Source: Candidatus Aminicenantota bacterium (GTDB lineage Bacteria; Acidobacteriota; Aminicenantia; Aminicenantales; Aminicenantaceae). Taken from it: a DNA stretch of 37,904 nucleotides. The stretch spans positions 1 through 37,904 of the forward strand of contig QMPV01000007.1 in the NCBI GenBank assembly GCA_003648765.1, in the 5' to 3' direction. The position numbers and the translations under genes were made by a program. The stretch's first letter is position 1. Every line of letters begins with the position of its first letter. Positions 1 through 37,904 of this stretch are shown here, in pieces. The notes under the pieces are model-generated. The model was not told where the DNA came from. It did no database searches and saw nothing but the letters and a program-made list of their open reading frames with translations.

Positions 1-564
1 AAGTTGAGTAATGGTTATTTGGGGAGCCAAGATAGACTTAAATTCATTGTAAGCCACATATAGGGCATCAATTTCCTGGAGTAAATATTCCTCGATAATT
101 TGCTGAGTCAATCCTCTAAGATTCTTTAGCGTTTCCTCTTGGCGATGGTCAATACAACTCCAGACAACGGGGTAATCCGGCCGATGTTTAAAAAACAAAA
201 TAGCTTTTTTACCTACTAAAGCCAACTTCACCTGACTAACAGTTGCTTTCTCAGCCAAAAACTCCCAAGTTTTTTCTAATAGATTGGCATTAAAAGCCCC
301 ACACAGTCCTTTATCGGAAGTGATAATTACTACTTGTATTTTTTTCTCCGCTCGCTTCTGCAAAAGCGGATGACCAGATTCACCCAAGAGCTGGGCCACT
401 TCTGAGAAAAAGGCTGGGCTTTCGTGCCAATAGGGACGCGTTTCCAAAACTATCCGTTGTAACTTCTTTAACCGCGCCGTGGCTACGGTTTTCATGGCTT
501 GGGTAATCTGTTGAGTATTGCGAATACTTTTGATACGTCGTCTGAGATCAATTAAAGCTGGCAT
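1..564 (-). CDS. atpG: ATP synthase F1 gamma subunit, 3' end beyond the left edge (partial)
   Basis: The first 188 codons of the gamma subunit, the central rotor shaft that couples F0 rotation to catalysis in the alpha3-beta3 head. The reading begins MPALIDLRRRIKSIRNTQQI, the conserved N-terminal coiled-coil helix of AtpG, and continues with TQAMKTVATARLKK. The family motif ITSDKGLCGAFNANL follows at about residues 90-104. Full-length gamma is about 285-290 residues, so roughly the last third, which includes the C-terminal shaft helix, lies outside the window. The ATG lies one base after the atpA stop codon, so translation is probably coupled. atpD and atpC would be expected next, off the left edge. 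Identity is certain from motifs and gene order. Confidence 0.95.
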   Translation of the reverse strand, partial: MPALIDLRRRIKSIRNTQQITQAMKTVATARLKKLQRIVLETRPYWHESPAFFSEVAQLLGESGHPLLQKRAEKKIQVVIITSDKGLCGAFNANLLEKTWEFLAEKATVSQVKLALVGKKAILFFKHRPDYPVVWSCIDHRQEETLKNLRGLTQQIIEEYLLQEIDALYVAYNEFKSILAPQITITQL

Positions 565-565
565 C

Positions 566-2083
566 TTAGACTGTGCCCTCCCGAAATCTCTGGTTAAATT
601 CCTTCAAAGCTGTGGCAATCGCCTCATCCAATTCGGGGGTAATTTCTTTCTTCTCAGCCAATTTTTTCAATAAATCGGATTTTTCCTTATCCAAGTAAGC
701 ATACAACTTCTTCTCGTACTCTTTAATCACAGTGACCTCAAACTCGTCCAAGAAACCCCGATTACCCGCATAAATGATAATAATTTGCTTCTCTACAGGT
801 AATGGTTCATATTGATTCTGCTTGAGAATCTCAGTCAATCTTTGGCCTCTCTCCAACTGGGCTTGACTGGCTTTATCTAATTCCGTCCCAAATTGGGCGA
901 AGGTGGCTAATTCCCGATACTGAGCCAGATCCAAGCGCAATTGCCCGGCCACTTGCTTCATGGCCTTAATTTGAGCATTACCTCCTACCCGGGAAACAGA
1001 AATGCCGACATTAATGGCTGGTCGAATACCCGCATTAAATAACTCCGGCTCCAAATAAATCTGCCCATCGGTAATAGAGATAACATTGGTAGGAATGTAA
1101 CCGGAAACATCGCCGGCTTGAGTTTCAATTATGGGTAAGGCAGTCAGAGAGCCTCCACCATGTTCATCATTGTACTTGGCCGCTCTTTCCAGAAGACGGG
1201 AGTGAAGATAAAAAACATCACCTGGATAGGCCTCTCGACCTGGCGGCCGCCGTAAAAGAAGAGAAATTTCCCGGTAAGCAGCGGCATGTTTGGACAAATC
1301 GTCATAAACTACCAGGGCGTGTTGACCATTATCTCGGAAATACTCGCCAATGGCACAACCGCTATAAGGAGCCAAATATTGGAGAGGGGAGGGATCACTG
1401 GCCGAGGCGGCCACAACAATGGAATAATCCATGGCCCCAAAATCTTCAAGTGTTTTAATAATATAGGCAATGGTTGATCTTTTCTGCCCAATCGCCACAT
1501 AAATACAAATGACATCCTTGCCTTTCTGATTAAGAATCGTATCCAGAGCTATGGCCGTCTTCCCAGTCTGGCGGTCACCAATGATCAGTTCTCTCTGTCC
1601 CCGACCAATAGGAATCATAGCATCAATAGCTTTAATGCCTGTTTGGAGCGGTTCTTTAACCGGCAACCGATCAACTACTCCAGGTGCCAACCTTTCCACA
1701 TTCATATAAATATCTGTCTGAATAGGACCCTTTTCATCAAGTGGCTGCCCCAAAGGATTCACTACTCGACCGATTAAGGCTGGCCCAGAAGGAACCTGAA
1801 TAATTCGATGGGTCCTTTTAACTAAATCACCCTCTTTGACCAAATGACTTTCTCCGAGAAGCACAGCCCCCACACTATCTTCTTCGAGGTTGAGAGCTAA
1901 ACCGTAAACTCCCCGAGGAAATTCCAATAATTCGTTGTACATGACTAATTCTAAACCATAAATCTTAGCTATCCCATCTCCTACGGAAGTAACCGTACCA
2001 GTTTCCTGGACATCAAACTCAGTTTCAAATCCTTCAATTTGTTGCTGAATGATTTTACTTATTTCATCTGCTTTTATTTCCAT
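566..2083 (-). CDS. atpA: ATP synthase F1 alpha subunit
   Basis: Non-catalytic nucleotide-binding subunit of the F1 head, 505 residues, the normal length for the family. The P-loop GDRQTGKT is at residues 169-176. The alpha/beta signature [14 protein letters not shown] is at 355-368 and contains the arginine finger R365, which completes the catalytic site on the neighbouring beta subunit. The N-terminal beta-barrel segment ([14 protein letters not shown]) is intact. The ATG lies four bases after the atpH stop, and atpG starts one base downstream, as expected for a tightly coupled atp operon. Nothing is unusual in the protein. Confidence 0.98.
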
Positions 2084-2087
2084 CGGC

Positions 2088-2633
2088 CTATCCTTTAATT
2101 AAACTTTCTTTTAAACGTTCCAAACATCCTTGAAGGGACAAGTCATAAATAATATTGCCTTTCCTGACTGAAATCCCACCAATTAATCCCGGATCGAGAT
2201 GAAAACGCACATCGACAGGAGCTCCCTCTAAACGAGCTAACTTTTCTTGAAGCTTTTTCTTCTCCTCTGAAGTTAGATCAATCACGGAATAAACATCAAA
2301 GGTAACAATCCCTTTTTCCTCATTCCAAATGTCAGGTAAGTAAGCCAGAATTTCAGGCAAGATATCTACCCGACCGTTCTCAATTAAAAGTAACAAAAAA
2401 CGCTTGGTTTTGTCTGAAATCTCAGGCCAAAGTTGGAAAAGGGAACGAGCTATTTCCCGGCGTTTATTGGGAGACAAAATCGGTGTCACCAGAAGTCGAT
2501 CGAGCTGAGGATAGTTCTGAAGAATTTTTTGAAATGTTTGGAGCTCTTGATAAACCCGGGAGAACTCTTGCCTAGACTCAAGAGCCTTAACCAGGCCTTC
2601 GCTATATCTTTTAACGAGCAACAAATTTCTCAT
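2088..2633 (-). CDS. atpH: ATP synthase F1 delta subunit
   Basis: The delta subunit (OSCP homologue) sits on top of F1 and joins it to the peripheral stalk. The length of 181 residues is normal. The start ([13 protein letters not shown]) matches the conserved helical N-domain. The C-terminal segment [20 protein letters not shown] is the characteristic delta/OSCP signature. The first 23 bases overlap the end of atpF, so it is probably read by translational coupling with the b subunit. The position between atpF and atpA is the canonical order. Confidence 0.95.
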
Positions 2634-3192
2634 ATAACTTATCCAAGTTATTAATTGATTTAGCCACCAACTGATGATGGCGTTCAGAAGATAAAGCCTC
2701 TTTTATTTTTTGCCGAGCCAACTTAACAGCCATGGCTGCCGCATATTCTCTTAATTTAAACACATTTCTTTGGTATAACCACTCTATTTCTCTACGAGTT
2801 AAAGCTTTAATTCTTTCTGCTTCCTGCTGGGCTAATTCCATTATTTCTTTTTTCCTTTTCTCTGCCTGTCGAAGTGACTCTTCCCGAATTCGCGCCAATT
2901 CCTCATCCAGTTTCGCCAGCCGGGTATTAATCTCTGACTGTTTCTCGAGCCAAACTTGTTTCTCTCGAGCGGCTTCGGCTAACTCTTGCTGGACCTGTTG
3001 ACCTCTAGCAGTCAGGAAATCCCGGATTGCTTTCCGTAAAAGCCACCCCAGACCACCGAAAAGAACAATAAAATTCAAAACTTTGCCCAGCATGACCGAG
3101 CCCGAAGCCGAGTGTTGACCTCCTTCGGGTGTGACCATAAATAAGAAAAATGGCAGAACCACCAAAAGCCAATGTTTCTCTTTAGTTCTCAT
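2611..3192 (-). CDS. atpF: ATP synthase F0 b subunit, with a signal-peptide-like N-terminus
   Basis: Peripheral-stalk b subunit, 193 residues, longer than the usual 155-165. The extra length is at the N-terminus. A short basic start and a hydrophobic run (LLVVLPFFLFMVT, residues 9-21) precede a polar stretch, and then comes the real membrane anchor (about 36-54). A long charged coiled coil (about 60-170) follows and would dimerise with b'. This two-hydrophobic-segment layout resembles b subunits of Deltaproteobacteria and relatives, where the first segment acts as a cleaved signal sequence. That is known for the family type, while cleavage here is inferred. The gene abuts atpF' (stop and start share a base) and overlaps atpH by 23 bases. 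Confidence 0.92.
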   Translation of the reverse strand: MRTKEKHWLLVVLPFFLFMVTPEGGQHSASGSVMLGKVLNFIVLFGGLGWLLRKAIRDFLTARGQQVQQELAEAAREKQVWLEKQSEINTRLAKLDEELARIREESLRQAEKRKKEIMELAQQEAERIKALTRREIEWLYQRNVFKLREYAAAMAVKLARQKIKEALSSERHHQLVAKSINNLDKLYEKFVAR

Positions 3193-3608
3193 TAATGAAG
3201 CACCTTCTCTTTGATCCGTTCGGCCAAATCATCGGTCTCTTCGGCTAATTTCTTTTTGATCTCCTCAAGCTGACCAGCCAACCGCTGCTTAGCTTCCTCA
3301 ACCCGGGCTTGATATTCCTGGTTAACCTCATTAATCAGTCTTTCTCTCTCCTCCATGGCTTTTTTTTCTAATTCATCAATTGTCTGTCGAGCTTCCTTTT
3401 GAGCCACCTTTATTTTTTCTTCTATTTCTTGCAAAGTTTTTTCATAGGCCTCCTGAGCTTTAGTCGCCGCCTCTCTATCTTCTTTCAACTGCTTCTCCCT
3501 AGTGGCTCTGATCTTTAAAACCGGCCGGTAATAAACTTTATTTAACAAAAAAACCAAGACCCAGACTATCAAAAAAACAATAATTACATTAGCGTCTATT
3601 GACAGCAT
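3192..3608 (-). CDS. atpF': ATP synthase F0 b' subunit (second b-type stalk subunit)
   Basis: Short b-type peripheral stalk subunit of 138 residues. One N-terminal membrane helix (VIIVFLIVWVLVFLLNKVYY, about residues 6-25) is followed by the conserved RPVL turn. An almost uninterrupted highly charged coiled coil runs to the C-terminus. With the following longer b gene it makes a b/b' heterodimer, as in cyanobacteria, Alpha- and Deltaproteobacteria and Aquificae. I chose the ATG at 3608. An in-frame TTG three codons earlier (3617) is possible but has no Shine-Dalgarno sequence, and even the ATG has only a weak TGAGA. It is the first gene of the atp block and a promoter candidate lies just upstream. 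Confidence 0.93.
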   Translation of the reverse strand: MLSIDANVIIVFLIVWVLVFLLNKVYYRPVLKIRATREKQLKEDREAATKAQEAYEKTLQEIEEKIKVAQKEARQTIDELEKKAMEERERLINEVNQEYQARVEEAKQRLAGQLEEIKKKLAEETDDLAERIKEKVLH

Positions 3609-3640
3609 TTTTCTCAAAACAAAAATTTAAATTGAAAGAA

Positions 3641-3669
3641 AATTTAACACGAATCCCTAGAAAATGCAA
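3641..3669 (-). promoter_or_regulatory. Candidate promoter for the atp genes
   Basis: On the minus strand TTGCAT (3664-3669) and TAAATT (3641-3646) are separated by 17 bases, with a TG one base before the -10. This sits in the 85-base gap between folC and atpF', which is long for this operon and otherwise empty. Initiation would give a leader of about 25 bases. It would let the ATP synthase genes be transcribed independently of accD-folC. Both boxes are about 4/6 matches, so this is a moderate prediction. Confidence 0.4.
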
Positions 3670-3702
3670 GGTGTCATCTCTGGTGTTTGGGCTGTAATCC
3701 TT

Positions 3703-5007
3703 TTATCGTTTCTCTACCAGCGGCCAGTATTTTTTCACTTCTCCCACTAAATAAAGTGAACCAGCGGCCACTATTATCCCCCGCGAGGAAACGATTTCTC
3801 GGGCTTTCTGGAGAGCTTGAAACACCTCGGGAACCATTATTATTTTCTCTTGAAAAACGCCAACTCTCTGATAAATCTCTTGAGGAAAAGCCGAACGGTG
3901 ATAAGGAAAGCGAGTCAAAATTATATTTTTGGCTGGGGGAAATACTATCTCAGCCATTTCGGCAATCCGCTTGTCCCGCATGCAAGCAAAAATCAAAACA
4001 TCTAAGGAAGGTAAAAATTCATCTATAAATTTCCGGAGGGCTTTAATGCCAGATGGATTATGGGCCCCATCAATTATCACCAGAGGCTCTTCACTCAAAA
4101 TTTCCAATCTGCCTTCCCAGTGAGCAACCTCTAATCCCGCCACAATTTTAGACCTCTCTAAAGGACGCCATATTCGCGAGAGAATGTCAGCCACAACTAA
4201 AGCGCAAGCCGCATTCAAACCTTGATGGTGGCCTAATAAAGAAGGGGTAAATGTGTATTCCTCTCCTCTCCAAATAAATTTAAATTCCGTTTTAAAACCT
4301 TTTCGGTTTAGGATTCTCAAACTGTCCTTTTGTTCCATAACTTTGACCAAAGGAGCCTTTACTTCAGCCGCTTTTTGTTGTAGACAGAGGTCAGCCTCCT
4401 CAGCCGTCACAGCAGTGATTACCGGACGGCCCGATTTTATAATGCCCCCCTTTTCTCCCGCAATCTGGGCCAAGGTGGAACCCAAATATTTCTCATGATC
4501 CAATCCAATAGAAGTAATGACCGAACACAGAGGTTCCAAAATGTTAGTGGCATCATAACGACCTCCTAGCCCGACTTCGATTACTCCTAAATCAATTTTC
4601 TGGTGGGCAAAATAAGTGAAAGCTAAGGCGGTTAAAAATTCGAAATAGGTGGGGGGAGTGAGTAATTTTCCGGCAACTATCAATTCATCTATTCTTTTTT
4701 TTAAAAAAGCAGTCAACTTAGCAAAATCTTCCTCACTAATTAATTGGTCATTTATTTTGATTCGCTCCCTGACTGAAACCAAATGGGGTGAAGTATAAAG
4801 GCCAACTTTATATCCATGCAAAGAGACGATTTTACTTAAAAAAGCGCAAACGGATCCCTTACCGTTAGTTCCTCCAATTAAAACAGAGGCAAATGAATCC
4901 TGAGGATTGTCCAGGGCCTTTAGAATTATCCGGATATTATCTAAGCCAAACTTAATCCCGAAAAGCTGCAGAGAATCAAGATATAAAGTTGCTTCCCGAA
5001 AATTCAT
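3703..5007 (-). CDS. folC: Bifunctional folylpolyglutamate synthase / dihydrofolate synthase
   Basis: A 434-residue Mur-ligase-fold enzyme that adds glutamate to dihydropteroate and to folates in the cytoplasm. The P-loop GGTNGKGSV is at residues 45-53. The family motif of the central domain (VIEVGLGGRYDATN) and the C-terminal domain (VIIDGAHNPSGIKAL) are present. Length is typical. The start overlaps the accD stop by the sequence ATGA, a standard coupled junction. The accD-folC pairing is widespread in bacteria and supports both assignments. An 85-base gap then separates it from the atp genes. Confidence 0.95.
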   Translation of the reverse strand: MNFREATLYLDSLQLFGIKFGLDNIRIILKALDNPQDSFASVLIGGTNGKGSVCAFLSKIVSLHGYKVGLYTSPHLVSVRERIKINDQLISEEDFAKLTAFLKKRIDELIVAGKLLTPPTYFEFLTALAFTYFAHQKIDLGVIEVGLGGRYDATNILEPLCSVITSIGLDHEKYLGSTLAQIAGEKGGIIKSGRPVITAVTAEEADLCLQQKAAEVKAPLVKVMEQKDSLRILNRKGFKTEFKFIWRGEEYTFTPSLLGHHQGLNAACALVVADILSRIWRPLERSKIVAGLEVAHWEGRLEILSEEPLVIIDGAHNPSGIKALRKFIDEFLPSLDVLIFACMRDKRIAEMAEIVFPPAKNIILTRFPYHRSAFPQEIYQRVGVFQEKIIMVPEVFQALQKAREIVSSRGIIVAAGSLYLVGEVKKYWPLVEKR

Positions 5008-5795
5008 GTCGGGCGATTGGTAAACAAGCGAAGAACTCGACCTAAATATGATTTCAATTGACGCCGGTGGACTACATCATCCAGAAAACCATGCTCCAAA
5101 AGAAATTCTGACCGCTGAAACCCTTTAGGTAACTTTTCTCGAATAGTCTGTTCAATGACCCGGGGGCCAGCAAAACCAATTAAGGCCTGAGGTTCGGCAA
5201 TATTAATATCGCCCAGCATGGCAAAACTGGCCGTCACTCCACCCGTAGTCGGGTCAGTTAAAACAGAAATGTAGGGAATTCCTTTCTCGTCAAGACGAGC
5301 TATCGCCGCACTAGTCTTCATCAATTGCATTAAGGATAAAACTCCCTCTTGCATGCGAGCTCCTCCTGAACAAGAGACAATTATAATGGGGGTGTTAGTC
5401 GAGTAAGCTTTCTCTAAGGCGCGAGTCACTTTTTCACCCACCACTGAACCCATACTCCCCCCCATAAACCGGAAATCAAGAGCGGAAACAATAACCTCCA
5501 TTCCTTCTAATAAGCCTTGGGCATTAATGACAGCATCAGGAAGCTTCGTCTTCTCCTGGTTTTCTTTCAATCTATCAGAATATTTCTTGGAATCTTCAAA
5601 TCCGAGAGGATCGCAAGGATAAAGATGCTCATCAAAAACATTATAATTTCCTTCATCGAAAAGCATGGCCAGCCTTTGCGGGGCGGAAAGACGAAAATGA
5701 AAATCACAACTGGGACAAACATAAAGATTATCTATAATATCCTGCTTATAAATAATTTTACGGCAATTATTGCAACGCGTCCATAATTGAGCCAT
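5004..5795 (-). CDS. accD: Acetyl-CoA carboxylase carboxyltransferase subunit beta
   Basis: Beta half of the carboxyltransferase that makes malonyl-CoA, the first committed step of fatty acid synthesis. It partners AccA, which is not in the window. The N-terminal zinc ribbon has four cysteines (C8, C11, C27, C30). The crotonase-fold core follows, with GGSMGSVVGEKVTRA and SCSGGARMQEG as expected. Length of 263 is at the short end of the family (usually 275-300), because the tail after the core is trimmed. AAGG five bases before the ATG is the ribosome site. The stop overlaps folC in an ATGA junction. Confidence 0.95.
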   Translation of the reverse strand: MAQLWTRCNNCRKIIYKQDIIDNLYVCPSCDFHFRLSAPQRLAMLFDEGNYNVFDEHLYPCDPLGFEDSKKYSDRLKENQEKTKLPDAVINAQGLLEGMEVIVSALDFRFMGGSMGSVVGEKVTRALEKAYSTNTPIIIVSCSGGARMQEGVLSLMQLMKTSAAIARLDEKGIPYISVLTDPTTGGVTASFAMLGDINIAEPQALIGFAGPRVIEQTIREKLPKGFQRSEFLLEHGFLDDVVHRRQLKSYLGRVLRLFTNRPT

Positions 5796-5879
5796 TCTTG
5801 CCTTCTCTCTGACCTTTATCCGTCCTTCCCCTCCTTGAGGAGCTGCGTCTCCTTTACAAAGAACAACTTAGTCCTTAGT

Positions 5880-6356
5880 TTAAGTCCCTCCTTTATTTTC
5901 CTCTGTCTTGACCTTGTCGAATAATTCGTCTAGTAAAACTGTCACTTTCTCTGGAGAGGGAAGATCTTCCTGAATCTCCATCTCCTCCTGAATTAAATCT
6001 AGCACCGTGGCCACTAGTTTATTCCTATCATATGGCTTCTCAAAATAAGCTGAGGCACCAAAAGAGCGCAAAGCTTCTTTGCGGTATTGAGGGCCTTTAT
6101 ATAGGCCGGTGACAATCACCACAGGCACATCTCCCTTTGACTCTTCATAAATTCTTTGGCAAAGATCAAAGCCATGAAGCTTGGGCAACATTGCTTCCAA
6201 AATAACACAATTGGGCTGTTCTCTTTGAAACAATTCGTAGGCAGTCTGACCATCAGTGGCTGTGAGGATTTTGAATTCATAAGGCTTAAATAAACTGACT
6301 AAAGATTCCAGACTATTCCGATCATAATCGACAATTAACAATTTCTTCTCGGGCAT
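5880..6356 (-). CDS. Stand-alone receiver-domain protein lacking the phospho-acceptor Asp
   Basis: A CheY-like receiver of 158 residues with a short acidic C-terminal tail and no output domain. Counting from this ATG, the switch residues T83 (in VVIVTG) and K107 (in YFEKP) are kept. The acceptor position, normally Asp in ILDVMLP-like strands, is Glu54 (ILEAMLP). The acidic pair at the start is D-Y-D (10-12) instead of D-D or D-E. Glu at this site often mimics the phosphorylated state, so this may be a constitutively active or phosphorylation-independent protein interaction module. That is inference. An in-frame TTG at 6362 is an alternative start with GGTGG about 11 bases upstream. The gene lies 84 bases upstream of accD on the same strand. 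Confidence 0.82.
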   Translation of the reverse strand: MPEKKLLIVDYDRNSLESLVSLFKPYEFKILTATDGQTAYELFQREQPNCVILEAMLPKLHGFDLCQRIYEESKGDVPVVIVTGLYKGPQYRKEALRSFGASAYFEKPYDRNKLVATVLDLIQEEMEIQEDLPSPEKVTVLLDELFDKVKTEENKGGT

Positions 6357-6688
6357 GTTCAATGAATTTTAGTCCACCCGTGCCCTAAAGTCAAACCCAG
6401 GAGCACTAAAGCCACCCTGCTTAATTTCATGATGAGAGCAGGTTCAGGTTATCACCTCTCACCTTTGACTGGAAGTTATTTAGAAGTTTTTAATAAGAAA
6501 TATAACTCACTCTTATATACCTTTTTCCTCCCTTTCGTCTGCTTTAACTCAAAGGTAAAAGCTGACAACCTGAGCTCGATTTTTTCTCGTCTGGTCTAGA
6601 AGACAAAAAATATTCAAATGTTACAGGTAAAAATCTGGCTTCAGCCCACCAATTTGCCGGAAATAAGGAAGCTTACTGGAGCAAAATA
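6357..6688. other. Divergent intergenic region between the receiver gene and the GT2 gene
   Basis: This gap separates divergent genes and holds no tRNA or convincing open frame. On the plus strand it contains a distal promoter candidate (6465-6494) as well as the proximal one listed separately. At 6433-6460 there is a tandem CAGGTT pair inside an imperfect stem (GAGAG..GGT with ACCTCTC). I could not pick a convincing promoter for the receiver gene on the minus strand. Confidence 0.5.
6465..6494 (+). promoter_or_regulatory. Candidate distal promoter upstream of the GT2 cassette
   Basis: TTGACT (6465-6470), 18 bases, then TTTAAT (6489-6494). Each box matches the sigma70 consensus at five of six positions. 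It would give a leader of about 225 bases before the GT2 gene, compared with none from the proximal promoter. Prediction by eye only. Confidence 0.3.
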
Positions 6689-6717
6689 TTTACCCATTTG
6701 GACGGTTATGTTATATT
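6689..6717 (+). promoter_or_regulatory. Extended -10 promoter predicting a leaderless GT2 transcript
   Basis: TTTACC (6689-6694), 17 bases, then TATATT (6712-6717) preceded by TGT, that is an extended -10. Seven bases separate the -10 from the ATG at 6725, so transcription should begin at or next to the start codon. No Shine-Dalgarno sequence is present before this ATG, which agrees with leaderless translation. The spacing equals that at ftsK. Confidence 0.5.
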
Positions 6718-6724
6718 GACCTGG

Positions 6725-7705
6725 ATGAATAAAGAAATAAATAAGTTACTTTCAATTGTGGTACCTGTTTACAACGAAGAGCCCAGTTTAAAGGAATTAC
6801 ATCAGGAAATATCTTCAGTCTGCCAGGCAATGGGCCGGCCTTATGAAATTATTTATGTTGACGATGGGTCTACCGATAATTCTTTCGAGCGCCTGCGTGA
6901 AATTCAACAACAAGATTCCCGGGTCCGAGTTATTCGTTTAAGAAAAAACTTTGGTCAAACTGCCGCTCTCTCGGCCGGGTTTGATTATGCCCGAGGAGAA
7001 ATCATAATTTCCTTGGATGCCGACCTCCAAAACGACCCTCGGGACTTCCCTCGTCTTCTGGAAAAATTAGAAAAAGGCTATGACCTGGTGAATGGTTGGC
7101 GAAAAAAACGCCGGGACCCTCTCCTGACTCGCCGCATACCTTCAATGGTGGCCAATTGGCTCATTTCCCTTATTACCGGCGTTAAGCTCCATGATTACGG
7201 CTGCACCTTGAAGGCCTTCCATCGAGAAGTGGTGGACAACATAAAGCTTTATGGCGAACTTCATCGTTTCATTCCGGCTATCGCTAGTCATATTGGAGTA
7301 AATATAACCGAAATCCCGGTCAATCATCGCCACCGTAAATATGGCCGTTCCAAATACAGTTTATGGCGTTTCTTTAAAGTAATTCTTGATTTGTTAACAG
7401 TTAAATTTCTATTAAGCTACTCCACCCGACCTTTGCAGATCTTTGGCACCTTCGGCCTGGTCAGCGGAGTAATCGGTGGGGCTCTGGGTCTCTATCTAAC
7501 TTATCTGCGGCTTATTGTGAAACAAGGGATCAGTAACCGCCCTTTACTTCTACTGGCTATTCTGCTAATTGTCATTGGTATTCAATTCATCTCCATTGGT
7601 CTTCTGGCTGAATTATTAGTCCGTACTTATCATGAATCATCAGAGAAAAAAATATATTATGTTCGGGAGATAATCGACTCGAGTTCCTCCCCCTCTTCAG
7701 AATAA
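6725..7705 (+). CDS. GT2 polyprenyl-phosphate glycosyltransferase with two C-terminal membrane helices
   Basis: A 326-residue inverting family 2 glycosyltransferase of the DPM1/ArnC/GtrB type. It charges a polyprenyl phosphate with a sugar from a nucleotide donor at the inner face of the inner membrane. The GT-A catalytic motifs are DDGST (46-50) and DAD (98-100). NFGQTAAL and the HRKYGRSKY segment match GtrB/ArnC-like enzymes, and two hydrophobic helices (about 238-262 and 275-300) close the protein. I prefer the ATG at 6725 to the in-frame TTG at 6698 because the shorter form starts at the family's usual point and fits the promoter. It is clearly paralogous to the GT2 at 15198. Sugar specificity cannot be read. 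It opens a four-gene plus-strand glycan cassette. Confidence 0.9.
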   Translation: MNKEINKLLSIVVPVYNEEPSLKELHQEISSVCQAMGRPYEIIYVDDGSTDNSFERLREIQQQDSRVRVIRLRKNFGQTAALSAGFDYARGEIIISLDADLQNDPRDFPRLLEKLEKGYDLVNGWRKKRRDPLLTRRIPSMVANWLISLITGVKLHDYGCTLKAFHREVVDNIKLYGELHRFIPAIASHIGVNITEIPVNHRHRKYGRSKYSLWRFFKVILDLLTVKFLLSYSTRPLQIFGTFGLVSGVIGGALGLYLTYLRLIVKQGISNRPLLLLAILLIVIGIQFISIGLLAELLVRTYHESSEKKIYYVREIIDSSSSPSSE

Positions 7706-7712
7706 CCCATCC

Positions 7713-8882
7713 ATGAAAATATTGATGATTGCCCCTGAACCTTTTTTTCAACCCAGAGGAACGCCTATCAGTGTCTATTTCCGACTTAAAGCTCTCTCCG
7801 ATTTGGGGCATGAGATCGACCTTTTCACTTATCCTCTAGGAGAAGACAAAAAAATACCTGGCGTTAATATTTATCGAGCTCCAAATATATTGGGTTTTAA
7901 AAAAATCAAGATTGGGCCTTCCCTGACTAAAATCCCCCTCGATATCACCCTTTTCTTTCAAACATTTCTTACCCTCTTCCGAAAGCGATATGATCTGATT
8001 TTTACTCACGAAGAGGCTTCCTGGATAGGGACATTTCTAGGGAAAATAAAAAAAATACCCCATCTTTACGATATGCATTCTAGTCTGCCTCAACAATTGG
8101 ACAATTTCAAATTCTCCCGGTCCCGCTTATTGAAATTTATCTTCGCCCGTCTGGAAAAGTGGGTGCTGCGGCATTCCCAAGCAATTATTGTTATTTGCCC
8201 TGACCTCATGAAAATCGTTGAGAAAGCCGGGCAGAAGGAAAAAGCACTCCTTTTGGAAAATTTTCTTGATTTCGAATATCCCTTACCTTCAGCGAACGTC
8301 CTCCAGGAACTAAAGAAGAAATTTGCTCCTCAAGGCGAAAAAATCGTTCTCTATACTGGCAACTTCTTTCCTTACCAGGGTATCCCTCTCCTTCTTGAAG
8401 CCTTTTCTCTGCTCAAAAAAGAGAAAGTTCGGCTGCTTCTTGTGGGCGGAACTCCCGAGGAAGTCCAGTCGATGCAACCTCAAGCTAAAACCTTAGGCAT
8501 CGGAACTCAAGTTTCTTTTGTGGGGCAAGTTCCTCCTCAAGAGATTCCCCGATTCATGGCCATCGCTGATGCCTTAGTTTCACCCCGCATTGCCGGGACT
8601 AATACCCCTCTCAAAATATATTCTTTTTTAAAGTCAGGCAAACCAATTGTGGCTACTAACCTCTGGACTCATACGCAACTTCTGGATAGCGATAAGGCCA
8701 TTCTGGTCGACCCTACGCCTAAATCTTTGGCCGAGGGTCTGAGATTGGCTCTTTTCGACCCCAAAGCTCAACAAATCGCCCGCCGAGCCCAACAATGGGC
8801 CGAGCAAAAGTTTACTTATTCTCATTATTTAGAGAAAATTAAAGAAATTTTGGCCAAGGCGACTCGACTAACTTCAAAATGA
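7713..8882 (+). CDS. GT4 family glycosyltransferase
   Basis: A 389-residue retaining glycosyltransferase with two Rossmann domains (GT-B fold). The N-terminus MKILMIAPEPFFQPRGTP is the acceptor-side glycine-rich loop typical of GT4 enzymes. The C-terminal half has VLYTGNFFPYQGIPLLLEAF and the donor-binding region SPRIAGTNTPLKIYSFLKSG, which matches the usual E-x7-E region. It has no membrane helices and is probably cytoplasmic or peripheral, adding a nucleotide-activated sugar to a lipid-linked glycan. It starts seven bases after the GT2 stop and overlaps the epimerase gene by ATGA. Substrate unknown. Confidence 0.88.
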   Translation: MKILMIAPEPFFQPRGTPISVYFRLKALSDLGHEIDLFTYPLGEDKKIPGVNIYRAPNILGFKKIKIGPSLTKIPLDITLFFQTFLTLFRKRYDLIFTHEEASWIGTFLGKIKKIPHLYDMHSSLPQQLDNFKFSRSRLLKFIFARLEKWVLRHSQAIIVICPDLMKIVEKAGQKEKALLLENFLDFEYPLPSANVLQELKKKFAPQGEKIVLYTGNFFPYQGIPLLLEAFSLLKKEKVRLLLVGGTPEEVQSMQPQAKTLGIGTQVSFVGQVPPQEIPRFMAIADALVSPRIAGTNTPLKIYSFLKSGKPIVATNLWTHTQLLDSDKAILVDPTPKSLAEGLRLALFDPKAQQIARRAQQWAEQKFTYSHYLEKIKEILAKATRLTSK

Positions 8883-9889
8883 AAGTCTTTATCACCGGAG
8901 CGGCTGGTTTTATCGGGCGTCATCTGGTTCGAGCCTTGCTTCAAAAAGATTGGTCAATTAAAGTTCTCCTTCACTCAACCCCTCTTCCGGAAGATATCCA
9001 AAAAAGCCCTCTAGAAATAATTTGGGGTGACCTGAGCGATAGGGCAAGTTTGATCCAAGGAATGAAAGATTGCCAACTCGGTTTCCACCTGGCTTCAGCC
9101 CTCGGAGGAAAACTTATTTCTCCCCAAGAATTTTGGGAAATTAATGTCCAGGGCACTCTTAATTTTCTCCAAGCAGCTCAAAAAGCGGATATTCAACAAG
9201 TAATTTTTTTTAGTTCAGCGGGCGTTCTCGGCCGAGTTAAACCCGGCGAAGTGGCCACCGAGGATTATCCTCCCCAACCGCAGACAATTTATGACAGGAC
9301 CAAGCTAGAGGCCGAAAAAATCGCTCAACAATACAGTCAATCTGGCCTAAAAATCACCATTATCCGCCCAGGCTGGGTCTACGGACCCGAAGACAGACGC
9401 ACCTTTAAGCTTTTTCAGGCCATTGCCCGGCGAAGATTCATTCTCCTTGGTGGAGGCCGGGCTTGGCAAACCCCGGTTTATGTTGATGATCTCATTCAAG
9501 GTACCTTGCTGGCTTTGGAAAAAGGACGGGGAGGCGAAATTTTTCATCTGGCTGGTCCTGAAGTTCTCTCGGTGCGAGAAATGGCCGAAATTATCGCGCA
9601 TCAACTTGGCCAAAACTTGCCGCCAGTCTCTCTTCCTCTGACTCCTCTTCTTCCGCTGGCCTGGCTCCTAGACAGAATCTTTCGCCTTTTCCATGGCGAA
9701 GCCCCCCTTACTCCAGGAAAATTAGCCTTCTTTGCCCATCCTAAACCCCTGGATATCTCCAAAGCCAAAAGGCTTCTGAATTATTCTCCCCAGATAAATT
9801 TTGCCCAAGGAGTTGAAAAAACGATCAACTGGTATTATCAACACCACTGGTTATCTAAAAAAATTGACTTGTTTACTCGAAAACAATAA
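8879..9889 (+). CDS. NAD(P)-dependent epimerase/dehydratase (extended SDR)
   Basis: A 336-residue extended short-chain dehydrogenase, most likely acting on a nucleotide sugar. The dinucleotide-binding motif GAAGFIGRHLV is at residues 7-17. The catalytic elements are S112/S113 (FFSSAG) and the Y138-x3-K142 pair (YDRTK). The C-terminal substrate domain contains VYVDDLIQGTLLAL, common in this family. A hydrophobic, proline-rich stretch (LPLTPLLPLAWLLDRI) near residue 250 is also seen in sterol- and hopanoid-like SDRs, so a lipid substrate cannot be excluded. It overlaps the GT4 gene by four bases. Confidence 0.87.
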   Translation: MKVFITGAAGFIGRHLVRALLQKDWSIKVLLHSTPLPEDIQKSPLEIIWGDLSDRASLIQGMKDCQLGFHLASALGGKLISPQEFWEINVQGTLNFLQAAQKADIQQVIFFSSAGVLGRVKPGEVATEDYPPQPQTIYDRTKLEAEKIAQQYSQSGLKITIIRPGWVYGPEDRRTFKLFQAIARRRFILLGGGRAWQTPVYVDDLIQGTLLALEKGRGGEIFHLAGPEVLSVREMAEIIAHQLGQNLPPVSLPLTPLLPLAWLLDRIFRLFHGEAPLTPGKLAFFAHPKPLDISKAKRLLNYSPQINFAQGVEKTINWYYQHHWLSKKIDLFTRKQ

Positions 9890-9926
9890 ACTTTGTCCAC
9901 CAAATACACCCCAGGAAGGTAGATGA

Positions 9927-10682
9927 ATGAATGAAAAAAAGGTCGGTCGGTTCTATGATGTCGTTTGGACAGAATATATTCCCGAGTATGAGAAATCAGA
10001 AGAACACTGGCGGCTTTTTTATTCTCCTGAGGAAATAAAAGGAAAAAGAGTGCTTGATGCAGGCTGTGGAACAGGGATATTCAGTATTATTTTTGCCCGT
10101 AACGGAGCAGCTGAAGTCATTGGCCTTGATATCAGCCCTGGCAGCTTGACTACAGCCCGTCATTTAAAAGACAACTTCAAGCTAGATAATGTTCACTTTC
10201 AGCAAGCTGATATGCTCCAACTCCCCTTCCCGAACCAAAGTTTTGATATTGTCTGGGCCTGGGGAACCGTTCATCATACTCTCAATCCCTGGCAGGCTAT
10301 GGAAGAACTACTCCGAGTACTCAAACCAGGTGGCTCTATCCTTCTGGCTATTTATACCAAGACTAAAATCACCTTTCTCCATGAAATCATCCGCAAAACT
10401 CTGATCAAAACTCCTCGAAAAACTTGGCAACCGCTGGCCAAAATAATGGCCTTTTTCCTTGGGCCGGTAGTGGCTATCTTTAAAAAGAGAGAAAAATCCC
10501 GTCAAGGCGAAAAATTGGAAGAGCTTATTCTCGACTGGTATTTCGTCCCCATTCGTCATCATTATTATCCCCGGGAAATTAAAGATTTTTTGGAACAAAA
10601 AGGATTAACTATCGAAAAATTCCTGCCTGCTTCCGGCAGATTTGATAGTACTTCTAATTTTATCTACAAAGCTCGCTGCTGA
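9927..10682 (+). CDS. Class I SAM-dependent methyltransferase
   Basis: A 251-residue methyltransferase. Motif I VLDAGCGTGIFS (43-54), the acidic end of strand 2 (VIGLDIS) and motif IV/V (FDIVWAWGTVHH, LLRVLKPGGS) give a Methyltransf_11/UbiE-like core. The C-terminal 90 residues hold a hydrophobic segment (IMAFFLGPVVAIF), suggesting contact with the membrane or a lipid substrate. AGGAAGG lies seven bases before the ATG. It closes the plus-strand glycan cassette, 37 bases after the epimerase gene, so methylation of a sugar or of the lipid carrier product is plausible. It ends 33 bases from the convergent symporter gene. Confidence 0.87.
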   Translation: MNEKKVGRFYDVVWTEYIPEYEKSEEHWRLFYSPEEIKGKRVLDAGCGTGIFSIIFARNGAAEVIGLDISPGSLTTARHLKDNFKLDNVHFQQADMLQLPFPNQSFDIVWAWGTVHHTLNPWQAMEELLRVLKPGGSILLAIYTKTKITFLHEIIRKTLIKTPRKTWQPLAKIMAFFLGPVVAIFKKREKSRQGEKLEELILDWYFVPIRHHYYPREIKDFLEQKGLTIEKFLPASGRFDSTSNFIYKARC

Positions 10683-10715
10683 TTTTCTTTGAATCTCAAA
10701 AATTATAGGAATGCT

Positions 10716-11960
10716 TTATCTCTTCCTCTTTTCTTCCGAGTTATGGATAACTACAGAAGCCGCCATATTGCCAATGATATTAGTAGTAGTCCGACACATA
10801 TCAAGAAAACGATCAACCCCGAGAATAAGAGCAATTCCTTCCAGCGGAATACCTATTTGTTTTAACACCATAGCCAGAGTAATAATACCAGCCGAGGGCA
10901 CTCCAGCCGCTCCTACCGAGGAAAGAACAGCCATTAAAACAATGGTGAGCTGGTCAGTCAAGCCAAGGGGCACTCCATAAATCTGAGCAATAAATACAGC
11001 CGCTACCCCTTGATATAAGGCTGTTCCATCCATATTAACTGTGGCTCCTAGAGGAATGACAAAACTGGAATATTCTCGAGAAACCCCCACATGCTCGACA
11101 CACTCCATGGCCACTGGTAAGGTGGCATTGGAACTGGAGGTGCTAAAGGCAATAATCATGGCCTCCTTAACGGCTTGGTAGAAGCGCCAAGGGTTTAGTC
11201 GCCCCAGAATGGAGACACTCAGGCTGTTGACCGAAAAAGTGTAAAGAACTAAACCACCGATAACCACCACAGAATATTTAAGCAAAGTCAGAAGAATATT
11301 TACTCCATACTGACCAATAACCGAAGCAATTAAGGCCAGCACTCCATAAGGGGCTAATCTCATGGCGATGTGGACAATCTGGATAATAGCGTCATTGACT
11401 CCATCAAAAAATTTAATTACCGGAGTAGCTTTATCTTTCTTAATCAAAGTCAGAGCCACTCCGAAAATCAAAGCCAGAAAAATCACCTGCAACATATTCC
11501 CTTCAGTCAGAGCCTGAACCGGATTGGTGGGCACAATATTCACCAGGACTTCGACCATGGAAGGTTTCTCTTCTAATCTTTGCAACCCTACTTCGGCTTT
11601 TTGCTGATAATTTTTATAAAGCTCAGCCTTAACCTCTTCATTAAGACCTTCCCCAGGTTTTAAAGAATTAGCCAGAATCAACCCCACAGAAATAGCGATA
11701 ACTGTGGTAATCACAAAATAAATTGCGGTTTTTAAACCTATCCGCCCTAACTTCCTGATATCTCCTAAACTAGCAGTTCCTAACATTAAAGAAACAAAAA
11801 CCAAGGGAACCACTATCATAGTGATTAAGCGAAGAAAAATGGTACCTATGGGTTCGATTACCCGGGCTTGTTCTCCAAAAACCAAACCAATGATAACGCC
11901 TAAAATAAGACCGATGAAAATTTTAGTGTGGAGGGGTATTTTTTTTAATCTAAAACCCAT
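10716..11960 (-). CDS. Dicarboxylate/amino acid:cation symporter (DAACS family)
   Basis: A 414-residue inner-membrane transporter of the GltP/DctA/GltPh family that takes up glutamate, aspartate or C4-dicarboxylates with Na+ or H+. The serine-rich hairpin STSSSNATLPVAMECVEH, the NMDGTALYQGVAAVFIAQ helix and the last-helix DRFLDMCRTTTNIIGN region are all intact. In characterised members these make the substrate and cation sites. The Asp and Arg of the last helix (DMCRT) fit an acidic amino acid or dicarboxylate substrate. The ATG has no Shine-Dalgarno sequence of its own. A three-codon upstream frame with one ends two bases before it. It is monocistronic, with its own promoter candidate. Confidence 0.94.
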   Translation of the reverse strand: MGFRLKKIPLHTKIFIGLILGVIIGLVFGEQARVIEPIGTIFLRLITMIVVPLVFVSLMLGTASLGDIRKLGRIGLKTAIYFVITTVIAISVGLILANSLKPGEGLNEEVKAELYKNYQQKAEVGLQRLEEKPSMVEVLVNIVPTNPVQALTEGNMLQVIFLALIFGVALTLIKKDKATPVIKFFDGVNDAIIQIVHIAMRLAPYGVLALIASVIGQYGVNILLTLLKYSVVVIGGLVLYTFSVNSLSVSILGRLNPWRFYQAVKEAMIIAFSTSSSNATLPVAMECVEHVGVSREYSSFVIPLGATVNMDGTALYQGVAAVFIAQIYGVPLGLTDQLTIVLMAVLSSVGAAGVPSAGIITLAMVLKQIGIPLEGIALILGVDRFLDMCRTTTNIIGNMAASVVIHNSEEKRKR

Positions 11961-11962
11961 AA

Positions 11963-11974
11963 TTAAATAGCCAT
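11963..11974 (-). promoter_or_regulatory. Three-codon upstream reading frame before the symporter gene
   Basis: ATG GCT ATT TAA on the minus strand, preceded by AAGGAG (11987-11992) and ending two bases before the symporter ATG, in a different frame. Because the symporter start lacks its own Shine-Dalgarno sequence, ribosomes may load at this mini-frame, stop, and reinitiate. The arrangement is seen directly, and the mechanism is inferred. Confidence 0.3.
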
Positions 11975-12293
11975 AAAAGAAACTCTCTCCTTAGAAGGGC
12001 ATTATCTTATTAACTCCTCTTCTGGAAGTCAATCTTTTGATGAAGAATAATTCGCTAGTGATTCCCACCAGGCCACTTACAGAATAGAATCTCCCTCAAA
12101 AACCCGACCGCAGCCATCTCTAAAAGAACTGCCTACTTGGCTCGGTATAAGTTTAATGATCCTTACACCCAAATTTTATTTGAAAATATACTTAGGCTTT
12201 AGGATTATTGGGGGAATAAGCTTTAACTTCTACGAGAGACTCGTCTCCCTAAGAGAAAGGCAATTAGAGATCTTTTCTATCTTTATCTTAATC
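11975..12293. other. Intergenic region between the acyltransferase and symporter genes
   Basis: About 320 bases between two minus-strand genes. It contains the symporter promoter candidate and ribosome site near its left end. The rest has no RNA gene or credible start-bearing frame. An open plus-strand stretch at 12062-12202 is discussed among the rejected items. Confidence 0.5.
12004..12032 (-). promoter_or_regulatory. Candidate promoter for the symporter gene
   Basis: On the minus strand TTGACT (12027-12032), 17 bases, TAAGAT (12004-12009). The -35 matches five of six consensus bases and the -10 four of six, at ideal spacing. The predicted transcript would begin about 25 bases upstream of the mini-frame at 11974 and carry its AAGGAG. 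Confidence 0.45.
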
Positions 12294-13034
12294 TTATCGT
12301 TCTTTAACCTTCTTGGCCGGCAAACCCACGGCTATGGAAAATTCTGGCAAAGAATCAGTCACTACAGCCCCAGCCCCGACGACGCAGCCCTGGCCGATAG
12401 TCACTCCATCCAAGACAATCACTCCCGCACCCAACCAAACATCTTCTTTTATTTCGATCCCGCCTCGAGAAAATGATGGTTGAAACATAATCGGGATATC
12501 ACGACGGTCAAAACTATGATTTCCACCAGCCACAAGATAACAATGCCCAGCTAAAAAACAATATTTCCCGAGCTTGATTTGAGTTTCGGAAAGTAAAGAA
12601 CAATTGGCTGAAAGATTACAGTAATCATCAATAAATATTGAGCCCTCTTTACAACTGAGAATTGTATTGCGCCCAATATAAACATTATTGCCAATAAATA
12701 TTCCTCGATTCTCTTCGCCTTTGGCATCTAGAACCACATTGTCATCAATAAAAGTGTTATCTCCCAAAGAAATCTTATAGGGATGACGAAGAGTAATATT
12801 TCGACCGAAAACGACTCCCCGACCCACATTTTGCAACAAACAAGGATAAAAAAGTTTTCTTAAAAAAAATCCAAGAGCTCCAGGAATCCAGGAAAAGAGA
12901 AAAATTATAATTTCATATTTTAGAAAATAAAAAAGGCTTTTCTGACCAATAAACAGATGGCGATATTTAGACCCCGGAGACCTCTTCTGGTCAATCAATT
13001 CTTTTTGTAAACTCCCTTTAAAATTCTTCATCAC
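12294..13034 (-). CDS. Left-handed beta-helix (hexapeptide repeat) acyltransferase
   Basis: A 246-residue acyltransferase of the LbH/WcaF-like class, which forms trimers and transfers acetyl or another acyl group from CoA to a sugar. Imperfect hexapeptide repeats run from about residue 70 to 235 (for example IFIGNNVYIGRNT, IEIKEDVWLGAGV, VTIGQGCVVGAGAVVT). GGNHSFD contains the conserved catalytic-type histidine. The first 60 residues include a hydrophobic stretch (IIIFLFSWIPGALGFFL) that may tether the enzyme to the membrane. It is the last gene of the deacetylase-GT2-GT39 operon, 14 bases after the GT39 gene. It could re-acylate or decorate the sugar made by that set. Substrate unknown. Confidence 0.88.
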   Translation of the reverse strand: MMKNFKGSLQKELIDQKRSPGSKYRHLFIGQKSLFYFLKYEIIIFLFSWIPGALGFFLRKLFYPCLLQNVGRGVVFGRNITLRHPYKISLGDNTFIDDNVVLDAKGEENRGIFIGNNVYIGRNTILSCKEGSIFIDDYCNLSANCSLLSETQIKLGKYCFLAGHCYLVAGGNHSFDRRDIPIMFQPSFSRGGIEIKEDVWLGAGVIVLDGVTIGQGCVVGAGAVVTDSLPEFSIAVGLPAKKVKER

Positions 13035-13048
13035 TTATATTCTTCCCT

Positions 13049-15175
13049 TTAATTTAAGAGGATTTTATAAGGGGGCATTATCTTATTCTCTGCTTCGCTT
13101 ATAAGATCTAGATAATCAACGTAAAGAGAATAGTCATCTCCTTTTAAAAAGTAAAACACTACTTCAGTAGGCTTTTTCACCAGGAAAGAACAACTCACTT
13201 GAGATGGCCCTGCTTTGGCCTGAGAAGATTCTAAATAGAGCCGATGTTCAGCCACAACTTCCTGCCGCGGGGTGCGCACTGACAAGGCCAACCAAGGTTT
13301 CTTCTTCCCGACCTTTTCTAACTTATAAGCTATAGTTAATTGATATCGTCCTGGAGGTAAAGGATAATTTAATTTGTAATGAAAAACTTCCCCCTTTTTC
13401 TGAATTGGAGGCCAGTAAAGCTCAGTCTGTTTGGAAGCCTCAGGATTAAAAATAATCCTCCCCTGGCGGACCGGGAACCACTCCCCTTCAATAGTATGAA
13501 TCCTACCAGTAAATTCTTGGGTCTTATCATGCCATAAATAGACGCCTGATAAACCATCTTTGCCTTGAAAAACCAGTCTTTCAGGATTCTGTTGAATGAA
13601 CTTTCTTATGGCTGGTGCTATATGATCCCGACGATAAAGGGAAGGAGAAGTTATCACCCAAATTCTTTGGTCAGGATGAGTGTTAATAAGATTTTGTAAA
13701 CCTTGAAGATTATTTATCCACCGGGCCCCCACATAAAAATCTTTCCATCCCTCAGGAGTCTTTTCCCACGCATCCCAAGTGCCCGGTCCTCCTGACCACA
13801 GCCAATAATCTACTTGGCCAGCATAAATGTATTGAAAAACTACATGAATAGCGACCACAATGTCACCGGGTTGACGAAAATGACGAACAAACTCACCTAC
13901 ACTTTGGTGGTCATAATGCTCAAAACGGCCCGATCGGGTAATTATATCAGTAACAATTGGGTCCTTATAGTAACGATTGACCACACTTTTAATCTCCGAA
14001 AAGCCGACTTTTTCACTGAAAAGACCCAGAAACAATAAAAAGACAAGAAGCTGACTAGTACTCACCAAAAGAGGTCTCTTGAGATGAAAAGCAGAAAAAA
14101 CAAAGGCGACCAAAGACTGACTTAGGACATAAAGGCTGACCACAAAGAGAAGCAGATAAAGAGGAAACAGTTGGTAAAGATAGCGAGGCTGAACATGAGT
14201 CCGGAAAAATCCTAAAAATAACACAGGGAAAAAGAGGCAAAGAGTAACAAAAACCCAGTTCTCATAAAAATCCATCTTCCGACTATTGTTCTGCTGTTCA
14301 CGATATATGACCAGGCCCACCAAAGCCACCAAGGCTCCAGCCCAAACAAAAAGACTCATCATGGGGAAGCTCCGGAATAATTCTTTGAAATATCCAAGAG
14401 AGAAACTAGTAAAAAAGTAATTAATCATCCCCCGCAGACTCAACTCGGTTTTTTCATAAACATACCCTACTTTCCAGAAAAAAAACTCATGGAGCTGAAC
14501 AAGAACATAAAATATAGAAACACTGGCTAGGCTCAATAACACATCCCGGCGAAAGAAACGACGAGCGCCTCGAAGCAGAAAAAAGGCTCCAAAAGAAAAC
14601 CACAGGCTCATTCCCAGTTGATGCACTAATGGAGCCAAAATAAAAATACCGGTGGCTATGATTTTAAATTTAGAGCGCTCCTCGAAAAAACCAAGATAGA
14701 AAAAATAGAAACCCATCAAGCAAGTCAATAATAAGGGGCTAAAATAAAGAGCCAAGCGAGAGTTCTCTACTACCCATAGGGAGAGCACAAATAAAACCAC
14801 CGTTCCTAGAGCAATAAATCTATTAAAGAGCTTTCGGCTGAAAGCATAAAGAAAAGGGATAGCCGCCATCGTAGCTAGCACACTTACCATCCGCAAAGTG
14901 GTTGGATTTAACCCAAATAAAAAAGAAAATAACGCCAGAAGGTAGGTGTAGAGAATGGCTTTATAGTAAATATGCCCAGAAGGAAAAAGGGGATAGCCAT
15001 GAGTTAATATCTCTTGGGCAGCGATGGTATGAAATCCTTCATCCATCCATAAAGAAAGACTGGCTAAATTTCGACTGAAATAATAACCCACCAAAATCAT
15101 TATTGAGAGAATAATTAGCCCAATAATTACCTTCTCTTTGGAGATTCCGTACTTTTTGAAAATACCGATGGTCAT
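13049..15175 (-). CDS. ArnT-like GT39-type (GT-C) membrane glycosyltransferase with C-terminal beta domain
   Basis: A 708-residue polytopic enzyme. About ten to twelve hydrophobic helices fill residues 15-390. The acidic pair D45-E46 (LWMDEGFH) in the first periplasmic loop is the catalytic motif of ArnT/PMT-type GT-C enzymes, which use polyprenyl-phosphate sugars as donors outside the inner membrane. Residues about 400-560 form a soluble periplasmic domain. The last 140 residues look like an extra beta-sandwich (PPGRYQLTIAYKL, then KPTEVVFYFLKGDD), possibly carbohydrate binding. It lies 22 bases after a GT2 gene that would make its donor. The acceptor (lipid A, protein or polysaccharide) cannot be told from sequence. 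Confidence 0.85.
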   Translation of the reverse strand: MTIGIFKKYGISKEKVIIGLIILSIMILVGYYFSRNLASLSLWMDEGFHTIAAQEILTHGYPLFPSGHIYYKAILYTYLLALFSFLFGLNPTTLRMVSVLATMAAIPFLYAFSRKLFNRFIALGTVVLFVLSLWVVENSRLALYFSPLLLTCLMGFYFFYLGFFEERSKFKIIATGIFILAPLVHQLGMSLWFSFGAFFLLRGARRFFRRDVLLSLASVSIFYVLVQLHEFFFWKVGYVYEKTELSLRGMINYFFTSFSLGYFKELFRSFPMMSLFVWAGALVALVGLVIYREQQNNSRKMDFYENWVFVTLCLFFPVLFLGFFRTHVQPRYLYQLFPLYLLLFVVSLYVLSQSLVAFVFSAFHLKRPLLVSTSQLLVFLLFLGLFSEKVGFSEIKSVVNRYYKDPIVTDIITRSGRFEHYDHQSVGEFVRHFRQPGDIVVAIHVVFQYIYAGQVDYWLWSGGPGTWDAWEKTPEGWKDFYVGARWINNLQGLQNLINTHPDQRIWVITSPSLYRRDHIAPAIRKFIQQNPERLVFQGKDGLSGVYLWHDKTQEFTGRIHTIEGEWFPVRQGRIIFNPEASKQTELYWPPIQKKGEVFHYKLNYPLPPGRYQLTIAYKLEKVGKKKPWLALSVRTPRQEVVAEHRLYLESSQAKAGPSQVSCSFLVKKPTEVVFYFLKGDDYSLYVDYLDLISEAENKIMPPYKILLN

Positions 15176-15197
15176 CCTGCTTTTCTTTTCCTCTGGA

Positions 15198-16199
15198 CTA
15201 ATTCCAGAATTCGGCGGGTGGTTTTTCCCTACTTAAAATCTTTTCCACAGAATAAATTTTAACTTTATGCGTAGCAAAATAGACTCGAGAAAGGATCTCC
15301 GCAAGCAAGCCGGTCATAACCAATTGGAGACCCATCATCATTAAAAAGACACTCAAAATTAAATTCCCTAAATTCTCTCGAATGGACCAACCGAAAAAAT
15401 AAAAGCCAATGGTTAGAGTGGCCGCAATAGCAAAACCAATACTTCCGAAAATAACACCAATCAGGCCGAAAAATTGAAGAGGTCGGTCAATAAAACTGAT
15501 AATAAACTTAACCGTGATTAAATCAAAGAAAACACGTCTAACTCGAGATAAGCCATACTTGGATTTACCCCTCTGTCGGACAACATTTTTTATGGGTATT
15601 TCAGTGATTTTCACCCCTGTCCGACTGGTCAAAGCCGGGATAAAGCGGTGTAATTCACCGTATAAATGCACTTTCTTGATCACTTCTTTTTTATAAGCTT
15701 TAAAAGTAGTCCCAAAATCATGAATCTCTACTCCAGACAGCCACTTCATTATTCGATTAGCCACTAAAGACGGGATTCGCCGCAAAAATAGATTATCTAC
15801 TCTTTTTTTCCGCCAACCACTAACAACATCATAACCTTCATTCATTTTGGCCAAGAAAAGAGGAATATCCTCGGGGTCATGTTGGAGATCTCCATCCATA
15901 GAAATGATAATTTCTCCCTGAGCAAAGTCGAAACCAGCCTGAAGAGCAGCTGTTTGACCAAAATTTTTTCTCAACCGAATAATCTTCACCAGCTCATCTT
16001 TTTCATAAATTTTTTGCAGAATCTCAGGGGTTTTATCTGTACTCCCATCATCAATAAAAATTAATTCGTAGGTTCGCTTTAATTTATCCAGCACCTTTTT
16101 CAAGCGACGATACAGTTCTTCAACATTAGCCTCTTCATTATAAAAAGGCACTACCACTGATATCTGAGGTCCAGTTTGAGAATTATCTGATTTTTCCAT
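15198..16199 (-). CDS. GT2 polyprenyl-phosphate glycosyltransferase (FlmF2/ArnC/GtrB-like)
   Basis: A 333-residue family 2 glycosyltransferase with DDGST (50-54), DGD (102-104) and two C-terminal membrane helices, expected to charge undecaprenyl phosphate. Large blocks are identical to the GT2 at 6725 (RLRKNFGQTAAL, LYGELHRFIPA), so the two are paralogues. I chose the ATG at 16199. It lies one base after the deacetylase stop codon and has CAGG six bases upstream, whereas the in-frame TTG at 16214 would overlap the deacetylase. Its place between a YdjC-type deacetylase and an ArnT-like enzyme suggests it makes an undecaprenyl-phosphate N-acetyl amino sugar. That is inferred from the Francisella and Bordetella systems. 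Confidence 0.9.
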   Translation of the reverse strand: MEKSDNSQTGPQISVVVPFYNEEANVEELYRRLKKVLDKLKRTYELIFIDDGSTDKTPEILQKIYEKDELVKIIRLRKNFGQTAALQAGFDFAQGEIIISMDGDLQHDPEDIPLFLAKMNEGYDVVSGWRKKRVDNLFLRRIPSLVANRIMKWLSGVEIHDFGTTFKAYKKEVIKKVHLYGELHRFIPALTSRTGVKITEIPIKNVVRQRGKSKYGLSRVRRVFFDLITVKFIISFIDRPLQFFGLIGVIFGSIGFAIAATLTIGFYFFGWSIRENLGNLILSVFLMMMGLQLVMTGLLAEILSRVYFATHKVKIYSVEKILSREKPPAEFWN

Positions 16200-16200
16200 T

Positions 16201-17052
16201 TTAGACCTGCCCAAAATTAATTAATTCAATCTTATTGTTTTTAATAATTTCTGGCAACTCCTCATCCAACAAAGCCGCCAATTCCACTTCTCTTCCCCGA
16301 CGAAGTCGATAGGGACCACTTTCTTTTTCTATTTCTACCATTTCTGGGGTAATAAATCCAGGATGAACCATAATCTCAGTGATGCCGGGAGGAAGTTGAA
16401 CAAGAATAGTTTTTATTTTTTCCGCTGTCATTTCACCTACTGAACAAAGCCCAAAAAAATTATCAGCTAGACGAAAACCTTGCCGTCGGGCCAAAGGACG
16501 ACACATCAACCAAGATAAATAAATAAATATCGAACCAATTAAAAAGGCCGGCGGCCCAGCCCAACAAATCTGATTAATATAGCGGACCCTGGGCAATCCT
16601 AGCTCCTCGAGGAGAGGAATCAATCTCCTCAAAATAGGATAATAACAATGGAGATGTTTCTCACTATCGACGTGGGTTATATTTAATCCTGTTGCTTGAG
16701 CTTTCTTAATTTGAGCTCGGAACTCTTTAATTATTTCTTCTACTTTTATTTCTCTTCTCCAAAGTTTTTTAAGAATTAAGACTAAATCCCCCCAAAACTT
16801 CCCGGCTGAATTCACTAAGCTGGGAATTTCTTCTGGAGGAAGTACTGGGTGTCCCCGAATGACATTTAAATGAACTCCAATACCTAAGGTAGGCACTTTC
16901 AAAGCCAGTTCAACCGCCTGATTAAAGCCAGGCATATTAACCATAAGAGTGGCACTGGTTAAAATTCCTTCCTGATGGGCCTGAAGAATTCCTTCATTTA
17001 TCCCCTTGGCTAGACCAAAATCATCCGCATTGAAAATTACTTTTTTTCTCAT
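16201..17052 (-). CDS. YdjC/ChbG/HpnK-family deacetylase, NaxD-like by context
   Basis: A 283-residue carbohydrate deacetylase of the YdjC superfamily. The metal and catalytic motifs are present: NADDFG with D10-D11, GVHLN with H61, and HVDSEKHLH with H127/H133, plus VHPG near residue 235. A strongly hydrophobic insertion (FLIGSIFIYLSWLM, about 183-196) is unusual for soluble ChbG and suggests action on a membrane-bound lipid-linked sugar. I chose the ATG at 17052 because family members begin directly at the first strand (RKKVIFNADDFG). An upstream ATG at 17085 is in frame. Relatives include HpnK (hopanoid glucosamine) and NaxD (undecaprenyl-phosphate GalNAc). The neighbouring GT2 and GT39 favour the NaxD role. 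No hopanoid genes are seen. Confidence 0.87.
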   Translation of the reverse strand: MRKKVIFNADDFGLAKGINEGILQAHQEGILTSATLMVNMPGFNQAVELALKVPTLGIGVHLNVIRGHPVLPPEEIPSLVNSAGKFWGDLVLILKKLWRREIKVEEIIKEFRAQIKKAQATGLNITHVDSEKHLHCYYPILRRLIPLLEELGLPRVRYINQICWAGPPAFLIGSIFIYLSWLMCRPLARRQGFRLADNFFGLCSVGEMTAEKIKTILVQLPPGITEIMVHPGFITPEMVEIEKESGPYRLRRGREVELAALLDEELPEIIKNNKIELINFGQV

Positions 17053-17588
17053 TGTGTTTAGAAAATTAAACAGAAGAACAGCCATTGAACTAGCTGTTTC
17101 TGCCTCACTTCGTCCGTTATGGCTGCCTGGGCCTCCCTAAGGACAAGGGGCAACATCTTTCCACCTTTAGGCCTCATTCTTTATTCAATCCTTTACCTAG
17201 AACCAGGGTGGGATTATATCACAAGAGTTCTCTCCATGGCTATTATCGACTGAACTCCCGCCATCGCACTTCTCTGCCTCTTTTGGGCCACACAAAAACA
17301 CAGCCTGTCCCGAAAAAATATACTTCTCTTTTTCAAAAAACGACCAAGCTATTTTCAGAGACTATTTCCTCTTCACCTAAAGACCGAAAAATTTTTTTAG
17401 GCTTTTTTCAATTTTTTTCTTCTCAGAGGTGCTTTCTCCAGAGTTAAGACCTAGATAGCTCTCTTTTTGCTTCAGTTTTACTCTCATAAAAACTGCCTTC
17501 TCATTAAAGAAAAAGTTTAAATTGGGGCCAATTTACATTAGAATTAGGTCTATGCTTGAGTTAAATCTAATCCAATTCTGATCTAATT
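17053..17588. other. Divergent intergenic region between the deacetylase operon and asnB
   Basis: About 540 bases. On the minus strand it holds an extended -10 (17213-17221). On the plus strand an A/T-rich hairpin-like segment (CCTAAA at 17376-17381, TTTAGG at 17396-17401, followed by a T run) has no gene upstream to terminate. An AT-rich block with repeated CTAAT motifs (17560-17588) lies directly before asnB. I could not fit a good promoter for asnB, whose ATG also lacks a Shine-Dalgarno sequence. No RNA gene was recognised. Confidence 0.5.
17213..17221 (-). promoter_or_regulatory. Extended -10 element, probable promoter of the deacetylase-GT2-GT39-acyltransferase operon
   Basis: The minus strand reads TGATATAAT, a perfect -10 with the extended TG motif. 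There is no good -35 at 17 bases, which extended -10 promoters can tolerate. It lies about 160 bases upstream of the deacetylase start. The same nine-base element occurs before ftsK. Confidence 0.4.
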
Positions 17589-19472
17589 ATGTGTGGTATT
17601 TGTGGCATTTACAGCTTTTCTTCTCTTCCTCCGGAAAGTCGAGAAGAAGTACAGCGAATGAACTCCTCTCTTCGCCACCGGGGCCCTGACGATGAAGGTT
17701 ATTATTTTGACTCTCAAGTGGCTTTAGGAATGAGACGTCTAAGTATCATTGACCTCATCACTGGCCATCAACCTCAAAGTAATGAAGATAAAACCATTTG
17801 GGTAATATTAAACGGCGAAATCTATAATTTTCGAGAAATTAGAAAATATTTAATCCACCAGGGACACCGTTTCCAAACAAAATCTGATACCGAAGTCATT
17901 GTCCACCTTTATGAAGAAAAGGGGATAGATTTTGTGGAAGAGCTCAATGGCATGTTCGCTCTGGCTCTTTGGGATAAAGCAACCAAAACTTTTCTGCTCG
18001 TCCGCGACCGCCTCGGTATCAAACCCCTCCATTACACCTTTTATCAAGGTCGCCTCTATTTTGCCTCAGAAATAAAAGCCATTCTGCAGACTGATTTCCC
18101 TCGGGAAATGGACTGGGAAGCTTTGCATCAATATTTTACTTTCGAATACATTCCCGCTCCCCGAACTATCTTCAAAAATTTACATAAACTTTTGCCTGGC
18201 CATCGCCTGATTATTCAAAATAACTCCTGGAAAATAGAAAAATATTGGGATATTCCCTATCGAGAAAACCCCTCTTCTTCTCCCCACCCTGAGCAGCTCA
18301 CTCAAGAAATCCGGACTCGTCTCCAAGAATCTGTGCGTAAAAGATTGATCAGTGATGTGCCTCTCGGCGTCTTTCTCAGCGGAGGCCTGGATTCCAGTTC
18401 AGTCACTGCCTTTATGAGTCAATTAGTTAAAGAGCCGATCAAAACTTTTTCCATTGGTTTCGAAGAAGAGAGTTTCAACGAACTAGATTACGCTCGCCTG
18501 GTGGCGAAAAGATTTAAAACAGAGCACCACGAATTCATTGTGCGCTCAGCTCAAGTCAAGGAACTTGTCCCCCAATTAATAAAATTTCTGGATGAGCCTC
18601 TGGCCGACGCCTCAGTTATTCCTACTTACATTATTTCTCGTCTTGCCCGCGAATTTGTCACAGTGGCCTTAGCGGGCGAGGGTGGCGATGAGCTCTTCGC
18701 TGGCTATGACACTTATAAGGCTTACAAAATTGCCAAATTCTATCGTCAACTGCCAAACTTCCTTCGCCAAGCCATCATTAAACCATTGGTCTATTTATTG
18801 CCGGCCTCCAGCAAAAGATTGAGTTTTGAGTTCAAGGCCAAAAAATTCATCAGTGGCACGGATTACCCTCCGGAAATTGCCAACTATATCTGGTGGGGAG
18901 CTTATCATCCTGACCTCCGTCAACAACTTTTAGCCCCTCATCTATCTTCTCCAGAAAATCCTTACTCTCCTGTCTACTTTCATTTAAATAACTGCCGGGC
19001 GCCCGATGAACTAACCCGCCTCACTTATCTCGACTTGAAGCTCTATCTTCAAGACGATTTGCTCGTCAAAGTCGACCGAATGAGTATGGCTAATTCTCTG
19101 GAAATTAGAGTGCCTTTTCTGGACCATGAATTTGTTGAATTGGCCGAACAAATTCCCTCTTCTTTAAAGTTAAAAGGTTTAACCACAAAATATATTCTTA
19201 AAAAGGCCATGGCCCCTCTTCTTCCCCCTGAAATCCTGTCCCGGCGTAAAATTGGTTTTGATCTTCCCTTGGGAGTGTGGATAAGAACAGAATTAAAAGA
19301 TTTCGTGCTTGACACCCTCTCTCCAGATAGGCTAAAAAGACATGGTTTGTTCAATCAAAATTTTATCCAAACAATATTAAATGAACATTTCGCAGGCAAA
19401 CATAATCACCGGCAGTTACTGTGGCCCCTTATAATCTTCCAATTCTGGTATGATTTTTACCTTCAATCATGA
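17589..19472 (+). CDS. asnB: Asparagine synthetase B, glutamine-hydrolysing
   Basis: A 627-residue two-domain enzyme. Residues 1 to about 205 are an N-terminal nucleophile glutaminase with catalytic Cys2 exposed after Met removal (MCGICGIYSF), RHRGPDDEG and NGEIYN. The rest is an ATP-pyrophosphatase synthetase with the PP-loop SGGLDSSSV (264-272) and the GEGGDELFAGYD motif. It converts aspartate to asparagine, or amidates a similar carboxylate. In surface-polysaccharide loci, long AsnB homologues often amidate uronic acids or other sugar acids. With a methyltransferase coupled to its end and glycosyltransferases following, that role is possible here. The methyltransferase gene overlaps its stop by ATGA. 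Confidence 0.93.
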   Translation: MCGICGIYSFSSLPPESREEVQRMNSSLRHRGPDDEGYYFDSQVALGMRRLSIIDLITGHQPQSNEDKTIWVILNGEIYNFREIRKYLIHQGHRFQTKSDTEVIVHLYEEKGIDFVEELNGMFALALWDKATKTFLLVRDRLGIKPLHYTFYQGRLYFASEIKAILQTDFPREMDWEALHQYFTFEYIPAPRTIFKNLHKLLPGHRLIIQNNSWKIEKYWDIPYRENPSSSPHPEQLTQEIRTRLQESVRKRLISDVPLGVFLSGGLDSSSVTAFMSQLVKEPIKTFSIGFEEESFNELDYARLVAKRFKTEHHEFIVRSAQVKELVPQLIKFLDEPLADASVIPTYIISRLAREFVTVALAGEGGDELFAGYDTYKAYKIAKFYRQLPNFLRQAIIKPLVYLLPASSKRLSFEFKAKKFISGTDYPPEIANYIWWGAYHPDLRQQLLAPHLSSPENPYSPVYFHLNNCRAPDELTRLTYLDLKLYLQDDLLVKVDRMSMANSLEIRVPFLDHEFVELAEQIPSSLKLKGLTTKYILKKAMAPLLPPEILSRRKIGFDLPLGVWIRTELKDFVLDTLSPDRLKRHGLFNQNFIQTILNEHFAGKHNHRQLLWPLIIFQFWYDFYLQS

Positions 19473-20143
19473 ACCAAATTGATTCTGACCGACTCAAAAA
19501 AATTGAAAAAGATATCCGTGATTTTTATCGCCAACAATCTTGGCTTGTCCGGCTCTACCAAAAAATAAAATTTAAAATCTGTCCCCTTTTACCTCTCGAA
19601 TCTTATTTCCCACCTGAAGGTACTATCCTTGATCTTGGATGTGGCCAGGGATTATTCTCCCTTATTCTCTATCTTGGTTCCCCTAAAAGGAAAATCATCG
19701 GTGTTGATTTGGACGAAAAAAAAATAGAAAAAGCTAAGGAGCTGGTGGGATCAATCCAAAATTTATCCTTCACGCGCCAGGACATTATCCAAGACGATTA
19801 TCCCGCCGTGGATGCTGTGGCGCTGATAGATGTTCTTTATCTCCTTCCTTATGAAACTCATCTCCACATTTTCAAAAAAGTTAATGACTGTTTACCTCCT
19901 CACGGCCTTTTCCTTCTTAAAGAAATGGATACCCGCCCCCGGTGGAAATACCTCTGGAATATACTCCAAGAAACTCTAGCGGTTAAAATTATTGGTTTTA
20001 CTTTAGGCAGTCGTTTCTATTTCCGTTCCCAGAAGGACATGCTTCTCCTCCTGAATCAAGCTGGATTCCAAACGAAAGTCATCAATCTTCATCAAGGATA
20101 CTGGTATCCCCACATAGCTTATCTCTGCCATAAAAAAACTTAA
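19469..20143 (+). CDS. Class I SAM-dependent methyltransferase
   Basis: A 224-residue methyltransferase translated by ATGA overlap with asnB. Motif I ILDLGCGQGLFS (53-64) and the following acidic strand (IIGVDLDEKKI) give a clear SAM-binding fold. Motif IV is VDAVALIDVLYLL and the post-motif is LPPHGLFLLKEMD. The N-terminal 50 residues and the region near 170 contain basic-hydrophobic stretches that could contact membranes. The coupled translation suggests it acts in the same pathway as the AsnB-like enzyme, perhaps on a glycan intermediate. No closer assignment is possible. Confidence 0.85.
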   Translation: MNQIDSDRLKKIEKDIRDFYRQQSWLVRLYQKIKFKICPLLPLESYFPPEGTILDLGCGQGLFSLILYLGSPKRKIIGVDLDEKKIEKAKELVGSIQNLSFTRQDIIQDDYPAVDAVALIDVLYLLPYETHLHIFKKVNDCLPPHGLFLLKEMDTRPRWKYLWNILQETLAVKIIGFTLGSRFYFRSQKDMLLLLNQAGFQTKVINLHQGYWYPHIAYLCHKKT

Positions 20144-20161
20144 CTATGTTCTTTCCTCTTA

Positions 20162-20189
20162 TTGGCCAGACTAGGTTAAGATTTATAAT
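20162..20189 (+). promoter_or_regulatory. Candidate promoter for the GT9-Dpm1-rsmA-radical SAM run
   Basis: TTGGCC (20162-20167), 16 bases, TATAAT (20184-20189). The -10 is a perfect match and the -35 matches four of six. It lies in the 122-base gap before the GT9 gene, the longest gap inside this plus-strand run. A second possibility, TTGTCT-17-CATAAC at 20202-20230, overlaps the same gap. Confidence 0.4.
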
Positions 20190-20253
20190 TAAGCAGAAAA
20201 GTTGTCTTCCTCTTGGATTTATGGCATAACTTAATACTACTTTTGATGATAAA

Positions 20254-20258
20254 AGAGG
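20254..20258 (+). promoter_or_regulatory. Ribosome binding site fixing a TTG start for the GT9 gene
   Basis: AGAGG lies seven bases before the TTG at 20266. No in-frame ATG occurs until well into the conserved domain. The protein reads through a cysteine-rich leader directly after this TTG, so the non-ATG start is well supported. Confidence 0.55.
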
Positions 20259-20265
20259 TAGATAA

Positions 20266-21363
20266 TTGCAATTAAAAGATGATTGTCTACATTTTCGGGG
20301 TGATAAGCCCTGTAAATACAAACGCTTGTGTTCCGGTTGTCCCTATTATCAACCTTTTCCCAAACGGATTCTCATTATAAAAGGTCGAGCTCAGGGCGAT
20401 GTGCTCCGGACTACACCTCTCTTGCCCGCTATCAAAAGAACTTATCCTGATTCTCATCTCACCTGGATAGTCGATGAGGAAAGTGTGCCCCTGTTAACCC
20501 ATAATCCTTATCTTGATCGCCTTGTCTTTTTCTCCTTAGAAAATGTTCTTTACCTTCAACAGCAAACCTTTGACCTACTTCTTTCTTTAGACAAAGAACC
20601 TCTTTCCACTGCTTTGGCTCAATCAATTAAAGCCAAAGAAAAAAAAGGTTTTGGCCTGAATCAGTGGGGTAACTTAACTATTTTCAACCCCGAAAGCGAA
20701 TATGCTTTTCAATTAGGAGTGGATGACGAGTTGAAATTTCACCAGAATAAAAAAACATATCAACAAATAATTCATGAAATGACGGGCTTTAATTATCAAC
20801 GTGATCCTTATTTATTTTATCTTCAAGAAGAAGATACGCTAAGGGCAAAAAAGTACTTCCAATCAAAAAAAATAGATAAATCTCGTCCTTTAATTGGTCT
20901 CAACACCGGAGCCGGAGAAAAATTTTTAACTAAGCAATGGCCCGCGGAATACTTTATTCAATTAAGCCAAATGCTCTATCAAGAATTAAAAGCTAATATT
21001 TTCCTTTTAGGCGGCCCCCGAGAAACCAAACTCAATCAGCAAATAGAAAAGAAGTCCAATATACCTATTTTTAATACTGGAAATGACAATAGTTTACGCG
21101 AATTTGCTGGTTTTATTTCTTTTTTAGATGTGGTAGTCTGCGCCGATACCCTAGCTCTTCATTTAGCTCTGGCTCTAAAAAGAAAAGTTGTCGCTCTCTT
21201 TGGCCCCACTTGTCCTCAAGAAATCGACATGTATGACTTAGGTGTTAAATTATTTGCCGGAGTGCCTTGTTCCCCTTGTTACAAGCCAACTTGTGCTGAA
21301 CTTTCTTGTATGAAATCAATTAAACCTATCCAGGTCTTAGAAGCGATAAAATCACTTCTGTAA
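20266..21363 (+). CDS. GT9-family (heptosyltransferase-like) glycosyltransferase with N-terminal cysteine cluster
   Basis: A 365-residue GT-B enzyme of the ADP-heptose:LPS heptosyltransferase family. ILIIKGRAQGDVLRTTPLLP is the N-domain acceptor loop, followed by IGLNTGAGEKFLTKQWP and the donor-domain ADTLALHLALALKRKVVALF. Two cysteine clusters stand out. One is N-terminal to the fold (C7, C16, C22, C25 in a 28-residue leader ending CSGCPYY). The other is C-terminal (VPCSPCYKPTCAELSCM), the latter being common in the family. The leader could bind zinc or an iron-sulphur cluster, which is an inference from spacing. Translation starts at TTG with a good Shine-Dalgarno sequence. The Dpm1-like gene follows after two bases. 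Confidence 0.88.
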   Translation: MQLKDDCLHFRGDKPCKYKRLCSGCPYYQPFPKRILIIKGRAQGDVLRTTPLLPAIKRTYPDSHLTWIVDEESVPLLTHNPYLDRLVFFSLENVLYLQQQTFDLLLSLDKEPLSTALAQSIKAKEKKGFGLNQWGNLTIFNPESEYAFQLGVDDELKFHQNKKTYQQIIHEMTGFNYQRDPYLFYLQEEDTLRAKKYFQSKKIDKSRPLIGLNTGAGEKFLTKQWPAEYFIQLSQMLYQELKANIFLLGGPRETKLNQQIEKKSNIPIFNTGNDNSLREFAGFISFLDVVVCADTLALHLALALKRKVVALFGPTCPQEIDMYDLGVKLFAGVPCSPCYKPTCAELSCMKSIKPIQVLEAIKSLL

Positions 21364-21365
21364 CC

Positions 21366-22106
21366 ATGAAGAAAAATATTGTTGTGATGATTCCCACTTA
21401 TAATGAAAAAGATAACATTATTCCTCTAATTGAAGAAATCCTAGCGTTGAACAATCAATATAATTACCAAGTTCTGGTGGTCGACGATAACTCTCCTGAC
21501 GGTACGGCTCAAATAGTTAAGACCAAATTCGGCCAAGACCCCCGGGTTAAAACACTAGTTCGGTTAAAACGACGAGGTCGGGGAGCAGCTGGAATTGATG
21601 GCTTCAAGGCTGCCCTGAGGATGAAGCCAGATTTTATCATTGAAATGGATGCTGATTTTTCTCACCAACCTCAGGAAATTCCCCGCCTTTTGGCCCAGGC
21701 TGATCAAGCTGATATTATTATCGGATCTCGGTTTGTGAAAGGTGGCCAGGACAATGAAAGAAATTTAATAAGAAGAGTAATCACCTTTTTTGTGCGACTC
21801 TATATTCGGAGATCTTTCAAAATTCCGGTGAAAGATGTTTCTTCCGGCTTCCGTTGTTTCCGCCCCGAAGTACTCGAAGCTCTCGACCTGGATGATCTGA
21901 TCTCGGTGGGACCTTCGGTAGTATTAGAAACCCTTTACAAAGCCCATCTTCTCGGCTTCAAAATGAAAGAAGTGCCCATCACTTTCCGGGACAGAGCCCG
22001 GGGCCAAACCAAATTAAATTTCCCCCTTCTTCTAGAAACTTTCGTCATGAGTTTAATCATCAAAGAAAGACTAAAACACCTCCACTCTATTGTTGGCGAG
22101 AAATAA
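21366..22106 (+). CDS. Dpm1-type GT2, polyprenyl-phosphate mannose synthase-like
   Basis: A 246-residue GT2 enzyme of the short, soluble dolichol-phosphate mannosyltransferase class. IPTYNEKDNI, VVDDNSPDGT and EMDADFSHQP are the donor and metal-binding motifs of Dpm1. The C-terminal segment RDRARGQTKLN is the conserved basic loop. Unlike the two other GT2 enzymes in this window it lacks the paired C-terminal membrane helices. It probably makes a polyprenyl-phosphate hexose at the membrane surface. That could feed either GT39 enzyme here. It starts two bases after the GT9 stop with no separate ribosome site, consistent with coupling. Confidence 0.9.
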   Translation: MKKNIVVMIPTYNEKDNIIPLIEEILALNNQYNYQVLVVDDNSPDGTAQIVKTKFGQDPRVKTLVRLKRRGRGAAGIDGFKAALRMKPDFIIEMDADFSHQPQEIPRLLAQADQADIIIGSRFVKGGQDNERNLIRRVITFFVRLYIRRSFKIPVKDVSSGFRCFRPEVLEALDLDDLISVGPSVVLETLYKAHLLGFKMKEVPITFRDRARGQTKLNFPLLLETFVMSLIIKERLKHLHSIVGEK

Positions 22107-22121
22107 AGTTAAATTTTTTCC

Positions 22122-22979
22122 ATGAAAAAATCAAAAAGACATTCTCTCGGCCAACATTTTTTAAAAAATCCACGACTTATCCACAAAATAATTAACATTA
22201 TTGACCCCCATGAAGACGAATTGATTGTAGAAATTGGAGCAGGTAAAGGCAGTCTGACTCTGCCTCTGGCTGAACGGTGCGGCCTGGTTTTAGCTATAGA
22301 AAAAGACCCTTCTTTGGTTGACCTCCTGAAAAATATCATCCCTGCTAATGTCAAGCTGATAGCTGCAGACATTCTCAAGCTAAATTTAAGCCACATCATC
22401 GCTAGGCCCCAAAAAGAATATTCCCAGATAAAATTAGTTGGCAACCTCCCTTACTCTATAGCTTCCCAAATCATTTTGAAGGCTTTTGAACATAAAGCCG
22501 ACTTCCCTTTCTGGGTTTTCCTCCTTCAAGAAGAAATGGCCCAACGTTTCTTAGCTTCGCCTGGGAGTAAAAAATTCAATCCTCTGGGAATTATGCTCCA
22601 GATCTACTTCGAAATTCGCCCTGAGCTCAAAATAAACCCGAGGTCGTTTCAGCCCCCACCTCGGGTCTATTCCATCCTTCTCTCTTTTACCCAGCGATCA
22701 ACCCCTCTCTTTCCTTTACCCGAAGAAAAAAACTTCCATTCCTTTTTAAAAAAATGTTTCGCTACTCGCCGGAAAACTCTAAGTAATAATCTTCTGGCCG
22801 CCTCATTCTCTCCAGAGGCGGTGACAGAGGCTTTCTCCATTTTGAAAATCCCCCCTAAAGCCAGAGCAGAAGAATTGTCGTTGAAAACCTTTTTTGCCCT
22901 TTATAATTTTTTCTACTTGAAAAATAAGTCCGAAAACCCGGAGAATATATTGTTAGTGAAGGACAGAAAAAATGAATAA
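22122..22979 (+). CDS. rsmA: 16S rRNA (adenine1518-N6/adenine1519-N6)-dimethyltransferase
   Basis: The 285-residue KsgA/RsmA enzyme dimethylates two adjacent adenines in the 3' terminal helix of 16S rRNA during 30S maturation. Hallmarks are HSLGQHFLKNP at the start, the SAM loop EIGAGKGSLT, the catalytic NLPYSIASQI and the downstream PPPRVYS motif. A C-terminal helical domain with KKCFATRRKTL binds RNA. The last eight bases overlap the radical SAM gene. Some 14 residues after the usual end (from about SENPENILL) are not conserved as far as I recall. Its presence inside a glycosyltransferase run is probably incidental. Confidence 0.95.
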   Translation: MKKSKRHSLGQHFLKNPRLIHKIINIIDPHEDELIVEIGAGKGSLTLPLAERCGLVLAIEKDPSLVDLLKNIIPANVKLIAADILKLNLSHIIARPQKEYSQIKLVGNLPYSIASQIILKAFEHKADFPFWVFLLQEEMAQRFLASPGSKKFNPLGIMLQIYFEIRPELKINPRSFQPPPRVYSILLSFTQRSTPLFPLPEEKNFHSFLKKCFATRRKTLSNNLLAASFSPEAVTEAFSILKIPPKARAEELSLKTFFALYNFFYLKNKSENPENILLVKDRKNE

Positions 22980-23949
22980 CTGGAAATATTATCGTCGATT
23001 GGTTCAACTTTTTATTGCCTATAAAAGGAAAAAATTAAAGCTCTCCTACATGCCCGTCAGAATTTGGGTTGAACCCACTAGCTACTGCAACCTTAAATGT
23101 ATTATGTGTCCCAATAAAGATTTACCTAAAGAACAGAAAGGATTTATGGAATGGACCCTATATAAAAAAATAATTGATGAGGCAGCTCAATCGATTTTTG
23201 ACATCCACCTTCTCCATAGAGGCGAATCGCTTCTCCATCCAGACTTCTTCAAAATGGCCCGCTATGCCCACGAAAAAGGCTTAACCGTTAAGTTCCATAC
23301 TAATGGCACACTTCTTAACGAAGAGAAATCATATCAATTGATTGAATCAGGGATTGATCAATTCTCCTTCTCCTTTGACGGTTATAAAAAAGAAACATAT
23401 GAAAAAATTAGAGTTGGAGCCGATTTCGATAAAACGGTGCAAAACATTATCCAATTTTTGGAAATTAAAAAGAAGTTGAAGGCCAAAAAACCATTTACTA
23501 TTCTGGAATTAATAAATTTTCCAGAGGAAAACATTCGACATGATCGGATAGGAAGAAAGAAATTTCTCCAAAATTTCGCGGGCTTGCCTTTGGATAAATT
23601 AGAAATTAAGGAACTTCATAATTGGGCCGGTGAAATTCCCCGTCCTAGACGACCAAAAGACTTTTCTCCTTGCACTTTCCTCTGGCAAGCTCTGATCATC
23701 TTCTGGGATGGGTCAGTCCTTCCCTGTACCCAGGACTTTTTTGGTTATCTTACTTTAGGCAATGTAAAAAGCTCTTCCTTGGCTGAAATCTGGAATGGAG
23801 AAAAGCTAATCAGGTTGCGCCAGAAAATGATTAACCATGATATTGATGATCTAAAACCCTGCCGTCAATGTGATCGTCCTTGGAGAGAGAAAATTCTGGG
23901 AGTACCTAAAGAATATCTCTGGAAGTTTATTAGCAAACGCATGCCCTAA
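22972..23949 (+). CDS. Radical SAM protein with SPASM-type C-terminal cysteines
   Basis: A 325-residue radical SAM enzyme. The 4Fe-4S cluster motif is C39-x3-C43-x2-C46 (YCNLKCIMC), followed by a TIM-barrel-like domain with HTNGTLLNEE and FSFDG. The C-terminus has cysteines in an SPASM-like arrangement (SPCTFLW, VLPCTQDFFG, CRQCDRPW) that would hold a second cluster. SPASM proteins modify peptides or proteins, or act on sugars and tRNA. This one is typical of envelope-gene neighbourhoods in candidate phyla, and no peptide substrate gene is visible next to it. AAGGA lies nine bases before the ATG, inside the end of rsmA. Confidence 0.88.
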   Translation: MNNWKYYRRLVQLFIAYKRKKLKLSYMPVRIWVEPTSYCNLKCIMCPNKDLPKEQKGFMEWTLYKKIIDEAAQSIFDIHLLHRGESLLHPDFFKMARYAHEKGLTVKFHTNGTLLNEEKSYQLIESGIDQFSFSFDGYKKETYEKIRVGADFDKTVQNIIQFLEIKKKLKAKKPFTILELINFPEENIRHDRIGRKKFLQNFAGLPLDKLEIKELHNWAGEIPRPRRPKDFSPCTFLWQALIIFWDGSVLPCTQDFFGYLTLGNVKSSSLAEIWNGEKLIRLRQKMINHDIDDLKPCRQCDRPWREKILGVPKEYLWKFISKRMP

Positions 23950-23987
23950 AGAACTTGACTTGTTTAATCCTACTAAATAGATAAAGA

Positions 23988-24016
23988 TTGCTCTAGGCCT
24001 CATTCTATGGTATAAA
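23988..24016 (+). promoter_or_regulatory. Promoter for the AMIN/beta-barrel gene
   Basis: TTGCTC (23988-23993), 17 bases, TATAAA (24011-24016), with TGG directly before the -10 (extended). It gives a leader of about 50 bases that carries the GGAGG ribosome site. This is among the best promoter matches in the window. Confidence 0.55.
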
Positions 24017-24061
24017 TACAACTCAATAAAAATTTTTTTTATATAGAGAAGAAATAAAAGT

Positions 24062-24066
24062 GGAGG
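24062..24066 (+). promoter_or_regulatory. Ribosome binding site fixing a TTG start at 24075
   Basis: GGAGG followed by eight bases and TTG (24075). An in-frame GTG at 24060 would place the Shine-Dalgarno sequence inside the coding region and has none upstream. The TTG start also gives a clean signal peptide. Confidence 0.7.
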
Positions 24067-24074
24067 CAGGTAAA

Positions 24075-25454
24075 TTGAAAATCATAAAATTTTTCTTAAT
24101 GGCTTTATTCATATTAACTCTCTCTTTTCTCGTTATTGCCCAAGAAGCTTCGACTTCTCAAGAAATAAAATCAATATTAAAATCAATAACTTATGAAAAA
24201 ACAGACTCGGGACTTACTGTTCACATCCAGATTGAAGGCGAATTTGCTTCAGAATTTTTCGAACTTCAGTCTCCCCACCGACTAGTTTGCCAACTGACCC
24301 CAATTAATGAAATTAAAGTTCCAGCAGAGATAGAAGTAAAAATAATGAACCTAGAAAAAATCCGGGTCGGACAGTATGAAGCCCAAACAGTCCGGATTGT
24401 CTTCGATTGCACTGAAGAGCCGGTAGCTGTCGAAGTAAAAACAACTTCCACTGGCCTTGATGTTTTCTTCTCTCCCCCCGTTACTACAGAAAAAACGCCC
24501 ACTCCAGAATCTCCTTCTGCGGAAAAATTGAGCTCTCTGCAAACCGTGACGACCCAACGAGATAACCAACGTATCCTTCTTAATCTCCAAATTTCAGGAG
24601 CTTTTGAAACTCCCCAAGTGGAACTTGTCCAAGGTAACCTTTTCTCCTGTGAATTATCTCCCCTTAATTCGACTAACCTGCCTCCTTTACCTGAATTTAG
24701 GAGTGCGGGAATAATCCAATTAAAATTAGAACCCCTCGACTCCAAAACTATTAGACTCCGTCTCCAGCTGGCCCGGCGAATCGATTCTCTCAAAATGGAG
24801 AAAACCGACTCTGGCCTTCTTCTCTCCTTTTTACCAACTACCTACCAAGCCCCTCCTAAAATTTCCCCGGTAAAGAGAAAAGTTATTCCTCCTCCAGAAA
24901 AAAAGATTATCTATCCACCTTGTGGAAATACACTGATTAATCTGCAATATGGGACTTATTTTGTTTCTTCTGAAGTTTTCAGCCAAGTCTACGGAAACAG
25001 GATCTCTCTTTATGGAGGAGCAATCTCCAAAATTATTCTTCGTCAGGACAACCACAATTTTCTGCTTAATTTTGGCTTCTCTCGCACCTCGGTTAATGGT
25101 GAATCAACCGTGACTAAGGAAGCCACTCAATTTTCTATGTCTCCCCTATCTCTGACCATTGGCTACTTGGCTAACCATCCTTACGTTATTCCCTATATTG
25201 GTCTAGGGGGGGATCTAATCTCTTATAAAGAGACGAGTGATATTTTCACTACCTCGGGTTCAACCTGGGGGTATCATCTCGAAGGCGGAGCTTTTTTTAA
25301 AATTCCTCGAGCGGAATTTCTTATGCTCAAGATTTATTTGAAGCTTTCCAAAGCCGTGGCTCAAGAAAATGACATCGAAATAGATTTAGGCGGCCTGGAA
25401 TTCGGCTTGGGGCTTACTTTCGGCTTTAATCTCTGGAAAACTCTGAACTTCTAA
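24075..25454 (+). CDS. Secreted protein with two AMIN-like domains and a C-terminal outer-membrane beta-barrel
   Basis: A 459-residue protein, not assigned to a named family. A signal peptide (MKIIKFFLMALFILTL, cut near residue 22) is followed by two related beta domains (about 30-134 and 155-254). Both carry the same phrases: EKTDSGL at 41 and again at 242, and FELQSPHRLVCQL next to VELVQGNLFSCEL. These resemble AMIN domains, which bind peptidoglycan or target proteins to the envelope. A proline-rich linker (260-283) leads to about 175 residues of alternating amphipathic strands ending in NLWKTLNF. A terminal Phe is the classic BAM recognition signal of outer-membrane barrels. It probably joins the cell wall to the outer membrane. 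It ends in a shared-stop overlap with the convergent propeller protein. Confidence 0.75.
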   Translation: MKIIKFFLMALFILTLSFLVIAQEASTSQEIKSILKSITYEKTDSGLTVHIQIEGEFASEFFELQSPHRLVCQLTPINEIKVPAEIEVKIMNLEKIRVGQYEAQTVRIVFDCTEEPVAVEVKTTSTGLDVFFSPPVTTEKTPTPESPSAEKLSSLQTVTTQRDNQRILLNLQISGAFETPQVELVQGNLFSCELSPLNSTNLPPLPEFRSAGIIQLKLEPLDSKTIRLRLQLARRIDSLKMEKTDSGLLLSFLPTTYQAPPKISPVKRKVIPPPEKKIIYPPCGNTLINLQYGTYFVSSEVFSQVYGNRISLYGGAISKIILRQDNHNFLLNFGFSRTSVNGESTVTKEATQFSMSPLSLTIGYLANHPYVIPYIGLGGDLISYKETSDIFTTSGSTWGYHLEGGAFFKIPRAEFLMLKIYLKLSKAVAQENDIEIDLGGLEFGLGLTFGFNLWKTLNF

Positions 25455-27646
25455 TTTGAATTACCTTCATTAACCGCGTGGGATTTGCGGCTCTCCTGCC
25501 CATCGACCGTGACCGCTGTCAAGACATAGCTATATTTATGTCCTACTTCGAGATCTCGATCAAAAAATCTGCGCTTTGAAATATCTACGGCTCCGATAAA
25601 AATGTAATCTTTTTGTGAAGTGGAATTAAGATCGCACCGATAAATCCGATATTGTCCTACTTCTACTGGATCGTTAAGGGGGTTATCTTTCCAGCGAACC
25701 ACATTAACCTTTTCCACAAAAAAGAGAGATTCATTAATAGTAGTCACTATCGTAATAGAACGAGGAGGAAAGACAGGCTCCTCAAAGGCGGTTAAAGAAG
25801 GCTCACATTCGAGTCCTAACTTATCTGTGGCGGTGAGGTAATATTCGTATTTTATTTTAGTCGATAAATTCTTATCTTCGTAAGTAAAAGTCTGTCCGGA
25901 GACCGCTTTTATAAATTTAAACTTGGCTTCTGGTCGAACTTCCCGACGATAAAGGCGATAAGAGCTCACTGCACCTTTGGAATTCAGCGGGTTTTCCTTC
26001 CAAGTAATGATATTTATTTTTTTCATCTTTTTTGTATCCAATCGAGAAATAATTTTAATATCCACTGGATTGAACACAAGCGGCTCAGCTACTTCATCAG
26101 AAAAATCACTTTCTTGGTTATCAACATCTATGGTAGTTAAGACATAAGAAAATTTCTTGGTATCTGGCAGATTCTTGTCTTCGTAAGAAAAAGTGGCTTT
26201 CCCCAGCGTAGCAATCGGTTTGTATTGACTTTCTCCCTGCTGGACTTCTTTTCGATAAAGTCGATAGCTTTTCACTCGGGTGTTGTCATTATCTGGGTTT
26301 TTCTTCCACCGGATGATATTCTTTTTAAACCCTGGCTCTTCTGCCCGCTTGGTGACCAGTTTAATCCCTACGGGAGGGAGAATCCCCTGGCCAACAATCT
26401 CGCCAGTAGTGGCATACATAATATCATAAGTACCGGAATATTCCTCCGCATAAGCTAGATGAATCTCTCCCGAAGGATCCACAGCCACACTGGGCATAAT
26501 TGAATTATGATTATTGGCCGTCAAATCAGCGGGAGCTGACCAGACCCCACCTATAAAACTCTTAATAAATATCTGCCATTTATCATTACGCTTCTGCTGC
26601 CAAACGAGATAAACATCCCCAGTAGTCCAGTCAACAGCTAATCCAGGCCACTTAGCCTGACTACCTGTTTGAGAAACATTAATGGTACCTTGCCAAACAT
26701 CTTGGAAACAGCGACGGAAATATATTTCATAATTACTTCCTTTCTTTTGCTCCCAGGCTACGTAGACATTTCCTTGGCTATCGGTAGCTAATCGAATCTC
26801 AGAAAAATCAATGTAGGTTTGTCCTGAAATCGCCACAGGATTGGTCCAGGCATTTGGATTAGTAGGAGTATCATTGCGGGCATAGTAAACGACTGAACCT
26901 CCGCCGCCTCGTCTTAACCAGATAAGATGCAGCCGACCCCGACCATCAACACTTATTTTGGGGGTATAAGCAGAGGTGGGAATGGGCAATGTAGCCAGAC
27001 CACTCCAGGAAGCACTGGCAGGATCTCGATAACGGAATAAGAGAGCCCAGACATCGGCCCGGTACTCATCATCCTGCCAGATGACATATCTTCTCAAATT
27101 ATTAGGATCCACCGCTACTGTTGGGTAAGCGGAACCGCCCTCTGCAGTTTGAGAGACATTATAATTGGAGCCCCAACCACCTGCATCACTGCCCATTCCA
27201 TAATAAGTATTAAACCAGACTTCATAATTGCCCACACTATTTTTGGCTGTAAAAACCACATGGGGAGTTCCTTGCGAATCAATTGTTAAATGGGGCCACG
27301 GCCCAGAAGCACTGACAGTAGTTCCACTTGAAACCTGAATTGGTTTACCCCAGTCACCAGAAATATTCGTATTAAAATAAACTGATTTAGGCTTACTCAT
27401 CCTCACCCAGATGACATAAGCGTGCCCATTGCTATCCACCACAATCTGGGGTTCCATGGAATTGACTCGGGAGTTAGAAATATTAATGGCTGAAAAATCA
27501 GCTGCTTTTCTTAAGGGAAGAGAATGTCTTAACTGAATTTCATTATTTTTCTTTCTTCCCGTCTCTGAAGAAAATAGAGTGCTCGCTAAGGCTAAACTTA
27601 AAAAGAGAAATATTCCCCAAAACTTAAAAATTTGCTTTTTTTTCAT
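25451..27646 (-). CDS. Secreted seven-bladed beta-propeller protein with three FN3 domains
   Basis: A 731-residue exported protein. The signal peptide MKKKQIFKFWGIFLFLSLAL is followed by seven repeats of about 45-55 residues (roughly residues 64-417). Each has the pattern P-x-hydrophobic-x-V-D followed by G-x-hydrophobic-Y/H-V-x-W (for example GNVYVAWEQ, GDVYLVWQQ, GEIHLAYAE), as in BNR/sialidase-like propellers. Three fibronectin type III domains follow (about 422-522, 523-627, 628-731), each ending near a phrase such as YSYVLTAVTVDGQES. Sialidase catalytic residues are not evident, so a binding role is more likely. I chose the ATG at 27646. An upstream TTG at 27670 is in frame. It is paralogous to the protein at 30261, which has two FN3 units. 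Confidence 0.82.
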   Translation of the reverse strand: MKKKQIFKFWGIFLFLSLALASTLFSSETGRKKNNEIQLRHSLPLRKAADFSAINISNSRVNSMEPQIVVDSNGHAYVIWVRMSKPKSVYFNTNISGDWGKPIQVSSGTTVSASGPWPHLTIDSQGTPHVVFTAKNSVGNYEVWFNTYYGMGSDAGGWGSNYNVSQTAEGGSAYPTVAVDPNNLRRYVIWQDDEYRADVWALLFRYRDPASASWSGLATLPIPTSAYTPKISVDGRGRLHLIWLRRGGGGSVVYYARNDTPTNPNAWTNPVAISGQTYIDFSEIRLATDSQGNVYVAWEQKKGSNYEIYFRRCFQDVWQGTINVSQTGSQAKWPGLAVDWTTGDVYLVWQQKRNDKWQIFIKSFIGGVWSAPADLTANNHNSIMPSVAVDPSGEIHLAYAEEYSGTYDIMYATTGEIVGQGILPPVGIKLVTKRAEEPGFKKNIIRWKKNPDNDNTRVKSYRLYRKEVQQGESQYKPIATLGKATFSYEDKNLPDTKKFSYVLTTIDVDNQESDFSDEVAEPLVFNPVDIKIISRLDTKKMKKINIITWKENPLNSKGAVSSYRLYRREVRPEAKFKFIKAVSGQTFTYEDKNLSTKIKYEYYLTATDKLGLECEPSLTAFEEPVFPPRSITIVTTINESLFFVEKVNVVRWKDNPLNDPVEVGQYRIYRCDLNSTSQKDYIFIGAVDISKRRFFDRDLEVGHKYSYVLTAVTVDGQESRKSHAVNEGNSN

Positions 27647-27705
27647 GATTAATCTTTTATTCCTCTCCAAGGCTGTTGAAATAATACCAAATAAAGAGTG
27701 AGAAA

Positions 27706-27731
27706 GAAAATCCCCTTTGCCGGGGATTTTC
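27706..27731 (-). promoter_or_regulatory. Stem-loop in the leader of the propeller gene
   Basis: A perfect 10-base inverted repeat, GAAAATCCCC and GGGGATTTTC, with a six-base loop. On the minus strand it is followed by a T-rich tract (TTTCTTTCT) and lies 60 bases before the propeller ATG. It looks like an intrinsic terminator or attenuator. It could equally end stray transcripts. Confidence 0.45.
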
Positions 27732-27755
27732 CCGGTGATTCTTCTTCCTCTGGTC

Positions 27756-27785
27756 TCACCTTTTGGGATTAATCATTAAAGGTGA
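27756..27785. repeat. Second inverted repeat in the divergent propeller/GT39 gap
   Basis: TCACCTTT and AAAGGTGA form a perfect eight-base stem around a 14-base loop containing the palindrome GATTAATC. It lies upstream of the 27706 stem-loop, and GGTGATT occurs next to both hairpins. It may be an operator or part of a structured leader. Confidence 0.35.
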
Positions 27786-27798
27786 TTTTCAATCTAAC

Positions 27799-27827
27799 TT
27801 GACTAAATAACCATTCTCAAGCAATAT
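27799..27827 (+). promoter_or_regulatory. Weak candidate promoter for the second GT39 gene
   Basis: TTGACT (27799-27804), 17 bases, CAATAT (27822-27827). The -35 is strong and the -10 poor. Initiation would give a leader of only a few bases before the ATG at 27841, in line with the leaderless arrangement seen at two other genes. Confidence 0.25.
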
Positions 27828-27840
27828 TACCATCTGGAAA

Positions 27841-30264
27841 ATGAGTATGGCCGTCCTAAAAAAATTTCCAGTTTCTCTTAACCAATCTCCTTCTAAAATC
27901 CTTATCTTTCTTCTGCTTCTAGGATTGATCACTAGATTAATTGGTCTCAATTTTGGACTTCCTTTTCTTTATCATGTGGATGAAGCTAGATTCGCCCAAA
28001 TATCTTTGAAATATTTTAGCGGCGACCTCAACCCCCACTTTTTCCACGTCCCTTCTTTTTACACTTATCTCCAAGCGGGAGTCTGGGGAATCTTTTATTT
28101 ACTGGGTAAATTGTTGGGGTTTTTCTCTTCACTGGAACATTTCATCTCTTCCTTTCAAGCTAACCCCACCTTGTTCATTCTTATTGGTCGATTGATTAAT
28201 CTTATCTTCAGTCTGGGTACAATTGCTTTAGTCTTTACGCTTGGTCGCAAAATTTATTCTCTCCGGGCTGGCTTCTGGGCTGCTCTTCTCCTCATTTTCT
28301 CCCACATCCACAACAAAATTTCCCATTATTCCCTACCGGATGTACCCATGGTCTTTTTTCTCGTGCTAACTTTTTACTTCATCTGGGAACTTTACACTAA
28401 AGGACAAGCCCGCTCCTATCTTCTCGCAGGTCTATTCGCTGGCTTGGCTACAGCCACTAAATACGGAGGACAACTGCTGTTTCTGCCACTTTTTCTGGCT
28501 CATTACGATTATCACCGTCGCCAAAAGCATTCATGGCGGACTCTCCTCTTTCACCCCCCACTCTGGGGAGCCGGAATCCTTTTCATCATGGCTTTCTTGG
28601 CTGGTTGTCCCTTTTCTCTTCTTGATTTCCAAACTTTCTGGAAAGATTTCCAATGGCAATCCCAACACCTTTACACCGTCGGTCACTATGGTGGAGCTCT
28701 TCACCAATCCGCTTTTCTCTTCTACCTCTTTTATGGATTCAGGGAAAATATTGGATTGATTGCTCAATGGCTGCTTCCCTTAGGTCTCCTTTTGGCTTTA
28801 AAACAAAGAAATAAAAATGATCTCTTGCTCCTTTCCTACCCTCTTTTGATGTTTATTATTGTCGCCACTTGGAAAGCAAAAGCTGTCCGTTATCTCTTAC
28901 CTTTTATTCCCTTTTTGATAATTTTCTGTGGAAAAATTATGGATCAAATCTTGTCCTTCTGGGAACAATTTCACTCTTCTCTGCCTTTTCCTCATCTCTC
29001 AATTAAAATAAACCGCAGATTAATCATCGGGGTAATCAGTTTGGCTGTAATCCTCCCCCAGGCCTATAAAGTAACCCGATTTGACCTCAGCCTTACCCAA
29101 AAAGACACTCGGACTTTAGCCCGAGAATGGATTCTAACTCATCTTCCCCCGAAATCCACTATAGCTCTGGAAATGTATGGCCCTCCTCTCTTTGACTGCG
29201 ATTACCACCTTCTTTATCGTCATACTTTGGGCAATGTCAATTTAGAATGGCTAGCTTTTCGCCAGGTAGAATTCATTATTATTAGCGATATTATGTATCA
29301 GCGTTTCGTGACCAATCCTCAGGAATATCCTAAACAGGCTGCTTTTTACCAATCTTTAGAAGAAAAAGCTGTCTTGATCAAAGAATTTGTTCCTTCCTGG
29401 AATGAAGAACTGATTGATCTTCACAATCCCACCATAAAGATCTATCGGCTAAGCACCCTTCCCAACTATGATTTTCCTGGCAATTTCCGCCAATATGCTC
29501 AAAGCATCACTTTGATTAAAACCAGCCGCCTCCAGTGGCAACTCCAGACAACAGCCATCTCTCTTTATCCTTCTGGTTCTCAAGAAAAAGTCACCCAACC
29601 TTTCATCGAAATTCGCTCCCCCAAGGGGGCAACTCGGGCTAAAATCTATCTGCATCCCCTCCCTTCTCTTAACACTGCTTTCCCCAGAAAAGAATACTCA
29701 GGCCAAGCCAACCAAATTGAAATTAAACCCCAAGATGAACTTTATATTGGTTATGAATATATCTTTGATCCAGCCCCAGATTATCTCCAAAATGTTGGCC
29801 CTTATGAGAAAAAATTCCGTTTGACAAAAGGATTCACCTCGGAAAGTCTGGCCAAAAAAGAATTAAATATATATTTCTTCTATCGTCAATCTCCTGGGAA
29901 AAACGGCGATGAATACTTTCAAATAGTCACCATCACTCCTCACCGAAAAAATTTTAGGTTTTTCAGCCAGATATATGGTGGTGAATTACGGTGGGGAGAT
30001 GACTATTTGGTGAATCCTTTTGCCCAAATTGTGGATAATCAAGGCCGCCTCCTTTTTAAATTAAGCCTCTTTGAAGGAAAAATAGGCTCCTCTCAGGCAG
30101 ATAAAAGAGGCCCGGCGCGCAAATCAATGGGCATTCCCCCTCTCTCCTCTCCTTTTAAAATCCAGGGAGGCTTTACTTTCTATTACGACAACCAGAGACC
30201 TGAAAAAGCCGGCGGCCCAGTACTCTTCTCCTTTCCAAGTCTATTCTCGACCACAGAGAATTAA
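27841..30264 (+). CDS. GT39-type (GT-C) membrane glycosyltransferase with long C-terminal soluble region
   Basis: An 807-residue polytopic enzyme. The catalytic-type acidic pair D47-E48 (LYHVDEARFAQ) lies in the first periplasmic loop, followed by about ten hydrophobic helices to residue 415. SHIHNKISHYSLPDVPM and TKYGGQLLFLP are typical of PMT_2/GT39 proteins. The last 390 residues are soluble and mostly periplasmic. The final third (from about residue 560) has beta-rich stretches such as EIRSPKGATRAKIYLH. The donor should be a polyprenyl-phosphate sugar, perhaps from the Dpm1-type enzyme at 21366. Two start codons, 27841 and 27847, are equally possible. Its stop codon overlaps that of the convergent propeller protein by four bases. 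Confidence 0.83.
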   Translation: MSMAVLKKFPVSLNQSPSKILIFLLLLGLITRLIGLNFGLPFLYHVDEARFAQISLKYFSGDLNPHFFHVPSFYTYLQAGVWGIFYLLGKLLGFFSSLEHFISSFQANPTLFILIGRLINLIFSLGTIALVFTLGRKIYSLRAGFWAALLLIFSHIHNKISHYSLPDVPMVFFLVLTFYFIWELYTKGQARSYLLAGLFAGLATATKYGGQLLFLPLFLAHYDYHRRQKHSWRTLLFHPPLWGAGILFIMAFLAGCPFSLLDFQTFWKDFQWQSQHLYTVGHYGGALHQSAFLFYLFYGFRENIGLIAQWLLPLGLLLALKQRNKNDLLLLSYPLLMFIIVATWKAKAVRYLLPFIPFLIIFCGKIMDQILSFWEQFHSSLPFPHLSIKINRRLIIGVISLAVILPQAYKVTRFDLSLTQKDTRTLAREWILTHLPPKSTIALEMYGPPLFDCDYHLLYRHTLGNVNLEWLAFRQVEFIIISDIMYQRFVTNPQEYPKQAAFYQSLEEKAVLIKEFVPSWNEELIDLHNPTIKIYRLSTLPNYDFPGNFRQYAQSITLIKTSRLQWQLQTTAISLYPSGSQEKVTQPFIEIRSPKGATRAKIYLHPLPSLNTAFPRKEYSGQANQIEIKPQDELYIGYEYIFDPAPDYLQNVGPYEKKFRLTKGFTSESLAKKELNIYFFYRQSPGKNGDEYFQIVTITPHRKNFRFFSQIYGGELRWGDDYLVNPFAQIVDNQGRLLFKLSLFEGKIGSSQADKRGPARKSMGIPPLSSPFKIQGGFTFYYDNQRPEKAGGPVLFSFPSLFSTTEN

Positions 30265-32102
30265 TCTTCTTTAGCGGTTAAAGAACGAGGACTTTCATTC
30301 CCATCCGTATCGACAACTGTCACAGCATAGGCATATTTTTGGTCAAAAGACAATCCTCGATCAGTGTAACTAAACGTGCCTGCTTCTACAGTGGAAACCA
30401 ATTTAAAGGCACTGTCACCGGCACTGGCTTTTTTCCGGTAGATATTATAGTGAGACAAATTGAGAGGGTCATTTAAAGGATTATGTTGCCAAGAAAATTT
30501 TATTATCTTTTCTCGATAAAACAGAACACGATTGACAAAAGTTTCCACTGAAGGTGATAAAGGAGCAAAAATTCTGTCTTCGGCTACTGCTTCCGAAAGG
30601 CCACTTTCTTGGTCCCACTTATCAATTGCTGAAACGGCGTAACGATACTTTACATTGGTGGGCAATCCCTGATCCTGGTAACTAAAAGTAGCCCCATCAA
30701 CAGTGGCCATTAATTGCCACGAATTAACTCCTTCTTCCTGGCGATAAATTCGATAGTTCTGGATATCTAACCCTGTATTATCTTCATTAGCTTCCCAGTT
30801 GAGAAGATTATTTTTAGTGGAAGTAGCCTCATCAAGGGAGGTGCTTAAGGTTAAATTCACCGGCGGAGAAGGCTGGCGCAGAGGTTTTCCCAATCGACAT
30901 CGATAAAAAATATTCCAAGCACCAGTTCGATTGTCAGTAAAAACAAGATGAATCGATCCCCCTTGATCCACGTAAAGATGGGGATGAGCTGAGGAAGAGG
31001 AATAAGACGTCAGATTAACAGCATCTAACCAATGGCCATCTTTAAATTCACGGAAATATATCTTTTGACCTTCTTCCCAAGCCACATAAATATCACCTGT
31101 TTCCTTATTAACCGCTACCGTCGGGTCCTCAGAAGGTCCAGGTGAATTGGAAAGATTGATAATAGCTGACCATTTATTTTTAACTCTTTTCCGAAAATAA
31201 ACCTCAATGTTGCCTTCTCGGGTATCCATCCAGACCACATAGACATTACCAGCGTTGTCGCAGGCAATTTGGGGATAAGCAAAACTCAAACCGGTAGAAC
31301 TAGAGATATCAATGGAATCAGTCCACTTGGTCCAATCTTTAGGTTCTTTATTCTGAGTAAAAAACACTCGAGTCAAATTGCCTAGAGCCCGATTGGCATA
31401 AATGACATAAATGGCACCTTTAGCATCGATAGCGGCCTGTGGGGTATAAGCCCGGTGTTGCCTATCGGGAAGAATGCCTCCACCTATCCACGAACCGGAT
31501 CCCCCTCGGAGATAGCGCATCCATATCTCCCAGTAAGTTTGTTCCTCAAAAGCTCGATTGGCATCATCCTGCCATAAGACATAATAATCATTGGTATTGC
31601 GATCAATGACGATACAAGGATAGGCTGAACCTCCATTGGAAGTCTTGGAAACATTCCAGTGTCCCGTCCAAGCGCCATTTATATAGCGATTTAACACAGC
31701 CTCATAATTACCCTCGGTCACGGCTGAGTAGAGAATACAAGGAACACCATTGTTATCGACTTCAATTTCTGGCCAAGGCCCCTCACCGATTCTAACTTCG
31801 CCTTTAGTAATATTCTGAGGCGTTCCCCACTCTCCAGAAAGATTAGTATTATAAAAAACTCGTTGTCCCCCATCCTCTTCTACCCAGATAACATGCACAT
31901 TACCTTCCCCATCTACAGCCACTTTGGCATCATAACTGGGGGCACCGGACATAGAAACATTAACTGGCTCCGACCATTCCTCGCTCACGGCAGCCTCAAA
32001 GGCCGGACGATCTATTCTAACATCGGCTGCTTGGCTAACTAGGAGAAAAGCTCCTATCATTAAAAAACTAAAAATAGCAACTATAGTTTTTTTCTTTTTC
32101 AT
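30261..32102 (-). CDS. Secreted seven-bladed beta-propeller protein with two FN3 domains
   Basis: A 613-residue paralogue of the protein at 25451. The signal peptide MKKKKTIVAIFSFLMIGAFL ends near an Ala-Ala-Asp site. Seven propeller repeats follow (for example GNVHVIWVE, GNVYVVWMD, GDIYVAWEE), then two FN3 domains ending in KYAYAVTVVDTDGNESP. Blade order and wording match the paralogue closely (YVLWQDD against YVIWQDD in the third blade), so the pair arose by duplication and one FN3 unit was then gained or lost. The ATG at 32102 is certain from AAAGGAG five bases upstream. A 36-base extension in the same frame is therefore rejected. The function is probably binding or adhesion at the cell surface. 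Confidence 0.84.
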   Translation of the reverse strand: MKKKKTIVAIFSFLMIGAFLLVSQAADVRIDRPAFEAAVSEEWSEPVNVSMSGAPSYDAKVAVDGEGNVHVIWVEEDGGQRVFYNTNLSGEWGTPQNITKGEVRIGEGPWPEIEVDNNGVPCILYSAVTEGNYEAVLNRYINGAWTGHWNVSKTSNGGSAYPCIVIDRNTNDYYVLWQDDANRAFEEQTYWEIWMRYLRGGSGSWIGGGILPDRQHRAYTPQAAIDAKGAIYVIYANRALGNLTRVFFTQNKEPKDWTKWTDSIDISSSTGLSFAYPQIACDNAGNVYVVWMDTREGNIEVYFRKRVKNKWSAIINLSNSPGPSEDPTVAVNKETGDIYVAWEEGQKIYFREFKDGHWLDAVNLTSYSSSSAHPHLYVDQGGSIHLVFTDNRTGAWNIFYRCRLGKPLRQPSPPVNLTLSTSLDEATSTKNNLLNWEANEDNTGLDIQNYRIYRQEEGVNSWQLMATVDGATFSYQDQGLPTNVKYRYAVSAIDKWDQESGLSEAVAEDRIFAPLSPSVETFVNRVLFYREKIIKFSWQHNPLNDPLNLSHYNIYRKKASAGDSAFKLVSTVEAGTFSYTDRGLSFDQKYAYAVTVVDTDGNESPRSLTAKED

Positions 32103-32129
32103 AGTCACTCCTTTAATTATTGAGTAATA

Positions 32130-32158
32130 TTTATACACGAGATATCTTAAAAAATCAA
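32130..32158 (-). promoter_or_regulatory. Promoter for the two-FN3 propeller gene
   Basis: On the minus strand TTGATT (32153-32158), 17 bases, TATAAA (32130-32135). Transcription would start about 20 bases before the ATG and just include the AAAGGAG ribosome site (32108-32114). Good agreement of promoter, leader and ribosome site. Confidence 0.6.
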
Positions 32159-32415
32159 TTTTCTGGAATCAAAGTAATCCTCTTGGTAATTAACAATTAT
32201 ACTTTTGATTATTACTTCTCTTCTAATTATTAATCCTCAAGACCAACAAAATGACCTTTTATCACTTTACCCCTATCACTAACTTATATTACTCGGGCAT
32301 TCCAGGCTGAGCAACAAAAATTTCTCTCTATCAAATTATCACAATGAACTTATTTCTTTTCAATAAACAAAAGACTTCAGGCTAAAAAGGGCAAGAGAGA
32401 AAACCAGACTCCTCA
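32159..32415. other. Divergent intergenic region between the propeller gene and ftsK
   Basis: An AT-rich stretch flanked by the two outward promoters. Apart from an imperfect inverted repeat (ATCAAAGTAAT near 32168 and ATACTTTTGAT near 32199) I see no RNA gene, frame or operator in it. Confidence 0.5.
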
Positions 32416-32444
32416 CTGAAGTAAATATAAATTTATGATATAAT
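32416..32444 (+). promoter_or_regulatory. Extended -10 promoter predicting a leaderless ftsK transcript
   Basis: TATAAT (32439-32444) with the extended TGA directly before it. The -35 position (CTGAAG, 32416-32421) is weak. Seven bases separate the -10 from the ATG at 32452, so the transcript should start at the start codon. No Shine-Dalgarno sequence precedes the ATG. Confidence 0.55.
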
Positions 32445-32451
32445 TTTCCCA

Positions 32452-34731
32452 ATGAAAAAAAGAAAACCATCTTCCTCCAAAGAAAAAAAATCCCGACCCA
32501 AAAAACATCTTTTGACCGAGATCTTCTTTCTCCTTCTTTTTTTCCTGACTCTTTTCTTATTGATTAGTCTTCTCAGCTATCATCCCCTTGATCCCACCTG
32601 GGCTTCTACCTCCACCCAATTCTCTCAAATCCATAATTATGGAGGCCGTTTAGGAGCTTTCCTGGCTGATACCTTTTTCCAATTTATGGGCTTGTCCTCT
32701 TTTTTATTGGTTTTAATTCTTGGCTATTTCTTTACCCTGGGTTTCTTCAAAAAACAGAAGGGAGAATTTATTAATAATTTTCTTGGCCTCCTTTTTATCC
32801 TGATGGCCACTAGCAGCCTTCTAGCCATTCTCATTCCCTACGTTGAATGGCGCCAAATAAAACTGGCCTCAGGAGGCCTTGTCGGAACTATTTTTTCTTC
32901 TTTTTGTCTTCGGTGGTTGAACCAATGGGGTTCCTTCCTCTTCCTGGTGGCTTTCTTACTGATTGGTTGCCTTCTAAGTTTCAATCTCTCGGTAAGGCGT
33001 CTTTTCGCCTTCTGGATAAGAATAATTAAATTCATCTTTAAAGAACTCCGTTTGCGGATTGTCCATTACCAGAAAGAGAAATCACGTCAGAAAATGCGGC
33101 AAAAAATCCAGGAAAAATATCTCAAACCACCCCAAAGGAAAGCCCCTCCTTCTCCTCGGCCAATGGGTCCAACAGTCGTCTCCCCCCCACCTCCACCGCC
33201 CACTCCTCCTGCAAAAAAAGAAGGATATCTCTTCCCTGAAATAGCCCAGTCGGGTGATTATCGTTTCCCTCCAGTCACTCTCTTAGAGGCAGGCCAAGAG
33301 GCTGAACAAATTGACAAAAGAGAACTTTTCGAAAAGAAACAGATTATTGAAGCTAAACTCAGAGAATTCAGAGTGGAAGGTGAAGTCAGAGAATACCATC
33401 CTGGGCCAGTGATTACCACCTATGAATTCTATCCCAGCCCTGGAATTACTGTCAGCCAAGTGGCCAATCGCTCCGAAGATCTCTCTCTCGCCTTGGGAGC
33501 CGAATCTGTCAGAATCCAGCGAATTCCAGGGAAATCATCCTTAGGTATAGAAGTACCCAACAATAAAAGAGAGATCATCCGCCTCCGGGACATAATTCAA
33601 AGCGAAAATTTCCAACGTTCACCTTCCAAACTAACCTATGCTCTGGGCAAAACAATTCATGGAGAGGTTTATATCACCGACTTAGGGGTGATGCCTCATC
33701 TGCTTTTGGCCGGAGCAACTGGAACGGGCAAAAGTGTGGCTTTAAACACTTTGATAATTTCTATTCTTTATAAAGCCACTCCAGAAGAAGTCAAATTAAT
33801 TCTGATTGACCCCAAACGATTAGAATTTAATCAATATGACGGCATTCCCCATCTTCTCTGTCCAGTGGTTCGAGACGCTAAAAAAGCCAGCACTATTCTT
33901 CTTGATGCTGTCAAACGAATGGAAGAAAGGTATCGCCTCTTGAGTGAGGCTGGGGTCCGGCATATAGAGCAGTACAACCAATTAATCCGGCAAGGGAAGA
34001 TAGCACCTCCTTCCAAAGAGGAAGAAAATCAAAATTCTTCTTCAGAATCTAAGATACTGCCCTATTTGGTGATTATTATTGACGAGTTGGCCGAATTAAT
34101 GATGATTGGCGCTCAGGATATGGAATATTGTATTGCCCGGCTGGCCCAGTTAGCCCGAGCGGTAGGTATCCATCTCGTTATGGCCACTCAACGTCCTTCC
34201 ACTGATGTTATTACAGGTACAATTAAAAACAATTTCCCTTCTCGCATTGCCTTTCGAGTCCCGAGCAAAATCGACTCCCGAATTATTATCGATACTGTCG
34301 GGGCTGAAAAATTACTGGGTAACGGAGATATGCTCTTCTTGCCGCCTCACTATCCCCGACTCATTCGTCTCCACGGCTCTTTTGTTTCCCTACCTGAAAT
34401 CACTCGGGTGGTCAATTACATTAAAAAACAAAGAAAGCCTGAATACGACGAAAAAATAGTCAGTGTTCTAAAAGGTAAAAGGATTTCTTTTGAAGATGAA
34501 GCTGAGACTAAAGATCCTCTTTATGAAAAAGCCCTCGAACTCATTCTTTTAACCGGTCAAGCCTCCGCCTCCTATCTCCAGCGAAAATTTAAACTAGGTT
34601 ACAATCGAGCCGCTAGGATCATCGACCAGATGGAACAAGAAGGAATACTAGGACCTTCTGAAGGGAGTAAACCCAGAGAAATTTTAGTTGACCCTCAGGA
34701 ATATTTAAGCAAAATTCGTCAGGAGGAGTAA
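32452..34731 (+). CDS. ftsK: DNA translocase FtsK (SpoIIIE/FtsK family)
   Basis: A 759-residue septal DNA pump that moves chromosome ends during division. Four membrane helices occupy about residues 20-185, followed by a short proline-rich linker (about 225-255) instead of the long linker of E. coli FtsK. The motor domain has Walker A GATGTGKS (421-428), Walker B-like VIIIDELAEL and ATQRPSTDVITG. The C-terminal gamma winged-helix domain (AREA near LILLTGQASASYLQRKF to LGPSEGSKPREIL) recognises polar DNA motifs and activates XerCD. Architecture and length resemble SpoIIIE-type proteins. The last codons (CAG GAG GAG) double as the ribosome site of the next gene. Confidence 0.95.
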   Translation: MKKRKPSSSKEKKSRPKKHLLTEIFFLLLFFLTLFLLISLLSYHPLDPTWASTSTQFSQIHNYGGRLGAFLADTFFQFMGLSSFLLVLILGYFFTLGFFKKQKGEFINNFLGLLFILMATSSLLAILIPYVEWRQIKLASGGLVGTIFSSFCLRWLNQWGSFLFLVAFLLIGCLLSFNLSVRRLFAFWIRIIKFIFKELRLRIVHYQKEKSRQKMRQKIQEKYLKPPQRKAPPSPRPMGPTVVSPPPPPPTPPAKKEGYLFPEIAQSGDYRFPPVTLLEAGQEAEQIDKRELFEKKQIIEAKLREFRVEGEVREYHPGPVITTYEFYPSPGITVSQVANRSEDLSLALGAESVRIQRIPGKSSLGIEVPNNKREIIRLRDIIQSENFQRSPSKLTYALGKTIHGEVYITDLGVMPHLLLAGATGTGKSVALNTLIISILYKATPEEVKLILIDPKRLEFNQYDGIPHLLCPVVRDAKKASTILLDAVKRMEERYRLLSEAGVRHIEQYNQLIRQGKIAPPSKEEENQNSSSESKILPYLVIIIDELAELMMIGAQDMEYCIARLAQLARAVGIHLVMATQRPSTDVITGTIKNNFPSRIAFRVPSKIDSRIIIDTVGAEKLLGNGDMLFLPPHYPRLIRLHGSFVSLPEITRVVNYIKKQRKPEYDEKIVSVLKGKRISFEDEAETKDPLYEKALELILLTGQASASYLQRKFKLGYNRAARIIDQMEQEGILGPSEGSKPREILVDPQEYLSKIRQEE
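34721..34728 (+). promoter_or_regulatory. Ribosome binding site for the TTG-started LutB-LutA fusion, inside ftsK
   Basis: AGGAGGAG forms the last codons of ftsK and lies three bases before the TTG at 34732, which directly follows the ftsK stop codon. It is the strongest Shine-Dalgarno match in the window and supports a TTG start with coupled translation. Confidence 0.7.
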
Positions 34732-36870
34732 TTGTTCCGGCTCCGCCGCACCAGAAAAAAAGTTAGAAGCGCTCTTCAAAACATCGACCTTCAACAGGCT
34801 CTGGAAAGAGCTTCAACTCACCATCTTCGCCAATTTAAAGCCAATGAACCCCGAATAAAATGGTCTGAATTAAAACTAAAGGCCCAGGAAATCCGCCAAA
34901 AAAACCTGGAAAAACTCCCTCAATTAATTGAACAATTTTGCAGCGAAGCTCGCCGGAGTGGGGCTCAAATTTACTGGGCCGAAACTGCCTCTGAAGCCAG
35001 AAATATCATCGAAAAAATAATTCATCAAAAAAAAGCTAAGTTAGTGGTTAAGGCCAAATCAATGGTCAGTGAGGAGATAGAATTAAATTCATATCTCCAG
35101 CAAAAAGGGATAAAAATCATTGAGACTGATTTAGGTGAATGGATTGTTCAACTAGCTGGGGATCGACCTTCCCACATTACAGCTCCAGCTCTTCACCTGA
35201 CCAAAGAAAAGATGGCTGAATTATTAAAAAATAAATTCCACCAGGACATTCCCTCTCAACCTGAAGCCATTGTTGAGTTCGCGCGGCAAAATATCCGGCA
35301 AGCCTTTTCCCAAGCCGAAATTGGCCTTTCCGGGGCTAATTTTGCCGTAGCTGAGACAGGCTCTCTCCTCATCATTAGCAATGAGGGGAACGCCAGACTA
35401 GCTACTTCTCTCCCCCCTGTCCATATTGCCCTACTTACTTTGGAAAAATTTGTTCAGACCCTGGAAGAGGCTATGACCTTAACCAAAGCTCTTATCTTTG
35501 CTTCCTCCGGGAATAGGATGACTGCCTATGTCTCTCTTATTACGGGACCAAGCCGAACTACTGATATCGAAAAACAAACGATCATCGGCGCTCATGGCCC
35601 AAGAGAGGTGCATATAATTATTTTAGATAATGGACGCTCATCAGCTCTCCAAGATAAGACTTTGAAGCAAGCTCTAACTTGCTTTAAGTGCGGGGGCTGT
35701 CTCTTAGTTTGTCCAGTCTTCCAAGCTGTCGGCGGTCATATATATGGGGGGCCTATCTACCCAGGTGGCATTGGAGCTGTTCTGACTTCTATCACCCGCT
35801 CTCCACAAGAGGCGCTCCTTGCAGCTGATCTCTGTGCTGATTGCAAAAAATGTGAAGACTTCTGTCCAATGGGTGTCCTTACAGGAGAAATTCTTCTTGA
35901 GCTGAAAAACCGCTTACCCACAACTCCCGAGGAAAAAATTCTTTCTAAATTCTTTCGCTACTCTTCACTCCCCAAAATTGCGGTTAAACTCGGTTTTCAA
36001 GCTCAACGCCTCCTAAAAAAAGACATCCAATCCTGGCTTCCCCCTCTAGTCTGGCTAGCTGAGAAAAAACTCCCTCCTCTCCCCCCTCATTCTTATTTCC
36101 CTCCCCTCCCCGAAGATAAAAAAGAAGATAAAACTAAGAAAAAAGTTTTTCTTTTTCAGGGATGCCTCATCCGTTTTCTCTTTCCCAGCATCGCTCGAGC
36201 CGCCACTCAAATTTTGCGTTTTTTCCATCTCGAAGTTATCTCTCCCCCCCAGCAAGTGTGTTGCGGTGCCCCTAATTTGCACTTAGGACAGAAAAAAGAC
36301 TTTATAACTTTAGCTCAAAAAAACATCCAACTTATCTGCGAAGCTAACCCTGATTTTATTTTAACTCTATGCCCTACAGGTAATGCCATCTTGCGAAAAA
36401 AATATCCTCAGGAATTTCCTGAATTCAGGCCGTGGTCATCTCGCATCTTTGATTTGACTAATTTTCTCGCCATCAAAGAGTTCTTCCCACCCCAGCTTCA
36501 CCAGTCAAAAGAGAAAATTTTCTACCACTATTCCTGTCACTATCTCTATGAATTAGGACTTGAGAAGCCACCACTTGAGGTTCTGAGCAATTGGGGCTAC
36601 CAACCAATCGTTGAGGATGAACCTCGCCGATGCTGTGGTTTTGCGGGAGCTTTTTCTTTTAAAAATCCGGAATTAGCTCATCATTTATGGGTCAAGAAAA
36701 AAGAAAAAATCGAGCAAAGTCAACTTGAAATCATTGCCACAGACTGCCCCGGATGTATTTTCCAGCTGAAAAGTTATCTCCAAAAAGAGGAAAACAGGTA
36801 TGCAGTCTATCACACCGTAGAACTCTTAGCGCAAAGATTGTCAGAAAAATTGAGGGAAAATTCTCAATGA
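34732..36870 (+). CDS. LutB-LutA (LldF-LldE) fusion: LUD-domain, two 4Fe-4S motifs and two CCG domains
   Basis: A 712-residue iron-sulphur oxidoreductase. Residues about 60-305 are a LUD domain (FAVAETGSLLIISNEGNAR, ITGPSRTTDIE). Two ferredoxin-type motifs follow, C317-x2-C-x2-C-x3-C327-P and C368-x2-C-x2-C-x3-C378-P, completing LutB. The remaining 240 residues are LutA, with two CCG cysteine-rich domains (CCGAPN at 510, CCGFAG at 634, plus HYSCHYL and TDCPGCIFQL). LutA and LutB are normally separate subunits of the L-lactate dehydrogenase LutABC. Here they form one chain, and no LutC gene is visible. The role is probably lactate or another 2-hydroxy acid oxidation, by family. It abuts ftsK and ends seven bases inside the convergent HD-GYP gene. 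Confidence 0.87.
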   Translation: MFRLRRTRKKVRSALQNIDLQQALERASTHHLRQFKANEPRIKWSELKLKAQEIRQKNLEKLPQLIEQFCSEARRSGAQIYWAETASEARNIIEKIIHQKKAKLVVKAKSMVSEEIELNSYLQQKGIKIIETDLGEWIVQLAGDRPSHITAPALHLTKEKMAELLKNKFHQDIPSQPEAIVEFARQNIRQAFSQAEIGLSGANFAVAETGSLLIISNEGNARLATSLPPVHIALLTLEKFVQTLEEAMTLTKALIFASSGNRMTAYVSLITGPSRTTDIEKQTIIGAHGPREVHIIILDNGRSSALQDKTLKQALTCFKCGGCLLVCPVFQAVGGHIYGGPIYPGGIGAVLTSITRSPQEALLAADLCADCKKCEDFCPMGVLTGEILLELKNRLPTTPEEKILSKFFRYSSLPKIAVKLGFQAQRLLKKDIQSWLPPLVWLAEKKLPPLPPHSYFPPLPEDKKEDKTKKKVFLFQGCLIRFLFPSIARAATQILRFFHLEVISPPQQVCCGAPNLHLGQKKDFITLAQKNIQLICEANPDFILTLCPTGNAILRKKYPQEFPEFRPWSSRIFDLTNFLAIKEFFPPQLHQSKEKIFYHYSCHYLYELGLEKPPLEVLSNWGYQPIVEDEPRRCCGFAGAFSFKNPELAHHLWVKKKEKIEQSQLEIIATDCPGCIFQLKSYLQKEENRYAVYHTVELLAQRLSEKLRENSQ

Positions 36871-37760
36871 AGAGTGGTTAAGTAATTTCTGTGATAGGCA
36901 TTATATTTAATCTCTAGCCAGACTTCTTCCTTAACTGAGAAAAAGGCCTCTACCACCTCGGGGTCAAACTGGGAACCCTTTCCCTTTTCGATTTCTTCAC
37001 AGGCCACAAACAAACTCTGGCCAGAACGATAAGGTCGATCTGAAGTGATGGCATCTAAGGTATCCGCCACCGAAAATATTCGGGCTTCTAAAGGAATTTC
37101 CCCCCCCGCCAAACCGTAAGGATACCCTTGCCCGTCATAACGTTCATGATGATAAAGAACTACATTGGCCGCCTTTTTTAAAAAATCATAATCCATGATC
37201 AATTCATAGCCTAGGAGAGGATGTTCCTGCACGATCTGTCTTTCCATCTCAGTCAAAGCACCGGGTTTCCGTAAGATCGATTCCGGAATTCCAATCTTGC
37301 CGATATCGTGGAGGAGAGCTCCTCTTTCCAGATCAACCAAAAATTCTTGGTCCTCAATCCCCAATGCCCGGGCCAGGACAAGAGAATACTGGGCCACTAA
37401 CTGAGAATGACCGAGCGTATCTTCATTGCCATCGGTAGCGGCAATTAAATAAAGAAGGTTAGAATTAAAGAAAACAGACTTTTCCTTTAAATCAAGCGAC
37501 AGTCGAGAACCCTCTGGCTGAAATAGATGATAATAAGTGGATTTAATTTCTTCCAAAATGAGCCGGGCAGAACGCAACTTCTGATTATTTTGAGGAGCCC
37601 ATTTAGGAAGACCCCCCTCTTTCTCCCAGTCAAGCTCGAAAAACTCCTGGAAATCACCCTTTCTGGCGTAAATATCCGTTTTCAAAAAATTCGGAGAAAA
37701 ATCCGTTTCCTGAATAATGGAGGGGAAATTGAATTTTTCCATCTTGGCTTTCTTAATCAT
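36864..37760 (-). CDS. HD-GYP domain cyclic-di-GMP phosphodiesterase
   Basis: A 298-residue protein. The last 185 residues are an HD-GYP domain: H118, the metal pair H151-D152 in HDIGKIGIP, and HHERYDGQGYP at 204-214 with the intact GYP. The domain hydrolyses cyclic-di-GMP to GMP or pGpG. The first 100 residues are not a receiver, PAS or GAF domain that I recognise and have no membrane helix, so the input is unknown. An alternative start is the ATG at codon 7 (37742). There is no Shine-Dalgarno sequence at either. A perfect palindrome lies 24 bases upstream. The gene overlaps the convergent LutB-LutA fusion by seven bases. Confidence 0.88.
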   Translation of the reverse strand: MIKKAKMEKFNFPSIIQETDFSPNFLKTDIYARKGDFQEFFELDWEKEGGLPKWAPQNNQKLRSARLILEEIKSTYYHLFQPEGSRLSLDLKEKSVFFNSNLLYLIAATDGNEDTLGHSQLVAQYSLVLARALGIEDQEFLVDLERGALLHDIGKIGIPESILRKPGALTEMERQIVQEHPLLGYELIMDYDFLKKAANVVLYHHERYDGQGYPYGLAGGEIPLEARIFSVADTLDAITSDRPYRSGQSLFVACEEIEKGKGSQFDPEVVEAFFSVKEEVWLEIKYNAYHRNYLTTLH

Positions 37761-37783
37761 GGCACTAATTTAGTCGCAAAAAG

Positions 37784-37800
37784 TGTTCACAAATTGAACA
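37784..37800. promoter_or_regulatory. Perfect palindrome upstream of the HD-GYP gene, possible operator
   Basis: TGTTCACAAATTGAACA is a six-base inverted repeat around a five-base centre. It lies between the end of the partial upstream frame and the HD-GYP start, about where a -35 would be if TAAATT near 37768 is a -10. The size and symmetry fit a dimeric repressor site. The regulator is unknown. Confidence 0.35.
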
Positions 37801-37805
37801 TTATT

Positions 37806-37904
37806 TTAAAAATTTTTTAACTCCGCCTGTCCCGCACCTGAAGAAATCCTTCGCGGTAAAGTTTCGACTACCTGAAATCCTTTTTCTTTTAAGCTCCTTT
37901 CCAC
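37806..37904 (-). CDS. C-terminal tail of an unidentified gene (partial, enters from the right edge)
   Basis: A minus-strand frame is open from the window edge for 32 codons to a TAA at 37806-37808. It reads VERSLKEKGFQVVETLPRRI, then SSGAGQAELKNF. Composition and codon use look like coding sequence, and it lies 45 bases upstream of the HD-GYP start on the same strand. The phrase PRRISSGAGQA faintly resembles the PR-x-ISS-x-C/G-G region of DUF3343 (putative Se/S carrier) proteins, but there is too little to assign it. Confidence 0.45.
   Translation of the reverse strand: MERSLKEKGFQVVETLPRRISSGAGQAELKNF

Follow-up and report, generated by a model that had tools for sequence, protein, structure and literature searches.

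A predicted outer-membrane barrel with two AMIN domains in Candidatus Aminicenantes and its gene pairing with FN3-ending secreted proteins

The locus and its neighbours

The window, a stretch of 37,904 nucleotides, is part of a 2.77-Mb draft genome of an uncultured Candidatus Aminicenantes bacterium. It carries on its + strand an open reading frame (24060/24075-25454) whose product comprises a signal peptide, two AMIN domains, a proline-rich linker and a predicted C-terminal barrel (Table 1). Two codons, GTG at 24060 and TTG at 24075, were weighed as the start. The sequence TGGAGGC is found directly before the TTG in the window and in both congeners compared, Candidatus Aminicenantes JdFR-80 and HyVt-101, which have the same gene; GGAGG lies 8 nt 5' of the TTG, whilst the codon at 24060 varies among these genomes between GTG, TTG and ATG. 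Since GGAGG and the TTG are conserved and codon 24060 is variable, the GTG is the less likely start, and the TTG, already favoured in an earlier sequence-only reading of this DNA, was kept as the better one. The product from the TTG has 459 residues, though residue numbers are counted throughout from the GTG.

The convergent gene at 25451-27670 shares 4 bp with the end of the barrel gene, including its stop codon, and its product has a signal peptide, a predicted beta-propeller and three FN3 domains. Being convergent, these two genes are not co-transcribed. A Foldseek search with the product of the neighbour returned mainly FN3 tandems. It ends in an FN3-like domain, referred to here as the CTD. 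A paralogue with the same CTD, of 625 residues and with weak GH43/BNR_4 matches, is encoded on the - strand at 30261-32138, and the two genes flank one for a PMT-type glycosyltransferase. On the other side of the barrel gene, the region 17589-23949 (+) contains genes for an asparagine synthase, a methyltransferase, GT9 and GT2 glycosyltransferases, a KsgA-like protein and a radical SAM/SPASM protein, in an order kept in the congeners. In the window genus it is the radical SAM enzyme gene which lies upstream of the barrel gene; no SGNH gene is found beside the barrel in this genus, full or partial copies occurring elsewhere (G000 C27, G021 C29).

Table 1. Features of the barrel gene and its convergent neighbour (residues in GTG numbering)
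Feature	Coordinates	Strand	Basis and remarks
Ribosome-binding site GGAGG	24062..24066	+	Serves TTG 24075; spacing and TTG conserved in both congeners compared
Signal peptide, residues 6-27	24075..24140	+	Inspection: KIIKFFLMALFILTLSFLVIA^QEAS; AlphaFold2 helix 2-26
AMIN domain 1, residues 34-142	24159..24485	+	PF11741, 27.4 bits (cut-off 20.5)
AMIN domain 2, residues 154-262, divergent	24519..24845	+	Independent AMIN profile; like strand order in model
Proline-rich linker, residues 263-286	24846..24917	+	29% Pro; pLDDT<50 over residues 262-281
Predicted 8-stranded outer-membrane beta-barrel, residues 287-464	24918..25451	+	AlphaFold2, Foldseek, sub-threshold PF13505
Convergent neighbour, secreted beta-propeller with three FN3 domains, likely partner	25451..27670	-	Model; convergent gene with the same CTD beside 6/6 double-AMIN genes
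C-terminal FN3-like domain (CTD) of the neighbour	25454..25786	-	Profile search; common to genes upstream of related barrels

Domain composition and predicted fold

A Pfam scan of the protein places an AMIN domain at residues 43-135, above the gathering cut-off, and leaves the second under Pfam's own threshold. This second domain is nonetheless matched at E=4e-7 by a profile built from single-AMIN relatives only, the best of 1000 shuffles reaching 0.08, and AMIN1 matches AMIN2 at E=1e-7. The orthologue L103 holds two PF11741 stretches, and in the AlphaFold2 model both domains are beta-rich with a like order of strands. The second domain is, to judge by its sequence, a true but worn AMIN; the canonical motif kept in AMIN1 (SPHRLVCQL) has been lost from it (QGNLFSCEL). 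The phrase EKTDSGL, which had been read as common to the duplicated domains, proved coincidental: one copy lies at residues 46-52, where AMIN1 starts, and the other at about 247-253, where AMIN2 ends, so that the copies are out of register, at opposite ends of the repeats, and were rejected as evidence of duplication. Across the family, AMIN matches at E<0.01 are present in 16 of 20 members (best 5e-15), and a search of solved structures with the 20-member profile recovered the AMIN parts of PilQ (1.6e-12) and AmiC (2.6e-9).

The C-terminal part is predicted to be an 8-stranded up-and-down outer-membrane barrel of the OmpA/OmpX kind, with Phe as its last residue. AlphaFold2 builds eight long strands between residues 291 and 456; the underlying alignment, drawn from the window and the loci of the genome-contig scan, consisted of four orthologue sequences and the model has a mean pLDDT of 74.5 and a pTM of 0.39, so that the placement of the domains within it carries no meaning. 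The best PDB matches of the barrel in Foldseek were OmpA, OmpX, OprF and NspA, at a target TM of about 0.67-0.76; the full list, which also included OmpW and Ail, had values mostly of 0.55-0.76, and PilQ was matched more weakly. Residues 331-454 score 21.8 bits against PF13505 (OMP_b-brl), under the cut-off of 28.7, whilst the relative L046 scores 32.8 bits, and 18 of 20 family members, this protein included, match at E<0.01 (best 4e-12). AlkL and Opa were met at chance level when the barrel in the 20-member profile was compared with solved structures. The architecture recognised in the sequence-only reading is thus borne out by profiles, AlphaFold2 and Foldseek. The AMIN similarity of the first half, on which that reading depended, is present, the barrel half matches PF13505 family-wide though itself sub-threshold, and structure prediction gives a membrane barrel in place of a soluble beta-sandwich. 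With eight strands the barrel is too narrow to form a useful pore; a translocator role is therefore unlikely and was rejected.

Parallels can be drawn with several known proteins. OmpA and OprF also join an 8-stranded barrel, by way of a flexible linker, to a periplasmic domain with a predicted peptidoglycan-binding role, and the likeness rests on a fold match; here, however, the order of the parts is reversed, two AMINs stand in place of OmpA_C (PF00691), a domain which the Pfam scan did not find in the protein, and the barrel sequences are distantly alike. The N-terminal AMINs are homologous to those of the secretin PilQ, which often has two in tandem, and of the amidase AmiC, but the protein has neither a secretin nor an Amidase_3 domain. 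TonB-dependent transporters have 22 strands and a plug domain. By contrast the present barrel is small, 8-stranded and without a plug, the Pfam scan of the protein having found no plug or TonB_dep_Rec domain. An N-terminal AMIN followed by an outer-membrane beta-barrel is nevertheless shared with the AMIN-bearing transporters of this class that have been tabulated (PMC6434023), so AMIN on an outer-membrane barrel has precedents, a correction to the earlier reading.

Family distribution and pairing with secreted genes

The protein does not stand alone: barrels of the same family, with 0, 1 or 2 AMINs, occur across the order. Family matches were obtained in 32 of the 38 genomes of the GTDB family and 56 of the 94 of the order, and none in the viral contigs searched. 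A search of relatives for the same architecture found the double-AMIN form in three genera and two families, namely in three species of the window genus and in G035, G284 and G285, the last two belonging to another family than the window genome; single-AMIN and bare barrels are commoner in the order. A tree of 79 barrel sequences calls for 10 changes among the three architectures and, judging by well-supported branches, for no fewer than 7 for the bare form; the double-AMIN genes fall in one clade (support 88/88) together with single-AMIN and bare barrels. AMIN modules have therefore come and gone repeatedly on one barrel. Several of these single-AMIN and bare barrels are directly preceded by an SGNH esterase gene.

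Other AMIN proteins were noted in passing. Five genes encoding 395-443 residues (L094, L099, L101, L102, L116) have a longer C-terminal part with an outer-membrane-type last strand, are unmatched by the small-barrel profile and lie directly downstream of SGNH-FN3 genes. Three more (L066, L067, L068; 480-513 residues) have a barrel-like last strand and another conserved neighbourhood, and the one scanned protein of this set has a PKD-like middle. The window genome itself encodes one OmpA_C protein, an AMIN amidase and an AMIN PilQ.

Of 37 co-directional genes immediately preceding bare barrels, 28 end in the CTD, compared with 17 of 434 in the background (p~1e-25); the profile used was trained partly on barrel neighbours, for which its sensitivity is therefore inflated. 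The bias does not affect a single-sequence search with the product of 25451-27670, the last ~110 residues of which match the products of genes immediately 5' of bare barrels in G003, G004, G013 and G037. When barrels and tail were searched separately in six whole genomes, 16 of 30 barrels had a tail at most 171 bp upstream on the same strand; the two one-contig genomes among them yielded 3 and 2 barrel-tail pairs against about 0.002 expected in each. The gap is short, with a median of 15 bp in 33 co-directional pairs. Where the small-barrel profile misses the C-terminal part of an AMIN protein, the upstream gene has the CTD in 7 of 12 cases. Pairing is weak for single-AMIN barrels, 3 of whose 15 co-directional upstream genes carry the domain. 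A convergent FN3-ending gene adjoins each of the six double-AMIN genes, though these do not amount to six independent events since the loci share descent. In G035 and G285 an SGNH-CTD gene lies in addition directly upstream (gaps of 4 and 1), and in G284 an SGNH match just upstream runs off the contig.

The bodies of the putative cargos are diverse: papain with lectin, SGNH esterase with BACON, matrixin with Big_7, a beta-lactamase fold, FG-GAP and SBBP propellers. Because these are otherwise unrelated, having in common little beyond the CTD and a barrel neighbour, the pattern suggests that the CTD serves as a tag for docking or sorting, with the barrel as receptor. Barrel and CTD distances correlate over all pairs with r=0.82, a value confounded by common descent, and within one genome (G037) coevolution of cargo and barrel did not reach significance (r=0.31, a value equalled or exceeded in 87 of 720 permutations). 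The FN3-like CTD is also found internally in proteins and in orphan genes. Orphan CTD genes without an adjoining barrel occur in G008 and G000; by analogy with orphan type B cargo in Flavobacterium, their products may share a barrel encoded elsewhere.

A proposed docking barrel and its alternatives

Pull-downs have shown that peptidoglycan is bound by the AMIN domains of PilQ (PMC5285504), and the AMIN tandem would by analogy do the same. Since the barrel is in turn predicted to lie in the outer membrane, a linker between wall and outer membrane, as the sequence-only reading had proposed, is the natural interpretation; the domains and predicted fold fit it, but a passive tether leaves out the pairing with cargo genes, which is the strongest signal. 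What computation shows is the domains, the predicted fold class, the conservation and the gene pairing; binding of peptidoglycan and of cargo, and insertion into the membrane, we infer. The protein has about an even chance of being a wall-anchored docking barrel, in effect an 'inverted OmpA'. Once the protein had been exported by Sec, its C-terminal barrel would insert into the outer membrane. The proline-rich linker, being flexible, would give the two N-terminal AMINs access to peptidoglycan, and by binding it they would anchor the barrel to the wall. The barrel would then dock secreted proteins having the C-terminal FN3-like domain, most likely the convergent propeller-FN3 protein in the window genus, and in other genera also the SGNH esterase encoded directly upstream.

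A structural tether between outer membrane and wall, as in OmpA and OprF, with no cargo and with incidental neighbours, is unlikely but survives best among the alternatives. The architecture alone would fit it, other wall tethers could be needed because the genome has only one OmpA_C-domain protein, the single-AMIN barrels are weakly paired, and in the window genus the upstream gene encodes a radical SAM enzyme. Secreted genes ending in FN3 are nonetheless found beside close relatives of the barrel much more often than chance would give, the double-AMIN loci have without exception kept the convergent FN3-ending gene, and tethering is no constant role of a barrel on which AMINs come and go. It is improbable that the AMINs instead direct the barrel to denuded peptidoglycan at the septum or pole, as in AmiC and PilQ, there recruiting division or surface functions: although the AMINs of PilQ are needed for its midcell and polar recruitment (PMC5285504) and an AMIN amidase and an AMIN PilQ are encoded in the same genome, no division gene is constantly linked across the loci, an FtsK gene lying near some copies only. 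Least probable of all is that the AMINs bind a protein or surface glycan in place of peptidoglycan, the barrel being a site of glycan export or assembly served by adjoining glycosyltransferases, for whilst PMT-type, GT2 and GT9 genes adjoin in the window and some relatives and the canonical motif is missing from AMIN2, such neighbours vary from one relative to another, the motif is intact in AMIN1, and the family profile recognises the AMIN domains of PilQ and AmiC.

The docking-barrel reading has a counterpart in the Bacteroidota, where genes for type B CTD cargo are commonly followed directly by a porP/sprF-like gene, SprF binds SprB, PorP binds PG1035 and PorE links PorP to the wall (PMC9143113, PMC12618676). 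In both cases the barrel gene typically lies directly downstream of the cargo gene, otherwise unrelated cargos have a CTD in common, and the wall is reached, by prediction here, through a peptidoglycan-binding part. This gene order is seen for most bare-barrel relatives and for the double-AMIN genes of G035 and G285, whereas the CTD gene is convergent in the window. PorP, however, is a barrel of the FadL type with 14 strands and, by Pfam, no homologue of the 8-stranded one, and PorP_SprF (PF11751) had no match in the protein or in 20 family members; the wall-binding part, separate in PorE, is here fused to the barrel. The SprA/Sov translocon (PF14349, TIGR04189) was found in none of the 38 genomes, in a search made without a positive control, and on this provisional basis membership of the T9SS was set aside. 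Given a different barrel, a fused wall-binding part and no SprA match, the protein is best said to work like PorP/SprF and PorE and not to be one of them, a single chain which would do the jobs of both cargo anchor (PorP) and wall anchor (PorE).

More broadly, and more tentatively than for the single protein, the Aminicenantes may possess an undescribed surface-display system in which varied secreted proteins with an FN3-like C-terminal tag are each held by an adjoining cognate 8-stranded barrel, some barrels having AMIN wall anchors, and which evolved independently of the T9SS type B/PorP/PorE arrangement of the Bacteroidota. Of these findings, the novelty lies more in the pairing with cargo than in the AMIN-barrel, a variant of a known theme. 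For the study of how bacteria outside the model phyla tie the outer membrane to the wall and keep proteins at the surface, a small barrel and predicted wall-binding AMINs in a single chain offer a compact, testable tether, and the tight pairing of its relatives with unrelated secreted enzymes which share a tail points to a convergent counterpart of T9SS type B in a lineage in which SprA was not found. If this is true, the tail domain would allow surface proteins to be predicted in many uncultured genomes.
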